A model generated the notes under the pieces. It ran no database searches and was not told where the DNA came from. It saw only the letters and a program-made list of their open reading frames with translations. A program made the translations under genes and the position numbers. A stretch of 64,000 nucleotides of DNA from Polytrichum commune. Lineage: Eukaryota; Streptophyta; Polytrichopsida; Polytrichales; Polytrichaceae. The first letter of the stretch is position 1. The number at the start of each line of letters is the position of its first letter. The stretch covers positions 44,523,609-44,587,608 of the forward strand of contig OX485808.1 of NCBI GenBank assembly GCA_950295325.1, given 5' to 3'. Shown in pieces: positions 1-64,000 of the stretch.

Positions 1-332
1 GGCATCTCACACCTCGTTCTCTGTACTGCAGCTTCGACTTGAGCTCCAAGCCCTTGCACCGACGTCCACAAATTCTTCTCCCAAGCATTTTGGCCTTGAA
101 ACCTGCAAGCTAAGATCTCTTTCCCATCCTCAAAACTCTTTCCGCATTGAGCAACTGTCCTCTTCCCTTCCTGCACACAATTCCCTATCCAGCTCTGAGC
201 TCCCGCCACCCGTCTCTGGAGATCGGCCATCACGGCACCGCCGTCGAATTGCGGCCGCCACATAGCAGCCCGTCGCTGCCCGTCAACCGAAGACGACGAT
301 AAACCCAACCTCCGGCCCCGCGCTTCTCCCAT
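1..332 (-). CDS. 5' part of an unidentified gene, cut by the left window edge
   Basis: Reading the minus strand from an ATG at 332-330, the frame stays open for 110 codons to position 1 with no stop, so the gene or its first exon continues outside the window. The peptide starts MGEARGRRLGLSSSSVDG, then becomes Trp/Gln/Cys-containing and hydrophilic (for example ADLQRRVAGAQSW, GKEILACRFQGQ, NLWTSVQGLGAQ). I see no transmembrane segment or known domain. Sense-strand sequence just upstream (333-420) is a GA-rich tract of the kind common in plant leaders, and plus-strand AAACCCTA (a telo-box) lies near 499, also typical of plant promoters or leaders. GC content is well above the adjacent spacer, which supports coding. 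I do not recognise the family. An in-frame ATG at codon 24 could also be the start. Confidence is moderate that this is a gene and low on everything else. Confidence 0.5.
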   Translation of the reverse strand, partial: MGEARGRRLGLSSSSVDGQRRAAMWRPQFDGGAVMADLQRRVAGAQSWIGNCVQEGKRTVAQCGKSFEDGKEILACRFQGQNAWEKNLWTSVQGLGAQVEAAVQRTRCEM

Positions 333-720
333 CTCTTCTCGTCTATTCTCTTCTCTTTCTCTTTCCTCCGAGCTCACTCCACACTTCCAACTTCTTCGAC
401 CTCCACCTCCCCACGAACTCAAATGTCCAATCTCCGAACCTACAAATGCCGAAATTTCACCCCAAAGATCGTGAAGACCTTGGCCCTGATTGCCAAAACC
501 CTAGCGCTCGCTTCAAACTGCAAACTCCACCTTCTGTGGGCTATACAATTGTGTGGTTTCTGTTTGAGGATTGTGATTCCCGTGAGGACGGTTGAAGGTG
601 GAGGGTGTGAGTTCGTTAAGTTAGTGGAGTTGGCAATTGCGACATCGGAGTGCCTCAGGGAGCAGAGGAGGGCGAAGCCATAGCCAGGCGAAGCAAGCTT
701 GGGAGCGTCTGGATAACAAT
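333..720 (-). promoter_or_regulatory. Probable leader/promoter of the left-edge gene
   Basis: On the minus strand this stretch begins with a GA-rich tract directly upstream of the ATG at 332 and contains a telo-box (AAACCCTA on the plus strand near 499). No clear TATA box was identified. A short plus-strand ORF at 423-683 lies here but resembles leader sequence, not protein. Confidence 0.3.
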
Positions 721-2937
721 TCTCACTAAACTTACTTATTAGTGTAACCTGGTGCTCGCTTAATTAACTTAGTTACTGTATTAGGTAACCCCGTCTTTGT
801 TGGACGATATAAGCTTATATGGTGACAAGCCAAACACTTGACCCTTAAAGGGCGTGGGGTGCATTTATATGGAAAACGTGGCGATTTATACAAACGCCCA
901 ACAAGTATTGAAATCATAACTTATTTCGCCTTTGGTATTATATCCATATTTAGTATAACTTATTAAAAGAGTAAGTGACAATTTAGTATATATGGCATGT
1001 ATGTATTTGAGTCCACATCACTTCTCATAATTCAAAATCCTTCATGATTCATTACGCATGTATGTGTGTTTAGATTGGATTATTGCATATGATTAATGAG
1101 ATGATTTCATGTAAGCTTGTTTTATTTTTATCATATTTAAACATCGTTAAGGTTTTTTTGAGCCCCACCGTATGCCACGTTGCAGCCATATTGAATGGAC
1201 CCTTAAATGTCTAAGAGAACCTATCCGGGTCTCAAGACGTCATATGGAGAGGTTTTAAACTATTTCTTATATTTTTAGTTTAAATTTTCAAAAGTGGAAT
1301 GTCTACAATTAGTCAAATTACCTTGTGCAATAATATTTCTATTGGAGCATACATATACAAAATGAAAACTTAAGGTCATTTGAGCTCATATAAGTGACCA
1401 AGACTCAAATATATTCCAATAGTGTAATAGCACAATTTCTCTCCTACAACATAATATTTTTGTTATGGTAATAATTAACTTCTCTCATAAAAAAACTAAG
1501 CACAATTTGGTGACAAAAAAAAACACCATGGACCACGAAAGTGTGAATTGCTTCCAAGGTCATCATTAAAAATGCTAGTGGATGCCCTTCACATGTAAAC
1601 CCTACATGCATTCCTCAATGACAAAAACTATATTTAAAAAGGAGGCACCTCCACACACAACAACATCTCAGTATGTAGAATTGTCAATCTCTTACCAGCT
1701 TGACAAAGGAAGCCACATAGATGAAAGTCATTGTAGTTAGATTTTGCTATGCTTCAAAACAACCAAAGCCCTTGGTATAAACTCTCAAGGAAGGATTAAT
1801 TGGTGTCTCTTACAAGCATTTATCACATTACACTCATAAATCAAGGGTTGTTAATTCATTATAAAAACACAATTGACATGTCTTTCACTTTTCTTTCTTT
1901 CAAGGGTTCCTCTCAAGACCTCAAATTTAGTATCTCATAATTTAGTCTTGTCTATTAATTGTGGTCTATGAGTTTATGTTTCCTAATTGTAAATCGTAAT
2001 AATACTCTTTGACAATCATGATATTTTGAGTGTAACAATTGTCTTTGTAATGATTGGTCAATGCATCTTCAAATCACAACAAGTTCCTTCATTCCAATGC
2101 AAGACAAATTGTTTATTCATTACTTCCAACATTATAACATCATTCACAATAATGCAACTAATAGCTAAATCCAAGGTCAAGCTATAGTCTTGATTGTCAT
2201 GCAGAACCTGCAATAACAACTACCACCAGGGTAGCACACAAGACCATAGTTAATATGGTTAACTTACACTTCACTCTCATACATCATAATTCCTAGACTA
2301 TATATTAATCTAAGGTTCCTACTAGCTCTAGAATAATTCATGCCTAAATAAGAACAATAATAAGGAGTTTGTCCTCTCACTCCTACAAATGTTAACTCTC
2401 AATCTACCATCCCCACAATTACTCAACAACTCTTAATTCTATTTTCATCATCTTCAATTGGTAAGAGGGTTCAACCCTTAAACTCCAATGCCTCGACATT
2501 CTACAAATACACCAATAAGATTATAGTGTTTTCTTTCACTATAAACCACAAATTCAATCACATGATCCCTCATGTTCTCCACTTTTCACAAGTTTTAAGA
2601 CTTGTCAAGTGACCTACCTCTTAGACTAACCCTCGACCTTCTACCTCTCAAACATTTCCCATGCCTTTCACAGCATTTACTCATACTCAAGTGCTTCCTC
2701 TCTCATGTAACCCTTGGTAACACTTAGCATTTCCCTATCACAAGGTGTTTCTTCCTCTCAATCATCAATGATCTCTTTCTTTGTCACTTACTTCACATGT
2801 TTATGCTTCAATTCGTCTCACTCACTCAAAGTCACTCTCTTTAAAGGGTTGATCAACTATAGTTATGCGACGCTTTACATCTAACACCTTCCTCAACAAA
2901 TGAATCTACATTTTCTCTTAAGTGTATATAATTTGCA
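721..2937. other. AT-rich spacer, no gene seen
   Basis: No ORF with protein-like composition and no recognisable domain. Sequence is AT-rich with scattered short repeats. Nothing else can be supported. Confidence 0.5.
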
Positions 2938-2945
2938 TTCATCGT

Positions 2946-3294
2946 CTCGGGGGGGGGGGGGTTAGTCATTGGTTGGAGTAGCAATATACATGCGAACAAA
3001 TGATAGGGTATTTTAAAAACATGGGGGCTAAAAATTATAATTGGACTTAAGAGTAATATAGGGTATCAAAAATGGCACTGGACGTCTTTAAAGTACTATA
3101 GGGTATGGAATAATAGGTAATTTGGAATCATAAGTAATGCAAGCCATTTTTCTATTAACCCAAAGCATAAATTTACATAATGATAGCATGTGAAAAAAAG
3201 AAGAGAATTGAAAGTAATACCCCCCTATAAAATAGTGGTTGTTCGCACCTATATCCTTAACTTTTCAACACACTGCCCCCCCCCCCCCCCCGAG
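2946..3294. mobile_element. 349-bp MITE-like element with poly-G/poly-C ends
   Basis: The element begins CTC followed by a G run and ends with a C run followed by GAG, so the ends are inverted repeats. Identical 8-bp copies of TTCATCGT flank it at 2938-2945 and 3295-3302, a likely target-site duplication. Inside, GCGAACAA occurs near the left end and its complement near the right end, giving further inverted symmetry. There is no coding capacity. An 8-bp duplication is typical of hAT-type transposition, but the termini are not a standard hAT end, so the superfamily is open. Confidence 0.6.
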
Positions 3295-3302
3295 TTCATC
3301 GT

Positions 3303-5820
3303 TCTTCTAATAGTTTCATTTACTCACTCCTTCATTAATGTTATTCGATTCTTCATCTAGTCTACATTCAAGGGTTCCTAATTACTAGAGAATGGTTTGA
3401 TCATGTTGTCAGTCTCTCAAAGTATATTGTTTAACTCTATATTTCCTTCCGCTTTAGTGTCGTCAATTCTTCATACGTTAAATTGTTTTTCTGTTACTTA
3501 TTCTCTAGCACCTAATTTGCCTTGTTTCACTCTTTCTCTTACAAGCATCAAATCTTTGTCTTCCTCTTACAATGTTGGTTCATTTACGCTTTCAATTCTT
3601 TCTTTTAACCTCATTTGATTTCTATCAACCTTAAATCGCTCCTTGCGATGATCAAATCCAATTAATCTCATTTTTTCCTACTATACATCTCTACATGAAA
3701 GTTTTTTCTTAGATAGACACTTTCACTAACTCCCATAACTCTAGCAATCCCGAATCTCTCATGCTCACAACTAGACTTACTCATAATTTTTATTAGCTCA
3801 AAGACAACTCAATCAAAGGACAATTGTTTACAATTCCACGCAACAAGAAAATCATCATGTCGGCCATCAACTAACATTCAAACTCACCCATAAGCTTCCT
3901 CACAAGACTACAACTCCACAATCACTACGGCAATTGTAATATGTTCATAGTTTAATTATAATATCTCACACTCGTTGTGTAAGGGAGAAAAATCTATAAA
4001 CTTAACAATGCGCTCAAGATGTTTGAAGAAATGTTTGTCTACTTTGGCTTGCTTTGCCTCCTTATGACGAGGCGGGGAAGAAGATAGTTCTAACCAACTA
4101 GGGGCTCCTACGCCCATGGTAATAATACAAACCACTTAATTCCATCCATAGTTTATTGTTTCCATTCATCTAAGTACAAATTATGTCAAATTATTACTAA
4201 AATGTTTATAATAAAACTATTAGCCTAAACTTTTGGCTCACAATCATCAACAAAAGGAAATAAAACAGTGGACCTATATACCCCGACAAAATGAATGGGT
4301 ACCTAAATGTTCCAATCATGTAAAGAAGCTTTATAAATCAAGAACAAGGACAAGTGCAAGTATGTATAGAGGAAACAATAGAAGGAGGTTTGGGTGATTT
4401 TGTTCAATTCATTTGTTGCAATTGTTTACACAACAACATTCATGCAATTTTGGCATCCCTCTAACACAAGTATGTGTCTTAAATTTATATCCATGTCTAG
4501 GATCTTCCCAATGTGCATTTGAGATACTTGTTGATAACAATGTGGGACAACATCAAAACAAATAAGACATATTTCCTTGTTGTTAGCATCTTTCTCAATG
4601 AAATAAGTGGTATCTAGGTATTTTTAATTATTGTACTCGTTATGTTTGTAGTCTTATATGCACCCTAGTGAAATACATGGGTCTACATGCACCCTATGTT
4701 GTGCCAACAACACACTTGACATTGAGGTTAACCATGGATTATGGACCTAGTATAGCAACGTGATTGTATTCCATTCTCCCATCAAATTCATCACAAAAGT
4801 ACACTCATAAGGCTTAAGCTCAAGAGGTACTCAATCATGTAATTTATTTAAGGTATTGAATCAATTTGAATTTGCACTTAGTGAGTGAGTTGATTTTAGA
4901 CACGGTTGTTCTTCACACAAGTCATAATTAGCAAAATGTGAAGGCATGTGTTTGAAATACAATATTTTGTGCATGCTAAGCCCCTAATAGGGCCTAGGAG
5001 TGAGGGTTATATTGGGCCCAAAGTTTTGGAGCCAGAACTTCAGTGTCAAGCCAACATACCCTAACCAATGAAGGGGACCATAGACAATACTAAAACCTTC
5101 ACATTGAGCATGCTAATTATAACTTATTCTATTATTGTCATCCCAACTGATTGATAAAAACAATCCTCCCAATTATGTTAACAATTGAACCTATGATGTA
5201 CATATTTTCAACACATAATCCAATTCTGTAACATAAGTTGTTGTTGGTGTCCATTTTAAACTACCGACCTTCTCGTGTTCCACTCAAATAAGGTGCCCAA
5301 ATAATGCTCGACATAACTTTTTTTAAAAGCACTTGAGTAAAAACAATTGAGAAAATATATAAAACTCATATTGAATGGGACTAAGGTTAGATGGTCAATC
5401 ACAAATATGTACTTACTTATCATGAGAGAGAATTGTCCCATATAAGTGCACCTCTTCATAACATTAATAAGCAACTAATCGGCGGTTTTATTTTAATAAT
5501 GTTCAGTGACAATACTTCACCCAAATCTCACTTGTCTTTTAAGCTAAATTTGTTGACCGACAAGCATCCGTAAGATATAATTCTAGCACCTTACATGACA
5601 TATTCCCGGCCCCACCTAACTTGATCACTCAAGTGAATAATGTCATGCCATCTATCCAACATAGAAACTTGATTTCCTAAATGAGCCTCCAATTCATCTC
5701 AAATGACTGGATTTAAACTAATGCCAGACCTTTAAACTGAAATCAACTTTAAAAAGCAGACCTCCAAACTGCATGACTTGTATCATTGAATGGATGAGAG
5801 GCAGGCTGCCCCCCCTAATC
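3303..5820. other. AT-rich spacer, no gene seen
   Basis: Short ORFs at 3397-3618 and 5256-5573 have low-complexity composition and no domain. I see no element boundaries here. Confidence 0.45.
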
Positions 5821-5879
5821 GCCTCTATCTTCACTTGCTTAGTACTACTGTATTGTGCAAGCTGATTGTGGGGTGTTGG

Positions 5880-7888
5880 TAGGTAGGTAGTGCGTGGGGC
5901 CAGCCGGAGTTGGCCGTTGGGCCTGCTGGGATCCCGGCAGGGCAGGGCCGGGCAGTTCGGGTCCCGCCCCGTCCCGTCCCGTCGACCCGAAGTCTACAGC
6001 GCAGGGGGAGGCCTCCCGGTGGGGTCCGTCCGAGGTCACGTAGGGGGTGACGGAACGGGGCCGGCCGGGTGAGGCAAAGAAGCGCGGGAGCGCCACTCCC
6101 GCTCTTGAGGGTGGGACCGTGCCATTCATACACTAGTGTCCTAGTGCCTCTGCCTGCCCTTCCCGCCATCGCCATAGCCACCGCCATAGCCATAGCCTCT
6201 CTCTCTCTCTCCCTCCTTCCTTGCTTTCGCACTTGTAGCCAGTCAGTCACTTAGGCGGGCCAAATCTAGGAGTTGGCCGTTGCATTTTTTCTCGCTGCCG
6301 TTTGCCGTTCTCTCGCCGTGGATCATCACAAGCGGACTCAGGAAGAAGACCTCTCGCGAGCGAGGCCGCATTTGGCGTTGCGCAAATCAATCTGTGCGCA
6401 GAGAGAGAGAGAGAGACGCCGCGCGCTGTCAGTGTTGTGGAGTCGGTCACAGGCTCGTAGGAGTTGATTGCAGATTGTTCAAGTCTTAGATCTTTTTCTT
6501 GAAGGAATATTCGTGTGCCGATGATAGTGGCTTAGATTACTTGACTTGGCTTGCCCAACTTCCACTTGTATCTGTGTCCCGGCGGCTTCCTGGAGATGTA
6601 TAAATTTCAGCTCATTGCGAGTGAGTGAGGTGCATGCGGGCATCGAGTTCGTTTGGGGGTTCAGGTTTCCTTCATGTACGGTGCTCGGGGTAGGTCCGAC
6701 GAAGTTTGGAAGTCGTCTCAGGCTTCACGGGCGTTCGCCTGTGAGACAGATCGAGGACCATCCATTTCCATCCACCTGGATGACACGAGGTTCAACGGCA
6801 ACCTTATTATTTTACCTTAGCAGAGGTTGATTACAAGAAAAGAGTCAACAACAAATGTGGAGGTTGTTCATCTCTCCCTTCTCTATATCCTTGTCAGTCT
6901 CTGTGTTCTGTCCCAGTTGTCTCTGAGTTTATGAGCTACTATGCTGAAGTTCTGTTCATGTAGGTTGATAAAAGTTTGATTCCTTTATGACGTTAGTCAC
7001 ATGGAACTTAATACGGACATGTGTGCATTCTACTTGGGATTCTGTGTCTTCCATTTGGCATCTGATTAGCGCATGTGGGCATTTTATTTCCTGATGCTGG
7101 AAGTTGATGGCTTCTCTTGGCACTTATGGTTGTTTCTGCACTTCTTAAGTAATATACCTTGACGGACACATTTGATGCCGCAGAAAAGTAGGATCCGTCT
7201 TAGTTATGCCATTTCTATAGCCACTACAATGCCTTTGAAATGGGTTCATGCCTTATAGGAGAAGCAAGTCTTTAAATAGCAGATAGGGCAGGTTGACCAC
7301 AATCACATGTGCTTAATGAGAGTCTACATGTTAAGTTTTGACCAGGTGTAACCAGGAGTTATTATGTTGCTATTGAATGAACATATGGCCTTGGTCAAAT
7401 TGGAACCATCCCACAAGTGCATTAATTCATTCGTGCTGAATTGCATCGCCTTCTGCGGATGTTATCCCTGTGCGGACATACCGACGTTTGAGAAATATTG
7501 TTGGGATTTTCCGAAGGTTAGTTTAATTTTTTAGTCGGTAGCTCATAAGGCGGAGGTGTGTAAGGTGCTGTTTAAGGATGACCTGTACTTATAATTGTCT
7601 GAGGTCTCAAACTTTTTTCTGTAAGTATGTACGAGTGAGTCGGACGAGGAGCTGCAGCGGGATTAGTCTCATTTTATTATAAATGTTAGCTGAACATCGC
7701 TGATATACTGAAGAACGCGTAGATCAGCAAGAATAACATTATATCACTGATGAAGGATTTGATGTGGTTTGTGCAGTCTCTGTGGGGCCTCTTCTTCATG
7801 CTCCTTTGACTAATTTCACAGAATGATGTCAAAGGACTACATTAAGTGAGTGTGCTGATCAAAGCAAGTAAAGAAATCAGTTAAAGCC
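5880..7888 (+). promoter_or_regulatory. GC-rich promoter and long leader of the 1,386-residue protein gene
   Basis: Base composition jumps to GC-rich at about 5,880-6,120, followed near 6,166-6,212 by repeated GCCATAGCC/GCCATCGCC units and a (CT)n tract, then a second (GA)n tract near 6,400. The transcription start probably lies within 6,100-6,450. The remaining ~1.5 kb before the ATG at 7889 has many stops and is probably leader, possibly with one or more untranslated introns that I cannot place. The same GCCATAGCC plus (CT)n arrangement is seen on the sense strand upstream of the coiled-coil gene at 22.1 kb. Confidence 0.5.
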
Positions 7889-10800
7889 ATGGAAGCTCTC
7901 ATCAACCATGAGTTCTACATGACGACTTACAGAGGAACAAAGTTTCAGAAAGTTTCAAACACGAGGGCTGGTGCTCCACCCTTAAAGATCAGGAAAGTAG
8001 AAGACTTCAATGTGAAGGTGGAACTAGAAGAGCTAGCAAAGGAAGAGCCACTGCTTTGCAGACAAAATCTGTCAATTGCGGCTTTCCAAAAGCAGACAGA
8101 CACATGCTGCATTGAAAGTGAAAATGAGCTAACTCTGAAGGAGTTTTTGCAAGGCGTGAAACAGAAGAAAAGCAAGAGGTCTCTAGCATGTGTAGTGAGG
8201 AGTGCTCCCCTAGTAGAGGATTATTCAGGCAACATACTTGTTCCTGCTAAGAAGAGGAAGAGGAAAAGGCTAAGAAGTACAGGTGAATTGTATTCTCACG
8301 CCAAGCTGCTGGATCTCACTCAAGAGAAGGATGAAACTCTTGATGAATGGCTTAAGAGAACCAGTGGCAATAGCAGGAAGAGTGACTCGAAAGATGAGAA
8401 TAGGGACGTCAAAGTTTTTGAACGTCGGAAGGTTAGAGTCAATTCTCTTGGGGGTCGAAAAGTTAAACTTGAGGCTATTGAGGGTGGAGAAGTTGAACCA
8501 TGTATGGGTATACATTCTACCCAATCAAGCACGAAGTTGCAGAATTCAGCAGATGATATCCCAAGTGCTGTCATCAACCTTGAAGAAAACAAGCCTCAGA
8601 TATTTATCTGTAAGGGCTTGAGGACATCATCATCATCTATACCAGATGTGCAGGAAGCAGTGACGGAGTTGAAGGTAAGCATATGATATGTAATGTAAGT
8701 AGCACATCAAACTGGTTGTCTTGTGAGCTGATAGGATTTTGCAAGGCTCTTCCCAGTCTTTTGGCAGGTTGTGTGAATGGACCACAAGCAACAACCCCCA
8801 AAAGAGTCTTTCAGTTGGACATTGGCAAGACTTATGCGGAGCTCACTAGCTTGAAAATTCTGGACACCAGGCTAGTAGCTTCTCGATGTCCCTATATCAA
8901 ACATAGCTCCATCATCTTGTGAGAGCTTTTCTCTATTTCAACTGACAGTGCTCCTTTCTGTTGATCTTCATCACCAGATCCCCACCCTTCAAAGCGATTG
9001 TGCACAACAAGCAGCTTTCAGAGGTGAAGAACTCACTCAAGATATGGGTACCAAGCCTGAAGCTGTAACTCTTCTCCAATGTTCAGAGGTGGAATGCTGT
9101 GATAATTCTTCTCACACAGTAATTCTAGATTTAGAAGGTTCTCATGAGCAGTCCTCAGAAACTTCTGTGGAAGTGGCAGATGCCTTTGAGGGAAATGTAC
9201 AGATCCTTGCCCTTCTTGAAGGCGTTCATTTTGAAATGGAACAAGATGAATGGCGCCAGTCAAACAGCATCAAGAATTCAAATGCTCAATTCTTACCTCC
9301 AATGGAAGATATGTTAGAAAATGAAGGGGAGTGTGAAATCCAACAGTCAGCTTGTGGGACAAGAAATGAATTGCTGGAAGTCTCTGAAACTTCAGAAGTT
9401 ATGGAGGTGCACTTAGAGGACTTGGCTTTGAGGTCAAAACCTTCAGATCAATGTGTAAATGCAACATCTCCATCAGATGTGCCATTCCTTCAGAAGTATG
9501 GGGATGAGCAACCCAGGGGGGCATTAGTTACTCAGATGGAAGCAGGAACAGAGATGGAGCTGGATGCTTATACTCAGTTGGAGACAGTGATTGTAGCTGA
9601 TTTGTCTGATGCACCCATCATGCATCCAGTTGCAACTGAGACAATCCCAAGTGAGCATAGAAGTACACTATATTTTATCTTTCCAGTGCCAGAATTTGAC
9701 GTCCAAGGTTTTGATATTGTGCACCGAGCATGTTGATGCAGAATTTATTGTGCATCATCATGTCTGCTTCCTTCAAATTTGGTATCAAAGTGCACTTGCC
9801 TCTGGTTCCTAACTGGACTTCAGACACATGGGTCGTAGTTGCTTCCTGATTTTCTTTGGATGTATTGTAGTACATGTCTACATATCCTGCACAATGAAGC
9901 ACATGTACAATCCTTGGACTGATATTGTAAAACTTGTTTTTATTTCAGAAGGAGCTGAGGAGCAACTTGGTGTTGTTCTAGAATCAGACTCTTCTGTACC
10001 TGAGCCAAGTGAGATCTCGAGTTTGGTTGCCATCCCTAGTGCCCTTGACATATGCTCAAGTGCTAAGTTGAGTTCTAACAACTTGAACTGTTCTCCGAAG
10101 CAGAAAATTTTATGCGAACCAAGGCTGATGTCTGCTTCTGTTGGTTTGCCCTCTTGGAATGATATGGGATCTGACAAGGAGAGCAATACTGGTGATGCAC
10201 AAGGTGAAGGAGCTGAATGTATCCCTCAACCAGAATATGATGGAGAGCAGGACAAATTGAGTCTGCTTACAAGTATCAATTCAAAGAACAGTCTGGGTGA
10301 AAGTTCTCCCTGTGTTGATAACGTAGAGGAGGAACTGACAATATTGGAGGACAAAGAGTCAAGGCTGAAGTCTGCTTCTGTTGGCGTGCCCTTTTGGAAT
10401 GATATGGGATCTAACAAGGAGAGCAATAATGGTGATGCACAAGGTGAAGGAGCTGAATGTATCCCTCATTCAGAATACGATGGAGAGCAAGACAATTTGA
10501 GTCTGCTTACAAGTATCAATTTAAAGAACAGTATGGATGAAATTTCTCCCTGTGTTGATATCATAGAGGAGGAACTGACAATTTTGGATGACAAAGAGTC
10601 AAACATCTCAACCAAAATGTCCGAGAGTGTTACTGCAGTGATGCCTGATTCAATTGTTTCCAGGAGTTTTGTTGATAATTCTTCCTCTGAAGACAAGTTA
10701 GGGGCAGCTAATTCGACTAACTTGCAACCTAGATGTAAAGTATCAGATGCGGAAGCTCCTGGCCAAGGCGATAGTGCTAGCAAATTCCTGGGTGGTTGTG

Positions 10801-13800
10801 CTTCTCCTCAGCACTGTGATGATTGCACTATCTCCCCTTCAAAAAAATCGAGCAAGAAAAGAAAAGCAACAAGTGTGGACAATTCTCCCCAAGAAGGAAG
10901 TACAGACATTCCTTTAAAAGTGAATGAAGATTGCGCAAGCAACACCTTAGAAGGAACTCTCTCAGCGGAAGAGCTTCCAGTCTTGCTGGAGAAGGAGGGA
11001 CTTGGGCTGGAAGAAGGTCAGGAAATGTCTGACAGAAACGGAGGTTCTAATGCTTGCCCAGCAGAATTGCATAATGATATAGCTTTGGATGTGAACAAGT
11101 GGAGCACAGTATCCTCAGAGGGAGGCGAAGTGTGTCGGGAGAGGGACAGTCTCGTTGATATTGCTATTGTAGAGGGTCAAATTATCAAGAAATCTGAAAC
11201 GAACTACGGTTCTTTACCAAACTTTGAGAGAGTAAGAGATGATTTTGAAGCAGAGGGTATTTTAGCATCTGAGAAAATGGTGATGGACTTGTCCCCGGAA
11301 ATAGGCAGCTTGGTGAAGAGCTTTACTTCCATGGATATTCCCTTTTCTGAATATTCTCCAGAAGCAACACAAGAAAATGATCCAACTGGAGAGAATACAC
11401 ATGATGAAGAATGTTGGAATGAGGTAACTACTTGTAGCAGTCCAGCTGAAACGAATGAAGGTTTTCAAGGTGTAGATGGTGGTAATCATACAACAACAGA
11501 GTTTCTGGGAAGCAGTGGCATGAAGTCAGCTGAAGAAAAAGGACAGTGCCCTGATTCTCCCCTGCCGGGTCCATCCAAGATGCCCTGCAAGCGTAAGGTA
11601 TGAATCTGCTTCAGAACACATTCGAGTTGTCTTGATATGCTTAGACCTTGTAATCAAGTCTCCTTATTTGGGTTGTTTGATACAGATTGATTTTGCATAC
11701 AAATCTCAAGAATTCCCTCTGTTGGATAATTTAATTGAAACTTGATGAGAATGATTTTCAAATAGTAACTCATGGTGTGGTTATTAGAACTGGCATCTTA
11801 TCATTGCATCTCTGATGAATGTTGAAACGATTAGTTACCTTGAGAGTGTCAACGTCTTGGCTTTTCCCCTGGGCAGGGACAGGGACATGCAATTGGTTGC
11901 TTAGTTGTATTTGGTTTAGTCCTTGTCTATAATCTCATTGGAGGTAGCTCCTTCGTTGTTACTTGCAGAATAAATGAGATACTTTATAATGAACATGATT
12001 TGATACATTCATTGTTGTATTTCTGTCACAGGCTATATCACCTCGGTCTCAGCAAGAACTCTTAAGAGCTTCCCGTCCCCAGTCTGGAAGAATACCTTTC
12101 AGGATCAAGCTTTTGAAGTCCTTCTCAAGTATGCAAAACCTGGCATGATTATAGGAGTGCAATGATGCATCTCATCTCTTTTTCAATTTGAACATTATGT
12201 TGAATATGGTACCTTCCAAAGTTTTGGATTTACATGGACCGTGTTTGTTTTGTGAACTGCACCTACTACACTGTGTTCAGTATATAGCTACAAGTTAATT
12301 GAGAAAAATGACTCTGCAGAACACGAAAGTGCTGATTGCCAAAGCTGGAGCAAGGAGAGCTCTCAAAATTTTGTTCTTGGAAATGATGACGTGAACTTTT
12401 CATTTGGGGACTCTGCTTTTTCAGAAAGCCAAGATGATCCTGATCATACTGAACAAGATGGACAGCAATCTGCATCACTCTCACCTATGTCTCCACCTTT
12501 TTCTCCACCTCTACAGCTCACCCAAAATGACCCATCAAGTCTTTGTACTTTTTTTTCAGAAGATCCTCTAGAGACTATTGGCTGCAGCAATGAGCACATT
12601 GGAATAGGGTCTCCTGAACACAACAAACAACCTACTTCTTCCCATAGTACTGACACCCAGCATGTGCTCTTACAAACAACTGAGGAATCAAATGTTAAAT
12701 TAATCTCTTTCCAGGAATCTCCTACTAGAATATCAAACTGTTCTCAATTACCCATTTCTTCAGGTAGCCCACACACCCCAGTCAAATCACAGGAATCTAC
12801 TCAGCAAATCAGAAGTATTCTTAAAACTAGTTCACTCAAATGCAATATTGATGTTGTGCCCTGCCAGGGGAGCTGTAAGTGCCCAAAGTGTATAACTTCG
12901 TGTGAGCACTCAAAAACTGCCATTGAGTTCATTGCTTCTCAAATGTCTTTTGCTGACCGAATAGCCGGACGCTTAATAGCTGAAATGACAAACATGCGCA
13001 ACATCATGGAAGAGGAGCACAAGTCTGGTGGTGAGGGAGAGCAGTCAGCCTCCTCTTCTACTCCCAAGAAGGTGATTGCAAGCACCTTTAGCTTTTCCTT
13101 GGTATGGGGGTTGATTGTCCATCACATCTTGACAAAGACTAGTATGTACATCTATTTGTTTGCTATGTATGAGGAAGTTTGGTCTACCTACACATAGAAC
13201 TAGAGGAACGTACAACATGTGACTGCCCTAAAATGTTTTTATCTTGTTCAAGCGCTCCCTATTTAAAACTGACCTTGCTGAGTACTGTTTTTCACTTTTC
13301 TATTGGTGTGTAATCAAGGACATCGGGTGCGACCTTAAATGTACTAGTACCTGGACACTGATCTGCAGATATGCCTCACTTGTGTTTGCAGGTGGCTCTT
13401 GAAAGTGCTGTAAAGGCACAGGAATGGGCTCGCAAGGAGCTTCTGAAGATGAGTCGAGATAGCAAAAGGGTGTGCCGTCTGATTGTAAGTATTGTATTGT
13501 GACTTTTAAGCATAATGCAAGGGAGCATACAAGTAGAGTGTAGAGGGTGTCATTTCCTTCCTCCATCTGCTTCTGTATGTATTTGATTGGTATGATGGAT
13601 CATATGTTTAATTGCTGGAATCTCCGTGTACATTGAATACCATTCCACCTTGGAAGAAGAAACTTAGCAATTGCAGTCAATTTTCACTGTTTGTGATGTG
13701 GGCTCTTAGTGAAGTTCCTTCCTTTTGAAATCTTGCAGGATACTGGACCACGAAGAATAATATTTGCTGATGAAGCAGGGAGGCGCCTGTGCCATGTCAA

Positions 13801-13849
13801 GTTCTTGCCGGGAAAGAAAACTCCGGAGGATTCCCAGTTACTGGCATGA
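7889..13849 (+). CDS. Large, probably nuclear protein of unknown function, 7 exons, 1,386 residues
   Basis: Seven exons join in phase: 7889-8674, 8978-9650, 9949-11597, 12032-12128, 12320-13071, 13392-13484 and 13739-13849. Every intron is GT-AG. Total is 4,161 nt. The ATG at 7889 is the first after an in-frame stop (TAA near 7843). A basic, nuclear-localisation-like run KKRKRKRLR lies at residues 121-129. Residues 263-1240 are acidic, Ser/Glu-rich and probably disordered, with an 80-residue tandem duplication at about 544-703. A cysteine cluster at about 1243-1263 (C-x6-C-x3-C-x-C-x2-C-x3-C) may bind metal. It is followed by a helical segment (about 1268-1302) and a conserved-looking C-terminus with VALESAVKAQEWARKELL and RRIIFADEAGRRLCHVKF. 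From memory this end resembles uncharacterised plant proteins ending in a similar 'FADEAG..LCHVK' motif, so I call it plant-specific with unknown function. Exon structure is strongly supported. Function is unknown. Confidence 0.85.
10121..10600 (+). repeat. In-frame 240-bp tandem duplication inside exon 3
   Basis: Two abutting 240-bp units (10121-10360 and 10361-10600) differ at 19 positions by my count, about 92% identity, and keep the reading frame. Each encodes 80 residues including SASVG.P.WNDMGS and GDAQGEGAECIP and ending EEELTIL.DKES. The period is an exact multiple of three. Confidence 0.95.
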
Positions 13850-14250
13850 GGGTTGAGCTTTGGATCTTCTAATTGGAACCTGTGGTGAGAAAGCAATCAC
13901 CACTGATATGTAAGATTTGTCCTTCATGTTAGGACCTTGAAGATTGGTTAGAGAGTTGTATGATATTGAAGCAGGTTATGAGAGTCTACCCTTTTGGGAC
14001 TCGGAATGAGGAGATAGAAGTCTCCATGCCTTCACTATGTTCATCGGCAAGGGAGCTCCCCCATCACATTGTTAATTACAGTTCCGGTCTCTGTGCAGAG
14101 GTGGAGTGTACTCCCTGATGAGTAAAATGCACTGCCTTTCAGGCTTTTGCCGCATGTGTGATATGTTTTCCATTTTATTGTAATCTATTTTTGCTTCTTT
14201 TTTATTCCTTTGTAAAGTATGTAATTCTAAAAGCTCTATTTTAACCATCT
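13850..14250 (+). other. 3' untranslated region of the 1,386-residue protein gene
   Basis: Sequence after the TGA at 13847-13849 stays relatively complex to about 14,170-14,230, where T-rich and TGTAA-type motifs, usual in plant polyadenylation regions, appear. No canonical AATAAA was found, so the end is approximate. Confidence 0.4.
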
Positions 14251-14564
14251 GTCACTATCCTTATTTTATAATGGGAAACATTCACCAGTAAGCTTTAAGG
14301 GTAATCAGGCTATAAGTTTAATGCCTTGACTCAGTGTTCAAGTTTGAAGTGTGCACATGCATTTCAATGTGAAGGGCTTCAAAATAATCAAACTTTCAAA
14401 CTTTTTTGCAACACTTCACCAAAAACAAAAAACAAAACAAAAGCAAAAGCCGTTTTGTATTGCATATGAAAATAATATGATGTCTCACTATATTGAAGAA
14501 GTACATGAAATGAAATGATGCACTAAAATTATTTATTTTCCCTACATAATGCACTTGATCATCA

Positions 14565-14810
14565 TCCAGCTCCAAAGGCAAAGCCCTCCAGTTTTTGGTT
14601 GATTTCCAAGTGCATGTTTTTCATTGGATGATTGCATAATGACACTTGCATCAATGCATCCAATGTTTCAAGTTTCAATTGATTTCTACAATCACTCTTC
14701 ACCCAATGTTTGGAGAATTCACGTTCACATATAGCTATGCTTGCCAAGCCAAAGTTGTAGTTAGTGCTGAGTCGAAATTGCAGGAGTTATTGGAATTTGG
14801 AAGTGTCTAC
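14565..14810 (-). pseudogene. hAT transposase C-terminal (dimerisation) remnant
   Basis: Minus-strand translation gives NYNFGLASIAICEREFSKHW followed by VKSDCRNQLKLETLDALMQV. This matches the usual hAT C-terminal dimerisation pattern, in which an (S)xxxCER.FS block is followed by K...RNRL..ETLDALM. The open stretch ends soon after, and only this fragment is readable. It is a decayed DNA-transposon relic inside the spacer downstream of the 1,386-residue protein gene. Recognition rests on motif memory. Confidence 0.6.
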
Positions 14811-16132
14811 TAGATTGTGAAGATTGGAGTCTAGCTATGTCTCTATTTGCAAATTACAGCCACCGTATTTTGAGACATGCACTTTTAGGAGAGGCAGTCA
14901 CTATGAAGGGTGGAAACTTAGCATAGCACATTTTTGTGAAGTACCAAAAAATATGTAATTAATAATAATAATAATTTGACAGCCAAAATGGCATTTGACA
15001 AGTGTTGAAGACTTCAAATTGAACACTGCCTTGACTCATATCATTTTAGGAGGGTCTAAACTGCTCTACTCATTACATGAAACTTTGTGGGTGGAAATAT
15101 AGTATGCATTGACACTCTCTTTTGAAATACTTTCTATGAAAAGCAACTTATGAAAACTCCTCCTTGTTTTAGATTCCTTCATATGGAATCTTCAACATAT
15201 AGTATGACGGTGGAACCCTAGTTTGTGTTGCCTAATGATAATAAAGGTCATGTTCAACTTGGAGGCTGGAATGTACTATCATTGGTGTCATGGATGAAAA
15301 TTTTGCCTAGCCATGAAAACTACACAACATGTTGTGAATTCATGGAAGAAATTACATCCTCTAAAAAGTCATAAATCCTCATTTTGCCAACAATAACTAT
15401 CACCTATGACACATTTACCAAGAAAATTAGTGGGGAAAGTGGAATGTCTTGGTTTTCATGAGCACCTTTGCAATGTGATTATTTCCATTTACTCACACTC
15501 ATGTCAACTCAATATGATGACCTATGGCTAATTAATAATTTGTGTCATCTTGTTTTGGGGGCAAGAACCCCATTTCAATGATGACCAACTTGAAGTGCTC
15601 ATTCTCAAAAAGCAATAAGACCAAATTAATAAGATGTTGTTGGTGTCCAATAAGAAGAGTGACTACACACCTTATCATCAAGAGAGGTTATCTTAATTTT
15701 GGAGGACTAACAAATAACTCACATGAAGGTAACCAACTCGAGTTGGTATTTGACAACATCTTATTAATTCGACCATGAAGTTGGTATTTGACAAGGCTTG
15801 TGGTTGATCCTTAAGCTAAAGACACTCAAGCCCATATTGGTCGAATTTTGGTTTCCCCTATACCAATGCTAAAGTGCGTTTCCTTATGCTAAATGTAAAG
15901 TGGATGCAAGCATTTCATCCATACTAATTGAAAACTAACTAGCATAATGACATGTCCACAAAATTTCAATTCAATTCAACCACATCTTCTATGTCAATTT
16001 AAGGTCCAAAATCACACTTATTTGGGTGGTACAAATATTATAAACGAGACCTACTAAGGAGGATTTGGGGGAAAAAAAACATCAATGCTTGGCAAGTCCC
16101 CCCTATATGCTCACTTAAAACTAACCCAATTC
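14811..16132. other. Spacer, possible continuation of the hAT relic
   Basis: No intact ORF. Upstream parts of the hAT-like sequence may lie here on the minus strand, but I could not read conserved blocks. Confidence 0.25.
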
Positions 16133-16680
16133 GGGCCAAGTTCCATGTGCCGGTCCCGGTCCGTTTTTTAAATGGGTGAGAAACAAGTGACATCATCCAA
16201 AAAATGGGTGATGTCACCCATTTTATGGAGGGGTACTTCTATGTGGGGTGGCGGGTTTTTCCGATTTCCTACTTTCTAACTAAATTTGGTGAGTGATAAG
16301 ACTTGACACTTCATGAAGGTCACCGGCAATGAAGGTCATCTAGATTCTAAAAACATCATAAAATACACTTTCCCTAGGATTACTCCTCAAAAGAAGGGAC
16401 TAGAAGAACAAAGTGGCCTTTAGTATCCAAGGGTGTACCCTAGGTGACCGGCCGATCCGGTCACCGGAGCTTTCTAACCGGCACATGTCCTTCTTGTGAC
16501 CGTTAGGACCGCCGGTCCTTTGGCACCCGTTCTTGCACAACACAAAATGTGGGACACCCATCCATGGGGGGTACCGGTCCTTGGGTGAGAAGGATGGACA
16601 CATGGCACCACCCTCTTTTCACCGGCCCACCCATTTATTTTGAAAAAAACGGACCGGGACCGGCACATGGAACTTGGCCC
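16133..16680. mobile_element. 548-bp MITE, PIF/Harbinger-like ends
   Basis: The ends are perfect inverted repeats of about 37 bp starting GGGCCAAGTTCCATGTGCCG. The right flank is TTA and the left flank is TTC, so a three-base TTA target duplication with one mutation is plausible. PIF/Harbinger elements typically start with GG(G)C and duplicate TWA. The interior is CCGG-rich and non-coding. Short ORFs within it (16400-16668, minus) are incidental. Confidence 0.7.
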
Positions 16681-19190
16681 TTAGAATTGATCACAAGGCA
16701 AACCCAATTCTTGCAATAAAATAACCCTAGATTGATGCAAAAAGAAAAAACTTTCAATACAAAACTTTTGTACTTGATAAATAAATACAATCCCAACATT
16801 AGGTGTGATCCTTTTGCATAACATACTTTACCCAAAAAAATTGAGTTGATTGGAATCAAACAACTTTAGATGTACAATCCTAAAACAAGTAGCCAACAAT
16901 GCATCTCAAGATAGTACAACACTAGCCAAGTCTTAAACATGTTCCATGCCATCCAAAACATGAATATCTTAAGACCACGAATTTGTGATTATACTAAAAA
17001 TTCCACCTGCCACATACTCCTCATTAAAATCCCAATCATGAGGAGCTTAGCATCCAAGGTGGAAGCCAAGTTACCATCGGGGACACCACCAAGAATATTA
17101 GGTGGCAACCAACTTCGGGTCCCGGGAGCATTGAAGGGTATAGGTCCAAAAGACCAATCATGGGTCTCAAGATGTCATCCAAAGGGGTTTAAGAATGCTC
17201 CTTTATGGTTTAAGCTGAAAGTGTCAACAATGACCCTATCTAAATTTTATCATATGCATTGTTTAATTTTGAACAAACATGTATATAAATTGAACACATG
17301 TCACATATTACTATTATTTCACTTTCTCACCGTAACAAGTTGTGTCAAATACGGATTCAACATCAATGATCATATATTTTTAATTTTTTTAAATCAGTAC
17401 TTGTTGAGCGTTCAAATAAATCCTCACATATCATGTACAAACACATCCCCAATCATTTTAAGGGTTAAGAATGAACACCCAAAGACTTGTCTTCCAGTGA
17501 GATTGAACTATGTGCTCCAAATATATTAACCATTCTCTGCTCAATCCCTAAACACCTTTGGGAGGACCTATGCGATCACTTACAAAGAATCATCACTTTA
17601 ACCTCCTACAACTACACTGCTATGTGAAAGTAGATCGCCTTGTTACTCATGCAAATTACCTTAGGTCAAAACCAGATAGTAAAATCTTGTAACTTTGTTT
17701 ATTCATCCGTTTAGCAAACAAACAAAGTAGTGAAATATTTCATGTTTTTTTCCTCCGTGGGAGTAGACATTCAATTTGTGCAGACTGTCAATATATTAGT
17801 GTGAGGCGACCTAATTGCCCATATCTCAGTCCACTTCTGAAATTTGAAATCACAATCTAAGTGATTTGCAACTGCTAACCAGATGAGACAACTTCCAACT
17901 GAATCTAACGGTCAAAGGTGTCCCTTATATCCCCCCTCCTTAGTATAACCACAATCATGCCTAAAAGTGTGAAGTTTACACAACTGAGCAGATTTATAAA
18001 CCAATCCTTAGCAACATCATAATTAATATCTCAAGCCCACTGTTGGCATCATTGATATGATGTCAGCCCCCTGTTGACATCGTACCAGTGCCTTCTAAGT
18101 TAGATGACGTGAATTGGTCGCAGCCCTAGAATTATGTCTTTATGGATTTCTGAACCTCGTCAGCAATGTAACAAATGACCTCAATTCAACCATAGGTTGT
18201 GTTATGGAAACATGAAGAATCTTGGGAAGTTAGAGCATATCATCTTCATACCATCTTTGCTAAGTGTGTCTCTGGTTGTTAAGGTCCTCACAATCATGGT
18301 CATGACTAAGAACCACAGGAGTGGACGATCGTCAAAATCCAATACTGGGATTATCTTTCCAATGGGTGCCACTTACTGATAGACAAGAACAGAACATCAT
18401 GATTCATAATTTCAGGGCTAGAATTAGAGCATACATGCTTTTTCACCCCACATGTTAAGCCTGTAAGCCTTGCAGAAGCGGTGGCCATATCTTTATCTCT
18501 ATTCTCATTGGAGCACATTCAAAAAGGAAACCTTTCTACAAATTTGACTGGAGATAAAGGTATGGGGATAAGATAAGGAACTTTTTCAAAAAAGACCACC
18601 TATAGTAAGCTTCAGTACTGTACGTTACAAAAATTCATACTAGATCACACAGTAGAGCAGTTCGTCGTCTGTGGCATTCAATCAAAGATCGGCATTGCTT
18701 CAGAACGGAATAATCTTCAGACACTCAAGCCCTCGTACAGATCAAGTATGAGAAACATGCTGACATATGTGCCCATCGAAACATTCCATTGCCCATGAAG
18801 TCTCACATAAACAAAGTCACAATAAATTCATTCCAATTCACACCAACCAATCACATGTAGAACTCCACCATAACAAAAATTCTACGAGTCATGCAACAGC
18901 AATTCCAGTAGAGTACAGCAAAATGGCATCAACACGTACTTTTGTTGATATTGCCTTCCAGTAACTTTGTTCCTGAATCCTCAGGGCTGCATGTTTAGCA
19001 TGTCTAGCAAAGCACCCCAACCATCAATCATGGCAATGGCAATGGCAATGACAATTCGACACCACTCCCCACAGGATGAGCATGAAGAAACCTCTGTGCA
19101 AGTTGATAAAATGAACACCATCAGAATACTCCACTATTATACCCTGCTTGCTACCAACATCATATCACAACATCTCTAAAGTGTGACATA
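16681..19190. other. Spacer, no supported gene
   Basis: The longest ORF (16939-17529, 196 codons, plus) has no domain, is rich in His, Ile and Leu as expected from AT-rich DNA, and is not called. Short (ATGGCA)n-like repeats occur near 19,030. No element boundaries were found. Confidence 0.4.
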
Positions 19191-19199
19191 TGTAAGTTG

Positions 19200-19591
19200 A
19201 GGTGTGACTCTCAAGAGAGACAATCCTCGATGAAGGATATTCTTTCTTGGGCATAGCCATGAAAAAGCTCATATATATCAATACCTCGAGGTACAATAAA
19301 TGGGGCTTCAAGATTCCAATTTGAAAAGAATATCAAACCCTTCGCTAGTCTAAGCTTCCCGGCTACATCAACAAAGTGGGCCCACAGGCCACATAAAGCT
19401 CGAAGAAACTGACTCCGAAGGCAGCTGTCTCCAGAGAGAGACAACCATTTAAGCCCAAGTGTAATACCGCTAAATGTAAAAAATATTATGCAATCCAATG
19501 CAATGAATCTGTCAACAACACGTACTCCGAATAGATCTGTTTCCTACCATATACTGCTACAGAACTTGGCATCATGTGCAGCTTTGAGCAT
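19200..19591 (-). other. Probable 3' untranslated region of the coiled-coil gene
   Basis: It follows the stop of the coiled-coil gene on the minus strand. A 95-codon minus-strand ORF at 19211-19498 lies here. It has no recognised domain and could be a chance ORF or a separate small exon. I favour 3' UTR. Confidence 0.3.
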
Positions 19592-20740
19592 TTACCACTT
19601 GAACGATCCCCCAAATTTTTGGTAAGGACTCTGCACCCTTTTCGCCTTCATCATTTGCTCTTCATGCTGAGCTTCAGATTCAGCGAGACGAATACTCATC
19701 ACAAAGTACCGATCTCGAAGATCCTGTAAGTCTGCCTCCAGTGTCTTGTTTTGTTCCCGGAGCTTTTCCTTCTCATCATCAGCAGCAGCCTCACCTCCTG
19801 CTGCTGCAGTCTCCGAAGACTTCCCTTGAACGTTCTGTTGCTCAGCAAAGGCAGTGTGAAGATGGGATTTATAGAGAGTGTTCACTTCCAAGGCCTCTGC
19901 CAGCTCCGTCTCCAAGGTCACAATCCTTTCCAGCATCTTACCATTAGACTCGGTCTCCGGCTCGGCTGGCAACCTTGTGTCCAGCAACTGCTCATTCAAC
20001 TCTTGCAAATGCTGAACCTCCTTCTGGAGCATATCTTTGGTACTCAGCTGAAATTGAAGCTCACGTTCTCGTTGCGACAAGACTGTGTTGTGCTTCTGAA
20101 GTCTTGTCAGCTCCATCTGCAGCTGCTCCATGCCTGAGTTCTCTCCCCCAGCCAATAGCTGCTCATTCGCAAGCTCCAGGCACTCAATCTTGTCCAGTAG
20201 ATTGTTCCTCTCCTCCTCAAATTCGCGTTTTAATTCTTCGTTCTCCAGAGTGCTCTTCTTCAGAGAAGCCTCCAGAAACCTATTTCTTTCTTGCAACTCT
20301 GCCAGCTCGCTAGCATCATAAGACATGGATTGAGGTGCTGTGGGATCCACAAAACTAGGGCACCTCGTGGCCAACCGAGAATGTACTTCGGAGACATCGT
20401 CATCATCATCTGCATCCACTGTGGCGGTGTCTTCGTCTTCCTCCTCTCCATCTTGCACCACCTTCTTCGTCTTCCTGCCCATTGCAATCTCTGAGTCGGG
20501 CACCATGATTTCATGATCCTTACTATTCTCCCACTCTCGTGATACCATCCTTAACCTTGCCTTGGTGCTCTCCACTTCTGCTTCCGGTTTCTTCTGCGCT
20601 GACCATGTCACGCGCTTGATTTCTAACTCCCCTTCAGAGGAATCTGATCCACTGGCTTTACTCAGTCCTGATGACGCATCCAGTAGATCGGAGCCCGGAA
20701 TAATAAACTCCTCGTCTGTCCACTCCCGTGTCATCGTCAT
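19592..20740 (-). CDS. Coiled-coil protein, 382 residues, single exon
   Basis: A single uninterrupted ORF runs from ATG at 20740 to TAA at 19592. The N-terminus has a short WTDEEFIIPGSDLL motif, followed by Ser/Glu-rich sequence and a very acidic stretch (about 98-118, DGEEEDEDTATVDADDDDDV). Residues ~144-290 form a long heptad-type coiled coil rich in Leu, Glu, Lys and Gln, and a second coiled segment spans ~312-360. The C-terminus ends QKFGGSFKW. The segment LQDLRDRYFVMSIRLAESEA resembles the C-terminal coiled coil of plant myosin-heavy-chain-related proteins with an N-terminal EEIG1/EHBP1-type C2 domain, but no C2 domain is present, so this is only a weak similarity. A scaffold or cytoskeleton-associated role is an inference from the coiled coil. 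GC content and codon use are clearly above the spacer. The gene reading is secure. The family is not. Confidence 0.85.
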   Translation of the reverse strand: MTMTREWTDEEFIIPGSDLLDASSGLSKASGSDSSEGELEIKRVTWSAQKKPEAEVESTKARLRMVSREWENSKDHEIMVPDSEIAMGRKTKKVVQDGEEEDEDTATVDADDDDDVSEVHSRLATRCPSFVDPTAPQSMSYDASELAELQERNRFLEASLKKSTLENEELKREFEEERNNLLDKIECLELANEQLLAGGENSGMEQLQMELTRLQKHNTVLSQRERELQFQLSTKDMLQKEVQHLQELNEQLLDTRLPAEPETESNGKMLERIVTLETELAEALEVNTLYKSHLHTAFAEQQNVQGKSSETAAAGGEAAADDEKEKLREQNKTLEADLQDLRDRYFVMSIRLAESEAQHEEQMMKAKRVQSPYQKFGGSFKW

Positions 20741-21916
20741 TGCTGGAGGGCTTTTTGAAGCTTGTAAACCCGACCCAATAGGTTTCCCTTCTGTTTGTCA
20801 CATGTACCTGACTACAACAAAATGTACACACGTGAGAAGAAGAACAAGCGTACTACGATTCCAGACCTCTCTAGAACTCTGAATCATAATGCAGACAGAA
20901 CCCACACATAGCCCTGCTCCTTCTAACACTAGAAATCATCAGCAGCAAAACCATTGCGTCAAACTCGCTCGGATGGCGGGTCTTCCGATGCAATGCTGAG
21001 ATCATCGTAGCAACAAAAACACCACAAAGTGGAATGCAATGGAACCCCTGTTTTCTGGGCAACAACGCTCAATAAACGGAGGACGACTGAACTATCTCAA
21101 CCTCACCTTCCTCAGAAGGTGCCTAAAATTTTCAAAATCTTAGGGCACACATCATCATCCCTTGGTGATGACGACATACGTCGATGACCAAAGAGAGAGC
21201 ACCATCGATACTAGACTCTACCCTCCCTGCACATAACCTAGAGACTTAACTTCGATGGAACTTAACTTAACAAGCTTCCGAGAAGTTCAATCAATCAGTA
21301 ACCATGACCGCTCGCCCTCTCTCAATGCGATGGAGGCTATCACTTACCAAAGAGAAGAAATCACGAGACGCCAACTACAGTTCGCCTCCGTTCTTGTGCA
21401 CACATATCTGCACCCGATTGACGCGTTCCTGCCTGCTCACGCCACAGATCCTCCTTCAATAACACGCTCCTCTTCTTCTCACTCCATCCGAAGTCACTTC
21501 CCCTTCTTCTTGGTCAAAAAACCGCCATTCTCACTCTCCCCTCGCAAAATCAAGAAAATTGTGAGAGAAGCTCAGAAATCATCCGGGTGAAGCGGATCGA
21601 GCTCAGATCGGATAGCTCAAACGAAGGATCCTCCTTCAAAACAAATGGAAGAAGTCGGTGGATGCTTTCCAAATGAATCTGGAAGCAGGTGGCCTCAAAC
21701 CTCCCAACCTCGAAAGAAGATTCTTCTTCAACACCTGGTCTTCTTCTACTTCTCTTTCTTCTTCTCCCCTGACTCTACTCTACCCCACTCCGTCCCCAAT
21801 CTACCTCCCTAACGCACGCCTGGTGACACCTGCTCAAAACTTCACATATAGCCGACTCTTGTAGAAAGATGTGATTGTGGTGTTCCTGTACGTGCGCACA
21901 TCGAGTTCGTTCGCTG

Positions 21917-21920
<4 letters not shown>

Positions 21921-21948
<28 letters not shown>
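21921..21948. repeat. (GA)n microsatellite
   Basis: About 14 GA units. On the sense strand of the coiled-coil gene it reads (CT)n. Confidence 0.95.
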
Positions 21949-21950
<2 letters not shown>

Positions 21951-22095
21951 AAGGGAAGCGAGAGTGAGTCGATGGAATGCGCGTGACAGCCAACGGATGG
22001 GAAGGTAGTGAGTGGTGGATGTGAGTGGAATGGGAAATGGGCACAAGTGAGTGCAAGTGAAGTAAGTTAAGTGGAAGGGATGAAGGAAGGGGGAT

Positions 22096-22097
<2 letters not shown>

Positions 22098-22140
<43 letters not shown>
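22098..22140. repeat. (GA)n microsatellite
   Basis: About 21 GA units immediately next to the GCCATAGCC-type motif cluster. Confidence 0.95.
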
Positions 22141-22144
<4 letters not shown>

Positions 22145-22333
22145 TATGGCGGTGGCGATGGCTAAGGGCGATGGGAAGTGGCTATGGCGGGAAGTAAGAT
22201 ACAGCGATCCGATTGAAAAGGAGGGTGAACGTGTGCGTGGCTTCAAGTTATGGGGCCCCTGAGCCCCTGATTGCGCTCTCAATTCCCCCTCACTCCGCCG
22301 ACTCCACTGCCATCCATCATAACTTAATTACCA

Positions 22334-22363
22334 CCCTTCCTTCCTTCCTTCCTTCCTTCCTTC
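22334..22363. repeat. (CTTC)n microsatellite
   Basis: About seven CTTC units at the outer side of the coiled-coil gene promoter region. Confidence 0.9.
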
Positions 22364-23966
22364 ATGCGGCCCATTACTTTGTAACTTAAGTACATACGTA
22401 CCAAGTTAGGTAACTTTACTTATTTCCCTTGTGCTGTCGTCCTTCCCTTCCCTGCCCTGCCCTTCCCTTTTGCCTTCCACCTCACTTAACTTAACATTGC
22501 TGAGCCTCGTGCTCCCTCGCCCTAGCCATGACAATAATACGGGAATAAACATGTTGTGACGTGATTCTCGAAGAACAACAACCTCAATTTTAGAGTCGCA
22601 CCAAGGTCTTTGTTGGACATGAAATCTCTTTGATTTTCTTAGACAGGGATGAGGGAGTATGAGGCTTAGCAATGTTTTGGTAGACGTGTGTTATTCGTAT
22701 ATGTTGCATCAAATATTGAACTATATATTGCCTTGAGCAAGCTCTAGAAATATTCCTAAGGCAAGAATTGAAAGTGATGTTGGCAAATCTATGGGATTTG
22801 ATTGCGAATGAATGTGGATTTATACTTTGTTTGTTGTATTCATCACCTCAAATGCACATTAAAACATTTAATAGAACCTTTGAGGTTGTCATGTCTAAAT
22901 GAAATGGGAGGAGTTCTCTCCAAGATATGGCCTCCCTAGTTGTATGTCATGGGGTTGGAGGCCCCCTTTTTACCTCCTAGACAAAGCTCATGCATAACAT
23001 TTCTCAAAAACTTATTGTTGTTATTTGGGCCACCTTGATGCTAGAAATTCACTTTTGGGATGTAGACATTCCCTTCATTCAATGTGAATATGCCTCGTGT
23101 CTAGTTCTTTATCACATAATAGAAACCAAATAAAGGTCTCAAGTTAAATAATGATATATGAAGGCCCGTACTGCATCCCTATATTAACAAATGCTCACCG
23201 TAGTACCTTGCCATTTTTGGAATTGTGCATGCCAAATTTGAATTTGTCTTTTTGCAAATCAAATTACTTCAAATGTTCCAACCATCACGCACTTGACATA
23301 TGGCACCCTTACTCAAGGACACAATTATTTTCTCTCAAGTTTGTATATAAGATAAATTTATTCACATGTTAGATTATATATACAAATGCTAATATGGGCC
23401 GTGCCAAAAAAAATAACATGGGTTTTATCAAGGTCACAACCTTTCGTCCATAGCCATAACCAAGGGAAATTCAAAGTCATTGTTGACAAGTCTTGCAAAG
23501 ATGATTGAAGTAATGCAATTATATGGATAATACATGTGCCATATTTGAAACCGATGTGATATAAGGTAAATGCGCCAATGACCGAATGCAGCCCGTGGAC
23601 TGCATAGCCACTGCACAAATTTCATTCATGAGAACTCCCGAGGAAACTTCGGGAACGTTGGGCACCCATTGGATGAATAATGAATGGATAGTGATGGATA
23701 TTTGGAACGATTTCACATGAAGCATCGTATCGATGAAATTACAACAAATGTTGTATTTTATTCAAGAGATGAAATAGTATTCAGGACGATCCTCTTGAAT
23801 GAAGTCACTTATTGGGGAGATCCCATGCCTTTTATTTGGAATCTACGATGGGGGCTGCAATGAAAGAACTTGTGTATATGGCAGTAAATGGAGATGTACA
23901 TCACCAATTGAAATGAAGAGCATTGCTACACATACAAGGTAATATAAACTACTAGCAATGTTATAT
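22364..23966. other. Spacer, no gene seen
   Basis: AT-rich sequence with only short, low-complexity ORFs on both strands. Confidence 0.4.
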
Positions 23967-24272
23967 ATTTATGGAGCATTTTGTTTTTGTACAATTAAAT
24001 AAGATTCTAAAAGTATGTTAAAACTCTAAGTTCTTTGTTGATGTGATTTTTTCTAGATTAGATGGCCGGGCATCCTATTCTACACCCATGGCAACAAATT
24101 AGAACCAATGTGCAATGTCCATTTATGGAGCATTTGGTATTTGTACAAATTAAAAATAAATAAAAGCAAGCTTAAACCCTAAGTTATTTGTTAATGTGAT
24201 TTTGTGAGATTAAATGGCCAGACATCCTATTCTACACCCATAGCAGCAAGTTAGAACCAATGTGCATGTACC
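23967..24272. repeat. Two-unit tandem repeat, about 153 bp per unit
   Basis: Two units start at 23967 and 24121. Each starts ATTTATGGAGCATTT, passes through GGCATCC- or GACATCC-TATTCTACACCCAT, and ends AGAACCAATGTGCA. Divergence is mostly substitutions with small indels. Confidence 0.85.
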
Positions 24273-24354
24273 AAAACGAATTAGAAGTGGTCCTCTCGAA
24301 TCTAGAGAAGATAGCCATGCTCCAACAAACCCTGCTCCAATAAACCTTGGGAAG

Positions 24355-25530
24355 AAAAAAAACTTATGGCAGAAGAGGAACATGGTCAGAAGAGTCTATG
24401 TGATTGGCACTTGATGCAATTAAATAAAAGTACTATGCAATTAAATAATGGTATTCTCTATTAGGAAGGTAAGATTACTATATGGCATACCCCCATCAAG
24501 CATTCATGATTGGAAAATTGGCAAAACCTCTAGCAAGAGGATTGAACCTCGAGCAAGAAGATTGGACACCAAACTAACTTGACAAAAATTGAGGAAATGG
24601 CACTTGTAGAGTGGTGCTTTATCATGCAAAAAGTAGCCCTATGTGTGACCTTGAACGTGTTGAAGTGCACCATCCAAACATTATGAAAAATGCACTAAGA
24701 ACATACCCCTTTAAAAATGGAATACCAAGGCACAAGTGGTGGGTCGGGTTCAAAAAAAACACCCTGATGTATCCCTAAGGTGTGCTGATGGTTTGGAAAT
24801 GAAGACAACATTGGGTCTCAAATAAGGACTCTGCAACCTATTTCTACAATCTTCTTGAGCAAGTCTACAATGCACATGAGTATCACCCAAATCACATTTG
24901 GAATTCAATGAAAATGGTGGCAAAAAAAGGCAGCAAAGCAATTAGATGTACAATTGCTGATGATAGAGAATGGTTGAGTATAATGACGTGTGTAGATGCA
25001 GTTGGGTTTTCAATCCCCAAACCTGTACATTTTCAAGAGAAAGGCCAAACCAATTATTAACTACATCAAAATTTGTGAGCCAAATGTTGCAATGATATGG
25101 CAAAAGACTGGGTATATGACAACTAAGATAATCCTAGAATGGCTACAACACTTCAAAGCTAATGTACTTGGAAGAATATCAAGAGACAACAAGCATATAC
25201 TCATCATAGATGGACATTGTAGCCACATCACAAAAAAACGGTGTTGTATGGATTAGAATTTGGGCTAGATATTCTCATCCTCCTAGCTCATTCTACTCGT
25301 GAGTTGCAGCCATTGGACGTGGCAATATTTCACCCATTTAAACTCAACCTGACACAATAGAAAACAAAAATGATGAGGACAAATCCTAGTTGGGCAAAGG
25401 GATCTACAGTATAGACCACTCTTGTTGAAATGGTTTCAAAGGCCATCACCAAGGCACTCAAGCTAGAAGCATTAAGGTTGGTTTTGCAACTACTCGTTTA
25501 TATCCTTTGAATTAAAGGGCAATGGAGTCA
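24355..25530 (+). pseudogene. pogo/Tigger-type (DDE_1) transposase remnant
   Basis: Reading across frames recovers blocks in the order expected for a pogo-like transposase. First come IPPSSIHDWKIGKT (N-terminal helix-turn-helix region) and TKIEEMALVEWCFIMQKVAL. Then come IPRHKWWVGFKK (CENP-B-type HTH), DSATYFYNLLEQVYNAHEYH and KGSKAIRCTIADDREWLSIM. Next is ILIIDGHCSH, the second catalytic Asp region, and last AHSTRELQPLDVAIFHPFKL. Stops and frameshifts separate the blocks. After HPNHIWN the sequence jumps to SMKMVAKKGSK, so the usual DETG block with the first catalytic acid is missing. The enzyme would normally cut and paste elements flanked by TA duplications. This copy cannot function. Confidence 0.8.
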
Positions 25531-27114
25531 AAAGGGGGCATTGATATGTCCTCTAACAACAAATTGCTGAAAAAGAGACGTGTTTGTGATAATCTCCAGC
25601 AACACCACACCAAACAAGTACACGTCGCTCTTATGCGTGGGTATTTTGGCAGTCATGGTTTCACGAGCTTGGTACACTTCCATCAAGAATGATCCGGCCA
25701 CATGTTCTCCTCATGGACTGCTCGACCTCCATCCAATCTTTGTTGCTCACGCAAATCCAAACACTGTGAAAATTGCCCATGCACTCCAACAAAGTTTGTG
25801 ATATTCAATACAACAATGTTTGATCATAACAAGATTCTAACCAACTTGAAAGGCCATCAAAGATGGAACTCGGGTATTGTTAATGCAAATGTGGACAAAA
25901 TGCAGCCAAGGCACTCCAAGTGTTGCGGACAAGAACCAACCTTGGAGCAAAACGCAAATCCTAAAGCCGCTGACCCTATGAGGAGAAGACCTAACCTAAC
26001 ATGCACATCCTCTTTCAAAATGAAATTCATCCAAGTCTTCGATGGACAACAAAAATGGGAACGTTCAAGGAATTCGCAGAGAACACGAACATGCAGGTAC
26101 CACACAATGTGCGGTGAAGGGCTCATTAAGCTTTTGAGATCCACCCGTGTATGTCTAGATTCAATTTGTGATAGCCTTCACAAATAAGAACATATGTTAA
26201 TTTTAATTTTTTGTAGGAGAATCCACACTTCACAATTAACAATCATTCAAAATTTGAAACAATTTAAGCTTGTATAAATATTATTTACAAGAATTTGAAA
26301 ATTGACCGTGTGGTCATTGGCACGCTTACCTTAGTTCATAAGTTGTTAGCATAGGAGTTCACGGTCATGATCAATGTGAAGCGTCCCTCATTCATGCCAA
26401 CACCACCGGTTGGTGTCATCACACTCTCTCACTCTTGGATTGTCGATGTATTACGCTTCATAAAATTTAAATTGGACGACTTCAAGTTTGTTGATATAAC
26501 TAAAATCTCTATTTGACTGTAGAAAATTGTTTCCAACATCTCTGCCTTGGAGAGAAACATTGTTAAAGATTGGTTGATGATGGACACCATTTGCCTTGAA
26601 ATGATATAGTGGTTGGAAACAAGTCATCAGCTGAAAGTTGGTTTTGACCAATGTTGCATATTAATATCATTTTTTGTATGACAACAACAAGAGGTGATGA
26701 TATCATCTACTAGCCTCCAGTTGAAATGCACTATGGGAACGACTCTTAGTTGGGGCAAGCTGTAATATAGGATACAATCGATTCCATTCCAATGTATGTA
26801 ATGGTATAAATTGCCTTTACATGTTTTTTGAACCACGACATAGCTTAGAAACACACAAGATGTTAACTACACAAAATATTCCCAACTATCACCACTACTG
26901 GACCTTCATATCTCTTCTCATTCCGGTCATTCAAGTAACCATGTTTGTTCATTTATTACAATTTACAAGACTTAGAGTCATGCCCCATAATGTATGCAAA
27001 TGCTCATGACAAGCAAAGCTCATTATGAATTGTGCCCTCCACATAATTTTGTGTAGTACACAAAGAAGAGATATGTATGCATTGCTACCCTAGTCCAAGA
27101 TGACCCTAAACTAC

Positions 27115-27182
27115 CGGGTGATAGTGTAGAGGTACCCATTTCCGAATAGGGTAATCGGTGGTTCAATTCCCGCTATGATTTC
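27115..27182 (+). repeat. tRNA-like segment, possible SINE remnant
   Basis: It contains TAGTGTAGAGGT (box A-like) and GGTTCAATTCC (box B-like) about 40 bp apart, and a related GTTCAACTCCCGCTATGA recurs near 28,867. The T-arm does not pair well, so a functional tRNA is unlikely. No element ends are visible. Confidence 0.3.
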
Positions 27183-28025
27183 TTCTCTCTATTTGACTGA
27201 AGAAAAAAAAACTAGATAGGAGGCCAAGGGCCCGCCCACTGCAAGGTAGGCAGTAAACCCCACCTTGCACAAGAGGATTCTTGAGCAAGATAGGGCCAAT
27301 GAAGTCAAATTCACGTCGGATTGCCTGACATTGGTTATTTATTTATTTATTTGTGTTGCTACCCACAAAACCTTGCAAGTTTCCCAAATTATTGTATCTA
27401 TATGGTCTTGGCTTCAACAAAACCTTGATGTACCAATAAATTTCCTTGTTCAACCTACATGTCCTCAAGAAAAAACAATTGAACTAGGAACAAAACTATA
27501 GTGAGGTCAAGGGTGGGAGGGAAAACTCCTTGAACATGTGTTTATTTATGAACATTTTGACATGGGAGGCAAGCAATACAGAAATACAATTGCCTATGAA
27601 ACTCAATGTTTTTTCTTACCATTTCACCCTCTATGTGGCCTTTTAAGGATACCTCTATTGACTAAGAGGAAGATAGTTATTAATTATAGTAAAAGTGTAC
27701 ATAGGCCATACAAAAGATCCAAATGTCCTTCTTGATTTCACCATTATGTTATGTATGAAAATGAGAAATTATATAAGGATAAGCTTCTTCTTATAAATGT
27801 ATCTATTTCCTTAATGTGATTTGGAAGGTATTCATGAAATCATGAAATTAAAAATAGAAACTAAATTGTAAAAAAATCCAAGCAAACTCCTAATATGAGT
27901 TTTATGGACAACACAAAAAATTATGATAAAACAACTTTTTTTTATATGCGAGAGCTATAAATGCATTCTAATTGTGGAGTTGAGAAAATTCACTTCATTA
28001 TCATCATTGGACTTCAATGCAAATA

Positions 28026-28047
28026 GGGAGGGAGGGAGGGAGGGAGG
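28026..28047. repeat. (GGGA)n microsatellite
   Basis: About five GGGA units followed by an A-rich (AAAC)n-like tract. Confidence 0.85.
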
Positions 28048-29461
28048 AAAAAAACAAACAAACAAAAACAACGATGACGACATGATTCATAAACCTTTTT
28101 TTGACATCTTCTTTGAGCACACGTTGGACACCAAAAAACTATCATCATACATTTAGGGGTTAAAGTGGTCGCATGTTACATCCATCATGTTTTCTATTGC
28201 TTGGGGCAACAACATTCATTGCAATCTATATGATACAATGAAATTAAATGAAAATGACAAAGGTTCTAAAGTTTGAGAAACAAACATGCTTATATGGGAC
28301 CAAATTTTCATCAAAATGGTGTAAAAAAAAGGGTAATTCTCTAGAGTATTAGAGTGGAGTGCCCATGTGAGATAGGGCTTTTTTCAAATTAGTGATCTAA
28401 ATAGAAGGAGTGCTTGATATTGTCTAGTGCTATGTCATGAAACACGGATGCAATACAATCCTCATATTCCTTAAGAGTTCAAAACATGTACTATATGGTG
28501 ACTTTGGAAGTGCTCCAAATTCCATACGGTACTTCATCATCAAATCATACCTTATACCCAACTCAATCATTGTAGCACGTCGGCAGGTTTGGCACCAAGT
28601 GCCAGATTATGTATGTTTCAATTTCTAAGAATTCCCGTAGAAGTGTTCTTTAAATTCATATGTACCATAAGTATTTACTTAAAGAATTGAGATTTGTAAT
28701 TGCTTAAAGAACATGTACATGTATGTATGTGTCACCAATTGACAATACTACGTTACAAGTCGATGATTGTTATCACATGACATTGAGTTCTTGCCTACAC
28801 TCTTTCATTATGATATTTATCTAAATTCCAATCATCCATAGCAATATTGTTGATGAGTTATTTCAGGTTCAACTCCCGCTATGAATAAATTGTTGATCGT
28901 TGTCGTTGGATGTTGATATCATTACATATTATTGTTGTATGTTGATATGTTCTTTGGAGGTTGTTGTTGAACGGTGTATATTGTTTGTAGATATAATTTG
29001 TTTTGCTACATTGAAAACCGGCTTACTTACCAATGCCCAAGTTTTCGGCCGGTTGTCATTACAATGAAGAGGAAATTAGCCGGCACTTGAAAAAACTATA
29101 GGATTTTGGCGGGTCCAAATTAATGGCAACAAGTTTGCAAGCAATCTAATCATGAAAAAACCGGTAGAAGTTGTGAAGGGGCAAATTTTAGCTGGTTGAT
29201 CTCAAAAATCTCCCGAACCCTGGATGAAAGATGTTTTGAAACATTTGGAAGGATTCCCTATGGCAAGGTTTATATTTAGGCTTGTGAACAAACTTCAGAT
29301 CAAAGTGATAAAAGAATTTGCCATAAGTAAAAGTTATAGTTGCCAATCAATCCAGACAATTCAATGCGAATGTTTGATCTTTGATTATATAAAAAATGTG
29401 CATTTTAAAATTTTAGGATGTGTCTTTGTTAAACATTTAAAAACACCATGAAAAAAAATCT

Positions 29462-29701
29462 CCAAATACTCAACAATTTAGGAAGCAGTCTAATTTACGT
29501 CACATATTATATGAAACCATAGTCCACCAAGTTCTATGGATTAAACACAACATGACAATACAAAAAGTTAGAGCATACATCAAAACCTCAGGCAACAAAA
29601 TTGAAGACCAACTAGCAAACAAAGGAACCACCTCCAACAAACCAACCCCCACACTCCACACCCCCCATACACATCACATACACCATACATTCTTGGCGTA
29701 A
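29462..29701 (+). pseudogene. RNase H domain remnant of a LINE-type retroelement
   Basis: An open stretch of 79 codons before a TAA at 29699 contains LRHILYETIVHQVLWIKHNM, then IQKVRAYIKTSGNKIEDQLA followed by NKGT and a His-rich tail. This fits the end of a retroelement ribonuclease H domain, where a V(R/K)xHxGxxGNxxAD.LAxxG motif carries the last catalytic Asp. Here that position reads GNKIEDQLANKG. Downstream sequence to about 30,050 continues in shifted frames with similar composition. No reverse transcriptase was found nearby, so this is an isolated fragment. Confidence 0.5.
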
Positions 29702-32700
29702 CAAATTTCTAACAAGTAAACATCACGAAGAAATTTGTAACCTTCAATTATACATAAACAAATACCAACGGGAGCAAGAACTAAAATTGCAAAATCCAAA
29801 TTCACATATGTTGACAAATGGGTGTTTAACAAGCAAATCAATCAAATAGCCTTAAAATACCTCACATACATTCTCCTAAATAAATGAAAGCTCAACAACA
29901 ACCAAGTCCCAATTGACATGCCCCATGAACTCAAACACCCACATCTTAATCACCCAAAAACTCACAAACAACACGCGCGCACACACCTGAAACTACTATT
30001 TAAAGGAGCCCACCTCCTGAAAGATAGAAAGTACACCTACCTTGTCACCGGTAAAACGGGATCAGGGTAAGGAAGAACGCACTCTCATTCACGTCGGTGC
30101 AAATAAAAAGCATTGATGTTATGATTATTTAATTTTTATTTATTGTGGCATGGCCAAACAAATAAGAAATGGTGATATAAGGGTAGGCCATATCACAGTT
30201 CTTTTAAACAACATTGTAAATCTCAATGTAAAGGCACCTTAAGTGAAACATGAACATACAAGAGCGCGCGAAGCTTCACCAAAGTTGGGAGATGCCAAAA
30301 TGTAGCGTTTCCCTAAATTTAGGCACTTCCAAGATAAATATTTCTTTAGTTGGAAAATATAGATGTAGAAAATCCCTATACTCCTAGATGTAGAACATTG
30401 TGTAAGAGTCCAAGTTGATGGCCCTATTACACTTCATTTTCTTGCATTTACTCCACACGAGTGTCTACAAGTTTCCCAGCTCTCAAGACTTGTTGCATGT
30501 CTTCATTTGCAATGCATCAAAAACATTAAACCCTATGAGCATTACCTATTGCAATTAGCACTCACGGTGCATTGATAAATTTTACATCTATGATGCTTGA
30601 TGCTCACTTATTTACATAAGCTTGAAGATTTACAAATCCCAAACACAAAGTCCAAATTGAAGAACTTCCACAATAAATTATGATATGACCTTCATAATAT
30701 GACACTCGATAACACGACACCTCAATTATAGGATGCATTTCCTATCGACCAAACTTTCTAGAGTTAATTTACCTCCATACTACGATACAATGCTCAGAAT
30801 ACGATATTTTTCGGCTTGGTTTGTCATCTAATAGAGGTAATTAATGTGCATAAGTGGTGGGATCCACAATGAGGAAAAACCTTGGGGCAGAGAGTGGTTG
30901 CATGTATAGAATGAATTAGAAGAAGAAGAAGAACGCAAACTATGATCATTAGTTGACACAACTCAACTCAACCTAGTTGACATACATTCCTTGTGTTGAG
31001 GTCAAGTCTTGAGTTTCACTTAAGTGCAACGTTGTGGGAGACTTAACCTTCTCGTGGCTTGACATGATTTTGTTTCCACCTTAGAATTCCTTGTCATATG
31101 ATAGCCTCTGTCTCCTCCAATTTGCCTGTTTGTCGATTCTCACTAGCTACACTCGATGGGGTCATAAACCTAGATTTACTTGAGTAGCTGCTTGGGTACC
31201 TTCCTCTTGATTCATTGAAGTGCTCAAGCCCTCGGTAATCCGGCTATCAGATCTAGTTTTCAATTGAGCAACTAAGTTTTTGAGTGATCCGGGTAAGCCT
31301 TGTACCTTAGGCCCCTAAGTCTTGAATCGTGAATTCCGCATATTCTAGCATTTGAGTTGTTGATGGAGTGATTATATTCCAAAATTCAGAATTAGAGCTC
31401 CGTGTAAACCTCACTCTTGAGAATCCATTCTAAATTGATTTGAGTATTTAGAACTTCCAAGTTTGACTGTTATGCCGTTTGTAGCTCGCTTTGTTCAAGT
31501 TCCAAGGATCTTTAAGCCTTCTATGAATATCTTCCGATTCAAGTATTCCGAGCCCTACACATATTCTAAATACCAAATTATGTATTCAAAGGATTTGATT
31601 TTTCATTCATCTCAAAGAACTTCACAAGTCTCTAAGGTCAACAATTCTTCTCTCTTTCAAGCTTCATGGAGCCCATGAGTATGGTCAATTACTATCAAAT
31701 TTTGTAATGAAGCATTCACTGGAGTTGTTGGTTGCAAATGTGATGAACATGCAATACTTTGGATAAATTGAACAAGATCTCAATTTCCAACATCAACAAA
31801 CATCAATAAAAGACAATCAATTCTTACTTTCATGGTGTATGATACGGTGAAGTCATCATCGTGGTCTTTTTTTTCCTTTTTTTCTTTTTTCCTTTTTTCA
31901 TTTACTTCATATAGTGTGATTGTGAGCATATTTCTTAAATAAAAATTTGTTTCTCACCTATGTATGTTCATTGTGTATAAAAATGATGACTTACATTGAA
32001 ATAGGTAATTTTCTTGAAAATCTTGATAGTATGACATTTGAGGCCAAAATGTCATATTACCAAGAATAAGACATTCAAATAATTTGACACTTTCTTGCAC
32101 GACCAAGTGTGTCATAGTAAAGAGGGAGAACATCAAATAAAACGGGACAAATTCCCTAGTAATCATTGGGTAAGCACACACTTAGCACCACTCTGCACTA
32201 TGTCCCAAATCCCAGTTTGCAAAGTTCCACCTAAAGGTGAGAGTCCCAAGTTCATGGGTATTACGTCTGAATAAAAATTGGGGGAAAACAAATATTGCTT
32301 GGGACATGGGTGCCATAGTGTAAAGGGCAAAGTCTCAAGTGCAAGTCCCAAGCCCGTGTATCTTGCAAAATCTTGAAACCTAACTCATCCGTTGAACACT
32401 TGAATTTTTGGAATATATTTCTCAAATATTCTTATGTATGGTTATGAGAAGAGAACATCTTCATTTGGTTCTTACCCTCATAATTACGAAACATATCATC
32501 GTTAGCAATTTATCATTGCAACAAGTGATTTGCTTGAAGAAGATGGGATTTTGGAATCATATCAACACACAATATACAATGGCCTTTAACTTAGGGTGTA
32601 GTGAGAATTCGGGCACTTGCACAATGCAAAGGAGTCGCAAAGTTCTAATAAAATCACCCACCAAATCTATAGCCTAAGTAGCACGTGGTTATTGAGTGGA

Positions 32701-34401
32701 TGTTGTGACACTTGAGGGGCAAGGACTAGAAGTTGGAACCCACAACGGAGATTGGAATTTGGTTGGCATCAAACACCCGGTACTTGGAGGACCGGATGAT
32801 GAACTCAAGCCCCAAAGTACTTAACATCAAATCCACATATGTGGAGGTACTTAAGACAATTAGAACTTCAAAGTTCATGGGGGAGATAATTGGAGTTGCC
32901 AAGCTTGCACAATTGACAATCACCGCCGCCACCGTTTTCAATTCGAAATTCCAATCACACAACTTATCATAATCTCATCGTATTTTTGGGTGTCAATTAA
33001 ATCACAAGGGCATGTACATTCTTGAGATTAAAAAAAAGGATGTTTCATGTAGGTTGAGGGAATTGCCCTAACCAACAACACAAAACCTTGACAATAAAAC
33101 AACATGTAGGACATAGGGTATGCTACGTATTTAACCTAAAACCTATGTTGGACCCTGCAAAAATATTGATTATGTTAAAGGGCATCTAATCTCAACATTA
33201 TGAATTGGAGAATCTAAATCTAGAGGAACTTGTATTCTAAATTTTAACAACAAATAAACATGAATTCTAAGCTATTAATGATACCACAAGAAACGTGAAG
33301 GTTCCATTATGTATGTGTAGCTATGGAATGCTCCATATTAGAGAAAGATTTGAAAGGTCAAAGTGAGCCTGCAAGACAAATACCTATATGTGAGGATCTA
33401 GGTTTCAAAGTGCACGGGACTAAAGTGAAGCAAAGCTCGTGATCAATACGAGCATGAGCATACTTGTCAAGAAAAGTGATTCAAACTCTACATGACTATG
33501 CTATTTCATAGAATTTGATTTCCTCAATGTATAACATGGCGATTTTTCTCCAAAGGAATATGGAAATTCATATTACTAGTATATTTTCATAAAGGACATA
33601 AAGATGCTTTGAAGATGAAATATGGCATAAAGATGCGTTGAGTATTTGATCAAAATTTAATAATGAGTAGCCTAGTTATGTAACATGTTAATTGGTTGAG
33701 CAATGGATGACCCCTATCAAAGTCAAAAACTGTGCATGAGAGTGTGTGATGACTTCAACACTCATGACCCAATTTTGGGCATGCATACCATGACTTAGAA
33801 CTACCCACCATGATAACACCCTCGTGAACTATCAGATACCTAACCAAATGTGTAATGAAACATTTCTTTTGCAACTAATAACAATCGAGTGTTTTGCACA
33901 ATCACGGAATAACAATAGCCTTCACCTCCCCCCTCAAAAAAAGGGAAAACGTAACAAATTCACAAGAGTTAAAACCTTCATAGAATCCAATGTGCCCCGT
34001 GCCGTTGAGCACTTATCCAACTACTTGCTCATCCATATCATCTCTTTGGGCCCACACAACCTTGGAATTTAATTTATAGATCCCAAACTAGACATGGAAC
34101 AAGTTCCCATCACAATTCATACATTCACCCTAAATTTGACAGCATGAAGGGTTTTTAAGAATCAAATTGACAACTCATCTATTTGATTAACATTTCCTAC
34201 CACAAAATATGTGTCTTACAATATAAATGCTCATATATGCTCTTCCAAAACATATATTGAAATATATAAAATTACGATGTTATATTGCAATGTCATGTGA
34301 GTGGCTTTTTGTTGGCAGCAAACATACTAAGTTAGTTCCCTTTTTGTGAGTGCCATGCACGTTGGATTATCTTAAAACATGTGAAAGTTTGGTGTGATGT
34401 T
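29702..34401. other. AT-rich spacer, no gene supported
   Basis: The ORF at 32733-32972 (79 codons) reads like decayed protein sequence (for example GEIIGVAKLAQLTITAATVF), but I could not assign it. The rest is low-complexity AT-rich DNA. Confidence 0.4.
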
Positions 34402-34491
34402 GAAGGTGGCTCAACTTAGTGAGGATAAGCAGGGATAGAGTTAAGGGAAGGTGGCTCAACTTAGCAAGGATGAGCATGGATAGAGTTAAGG
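34402..34491. repeat. Two 45-bp tandem units
   Basis: GAAGGTGGCTCAACTTAG begins at 34402 and again at 34447. Both units end GATAGAGTTAAGG. Confidence 0.85.
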
Positions 34492-34654
34492 CAAGTGAGC
34501 CTACTATGGCTACTTACCTTAATCGGACACCTATGTTTGGCGCATGGCTAGGTTGTAATCTATGAACAAACACCAAAAATGACACGTGTTTTAGAGAGAT
34601 TAGACTACATGCAATTGTTGTTCGAATTATTGTAGGCTCGATAGTCAACATAAC

Positions 34655-34719
34655 CACACAAATAGTATGAGATGACCAACAATCTTCTTCTCAAATGATC
34701 ATCTCATACTATTTGTGTG
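34655..34719. repeat. Perfect 21-bp stem hairpin
   Basis: The arm starting CACACAAATAGTATGAGATG (34655-34675) is perfectly complementary to 34699-34719, with a 23-nt loop. It may be a small foldback or the core of a MITE. Confidence 0.8.
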
Positions 34720-37026
34720 ATTAATTAATATCCAATATGTCAACCCTCAATTAAACCATGTTATGCTTGGGTAAAGTGTTATTATTTACATAGACAATTT
34801 ATGTGAGGAAGCCCAACAAATGACAACCACAAAACTCAATTCAATAGGCATAAGATAATATAATCTTTGCTATTCAAACATGGGATTACAGGGGAACAAC
34901 ACACTTTGTAAAACACCGAATGGACAACGTGCTGCACATTTAGTATGTAGGTTAGTCTTGAGTAAGGCTAGACTTTTGTTGGAGTGAGGACTCCTTTGTA
35001 TACACAACAACTCAATCATGGAGTCGTCGATATTTTGGGGAATAAAGAGGGCTCAACTATTGGTGAATTGTGTGTAAGTCCAAGAGCATTGTATGAAGAA
35101 CATTGCTTGATCTAGAACAATGTTAATTGTGATTAACACAACAAGAACTAGGTGCAAAGTAAAGAATTTGTTCTAGTTCCACTTACACTAAAACATGTGA
35201 ACAATTGTTGTGACATGGACAATGGTATAAGTTAAAAAAAAGGGTGAATGTGAAATGATAGGCTGGAAGAGGAGATATATCCTTGAGTGCTAAAAGTACA
35301 TTAAAAAACTAAAGTTGATAGAGTTATCTACAAAGTAACCAAGATAAATTATAACTTTGAACTCCTCGACCGGGGTTTGGGAGAGTTACCGAGAAGTCAC
35401 CCGGCTTTTAGAGAGACCAAGAATAGGTTTTGTGACGGCAATGGCCTACCGCACTGCAAGCCCAAGTTGTCGCAATTGAATTCCATAAACAATAAAGTCA
35501 AGTTAAATACTACACCAACTTTAACTTTTTGAGAATTCAAGTGTGACAATGCTACATTATGCATTGGAGGAGGTGCAAAACCACAACAACAAACCCGGGG
35601 CTTCTCAATCCTCCAAAATCTTTCAAGTTGGAGGAGAACACAACAAAGCATGGATCACCCATGCTTTATTTCACACGCTTGGCAAAGGAAGTGCATGAGT
35701 CACCCAACTCTATAAATTTTAAAATCATAAATAAAAAATAAAAAATAAAATAATCATTTGTTTGACCTAACTTGAATGCACAACATTTCAATCATAATAC
35801 TCACTCTGATAAGAATTACTCTTCTAAAACATGTAAAATGGTTGGTGTGGTATGGAAAGTGGAATATTTGAGCAAGAAGTTTGAAGGTGTAGAGATAGGT
35901 GAGGATAGACAAGAACAATGATTGAAGTGTTGAAAGTTCACTACCCAAACTTTTGGATATTTTAAAGGAATGCTTAAATCACCCAAGTCTCGAATAAAAT
36001 CAAACATTATAAAAATTTATGCTCAACTTCTTCCAAACATGCAATAGCATTTTGATAAGAACACTCACTATATAAGCAAAGTTATTCTTGTAATACATGT
36101 GAAGTAGTTGATGTGACATGGAGAGTATACTAGACATTTGATTTACTAAGGCATTAAAATTGGTGTGCCATGTTAAATGGATTGGTCTTCACGACTTGTC
36201 ATATAGCACCAAGTGCTTACTCCATAATCAACCCTTTATTGCCCATGGGTGCATTCCAACGAACTTCAAAATTTCATACCACCCTTGATGTCAATTATCA
36301 CCAACACATTTTTATGATTGGCCACTTGTATGTGGAACCTAACTCCATTACGAAGACATAAGAATATAAGTCTATTTGTTTCAATAACGTTTGAGAAGAT
36401 CCTAAGGTTGCAAAGTTGAAGTTTCCAAGTAAGGGCAACTAGTGATACAATTGTTATTTTGTTTTTAATTTCTCTCTCTCTAGATTTGAGTGATGGGATG
36501 GTTGGGACCCTTGTTAATAATTAAGAATAAAGAATACATGTATATACAAACTTTAATTTTTAATTTGGAGCTCATATGTTTATTCTAGAGGTGATCAAAG
36601 TTCATTCATCGGATGATGAGTGTCCCCCACAATGAGCTTGAATGACATTTTTGAAGCATGTGTTGGTTTGGGGGTGTTGCCCGCACTACTAAAGATGGTT
36701 GAATTTATAATGAACAACACTCACATACAGAGAAAAATAATTTCCTTGTTCAAGTCTTAAGGACTCATTACAAACTTCAAAGTAAGTTCAAAACAACATC
36801 CTCTTGCAAGTTAAAACAAAATCAAAGCATACTTTACACCTATATCTATTCTTGAAACATAAAAGAATCTCCATGCTGAGTGGGGGCCTTAGATGACAAC
36901 ATGACGTGGCTCCACATTGACTTCTCTATATGAGCCCATGAGGCTGGCTGCCGTGGGCAATAAAAGGGTTAATGTGAGTCGATGATGAATAAAATAGTGT
37001 GGGCCACACTAGAGCAGATGTTGAAC
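34720..37026. other. Spacer, no gene seen
   Basis: Degenerate direct repeats with ACATGTNAANNNGTTGNTGTG motifs occur near 35,830 and 36,100. No coding region is supported. Confidence 0.35.
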
Positions 37027-37455
37027 TTACTTAGTGTAGTGAGACGTGGTAAGTAGACATGCAAAGATACGTGAGGTTGAGGATGGAGTTACGGCGGACA
37101 AAGAAGGAAGGGAGGGAGGGAGGCAGGAAGGAAGGAAGGAAGGAAGAGGCTCCAACTCCCTTACCCTGCGCTCGCTTCTCCTCCCTTCCCAAACTCTAAC
37201 CTCCGTCTGGATGCCAAGGCGATGGCTATGGCTCCGTTTTAGGTCACTCCCTCGCATTTTCGCACACTACTCCCTTCCTTCCTCTCCGACTCTCCGCATT
37301 GCCATTGCTGGCGCCGCCGCCGCTCCGGCGTCTAAGTGAGTCGAGTATTACCTTTCGTCTCATTGGGCTTCAACACAACATCCGATCCAGGAAGGACGGG
37401 CTTCAAATCCGTTGCGGTTGCGGTGGGGTAAGTTGTGAGGGAGGAAGAATAATAA
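37027..37455 (+). promoter_or_regulatory. Promoter/leader of the zinc-knuckle KH gene
   Basis: It contains a GGGA/GGAA repeat (37105-37146), then a C/T-rich GC-richer leader with GCGATGGCTATGG near 37,218, related to motifs in the other two leaders. The CDS ATG is at 37456. The transcription start is not determinable. Confidence 0.4.
37105..37146. repeat. (GGGA)n/(GGAA)n microsatellite
   Basis: A purine tetranucleotide run just upstream of the zinc-knuckle KH gene leader. Confidence 0.9.
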
Positions 37456-40400
37456 ATGGGAGACCAATTGGACGACGATCGAGACGAGGAGTGGTTCAAG
37501 CAGGTGTACGGCACGGAGTATACGGGGCCGCCGCGAGCGTCGTCCGCTCCTGCTCCTGCTCCTGCTGCTGTTGCTGGAGGGCCGGCGGTCAAGGGTGGAA
37601 GCAAGCGTCTGCCTACAGCCGTCAGTGATTCGGAAGAGGACGAGGGGCCGCCGCATGACCCCAATGCGGTTCCCACGGACTTCACCAGCCGCGAAGCCAA
37701 AGTGTGGGAGGCCAAAGCCAAGGCCGTGGAACGCAACTGGAAGCGCCGAAAGGAGGAGGAGTTGACCTGCCGTCTCTGCGGTGAGGCTGGTCACTTTGCA
37801 CAGGTTAGTGACCAGTGTTGTTGTGGTTGTTGTTCTTCATCATCATCATCGTTATCATCATGTTTTCTTTTTAAACTTCATCGTCAACGTCCGCCAACCC
37901 AGGACGAGGTGAGTGAACCTCCTCTCTCCTTCACCATCCGTCCCTGCGTGCCAATTGGAAACGAAGCGAGGCTAGGGTTAAGAAATTATTAATAATCCAG
38001 CCAAATAATTTCTTTATTATTGAATTGATTTCAAAATGGCTAACGCATACGTTGTAAATACCATACAAATTACTTCCAAATCCTCGGTCGGTGCTTGGGA
38101 TGATTGATTTTCGGGTAGTTATTTCTGTTACCCTCGTAATAATTTGAAGTTCCACAACGACAGAAAGGAGGAGTTGTCCTGCCGTCTTTGTGGTGAGGCT
38201 GTTCAGTGTCGATGATGATGATGATGTTTTGCTTTGAATTTGGTCTACCTAGGACGAGGTGAATGAACCTTGGAGTCCGGAGGTGGTAATTGGAAAGGGA
38301 TTAAAGGTAGGTTCCTGTGGGCTGGGGGTTAGAAAATTATTTGTCATCCAGCCAAAATCATTGATTGACGTGGTTTTAAAAGGGTTAATGCATATGTACT
38401 TGTTTTATTGTTTAATATGAAGAATGTGGTCACGCCGATGGGGGTCCTCAGCTGTTTCTGTTTACAATAGGTGACAATAATATGTGACAAGTCTCCAGAC
38501 AAGTACGCCCATGTTACAAAAATTCAGCGAGTCTCTTGATGGCATTTGGGAGGCCTGGATGGTAGATTGGATGAAGGTGATATTGAGAAATTTTCACGGA
38601 CTTAATAAGTTTAATTTGCATACGCACAGAAGCAACAGTTTGAGTGTTTGCCCAGACAGGGAAACTTTCTTGGGGATCTTTGCTTTTTTTTTAATCGACA
38701 CACAGAGCCAAGGTGCCACATATGCTCTTTGCGACCACTTTCAGTTCAGATGCAGTTGTGGTAAGTTTAGCAATGCGGATTTGTTTTAAAGAAGATGGGA
38801 TCAAATGCAGGGCTGTCCAACAACTTTAGGTGGTAATCGCAAGCCTGGAGAAGTGGTGGAGCGAATTCCGTTCCGGGATAAGCGACTGAAGCCTCGAATT
38901 ATAGGCACGGGTGGTGCCATTGTACAGGGCATTGAGAAGGACACAGGATGCCGGCTAAAGCTTGAAGATAATCTCACAGTTGGGAACGGGGCTTTCTTCG
39001 TGAAAATCACAGGGCCTGACAGAATGACAGTGAATAAGGGAATGACAGCCATCAACAGGCTGGTGGAGCAAGTGGAAGAGGAGTGGAAGCAACACAGTCA
39101 GGCTTCTGCTCGAAAATCTCAGCAGGGTGGAGAGCGGGAAAGAGGAGGCGCGTACCGTGGGGGAGGAGGGCCAACAGGGAACCCTATAATAGCGGTCCAG
39201 ACGCAGCACATTGCAGTGCAGAGGCAACAGCAGGATAATGTGACAGTAGGGGGTCCTGGTCGGAGGGGGAACCTGAGCACTCCTCCTGTGGATGAAGAGA
39301 AGCGCACGATTGAAATTATAGCATCACAGCTGGAGGCACGGAGGCACTGGGAAGCCACGTCTGGCTCTTCTCTGCAGACCCTGAATGGCTCATATAAAGA
39401 GGGTAAGTGGAGCCCTCAGCCTTAACTTAGTAATCCCTCGTATACAGACTCAGTTGAAGCAGAGTTAGTGCTATGAACATGAGTGGTTAGTTTCCTTTAT
39501 AGAACTGAGACGACCTATCCTTTTCTTGGGAAGCTACGACCTAGCTCCCTGGCTTGGTCCCTCCCAGGTAAGTCTCTGTTCATCCAATCCCCTTCCGAAT
39601 TTGTGTCAAGTCTGAGGATGGAAATCAATGCTTCAAGGCTCGGGTTCGAGTTGCCATTTGGGAGATACTGATGCAGAGGAGGTCACGAAGGACCTTCTGT
39701 CGGTAAGTGGCCATTTGTTCTCCTGTCTCTGGGTCCGACTTGACGGTATCCTCACATTGAAGTGATCTTCGCCGGACTCTAATTGGGGACATCCTCATGC
39801 CTTACACTCCATTTTTATGAAGGCCGCTCTGCTTCAGGAGCCGGGAGCTTGCCGCCGGCGCATCTGCTTGGTAAAGTAGACGGCAGGAGTACATATCATC
39901 CAGAAAGTGGGGTGCCATATCCTGTTCAAGCAGAGGAAGAGCTGCGAAGGGATGTCGAATATGATGCACAGAACTTGGATGAACTCGAACGTATGTTCCT
40001 GGAGGAGACCATTCAACTCACCAAGGATCAGAATACTGAGGAAGATAAGGAAAACATCCGGCACCGTGAGGTTTGTTCCTCTCCTGACTGGGTAGATGAC
40101 ACTTTCACTGAAGTAGTCGAGGATTATAACCAGTCATGTCTAGACTTCTCAACTTGGGTTTTTTGAATGTACAAGGTCTGCATAAGAACCTTTGGGGGCA
40201 TAAGGTTTCCACAGACTGGATCCTCATTGTCTTGCTACAGTGGTGGGTGTTCAAGAGGTCTCATGTCACTTTTTAGGAAGAGGGATACTGAGCGATGCTT
40301 TTCTTTAGTTTTGTATTCCAGTCTGATATTTAATGCAGCCAATCTGGTCCACTTGCAAGGTGTTTTTAAGAAGTATCTTACCTGTAATTGCTTATGGCTT

Positions 40401-40996
40401 TGAGGTGGATGTGCATGCAAACAACCTGCTCTCTCAGTATTTCATCCTATGTTTATAAGGTGGTTCTGAATTAATATTGAGTTCCCTTTCTGGGACAAAA
40501 TTTTCAGAGGTTGCGAGAGATACAGGAGCAGTATCAACAGAGAATGATAAAGCTGCGAGCAAAGCAAGCCCAACGGCGAGAAGAATTCTACCGCCATGAA
40601 GCTCAGATGCGTTACCAAAGCTCCTCAGCATTGGGCTATTCCCATCACCAATATGGAGTTGCTGGTGGTTCTGCATTGCCAGTCTCACCTGGCCGGCTTG
40701 CATCAGTGTACAACAATGACCCATTACCACAGTATGAGGGAAGCTATGATGGCAGCACCTATGACAAGGTGTACGAGCAGCAGGTCGTGACTGAGACCCT
40801 ACAACAGGCTTCTCTCCAAGTAAACCCACACGATGTGTATTCAGAGGTGGTGCCACACTCATCCAGGCCCTATAACAGGAAGCAGGGTTATGATAAGGTG
40901 GGATATGATACAAGTATGGGACATGACAAAGCTGATATGTATGATCCAAAGCTCTACTCATATGGTTCATCTGGCCGGTATCCTGCATACGGATGA
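37456..40996 (+). CDS. CCHC zinc-knuckle and KH-domain RNA-binding protein, 4 exons, 558 residues
   Basis: Exons 37456-37803, 38811-39402, 39823-40070 and 40508-40996 join in phase (1,677 nt, stop TGA at 40994), all with GT-AG introns. The N-terminus (EEWFKQVYGTEYTGP) leads into an Ala/Pro stretch and an acidic SDSEEDEG block. A CCHC zinc knuckle (C105, C108, H113, C118) is completed only across the first splice junction, which strongly supports that intron. A type I KH domain follows at about 131-198 with the GxxG loop GTGG at 148-151 (RIIGTGGAIVQGIEKDTG). After that come a Gln/Gly-rich linker and a charged coiled-coil-like helix about 360-440 (LDELERMFLEETIQL, RLREIQEQYQQRMIKL). The C-terminal tail is Tyr/Ser/His-rich and probably disordered. 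It likely binds single-stranded RNA in the nucleus. The domains are those of splicing factor SF1/BBP, but their order is reversed, so it is not SF1 itself. Confidence 0.88.
38163..38400 (+). pseudogene. Decayed second copy of the zinc-knuckle exon end, inside intron 1
   Basis: This segment repeats the end of exon 1 and the following intron (37748 to about 38,060). KEELSCRLCGEA is still readable against KEEELTCRLCGEA in the true exon. The shared GACGAGGTGAxTGAACCT and ATCCAGCCAAA blocks follow in the same order. The copy lacks the GHFA codons and the GT donor, and its frame is broken, so it is not a usable alternative exon. Confidence 0.75.
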
Positions 40997-41664
40997 CATC
41001 TTTGGAGGCGTGTGGATTTGTGAAACAGGGTTAATGGAAGAGACTTGCAGGGTCTATCACAAGTATGGCATCTGAAAGGGTGTCATGTTGGGCTGGTTTA
41101 TCTTCAATGACAAGCCACAATCTACATGGAGGTACAGAATTGGTAAACTTATTGTTGAAGGGATAGGGAGGTTTGGAAGAGATGCAGGTCTTTTAGTAGG
41201 AAAAGCGCTAGCGTCTCTAGAAATCATCAGGCATCCCTCACATTGAAACAAAGAGAAATCATGAGTAGACAACTGTGACAGGGTAGTATAGATTTTGCTG
41301 GTGGTCATCTCAACAGCATGTTCTTTGGATCTGTGCATACTTTTGGTAGTGAAGGGAGGGTGAAGAGAAGTTTTTGTAAGAGTAGAGCGAGATGACATAA
41401 AGACACACCAGTTGAGTATACATGGCTATGGTGAAAATATACTGCCCACCTTTTCGTTCTTGTTTTCTGCACTATGTGTGGTGGTTTCCAGCTGCCAGTG
41501 CTGTGCATAGTGGAGTGCATATTTTTGTGCCTGATTTTTGCTATTTTGAAGTTTGTGGAACCACTTATTGCTTTCCTTTAGCTTTGCAGGTCTGTCTCAA
41601 TTATGTGGGAATGTCTTAAATTCACACTCTTCGCCCCGACTAATCACTGCCTTATACTAATAAA
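40997..41664 (+). other. 3' untranslated region of the zinc-knuckle KH gene
   Basis: It runs from the TGA at 40994-40996 to a canonical AATAAA at 41659-41664. Small ORFs within it are not protein-like. Confidence 0.5.
41659..41664 (+). terminator. Polyadenylation signal AATAAA
   Basis: A canonical hexamer about 660 bp after the zinc-knuckle KH gene stop codon, where transcript-like sequence gives way to AT-rich spacer. Confidence 0.45.
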
Positions 41665-42396
41665 AGAACAACAAGAGATCCACATCATGACGAAAGTGAA
41701 GCATCCCCGGCCACATGGCTTAGGTGCAAACTTATGATTGCGTTGGTGCAAAGGAAATTAAGTAATGTTGAAGAAGTTTACTCTCATTATTTGTACCATG
41801 CACACAATCACCCTTTATTTGTCAAGCATCTAATAAGTGTTGTTGTTAGGGTTTAGGTTTAGGACCTACTCGGGATTCATTCTCCTACTCCCTGCATCCA
41901 ACAAGTAGACACATGTTAATTTAGATTATTTAGTTCCACTTGACTAAATAACTTGCAAAGCGGCACTTTCATCCCCGTGGTTCACACGGTTGCTTAAACG
42001 AGCCAATTATAAGAGATTGTTTCCCCCCTGCTTCTAGTGCTCCCCATTCAAATACCCCATGATCTCACATTACGACCCCCTAAAATCGTCCCGTCATTTA
42101 ATCCATCGCAGTAACAAACAGGAATCATTGATTAGAGTTTACATATGCTTGTCTAGTGTAATAGGATCAGGTTATGAGTGAAGTAGCATGACGATTGGCA
42201 TCTTCTCACTTTGAACAAACAGATGTTGAGAAATACTTACACTCAGCAAGATCGAAAGGAGGAACATAAGTTAGGTGGCATCAGAGTGTGAGTCCTCCTA
42301 AGCATGTGTTTAATGAGTATGATAAGTAAGAGTGGTGGTGGTTTGTGACACCGGAGATCCTTGTGCTTTGGGTGCACATTCAACGCGAGTGTATCG
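41665..42396. other. Short spacer between the KH gene and the VPS35L relic
   Basis: No coding signal was seen. A short TTAGGGTTTAGGTTTAGG run occurs near 41,850. Confidence 0.4.
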
Positions 42397-42640
42397 ATGG
42401 CTTCCCTCCTGCCAGGCTCACGATGGGATCACGAGCACGAGGAGCAGGGCGATGAATTCATTGCGGATCCGCTGGGCGCCTCCCTCTTCACGCCATCTCC
42501 ACCTGTTGAGCCCCCCCTCTCCCCTTTCGCCATCGCCAAATCCATCTCCCGCTTTGAAGCACATCGGCACCGTGACTCTTCCAGCGCCTCCTCGGGGGCC
42601 TGCATGCGACGCGCTGGTCCTCGTCGTCGCCTCCGAGTGG
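42397..42640 (+). pseudogene. Possible first exon of the VPS35L-like relic
   Basis: From ATG 42397 the frame reads MASLLPGSRWDHEHEEQGDE, then FIADPLGAS and a Pro/Ser-rich stretch. VPS35L proteins begin with a poorly conserved, low-complexity N-terminus that often includes a DPL motif. The GC-rich composition differs from surrounding spacer. The frame runs into repeat-derived sequence after about 42,640. The link to the downstream VPS35L blocks rests on position and weak similarity only. Confidence 0.3.
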
Positions 42641-42649
42641 AACTCCTAC

Positions 42650-43500
42650 AAAGCTTCTGTCATGCATCGCTTTGGCCTCCACTGATACCATCACTGTCAC
42701 TATTGTTAGTCTCCCAAAATCATCACCCATTTTTGCGCATTTTCTCTTTGGAGGCCATCGTCCATAGATAGCATTCAGCATAATAGGGTTGTGATTACCC
42801 TCCTCGATTCTAGAATTATCTAAGTTCATGAATTATCTGCTCACTGGGCGGTTGTGACTTTTGCTTGTACAAGTCTTTTGTCAGACTTCCACTAGCACCA
42901 TCACTGTCATTACCGCTAGTCATCACCAGCGTCCGGGGAGATTTTTGGACATAATCGGTCAAAATCCTAGTGTTTCCAAGTCCAACCGGTTACATGTTGT
43001 GATTTTTCGATTGTTCTTTATTAATCTGAAATACTTTCCATAGATTCCTTTAAAGTGATCGGTAATTTTCATGTAGTCTTGAACTTCAACCGGTTATTTC
43101 TTAAGCTCAACCGGTTCATCCGTAACTAGCGGTCAGTTCTCCCCATTCATTGGTCATCACAAAACCCTCGCACCCCTTTTGCACTCTTCTTCGATGGAGG
43201 TCATTGTCTATAGATAGCATTCAGCTTAATAGGGTGTGATTGTTATCCTTAGTTCAAGACATTTGCGTTCATAAAGATTTCTTTTCTCACTGGGCGGTCG
43301 TGAATATGCTCGTGCAAAGCTTTTGTCATGCATCGCTTCGGCTCCAATGGCACCATCATTGTCACTACTGTACTCATCAACAAAGCTTCGCACCATTTTT
43401 GCAGACTTTTCTTTCGAGAATGCCCATAGATAGCGTCTAGCTGAATAGGGTCGGGGGATTCAATGTTCAATTCATCAAGATTTCTCTCATCACTGGGCGG
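42650..43500. repeat. Three degenerate copies of a ~200-bp unit
   Basis: Copies start near 42650, 42869 and 43314. Shared words in order are a TTTGTCATGCATCGCTT-like start, ACCATCA.TGTCA, CATAGATAGC.TTCAGC..AATAGGGT and CACTGGGCGGT. The second copy is expanded by about 240 bp containing several CAACCGGTT words. The first copy overlaps the possible first exon of the VPS35L relic. Confidence 0.75.
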
Positions 43501-43804
43501 TTTGTAACTTGGCTTGGGTTTTGACCCGTTCTTGACATCTTGTCGAAGGAGCCAAAAGGTGAACCATCACTGTGAACTGCAGACTTTTTCCTTCCTTATT
43601 TCATTAATGCTCAATTCCAGACGCTTCGATACTTTCTTCGCATAAGGCAAGTCTGGTAGTGTAATAACCTGGATTGTAGATGCGTGCCAGAGTCAATTAT
43701 TCCATTTTCAAAGTCAGAGAAGCCTGTTTAGATGCAGGCGACATGGGTTATGTTACATTTGACACTCTGCTTATACTATGCCTTGGGACATAAAATAATC
43801 CGTC

Positions 43805-46800
43805 ACAGCCGCCCACTTGGAGCAACTGGAGGATTCCCACAAAGAAGCTCGTGACGAATTAAGATAATTTCGCAGCAAGAGTATGTTATGCGGCTTCGCG
43901 AACTCAATGGTGAGATTGCTCTTGCATGGCTCAACAACGAGCGTGTTTCAGCCCTTCCACTGACTATCAAGGTGAGTTTGTGGATGAATTACTTACGTCA
44001 GTGCCCTGTGTGTTCTCCATTCGTTGAGATGGGACTAAGAAGTTTCAGGGAAGCGCCATGTTTTGAGTGCAACAACTTTGAAAGTGCCAATGGGATATTG
44101 CACCCTTATCAAGCAATTGGCAGCTGGCGAGGCTGTTGGTGGACACAATCAGTTTCACAATTCTATCCGACACTCTTTATTCTGGTTACAGATGTCATGG
44201 ACACAGTTGGCAATCTGGTGTGAAATCGAATCCAGAAGAAAGCTGAGGAGGATGAATTTAACAATGTGGTGGCTTCATTGCCTGGTGATCCAAATAGGAC
44301 GATACCTAGAATTTTGTTCTATTCTTAGTGAGCTTGTAACTTGAGGTGCAGTAAATTCCTCAGTTTAATACATTGACCATCCTAATTAGTAAGGGAGGGC
44401 TAATAGTGAGTATGGGAGATTAGTGAAGGTGAATCTAAATTTCTTTATGCTATGAACTGAGTGTCACCACAGGAGCTAGGAAGCACTGTTCATCCCGGCA
44501 CTATTCACTGACAAGCATGTGTTTGCATGTAATTTTTTCTATCACTCTATGAGCACCTTAGAGCACACACTAATTTTCTTGAAATGTATGGTAAATGAGC
44601 ATGTAGTCATTAATTTACTATCACTCAATAATTTTTTTAGCCCTTACTAATTTTGAGACTTAGCAAACTAGTGTGTGTTTTGGAAATTAGTACCACACGC
44701 ATTAATTGGGATAATCAGTGTAGATTAAGCACCTCCAGCGACAAATGGTTCCATATCTTTATCCTCGGTATTACGCCGGTTAATCATCCACATAAGGCTT
44801 GATTCTGGTCACACCTGAAATTGAGGGCCCCTTACTGTCAAGGGCTTATAACACTTCTCAGTTGTCCCCATCCACATGACTTGGTAATCTGTTCCCCTAC
44901 AATACCTGGTGACACAAAGCAAATCCCCATGGAGGTCGCACATAGGCCTTTGGGTTCTTGAATTTAAGTTCAAGCAGAAAGCAGATTTGAATTATTAAAG
45001 GAACACTTCATTTCACTTATCTCTGTTGTATTAGGCAAGCTTAATACCTTGTGTAACGGCAACCGCATTGTTAACTTCAGTACGATGTGATGTGATTTCC
45101 AATTGGATTCCTAAGAAGTCTTGCATATCAGTGATATGATCCAAGACACATTGTGAGCGGTCCAGAGCATTATATCAAAATTGTTATGCCTAGTTCTCAA
45201 GTCAGTCAACACTTATAAGCAGGGGAACAGTCTATCTGGTAAATGAACGGATGCACAACAAGCGTTTTTTGAGATTGTTAGTCAATCTGGCCAATTCGTC
45301 GACAACGGTCAATGTGGAGTTCAACATTGTGGTTGAGCTTCATCAAGGGCCTGCCCAACTCAAAGAACATGGAGTTGTTTTAGTTGGTTATCTATCTGAA
45401 ACATGAATCTTCTCTGACATACTTGGACTCGTTTTCAGTGAATTTTACAGCTGATGTTGTCCGTTTAGAGGCGAAGGAAACTTGCAACAATACAAGACAC
45501 GTGAAATCCTTCCATGAATGTGAGTCATCTGGCAAATTTCCTGCTAGTCAGCAATGGCTGTCCTCTACAGCTCAATCTTGTGATTGCATTCGATACATAT
45601 ATTCTGGAAGTCGTGTATTAGAGAATAACGCCAACCCGGTTTTACATCATTTGCATGCTTCAGCCATGGAGATTTTTTCATTGCAGTTATCTAGAGATTG
45701 CAATATTACGGTGCACAATCTTTTTGGAGAAGGGACCCCTGTTCCAGCCTTCCAACGGTTGACCATGATGATGCGGCAATTGCCTGATCCTTTGGCTTCC
45801 GCCTACGCACATCTTTATTTAGCTCGTCTTGCTCAACTTTTGCTCCCACCAGATGCAGGTTGTCTCACTCACGAAAACACCTGCACTTGGTTTTGTCATT
45901 CTTTGAAGGTTGAAATTTGTCATAGAACTGGCTGGTGCGTTATTTGTCCCTGTGGACTAGAGAGTCTAAAAACGCAGCAGCCATGGGCTCCTCTCGATCA
46001 CTCTTCGCAATGAATCCTGGCTTGAACGGCCGAGTAGATGACTAATTTGTGGTGCTCTTCGCCAACTACACCATTTATTGTGGTAAGTGCGATTGAAAAA
46101 TAGTACAAACATTTATGTGTGTCAGCTATCTAGAGGCTGTAAAAATGATGTGTCATGATAGCATTGGAAAAAGTGAGCCGATTGTCACAGTATTTTCATA
46201 ACAGGGGAAACGCCCTCACAATTGGTGATGATTTATACTCTTCCCATAGTTGGTGCACCTTTTAACCAGTCCTCTCACTTGTAGGGTTTAGGGTTTGTAC
46301 AGGATCTCATATTCTGAAGAATTCTAGTGGCCTTTCAAGCGTTCCACAGCTATCAGCCTTGACTACAATACCAGAATCTCGAGGTCTGCTTCTGGCTTCC
46401 AGGTTCTTACCAGAATTTAGAATTGTACGTGCAATGTTTGTCACAACAGTGATCAGATTTAGTCCTACCTGTAGTTACTGGTGATAGGGACTGCTAGTAT
46501 CCTCCATGGAGATTCTTCTATGGGTGTCTTGTTCACAATTTGTATTTGATGTTGGACTATTTTCTACAGGTTACCTAATAAGGTCTACATGACTACCTGA
46601 TTCTTTTTTGGTGTGTAAACCATGGGGAGTTTGATAAGAACATCACCTCATGTGGGGTTGATCGTTGAATGCGCGCAATGCTTGTGTAGCCTGCGTTTGA
46701 GTGGATTGTTTAATAATTATTCAAGAATGAAAATGAGGTTCTGTATGGATGCATCTTGCCATTACATGAACCCCACAAATATCTGCATATAATGGAGGAT

Positions 46801-48047
46801 CACTTTGTGTTGGCCCTGTTGGTACAATCTGAGGTGCTATTGAACATACATCATGGTTGACACATGTTATAGCAGCTCTCTGAAGCAATAATCTGTTGGG
46901 CAGGATGAATTGGCAGTAGTGGTTCATACATTTGGAGACGCCCAGCCCATATGCTCCAAGCAAAGAGCTGCCAGTGGGTCTCAAGGTGTACTGGAGCCAG
47001 TTTCTGTAATCCTGTACTGCATCCTGGAGCAACTGCCTGCAGCCTACATTGCAAGGGAGGCTTTGAACATCTTGAGAATGATGAGATATTCAAATGATAT
47101 CTCTTTATCTCAGGTTAGTTCTAACCGCAACTTTAGGACAAAGTCACCTGCTAGTGTTTGATGGTTTTCTTCCCTGCCAGTCTCTCTAGCTTGCTGCCAT
47201 AGTGTGTCCTGCCAGATTTTGTAGTCCTGCAATAAACGTCGTACCATGTGTACTCAATTTTCCCTTGCCAGCACATCAAATATAAGATGTTTGGAATGAA
47301 GCTTTGCGACTGCTGCCTCCACGTCACGATTGGATCACCATTTTGAACGATGCATGGAATGTGAGTTTTTGTGCATTGGGTATCTTTTGCATGTTCTGAT
47401 GGACTTTTGATGGTAAGACCAATAGGATACATGTAGAGGTTCATATTCAAAGCATCCATTACTAGTTGCTACTCATTATGCAACACACCAGAGTTGGATG
47501 ATTTCGATGTTACCAAAATGACAACCCCTTTAGATTATCATTTCCAAATTAGTTATGGAGTTCAGAAATGACTTTGTGAACAATTTGGTCTGCATGATGC
47601 ATTCAAGAATGAGGTCCAGAGCTGGTTAAAGAGTTCCCAATCGTCAGTTAATAGGGGAATCTGCACTATTTGCAGGTGGTCATGGCATTCATGTTTGACG
47701 GAATACATGGAGGTAGCTGAGCTATATGTGGATTACATACTTCAGAGCTGCACTTTAAGTACCTGAGCATTTTATCCCTGTCTAAAATGTGAGAGTTTGA
47801 TACGGGGTTCAGAATTTATCATATTTTCTCTTCATTGCCTAGCCCTTCACTGAACCATCTAATGGTCTTATTACACATCCAGTACTAATTGACATGTATT
47901 TAGGAGGTGGAGTTGAAAATACTTCTGAAGGACATATGAAAACACTTATCCAAGGGCGATGTATTAGAGGCAGTCCTGATGTCATTGGAGCCAATTGTGT
48001 TCAAGCTGGTTCCTCATTACAATGATCTTACAAAAGTTCTGAATCTG
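43805..48047 (+). pseudogene. VPS35L: Unprocessed VPS35L (retriever subunit, C16orf62 family) pseudogene
   Basis: Blocks matching plant VPS35L occur in protein order. They are HLEQLEDSHKEARDELR with YVMRLRELNGEIALAWLNNE (43805-43971) and SQFYPTLFILVTDVMDTVGN (44124-44330). Next are DVVRLEAKETCNN (45441-45491) and PVPAFQRLTMMMRQLPDPLA with SAYAHLYLARLAQLL (about 45,735-45,880). Last are VSVILYCILEQLPAAYIARE (46910-47113), EYMEVAELYVDYILQSCTL (47,690-47,760) and SLEPIVFKLVPHYNDLTKVL (about 47,904-48,047). Several retain GT donors or AG acceptors at boundaries, so introns are kept and this is not a retrocopy. Lesions include in-frame TAA at 43865, frameshifts near 43,870 and 44,147, TGA at 44221 in place of a conserved Trp, a frameshift near 47,755 and TGA at 47937. 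Retriever recycles endosomal cargo, and this copy could not make the protein. The C-terminal half is missing. Confidence 0.75.
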
Positions 48048-49499
48048 GTGAGTAACAGCTCATTCATTTTATTCTGCATGCTCGGATACTGCAAACACTA
48101 TTGGTGATTTCAAGAATAGTTCTTGACTTGTGGCAAAACTTCAAGTACTTTGTAGTAAATAGACATGATTTGGATGGTTATGATTGGGTTGAGAATGCAA
48201 GTTAAATAATACTAAATCCTATTGACAATTGCAGATTGGTGTGGGCATTTCGGGTCTAAATCGAACTTCAACTGTCAGGGTCTTAAAACAATCACAAGTG
48301 GACACAACAAGAGCCTCATCAAGAGCAGTCATGCCTAATCTGAATGAAGCCAAAGTATGAGTGCACTTGATCTGATAGTGAAATCCACAGGAAAAAATTC
48401 ATCACCTTTACAGGTCTAATCTTGAATGGTGATGTACGAATTCGGATTGTGATGAGAGATCTTATCAATTCTGCAAAATATGATTACTCTCAACTGTCTT
48501 TCATAACACTGCATATCTAGAGCTCATAACAGTCTCAATTTGTTTTAAGAAATGTAAAGTAAGATTTGCGTAAGTGAAGCTTTAGTGGAAGGGTCTCCAT
48601 GTTATCGTCTGCAGCAATTGGGTCCATTGCTCGCTCACCAATTTGACATGTTCTTCTGACTTTCAAATCACAGATGATCTAACTAGATATGTTTGGTGAG
48701 AAACAAATAGTTTTTATGACACTGCAAACTTTTATCACAATCAAAATGGAAGTTTGGAAAATTGCCCTCAAGATCCTCTAGACCGTGTGAATTCTCTATA
48801 TACCTTACATGTGGCTATCCTTATGTTGTAGACGAAAGTTCACTTATATGCTGGTCAGAGGCTATTGCAGACCAAGCGAACCTCGTCTTCGACGAACATA
48901 ACGGGAACATAACAGAAAGGACGCAAACAGAGATACAATCAATGGCGCCCTGTAATAATTAAATTTCCCTGCTATACATGTTCAGATGCAGGCGAAGCTT
49001 GAAGGTGTGAAGTTTGACAAAACAAACCAACCTCAACCTCCATCTCGCTCTGGAGATACCTACAATTTCGTCACTTTACCGGTTCTAACCCTCACAGGCA
49101 AATCGATCCCCGACAGCTGCCTTCTCCCTTCCTACCACTCACCGACCTCCTCTGAACTTGCCTTGCATTTATTCTCTCCTTACAACCAGGATCATGGTAG
49201 AATATCTTAAAACTGATTAATTAAAATAAATAAAAATAAATCACATAACATGTCGTCAGGGTAAAAACTTCACTTGCATGTTATCATGATGAAAACAAAA
49301 CGCTCACAGACCCAGACCCCATCACGGTTTATTATAAATCCTAAACCGAAACTGATTGATAATGTCCAGATAATTTCTATATTTCTCCATTTCTCCTTCA
49401 GGTTGGCATTGGAGTGTTCACAAAATACATCTTGATATACTCCTTCCTAATTCTTCAACTCCCCTCCTCAAACACGCAACTTTCTCATCACTGAATTTC
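48048..49499. other. Region after the VPS35L relic, no assigned gene
   Basis: Two exon-like pieces follow splice-acceptor-like AG. One is 48236-48358, reading IGVGISGLNRTSTVRVL to a TGA. The other is 48986-49210, reading MQAKLEGVKFDKTNQPQPPS to a TAA. Neither matches the next expected part of VPS35L or a family I recognise. Confidence 0.3.
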
Positions 49500-49928
49500 T
49501 TATTCTTCCGATTCTATGTCTGCTTGAGCCGGTTGGGAGAGTAGATTTAGTCTCCAAACCCTCACGGGCTGCAAACACCTCTTGATTGAACGAAAGAGGA
49601 TCCGGCTCACCCTCTTAATCCTCAAAAAACAGCTTTTTCTAAATCCCTTTTGAAAATACCATCCTCGAGGAGAGTCGTCACTGACCTTGCCCCTTGCTTC
49701 TAGATTCCTCTCCTCCAATGAAGACCAAAGCTTCGATGCTTGCAGAAGAGCTCTCACATAAGAATTATGAATTTGGAGATTATGGTAGCAGTATTCGAAG
49801 AGAGGAACTGGATCGTGGAGGAGCTTGTCAAACAACAACAACAAGCATGTAAAGTACATGTGGATTTGACAAATTGAGGAACTACATTGAATATATAACT
49901 CGAACTTTTGGAGCTTAACCATTAGCAC
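49500..49928 (-). CDS. Hypothetical ORF, 142 residues
   Basis: A minus-strand ORF from ATG at 49928 to a stop at 49500. The middle and C-terminal part (for example LLQASKLWSSLEERNLEARG and LRIKRVSRILFRSIKR) has a protein-like, basic composition. There is no transmembrane region, signal peptide or known motif. It lies between the VPS35L relic and a foldback element. It may be a chance ORF or a gene fragment, and it is listed only because it is one of the few longer ORFs in the spacer. Confidence 0.2.
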   Translation of the reverse strand: MLMVKLQKFELYIQCSSSICQIHMYFTCLLLLFDKLLHDPVPLFEYCYHNLQIHNSYVRALLQASKLWSSLEERNLEARGKVSDDSPRGWYFQKGFRKSCFLRIKRVSRILFRSIKRCLQPVRVWRLNLLSQPAQADIESEE

Positions 49929-49956
49929 ATATGCACATATTGGACAAGGACAGTCT

Positions 49957-50121
49957 GCCCCCGTGACAAACTGCCTCCAAGCGAGCAGTTGAAGAGTGCC
50001 ATGAATTACCTAAGTCAGCAGACAACGCAATCTCTTTTAGGATTTAGGGAGTTTGCTTACTTAGGTGACTCATGACACTCTTCAATTGCTCACTTGAAGG
50101 CGGATTGTCATGGAGATGGGC
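49957..50121. mobile_element. 165-bp foldback (MITE-like) element
   Basis: Two ~65-bp arms are imperfect inverted repeats. The left contains AGTTGAAGAGTGCCATGA..ACCTAAGT and the right, reverse-complemented, gives AATTGAAGAGTGTCATGA..ACCTAAGT. A short loop separates them. No clear target duplication was found. Confidence 0.65.
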
Positions 50122-51064
50122 TATCATTGTCAGATATGTGCATCCATGGTGATGACTGATCGTCTAAAAGTCTAAAAGTCCTATAGTCCCTTGACTTGTC
50201 AATGTGCTCGTCCTTAACATGCTTCTCTTAGTTGTTTGACAAGTTCCCCCAAGATTCGGTTCATATTTTCAAATGCTGCTACTATGATTAAAACTTCAAA
50301 CATAGTAAATATTTTGGGGGACAGGATAACCTAGATACCTCAAAAAACTATTCAAAAACAGAAAGTGATAATAGCATTGACTATGATGGTTTAGAAACCA
50401 CAAAAGTAAATGTGAATCTGATTCAATGGCATTTAATTTAGCTCAATAGAATGTCTCCTTTGCATTATATTTGGGATTGAGCATTTGGTCTAATTTAAAA
50501 GTTATCACTTTTAATTTTATTATTTATTTATCCATGAACAAAAATAACAAGAATAAGAAATGAATTATAAATTTTAAAGAAAAAATTAAAGTAGGAGTGG
50601 ATAGAACACACAACAACAACCTTCAAAAGTTTTTCTGAACATCCATTTTATTTTGGGGCCTAATGTTGATGCTAACCTTTAATTTGGATCCAATTTATTT
50701 GGTTATATACCTAATAACCTAATATGGGATTGTACATTCCAAGATTATATCAAATCATATCTTGAAATATACCTATTTATATGTAGGATTGTGCATTCTA
50801 GGATTTTCGGGCACATGCCCTTGGGCAATGCCCTCAAATACCGGAATGCATTCGCCTTAGAGCATTCCCTTATACACAAGCACATCTCACCTCTTGGAAT
50901 TATATTTGGATGGAGGCGCAATGCAAGATTGAGTTTGGAATCTTACCTTAGCTCTAGACCATGACACAAAGAATCTTATTCAGCAACAACTTTTCAAACT
51001 TTTTTTTTTTTTTTTTTTTTCCCGCCACAATGGTAGCTCTTGCCTCGAGGCGATTTTTTCACAA
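50122..51064. other. AT-rich spacer
   Basis: No coding signal was seen. A T run of about 21 lies at 51000-51020. Confidence 0.4.
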
Positions 51065-51462
51065 CATAAGCCTAGACAATGAATTTCCTCAAAGCAATTG
51101 GTTGTTTTGCATACAAAGTTTTCCATGTTTGGTAAGTTTTTAGTGTGTGCTTGGAGTCATAAGCCTAGATAATGAAGTACAACTTTACTTCATTAGAGTT
51201 TTGTTTAGCAATTGGTTGTTTTAGATACAAAAATTTCCATGTTTGGTAAATTCTCAATGCATGCTTGAAGTCAGTGTGAAGGTTTGAACTAAGAAGATTC
51301 TATACCTCTTGTAAATTGAATAACACCTCTTGACAAATGAGTATGGCCCCCAATGAACCAATATAGAATGTTCTTCGTTCAAACCTCCACACTGGCTCTC
51401 AACATGCACCGAAAACTTACCAAACATGGAAAGAATTGTATGCAAAATGACCAACTCCCTAC
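51065..51462. repeat. Direct and inverted repeat cluster, foldback
   Basis: A ~93-bp unit starting CATAAGCCTAGA occurs at 51065 and again, longer, at 51158. A third, inverted copy (51363-51462) contains CTTACCAAACATGGAAA, the complement of TTTCCATGTTTGGTAAG in the direct copies. The second and third copies can fold into a stem of about 95 bp with a ~60-bp loop. Confidence 0.75.
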
Positions 51463-51975
51463 CAGAATTGCATTTGAATTGAAGAAAAACTCTAACGTGA
51501 ATACTATGATGAGCAGGTCACTGCGTGTTCAGTAAATCAAGTAGATGACCAGATTTGAATAGGCATCTAAAGACATATATGGTTACATTTGTAATGCATA
51601 CTTCATGTCATATGGACCAGAAACGTTGATCAAATTTTGTGTGAATATTCTTTTCCGATACTTAGTATTCAATGCATAGAGAGCTTGCAAGTTGAGAGCA
51701 CACCAAGAAAAGCAAGGGTTGTGGGTAAATATAGCCTCGTTTTCTATCTCTGTTGTATTATGGTGAAAGAATCACTACAAAATGGGTCTCTGTGGAAAGG
51801 AATAAAAGGTTCCAGAATAATAAGGTGATGCTAATCAGAGGTTGCTCGCACCTTGACCAAATTTACATTGAGTCCACATATCATACATATGCCCAAGAGA
51901 GGATTATTGAAGTCAGACTGACTACGAGATATAATATACCCATCGTCACATAGGTATTGATGATTTCTCAACAAA

Positions 51976-52133
51976 ACATAACATTATTCAGATGCATGAC
52001 GGTGTTTTGTGAGACTCACAGTATTTCACGAAATATTCCTCACATTCAATCTGCATATGAAGAATATTCCGTGGAGTACTCTCAGAGTCTCAGTCCCACA
52101 AAACACTATTATAATCTGAATAATGTTATGATG
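51976..52133. mobile_element. 158-bp hairpin element
   Basis: The left arm begins ACATAACATTATTCAGAT and the right arm ends ATCTGAATAATGTTATGATG. The arms stay partly complementary (GTGTTTTGTGAGACT against the complement of AGTCTCAGTCCCACAAAACAC) to a short loop. Size and shape fit a small MITE or a small-RNA precursor. Confidence 0.6.
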
Positions 52134-53067
52134 TAATGTGACAACTTCTTCACATCTTTAGAAGGGTTCACCCTTTGGATCTCACTGCACGAAAGATAAA
52201 AAGTTCAAAACATGTGAATCTTAAAGCGGGGCTACTGTGGACTTCCAACTCTCCAGCTAAAGAATTACTTGGCATACCCATTATTTTAGAAATTGCTACA
52301 GTGATTCTCGTGCAACGATTCTCATCACTAGGTACAGCTTACAATGGCTAAAGAACCTTATGTCATTCTCATGCTTTTCCTCATGCTTTTCTGTAGGATC
52401 GTGTAAGTTACCCTAATCAGCACCAGGAGAGTGACAGTAATTTACAGTGGGATAAGTAAAGGCATCCCGGCCAGTAACACTCTCGTAAAGTAGTAACGAT
52501 TTTGTACCAAGATGGTATTGCCTAAGTTTATAGCAACTCTTTTTGTTCTCTTTACAAAATCAGACTCACTCTGAATGCATGCAGGCACAAATGTAGACAT
52601 TCTTACAATCAGACAAAGACCGCCTGGTGCGTAACGCGTTCAAGAATTTGTACCGACGCTCAGCTAATGCGCTTTGACATCGACATCGACTTTCTCTGCT
52701 AAGTCAGCAACGGCTTCCATGTGAGCATCGGACCTGCATGTGGAGGAAGAAAATGAGGTCCCAACTTCCACCCATGCTCAGTAAGCGTTGAAAGCGGACT
52801 TTGCATTTCACCACATCACAATGGCACTAACTTAGTGGGTTACGTGCTTCGTGGCTTTGTGGAGAGTTTCTTGATTTATCCATTGGATCGCTCCACTGAC
52901 GTGTGCAGGGAAGTGCTCTGCGATTTTGGTTATTTTTGTGAATCTGTGGAGAGCAAGATTTCAGGACTGGCTGACTCTGTATGGAAGGAGGCCTAAACCT
53001 CAGGAGCCCCTTGGATATCTTTGCCATTGTCAGTGTCTTAGGTATCTTCATTACGGTATCCACATAA
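52134..53067. other. Spacer, no gene supported
   Basis: Moderately complex sequence. No ORF above 80 codons and no domain. Confidence 0.35.
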
Positions 53068-54288
53068 GGGGCGGTTTACACTATGGACCATGAAGTTGGA
53101 CCAGGGCTCTGCAAGGCAGCTGATTGGTTCTTGAAGTTGTCCCGGGACAACTTCGGTTTACACTAAGGAAAAAATGGCAGAGGGACCACGGAGGTTGAGG
53201 TCCCCAAAATATAATTTTTAAGGCCTAATAAATGCACTAACATGGTCCAACGGGTTTTTCGTTGAGAGAGGCAAGAGAGGTGGTCTGGTAGGAAAAGGCA
53301 AGGGCCCATTCAGAGAAATGCCATTTCACGAATGTTTTAATGAATATACCTTTTATGTGCCTTAATTATATTATAGCCTATGAGACACACCAGCACTACC
53401 TTGCCCTACCCTTTAAACCCGCTTACACGTGTTCCATCAAACAACGCGGGACATCTAGAACTCAAGAATTCAAGTGCAGATTTGTTTTTTTGGTCTACCA
53501 GCTGCAATGTTTGGAATTTGGAGGCGTGTAATATACCATTGGAAAGGTCTTGAAAATACCTTTCCAACGGTATATTACACGCTCCAAAATGTTTTAAAAA
53601 TACAGTTGAAAAAGAAATAAGAAAATACATAGTCGTTTAGTGACTGTAGATCAGGGTGGTCAAAAGAAGCGCAATGGGAAATCTTCTAACATTAATTATC
53701 AAAGAATTGAAATTTAGTGTTGAGGAAGGTTGGGTGGTAACAACATCAAATATAATCAAACACTAAATATCCTATTTAGTGTAGTGAAACACAAGGTACA
53801 TGTCACATGTAAATTACATTGAACATTTACAATTGCATCGCTCATTTTTTTTTTGTAAAAATTGTTGTGAGAAGATTTGCAAGCCACATCTTCGACACAT
53901 TTAACAAAAAGTGAAGACAGTTGAAGCCCAAGAGATGACAAGAGAATGATCAAACTTTAAGGTGAAAAGAAGAAAAAACTAATTGACAAGATAAGTGAAG
54001 GCATGTGTAGGCAAGTGAAGGCAAATTGAAGTCAACAAAATGCTCAAACTTCATTTTCCCCCAAAACTGCCCTTTTTGGGCTTATATTAAAAAAATCAGC
54101 ACATCCACTTCTTGCCGCATGGTCATTCTTCATGGTCCACATTCGGTTTACACCTAGTGAAGGGCCCATGAACCATGAAAACTAATATTTTAGTAACTCG
54201 GACCATGGAAGTCGTCCCATGAAGTCGTCCCACGCAAAATAGACCTCTTACGTGGGACGACTTCATGGTCCATAGTGTAAACCGCCCC
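53068..54288. mobile_element. 1,221-bp PIF/Harbinger-like non-autonomous element
   Basis: Inverted termini of 29 identical bases start GGGGCGGTTTACACTATGGA. TAA flanks both ends (53065-53067 and 54289-54291), the three-base TWA duplication diagnostic of PIF/Harbinger insertion. The interior has no transposase reading frame. It holds a near-perfect internal hairpin at 53517-53588 and additional CGGTTTACAC words that repeat the terminal motif. Confidence 0.85.
53517..53588. repeat. Near-perfect 31-bp stem hairpin inside the Harbinger-like element
   Basis: The arm ending AATATACCATTGGAAAGGT pairs with ACCTTTCCAACGGTATATT and beyond. There is one G/T-type mismatch, one bulged base and a loop of about 9 nt. 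Confidence 0.85.
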
Positions 54289-54316
54289 TAAGTTTAGGCA
54301 GTTTAAAGTTTGCTGA

Positions 54317-55368
54317 GGGGCGGTTTACACTCATGACCAAGGAAAATAAATAAATAAAATCCATGGTCACTGCCTGCTTCCAAGCCACGACCAAGGAAAA
54401 TGAAAAAATAAAAACCCATGGTCGCATTTTCTGGTTCCAAGCTGTGACCAAGAGAAATGAAAATGCAAAGTGTTTTAACCCCTAAACGTCCTCACCCCTG
54501 TCCAAATTGGGTACTTTTGCAAAGATGCCTTATAAAATGCAACTGAGAGGATGTTTTAAACTTGATAGATGGATAAAAGTTGTACATGATGAATTCTAGA
54601 TTCTATCCATACGGTTAGATCTGTGATTGCTATCACCAATTGTTTCTATAAAATTTGAAACTTAAATTTCAAGATCATTTTGTAATTTGATTATGAATAA
54701 AATATTGACAATCTATGGATGCAATTTGTTGTGATGGGTTGAAATGTAATACTCTAAGTGTAGTGATTTTAAGAGATTTTTTGGCTACTTATTTTTAGGA
54801 TTTTATCTTTTCAACAACACTTTCAAACTAAAATCTTCAATTTTTTTGGTGAAACACTGCAATGTGAAATGAGTCATGAAAGTATCACAAGTCATCCCTT
54901 TTCTAATTAGATCAGACATGCATGAAGCTAACTTCCTATAAAAAAATCAATAAATTTTTCACATTGCAAAAAGTACATGATGGATGAGAAGACAAAGTTT
55001 GCTTTTGTACAACATGCAAAATATGCATGGTTGGGCAGTTAAAGCCAAATGTCACTTCCCATAGTGTAAACCGAACTTGGTCCAAGAGGAGTGAGCATGC
55101 ACCAAAATAAGCGTGGCCTATAGTCTTCGGGTTTGTGGCCAAAGAACCATTTTTATTTGACCTATCAAAAATGAACCCAGACCATGAAACAATAATTAGT
55201 AGGGTACTTTATTGGCTCTTTTGGCAACCTCTACTCCAACAATCCGAATTCATTTTTTGAAGTGGTGTAAACCCAAATCGTCCTGAGATGACTTCATCAG
55301 GCTAATCACAAATTTTAGAGGATCATGGTCATGGCTCTTGGCTCTTGGTCACAAGTGCAACTCGCCCC
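54317..55368. mobile_element. 1,052-bp PIF/Harbinger-like non-autonomous element
   Basis: The left end GGGGCGGTTTACACTCATGA matches the complement of the right end, which reads TTGGTCACAAGTGCAACTCG then CCCC. The right flank is TTA and the left is TGA, a probable mutated TTA duplication. It begins 28 bp after the preceding element ends and shares its GGGGCGGTTTACACT terminus, so both belong to one family. It is non-coding. Confidence 0.7.
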
Positions 55369-55371
55369 TTA

Positions 55372-57218
55372 GTACAATTACAAGCACTGGACTTTTAACA
55401 TTTTATCCACATTGGTCTTAGGACCAATTTTATTCTCGATTTACAAGCAATACTAAAATCACCTTTTCCGTCTATACCACGACCTTTTTAATGTTCAAGC
55501 CCAATTGTTCAAAATACAAGGTGATTACAAGAAACATTTGCATTATTTTTTTGGTTTTTCTCTTGTACAAGAAAATTTCTAAAGTGTATTGATTAGAAAA
55601 ATAAATAAATTTAATTTAAAAAATTAATGTTTAGATTTCTAAGTAGATGATACCCTAGAAAGACCAAGCTTAGGAAAGAGTTTAAAGAAAGTCCAACATC
55701 TTAAGAAAATAAATATAATGACACTAATATCATTAAAAAAATAAAAAAATAAAAACTCATAAAAACTCATAAAAACTCATAAAACTATAAAAAACTATAA
55801 ATTGGCCAATTATAAGAATTTTTGGAAGACAAGATTTTGCAAAGAAATGGTGGGTAAGTGATTTTTAGTGTTCACAACTGCATGCGCAAGGGAGCCTTGT
55901 AGACAACCTTATAGAGAGAGAAAAAATATTACTATTCTTGGTTTCCCCTTTCACCATAGATATGCAACTATATGGAGAACATACTTTGACAAGGTGACTT
56001 CGAAGTCGTAAATTTTGAATACTTAAAAGTTTTTAGACGATGAGAAACAAAAATGTGCACATTAGCAAATTTTCATTTTAAATAATAAATCATTTTAAAT
56101 AAATTAAAGAGTGCCATCTACGTTCAACATACATTTTGGCTCCATGAACTCATTACTTCAAAAATTATGATACAAGACTCACATGTTGTACACACAATGT
56201 GTAACACCAAAATAATTCAAAACAAGTGTTTCATGGATTCACCATACACATGATATTATGGAGTTATGTGATATTATGTTAGATCTAGTAAAGAAGTTCA
56301 AAAGAACCCAAATTTTATTTTTACCACTAGATGGCGTTATAGCGCCATCCAAATAACACTTTGTAATCTACATAACATTATTTTAATATCACAAAATTAT
56401 CATAAAACTCATTCAAAGCAAAAGAGTTTCCCTTTTTGTCTAAGTTAAAAAACAAAAGTGAGTAATGATATGTGTGTTTAGGGTGTTTTCGCACTAGGGT
56501 GTCATAGTTCTCAACTAAAAAAAAAGTTCCGAATGTTGTAAAGCATTTGCATTGATGATGTAATATAATAAATATGGAAAATACCAATAAATATTTAATA
56601 TGGTAAAAAAATCATATTATCTCATATTATTTTGAAATTTCTTAAAATCTTTGAGAGTATTCATGCTGATGTTATTTAATCCGTTTGCAAACCACGTTGA
56701 ATGCATATTCCAACCACATCATAGGCTCCATTTTAATTAGCCAACCAAACTTGCTTTAATTTTTTGGGGAATTTGTCATTTTAAGGGGTTTTCAATGTAG
56801 AGGAACAAATATTGCCTCCATAAACTTCTAATATCCACCTTGCTCACATAATCTTTTGGAATTTTTTGCTCATGTATCAATTGAGGCAATAACGTACTTA
56901 TTTTATGGTGTCACTGAATGCAATGTATTACATTTTGGTCCAAGTGATATTTGATATTATTTTCAAAATATTTCATATACATGCAATCATAGAATACCTT
57001 TTCACTATGGTTAACTTTTTGCCAAAAAAATAATTTCAATGACCAATAGAAAATGTATGCCGCCACATTTTGTTTGTTATGCAATGTCACACTACACATT
57101 TGGAACGCCCTACCGTGAAAACATCCTTTAGTAGGTGTTGGTAACCCTATTATTTTGAGTGGTTCAAGGACAAATCTAAAATAATGTTGAATTTGAAATA
57201 AATGAAATATTTTCAAGT
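55372..57218. other. AT-rich spacer
   Basis: It contains a ~10-bp tandem repeat (ACTCATAAAA)n at about 55751-55800. A 101-codon minus-strand ORF (56911-57216) has no domain. No gene is supported. Confidence 0.4.
55751..55800. repeat. Short minisatellite (AAAAACTCAT)n
   Basis: About three to five units, becoming AAAAAACTAT-like at the right side. Confidence 0.8.
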
Positions 57219-57231
57219 TTCAAGTCACCTA

Positions 57232-57593
57232 GAGAGAGAGAGAGAGAAACTCCGGTCTACAAGGGGCCGGCGTGAATAAAGTGTCCGTTCGTAATGCCAA
57301 TGAACCCGATGGCCACTGGACAAGGGGCACTGGGACAATACTACTCTCCCCTTTCGAGGATGGACACTATAGTGACACACTATACTAGTTCCTAGCTAGC
57401 CACTAGTGCCTTGAAGATACCGGACATGGTATCCCCCCAAAGGGCTTTAGGTACCCATACAACAAGGTCCAAGACCCCCCACCATAGTTGGGTGGACTAA
57501 GGTGGTGAGCACCACGCCGGCATGGGGAATAGAACCCACGACCTCCTCATTGGGGGCCATGAGCCTAACCACCAAGCCAAGGCCCGTGGTGCC
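57232..57593 (-). mobile_element. tRNA-derived SINE with intact target-site duplication
   Basis: On the minus strand the head carries TGGCTTGGTGGTTAGG (box A-like) and GGTTCTATTCC (box B-like, plus-strand 57526-57536) about 40 bp apart, as in tRNA-derived SINE promoters. The 3' end is a (CT)n tail (plus-strand GA run 57232-57248). The element is flanked by TTCAAGTCACCTA at 57219-57231 and 57594-57606, a 13-bp direct repeat. Length is about 362 bp. Transcription would be by RNA polymerase III, with mobilisation by a LINE partner in trans (known for the class). The perfect duplication suggests a fairly recent insertion. Confidence 0.85.
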
Positions 57594-57606
57594 TTCAAGT
57601 CACCTA

Positions 57607-58876
57607 CCTTTTTACTAAAGTAGCTTTGTTTGCAATTCAATGCAAACAAAGCTCAAGATGAAGTTACTTTATTCTCTTACCTCCAATCATTGCACTGAAC
57701 ACTTACGCGACTACGTAACTACTTGATCTCACAATTCTCATTGACTTTTAGGGCACTTTCTATCTGTAATTTGCCTTATTTCAAACAAAAAAAGAGTGAT
57801 GTTTGTAAGATACCTCCTTGACAATTGCTAGTGAAAAAAACTTGATGCCATGAATTTATGTCGAATAAGGTAGGTTCATTTAAGCCTTGTGGAAATAAGG
57901 TGATTTGTCCATTTGTGCATAGAGTCTCATCCTCCTTCAAGATATGGCTCCTTATTTCCACAAGGTTTTTTTGAATTTGCTTTATTTTATACTTATAATC
58001 AATCAAATGTTTCCAACACACCTTACCAAAAATTCTACACCTCCAAGTCACATTTTTCACTTGCTAGTATCTCAAAATCTACATGTTTGTATCAAAAATT
58101 GACTACATCATTGAGTCAATAGATCCCCAAAATGGGGGGTTGGCTTTGTCTCATTGAAAACCAAGGACCCTCGTTTCAGATAGGACACCCATGTAATCCC
58201 ATTTTGGTTTATAAAAATTGGACAAAAAATATTTGAGAAGGATTATTTTGGGAAGATTTAAGATCTTGATTTGATGAAGTATATTTAAAAGTATGAAATA
58301 AATATTCAAGCCTTAGATCCAAGACCGCCCAAGTGGAATAGATATGATTTGGAACTCACTTTGCTGAATCTCTCTTAGATGCACAAATTTCCAATCCAAT
58401 ATAATATTATAATCCAAAACATAGACCTATGATATTATACATTGTGTGTTGGAATATGTTGTGCATGCACAATAATATCCTTGATGTTTTATCTTGGTCT
58501 CCTCATCTAGAGTGTGGCCCCCCGATATATATATCAAAAACAATGTAGCGTAGAGACAAGAACATGCAAAGGCTCAAACTTAGAATTACATAGTGAAGGT
58601 TCCATGGCATATGTTTCTCTGCCCATCATGTTGCCCATTGCTAAGCTAATGTAGCTCCTATGAACATGTGGTGGCATTGACTTTGAAAGCATTGAAAATC
58701 GATTAAAGGTGAATGGTTTTATAGTGGGATGGTTGATAATGCTATGAAGCAAGTTAGGGGCAAGCTGCAAACCAAACATACAGTAAGTGCACTAAATATT
58801 GTATTTAGTGTCATATGGTATTTGATGTCATCGTAATAACTTCACTAATGACATATCTTGTGAATACGTTCATAAG
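57607..58876. other. Spacer, no gene seen
   Basis: No coding ORF or element ends were identified. Confidence 0.35.
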
Positions 58877-58878
58877 TA

Positions 58879-59746
58879 CAGTCCACCCTCTATAAGTGTT
58901 ACCTCTATAAGTGTTAAAATTCCATAAGTGTTAACATTTTTTCTACTCCCTACTTGGGGAGACTACAATAACGTTAAGTGTTAAGTGTTAACTGATTGGC
59001 TACTCCCCTCTTTGTAATTTTGCCCTCTATATCTGTTAACTTATTATTATACTATATAATACCATACAATACAATATACTGTAACATAGCACATGTAATA
59101 TACTGTAACATACTGTAACATACCCCCCATTTAGAAATTATTAGGGTTTAGGATATTGACTGCAAGTCCCTCCCTCGTCAACTCAGTTTACCCTAGCAAG
59201 TTGAGCCAGTCTACCAACGTTCGAATTTCTGAGAATGTTGTTTTCAAATTTCAGACTTGTAGGGCGAATCACATACCATTAGAAAGCTATTGAGGAGACG
59301 ATTCCAATGGTAGTAGTTTTGTTGAATTTTGACTTCTAACGAGTGAGTTATGGTTGGCCGAAATCTGCCTTCCAAGTCTCCCGCGGCAGCGGCAGCGAGT
59401 TTTGTCTGATTAATTTTGAGGGTGTTGTATTATTTTTTGTGGATAGGGTTTGTGTCCTTTTGGTTTAGAGTCAGTTTGCATCTGTCTTTCAATTTAATCT
59501 AGGACAGTAGAGATGGGGAAGGCTTCAGAGTTCAGACCTCTATAGATGCCTTCTTCCATCCTAGAGGAGTGGAAATGGAGGAGTGAGACTCCTCAATTGT
59601 ATTTTGGAACTTCATTTGGTATTATAACAATATTTTACTTGTGTTACATTTATACGTGTTATGTTTTGATTTGTTAAACTCTATATTTCTATAAGTGTTA
59701 ACAATATTACCACTCCCAATTGTTAACACTTATAGAGGGTGGACTG
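58879..59746. mobile_element. 868-bp Tc1/mariner-pogo-type MITE
   Basis: Inverted termini begin CAGTCCACCCTCTATAAGTG and match for 23 bases. TA dinucleotides lie at both edges (58877-58878 and 59747-59748), the target duplication of Tc1/mariner and pogo elements. CTCTATAAGTGTTA is repeated in tandem behind the left terminus. There is no transposase. A pogo-like transposase relic exists at 24.4-25.5 kb, but nothing shows they belong to the same family. Confidence 0.85.
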
Positions 59747-59748
59747 TA

Positions 59749-60707
59749 CTATCATTGTGACTTATTTTTAGTTCATGCAAATGCCAATTACTAAAACATG
59801 ATTTGGTCTATCTTGTAATGCAATTAATGTCATGGATGATTGAAAATTGGATGGAAAATTACTTTGTAAGTAATAATAATTGTAACCATTGGAGATCTAC
59901 AATGTCCAACTTTTTCTTACAAGGAATGACAATATAATGTTATGTTCATATTTAGTGTTGGTGACACTCCACATGGAGTGTGAAACAATATTGAGCGAGA
60001 CATATAGAATTGGTGACACTAAATACAATATTTTGTGTAAGGTAAAAGTGCCTTAAAACAACACTTTCCTTTAGGCAACACCTATATTTCATCCTTAATT
60101 ATCAACAAGCGAGTGCAATTGTGGTGCCATCAAGTAAGTCATTGCTAAAAATGATTAATCATATGTGGCATTAAGTACAAAATAACGTCACCTTGACCAT
60201 TTAAAGCGATGATGTAAGAAGGATGCAAGAATGCTTTAAAAAAAAGCAACAACTTTGGGCAATCACAATGATTGATTAGGGATTTATCCGTTCAATGAGG
60301 TGATGTGAGAATTGATCCATAAAATGAAGACAAACACCTTCATTCAATGAATCCCAACAATAAAATTGATTTCGCAGTGATTCTCACCTAGCAATCCAAC
60401 ATCAATGACCCCCCCTTAGTAGAGAGTAAAAATTAAGTTCTTCAAACAACTATGCAATTTTTTTTAAGTTGTACAAGAATTTATAATTTATTGATTAAAT
60501 TATGTAGACTTTGTATAGATTTGTAAATCTATGATTTATTTTGAAAATCCCAAAATATTTAAGTTACTTAAATTTTATTATTATTTTAATTAAGATGACC
60601 ATTTTAGGCTCAACTACCTTAGTATTGAGGGGAGGCATTGAGGGAATGAGCGAGTGGGTGATCGGGTAACAAGGGTTGGAGGGCAGGCGTACATGTTTCT
60701 CTAAGGC
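59749..60707. other. AT-rich spacer
   Basis: No ORF, element ends or RNA gene seen. Confidence 0.4.
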
Positions 60708-60710
60708 TTA

Positions 60711-61628
60711 GGGCCACTTCACACACAAGATTGAGGGCATGTGACCATTGCACTACAAGCACTCTCATTGGTGGAAAAGGCGGAGCCAGTCCAAGTTCAC
60801 ATCACATTACAATTGAGGGACCAATGGAGTAAGTGAATGCAAGATGGATACAAAGTCTACATGGATACCTACATGGTATCAAATGGATTATGTTTCATGA
60901 TTGTTTGGAATATTTTTAAATATCACCTTTTGGAGATAAACCTAACACAATATTGGGAGACCATGGCACTTTAAAATCTTAGATATGTTGATTTATTGGC
61001 ATTGTCTGTAGGACAAAGACTATGCATCAACTTTCTATGTTTCAAGAGCAAATTTGCTAACCACTTTGCATTCACACTTGGACATTACTTGTTCCTGCTA
61101 TTATTTGTCCAATTAATTTAATGTGGATGTTAACTATAGTTATAGATGTATATATATATGGTTAACTATAGTTGCTCCCTAAAATGTATTGAAAAAAATA
61201 TAGTTAACTATAGTTAACTATAGTTATTATGGTAATTGTTAATTTAAAAAAAAAAAAAAAAGAGGTGATAAATGAGTAGCTTTGGTCCTTGACCCGCAAT
61301 TGAGAAGAAGGTACACAAAATCCAAGAAAGGTTTGGTTATAGGTATGATAAATAGCCATGAACTGGCATGAACAAAGTGGACAACTTTAGTTGTAATATT
61401 TCATAATAAAGGACAAAACCTCATGATTCTACCGTTTTCTTGTTATAATTTATCATGTGTGAGGACCCACCATGAATAGAATTTCACTGATATAGCACTT
61501 GGTTGAAGCCGGGTCACCTATGATGTCATAGTGCACTTGAGAGCCCGTGACCACACAAGTGTCTGGACGGCCTTTTGGGCTCTCACTATTTCATGGTCAG
61601 GGCTCTTGGCTAGTGTTTGAAGTGGCCC
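60711..61628. mobile_element. 918-bp PIF/Harbinger-like element just upstream of the cytochrome b5 gene
   Basis: Ends start GGGCCACTTCA on both sides with looser pairing beyond (ACACAAG against ACACTAG). TTA lies at both edges (60708-60710 and 61629-61631). The right-end GGTCAGGGCTCTTGGC resembles the right end of the 54317-55368 element (GGTCATGGCTCTTGGC), so they are related. The interior includes palindromic GTTAACTATAGTTAAC-like repeats (about 61,128-61,225) and an A run near 61,246. Confidence 0.75.
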
Positions 61629-61631
61629 TTA

Positions 61632-61767
61632 GCTGCTGCATTGGCACTCGATCAATCTCTCGCGCTCTCTCTCGTTCTCTAGCTCTTCCCCCCGCGTTCG
61701 TTCGCGTGTGCGTGCGTGCATGGTGTTCACCATCTAGAGCCTCCCTCTCTCCCGCCCGCATTCGAGC
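61632..61767 (+). promoter_or_regulatory. Pyrimidine-rich leader of the cytochrome b5-domain gene
   Basis: A CTCTCTC-rich stretch (61,650-61,690) followed by a GC-rich segment leads to the ATG at 61768. The whole leader starts immediately after a transposon end, so part of the core promoter may lie within the transposon. Confidence 0.45.
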
Positions 61768-64000
61768 ATGGCCCCTCTGGATGACACCACCCACCACCTG
61801 AACTTGAGTCACAGGCAGTTTAGCTACGAGGATGTGGCAGCTCACAGCACCACCGAGGATGCGTGGGTAGCAGTGGACGGGGAAGTTTACGATGTCACCA
61901 CCTTCTTGCACAATCACCCTGGAGGCGCTCAAGTGAGCACACAAACTCACTCTCACCCATTCTCGTTCTCTTCTTATTTTCCTTTTTCCTACATACCATA
62001 TAGCTGCGGTGGTAGATTCTAAGAGAAGAGGGCATCGAGAATTCAAGAATGTCTTTTCTCTCTGTTCTCTTCTCTTCTGTTCCCCCCTAGGTGCGGAACA
62101 TAAGAGAAAATATGAGATGAGAATGTACGTTTTGGGTGGACCACTATAATCTGGGCATTATTGCCTAGGATGTCGCACCTGGTTCGCATAGCGGCGCATT
62201 CTCGGGTGTGTAATAGGTTTTAGAGAAATTAAAGAGCATTTGAAGGTAGTCGATTCTGCCCTTTTAGCTGCACATAAGTGCGGGTTGTTGGAGCTTGGGT
62301 TTGTTCTTGTATGTGGTTCACACTTCTTCGGTTTTGAAGTGATGGCAGATCTTCAATGTCTGGAACATGAGCACTCGTTCAGATCCGCGTCTTCGTACCG
62401 CCTCCCTCTCGCTCTCCCCCTTTCCCCCCTCTCTGTCTGCACATAGTCGTCACAAAGCTCCAGAGGGTTTATAAGAAAAACGATTCAGTCCGCCATAAAT
62501 GCAGCAGTTGATCGAGGGTGGATTATAACTTGGAGTTCAGTGTGCATCGCACCATGGTTGCGCTGCGATCCAACATTACCTTCTGTAACAATAAATGAAC
62601 ATCTTCCAAGGATGTGCAGTTTTCTCTGTTCATGAAGCAATGAGTTGATTCAAAGTGGTGCTTGGAGTTGGATGTTCCAAGGGAACAAGGGTCTGCTTGC
62701 TTGAGAGAGTCCTTCATGCAACTGTCAATAGCTGTGTTTAGATTGGACATGTTGGGGATGAAAAGAAAGGGAAACCTGTTTTTTGAATGATGGGGTGACG
62801 ACATGCACCCAGGTTATTCTGGAGCACCTCCAAGAAATGGATGCAGGCCCCCTGATGAGGGGAATGACCAGGGGCTCAGACCACGCCCACAGTGATGCTG
62901 CCTTTGGCATGCTCGAAGAATACCATATTGGGACTCTCAATAATTCATCACGGTATAGCCATCAATCTTAACCCTCTCTAATCTTGCCAGTTTAAGATGA
63001 TCTGTTAGAGGGAAGTGTACATCTGATGGAAGTTCTTGTTGTGAACTGAAAAGGGTGATGTAGAGTGGAAAAATCTTGTACCCCATATCGTAGCCAAATG
63101 ATGAAAAGAAAATGCAGGTTTCTCATTGTGCATCCAACGTCAATCAACAATGAATAATTATCATGTACAGAGGCACCACTCACTTTCTCTTTATGTAAAA
63201 CTTGATGAAGAGCAGTGAACGGTCAACAACAATGCAGTCACTAGGAATGGCAACTGACATTTCAAAGACATACAGGGTTGACTTAGCCAAGCCCTTGGTG
63301 TTTCAGGTAACTCATTAGCTGCTAACCAAATCTTGTACTACAGTCCTGGTTGACGGTGTTAACTTTGTTTTTGTCAGGTAATATTAGCAGTAAGCTATTT
63401 GTCTTGATGCAAGATGGGATTCCGTCTTGTCATTATCTATATGTCTGGTGCCTGTGACATACAGTAATGCATGTCACTCAAGTGCGGAAATTCTCCTGTT
63501 TATGTTCCACTCAGGTAGGACACCTTGGGGAGGGTTACCAAGAATGGGTACATCAGCCTATAGTCCAAAAGGAGAGCCCACGATTCTTTGCAAACAATTT
63601 CTTGGAGGTAAAATACTATCAATTGTTGTTTCAAGAAATCAGACATTGGACTATGTTTCAACTTGTGCTCATCCATGTGCATATGAATTATTGCAATGAA
63701 TCTGTTTGTGAAGCTAGGAATTTTTTAAGCAGATTATGTGGGCTGAGTTTCTGCACTGTCATTTCTTGATGAATTCAAGTGATTTGGTTTGGTAACAATG
63801 CAGCAGAATTTGCCTCCCTCCCTCTTGGCCTGCTTTTTATTTATTGTGCAGCATTTCTACTATTTAAGCGAAAGTATCAGCTGACGAATACTGTTAATCA
63901 CATAGTATAGTTGGCGAAAGTGTTGGTAAACAGAGGTCTGCCAATTGAGAAAGTGCAACTCAAACTTTTTGTGTGCTTGCAGGCTTTGACAAAGACATTG
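61768..64000 (+). CDS. Cytochrome b5 heme-binding domain protein, 5' part, cut by the right edge
   Basis: Exon 1 (61768-61932, 55 codons) encodes MAPLDDTTHHLNLSHRQFSY then EDVAAHSTTEDAWVAVDGEV and YDVTTFLHNHPGGAQ. It contains the core b5 signature, with the first axial heme ligand His50 in HPGG. It ends at a GTGAGC donor in phase 0. A ~2 kb intron follows. The best next exon starts at 63983 after TTGCAG and reads ALTKTL in phase 0 to the window end, giving HPGGAQ-ALTKTL. This is the place where b5 proteins continue toward the second heme His, which is outside the window. Without the C-terminus it could be a tail-anchored microsomal b5, a soluble b5-like protein or the N-terminal domain of a b5-fusion enzyme such as a desaturase. 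The b5 fold donates electrons to lipid-modifying and P450 enzymes. The domain call is secure and the exact protein is not. Confidence 0.85.
61933..63982 (+). other. Long first intron of the cytochrome b5-domain gene
   Basis: It starts GTGAGC at 61933 and ends TTGCAG at 63982. Several short ORFs inside lack domains or good splice context in the right phase, so I see no further coding exon, though a small one cannot be excluded. Confidence 0.55.

Follow-up and report, generated by a model that had tools for sequence, protein, structure and literature searches.

A truncated, intron-bearing copy of VPS35L and a full-length VPS35L gene near opposite ends of one contig in the moss Polytrichum commune

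The 64-kb window analyzed here (G000:C6:44523609-44587608, on contig C6 of 44,651,608 bases) carries on its forward strand, at 42397–48255, a decayed copy of exons 1–11 of VPS35L in which introns are retained. We consider this feature to be an unprocessed pseudogene that would have arisen by DNA duplication and subsequent decay, its open-framed parent lying near the left end of the same contig, and assign this reading a probability of about 0.95. The preliminary description had recognized a collinear, intron-containing VPS35L pseudogene, and alignment to this genome's full-length gene bears this out: the collinear series of 11 exons spans 42397–48047, the introns can be aligned, the DNA match reaches 48255, and 10 of the 11 exons are lesioned by a frameshift, a stop or a lost splice site, exon 8 alone being free. 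The extent proposed at that stage, 43805–48047, is right for the end of exon 11 but misses exons 1 and 2, placing the start ∼1.4 kb too late. Truncation after exon 11 had also escaped notice. When the parent protein is searched against all 64 kb of the window at E ≤ 1, no match extends past residue 546, so that exons 12–22 are absent; the same search rules out a 3′ half displaced within the window.

The lesions are of several kinds. Exon 1 (42397–42704; 269 of 303 positions identical to the parent) keeps its ATG and has a 12-base deletion, a 3-base insertion and two 1-base insertions, while at exon 2 (43528–43558; 30/31) the acceptor AG has become CC. Exon 3 (43809–43971; 151/163) has a 1-base deletion followed by a TAA at 43865. 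This stop, listed previously as a lesion, is indeed present, but it is no point change, being the first stop downstream of the deletion. A 1-base insertion and a stop at 44221 mark exon 4 (44124–44284; 149/160); exon 5 (45439–45519; 72/81) has 7- and 9-base deletions and a stop at 45515. Exons 6 (45687–45858; 155/172) and 9 (47272–47360; 78/89) each have a 1-base deletion. Exon 7 (46570–46737; 155/168) combines a 2-base deletion with stops at 46666, 46687, 46711, and 46714, whereas exon 8 (46904–47113; 195/210) is gap-free with an open frame. The series ends with exon 10 (47676–47754; 74/79), which has a 2-base deletion and a donor changed from GT to TT, and exon 11 (47904–48047; 136/144), with a stop at 47937.

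Thus, seven parent codons are stops in the window copy. Those at 44221 and 47937, both named in the preliminary description, are confirmed against the parent as TGG to TGA changes. Frameshifting gaps, also noted in that description, occur in 8 of the 11 exons (1, 3, 4, 5, 6, 7, 9, and 10). Its statement that splice sites are retained holds for 19 of the 21 sites compared, at which AG or GT is kept, but not for the exon 2 acceptor and the exon 10 donor. With its stops, its frameshifts and exons 12–22 missing, the copy has no open frame for the full protein and, as far as its sequence tells, would be unable to encode VPS35L. It has the characteristics of an unprocessed pseudogene, namely retained introns, disabling lesions and an open-framed parent gene in the genome; the retained introns rule out a processed (retro)pseudogene. 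At E ≤ 1, translated pieces of the copy, with X at stops, match human VPS35L (E 3.1e-19) and no other distinct sequence in the PDB. For these pieces and for the parent, PDB searches with cut-offs of 1 and 0.001, respectively, indicate homology to VPS35L as against retromer VPS35.

The full-length gene occupies C6:45396-36666 on the reverse strand, 37–45 kb from the contig end; the window copy lies near the opposite end of C6. The full-length gene comprises 22 exons, which join into a 920-codon frame that stays open up to its terminal stop, and all 21 introns start with GT and end with AG. We set the exon limits by eye at GT/AG, guided by VPS35L sequences, so the canonical sites are partly there by construction; the in-phase joining of 22 exons into one open frame is no product of how the limits were placed. 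Residues 110–849 of the product match residues 153–872 of human VPS35L (8p0v_O; E 2.3e-125), its sole PDB match at E ≤ 0.001, and in this the parent resembles the retriever subunit VPS35L (C16orf62). In contrast, plant residues 1–109 fall outside the human match and are the least certain part of the predicted protein, and the window copy, by its sequence, would no longer encode the protein. The left gene presumably makes the plant's VPS35L. Where the preliminary description had left a choice between an intact paralog and loss of the gene, the genome search thus finds the paralog, open over its full length and on the same contig, and contradicts the loss.

The two C6 copies are identical at 1464 of 1600 exon positions (91.5%) and at 2908 of 3570 intron positions (81.5%; Jukes-Cantor distance 0.213). 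At gap-free codons, 453 of 528 residues are identical, and differences at codon positions 1, 2, and 3 number 48/534, 27/535, and 61/531. Over the 521 codons compared in this single pair, from which the 7 stop codons were excluded, dN/dS is 0.40 by NG86 (0.064/0.160) and 0.54 by YN00 (0.069/0.127). We read values of 0.4–0.5 as the joint outcome of one constrained branch and another that would have been released from constraint during part of its history. In the exon 7–9 stretch, three copies were compared for changes that each has alone: the window copy has 93, a piece near the right end of contig C7 (see below) 15 and the full-length gene 4. As the window copy's total also covers the branch that connects it with the other two, the counts are no rate test.

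In a comparison with 30 kb around the left gene (C6:24001-54000), the entire matching stretch, window 41974–48255, aligns to C6:45834-39896 (−) as collinear blocks with gaps, at 75%–85% identity. Since the remaining window yields only short repeat matches to these 30 kb, the duplicated block is short. The match is broken in the intron 1 region (42926/43149), where an interspersed repeat lies at 42936–43152 on the forward strand, with copies at C2:70235959-70236175 and C7:42075843-42076053. The end of exon 1 and the start of intron 1 also recur as diverged copies, in the window at 42647–43516 and in the full-length gene at C6:45142-44368; Tandem Repeats Finder reports no repeats in window 42000–49500. 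Elsewhere in the window, one of ten open reading frames matches Pfam at E ≤ 0.01, to two KH-type families (KH_1, E 2.4e-7); it lies upstream of the pseudogene at 38790–39425. The two frames that overlap the pseudogene have no Pfam match at this cut-off. The frame at 61738–62022 resembles what we take to be the start of a cytochrome b5 domain.

Searching the genome with the 920-aa protein gives 44 matches at E ≤ 10, which group by our count into six loci, a lower bound because only the best candidates were scored. The seven large contigs (C1–C7) account for 406.1 of the 407.8 Mb of the assembly. Besides the full-length gene (21 matches) and the window copy (11 matches), there are pieces near the left end of C7 (C7:7482-8710, −; 4 matches), the right end of C7 (C7:42068479-42069232, +; 3 matches) and the right end of C2 (C2:70233957-70235227, +; 4 matches). 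The sixth locus is internal on C2, at 30 of 70 Mb (C2:30073995-30074132, −), with one protein match (E 0.106) and three DNA matches of 83%–84%. The other five of the six loci found lie less than 86 kb from a contig end and are transcribed toward that end. Because the copies at the various ends did not arise independently of one another, we attach no probability to this clustering. The window copy is 80–86 kb from the right end of C6, which terminates in TTTAGGG telomere repeats, and so lies near a chromosome end. Telomere repeats are also present at both ends of C7. The first 2,000 bases of C6 are N; at the right end of C2, the terminal 10 kb contain 7,500 N and show no telomere array.

Identity to the full-length gene is 97% for both the C7 left and the C2 right piece, and 98% between the two; each lacks the same ∼0.7 kb (C6:38291-39001). 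They also have flanking DNA in common, 1.76 kb at 95% identity and four smaller blocks at 93%–97%, the regions that share fragment and flanks being G000:C7:6608-17545 and C2:70229998-70235676. This sharing of flanks hints at exchange between chromosome ends. A further 2.2-kb block (94.6%), common to C7 left and C6:30683-32870, breaks collinearity with the gene piece; hence, repeats also move in these regions. Otherwise, the neighborhood of the gene has no further match with C7 out to 28 kb or with C2 inward to 70.219 Mb, the two exceptions being a repeat common to the C7 and C2 regions and a 541-base block common to C7 and C6:24001-24540. The C7 right piece, with exons 7–9, shares 97.5% identity with the full-length gene; a unit of ∼112 bases occurs in it three times. 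The flank of the window copy was not seen at C6:24001-54000; flank sharing was observed for C7 left and C2 right.

The internal C2 copy has exon 10–11 sequence and then, in order, flank from past the truncation point of the window copy. In the window, this low-copy flank lies at 48507–49435 on the forward strand and matches the internal C2 copy at 75% in the same order and orientation; its genome matches are the window itself, two adjacent places on C2 and a 336-base piece at C6:1.298 Mb. This in-order match of exons 10–11 and the flank beyond the truncation makes a common truncated ancestor of the window and internal C2 copies probable. Over ∼450 bases, however, the internal C2 copy is no nearer to the window copy (0.194) than to the full-length gene (0.171), which speaks against such an ancestor; two freely decaying copies could also give these distances. 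An interspersed repeat of ∼220 bases at window 59812–60039 adjoins or lies inside other VPS35L copies (C2:70235387-70235600 and C2:30075322-30075543).

For partners of retriever and of the CCC complex, the searches detected exon matches only. A VPS26C query gives four collinear matches at C4:4441440-4444579 (E 3.7e-16, 3.0e-6, 3.6e-4, and 0.059), the best at 60% identity; a fifth, on C6, was set aside at E 0.319. The Pfam Vps26 search finds two loci, the frames of which we take to be VPS26A/B-like, and VPS26C surfaced only with the direct query. Two of three Metallophos_2 matches, at C2:68.186 Mb and C1:34.657 Mb, fit VPS29 structures, each as one piece of 55–58 residues; the third fits another metallophosphatase. 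CCDC22 has two matches at C1:41.49 Mb, the better of which matches human CCDC22 at E 1.1e-12; this family search also matched, below the cut-off, in 1 of 14 control genomes. CCDC93 is weakly matched at C5:7.303 Mb (E 2.5e-5; 0.014 in the PDB search), with a second match at C2:59.30 Mb, and COMMD has one match, at C4:29.41 Mb (E 3.7e-6). The COMMD, CCDC93 and Vps26 family searches matched none of the 14 control genomes. According to PMC11397296, a plant homolog of VPS35L had been identified without having been studied, and no COMMD homologs are found in seed plants.

Loss of retriever, raised in the preliminary description, would make the window copy this lineage's only VPS35L gene, and a dead one. 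The copy does look dead by its sequence; the lineage is nevertheless most unlikely to have lost VPS35L, given a full-length open gene on the same contig and exons of VPS26C, VPS29 (two loci), CCDC22, COMMD and, weakly, CCDC93, the partners for which a genome search had been suggested. Taken together, the partner searches do not show loss of the retriever and CCC set. An assembly error, with sequencing faults posing as lesions or an allele placed wrongly, has nothing seen in its favor and is in our view equally improbable: with exons 91.5% and introns 81.5% identical, an allele or assembly duplicate is implausible, the intron value being far below the level that alleles or errors produce, and lesions of several kinds affect nearly every exon.

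A less remote alternative, though still an unlikely one, concerns how the copies spread and would leave the window copy a pseudogene: transposable elements, rather than exchange between chromosome ends, may have captured and moved pieces of VPS35L. Differing partial, intron-bearing pieces at several loci, one of them internal, are consistent with this, as is an interspersed repeat that borders a VPS35L piece at C2:70235387 and splits one at C2:30075541. Next to the C7 right piece lies a repeat (G000:C7:42066904-42067600) with 18 listed matches including itself, on C1–C7, both near ends and internal; its presence on all seven large contigs also fits capture. Transposition accounts less readily for five of six loci at contig ends in a single orientation relative to the end, or for the flanking blocks common to C7 left and C2 right. 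Subtelomeric segmental duplication, known for example from Plasmodium falciparum (PMC2279139), has a similar spread over several chromosome ends, a single orientation and flanks like those of C7 left and C2 right; in contrast, the C6 pair shares only ∼6 kb in the 30 kb compared, and one locus here is internal.

These data are best accommodated by a duplicated, unprocessed pseudogene. Like others of its class, the window copy has introns, some upstream DNA, collinear exons, disabling lesions and an open parent in the genome; it is unusual in keeping only exons 1–11 of 22 and in lying, with its parent, near opposite ends of one contig. We infer the duplication, the order of truncation and decay, and the working state of the left gene. 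Either a block starting ∼0.4 kb before the ATG and ending within intron 11 would have been duplicated, or the whole gene was duplicated and lost part of its length later. Stops, frameshifts and splice-site losses would then have built up in the right-end copy of C6, while its left-end counterpart kept an open frame and presumably supplies VPS35L. More tentatively, a working VPS35L may sit in a chromosome-end region that is repeatedly copied between ends, giving a series of copies that are born and die; individuals or close relatives may then differ in how many working copies they have and where these lie, and the window copy, in light of its dN/dS of 0.4–0.5, may itself have been functional for some time. 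We rate this broader picture as possible and somewhat doubtful.

Our literature search on plant VPS35L and VPS26C, chromosome-end duplication, the Polytrichum genome and bryophyte telomeres found nothing on this locus, which is no proof of absence in print. For the moss, the window copy is ordinary gene-duplication debris and no gene loss, and a would-be case of retriever loss is removed. Instead, one and the same genome yields plant VPS35L at full length and, besides it, exons of VPS26C, VPS29, CCDC22 and COMMD. The pieces of VPS35L across chromosome ends offer a modest, testable example of duplication near ends, and this pattern is the only part that a specialist might follow up.
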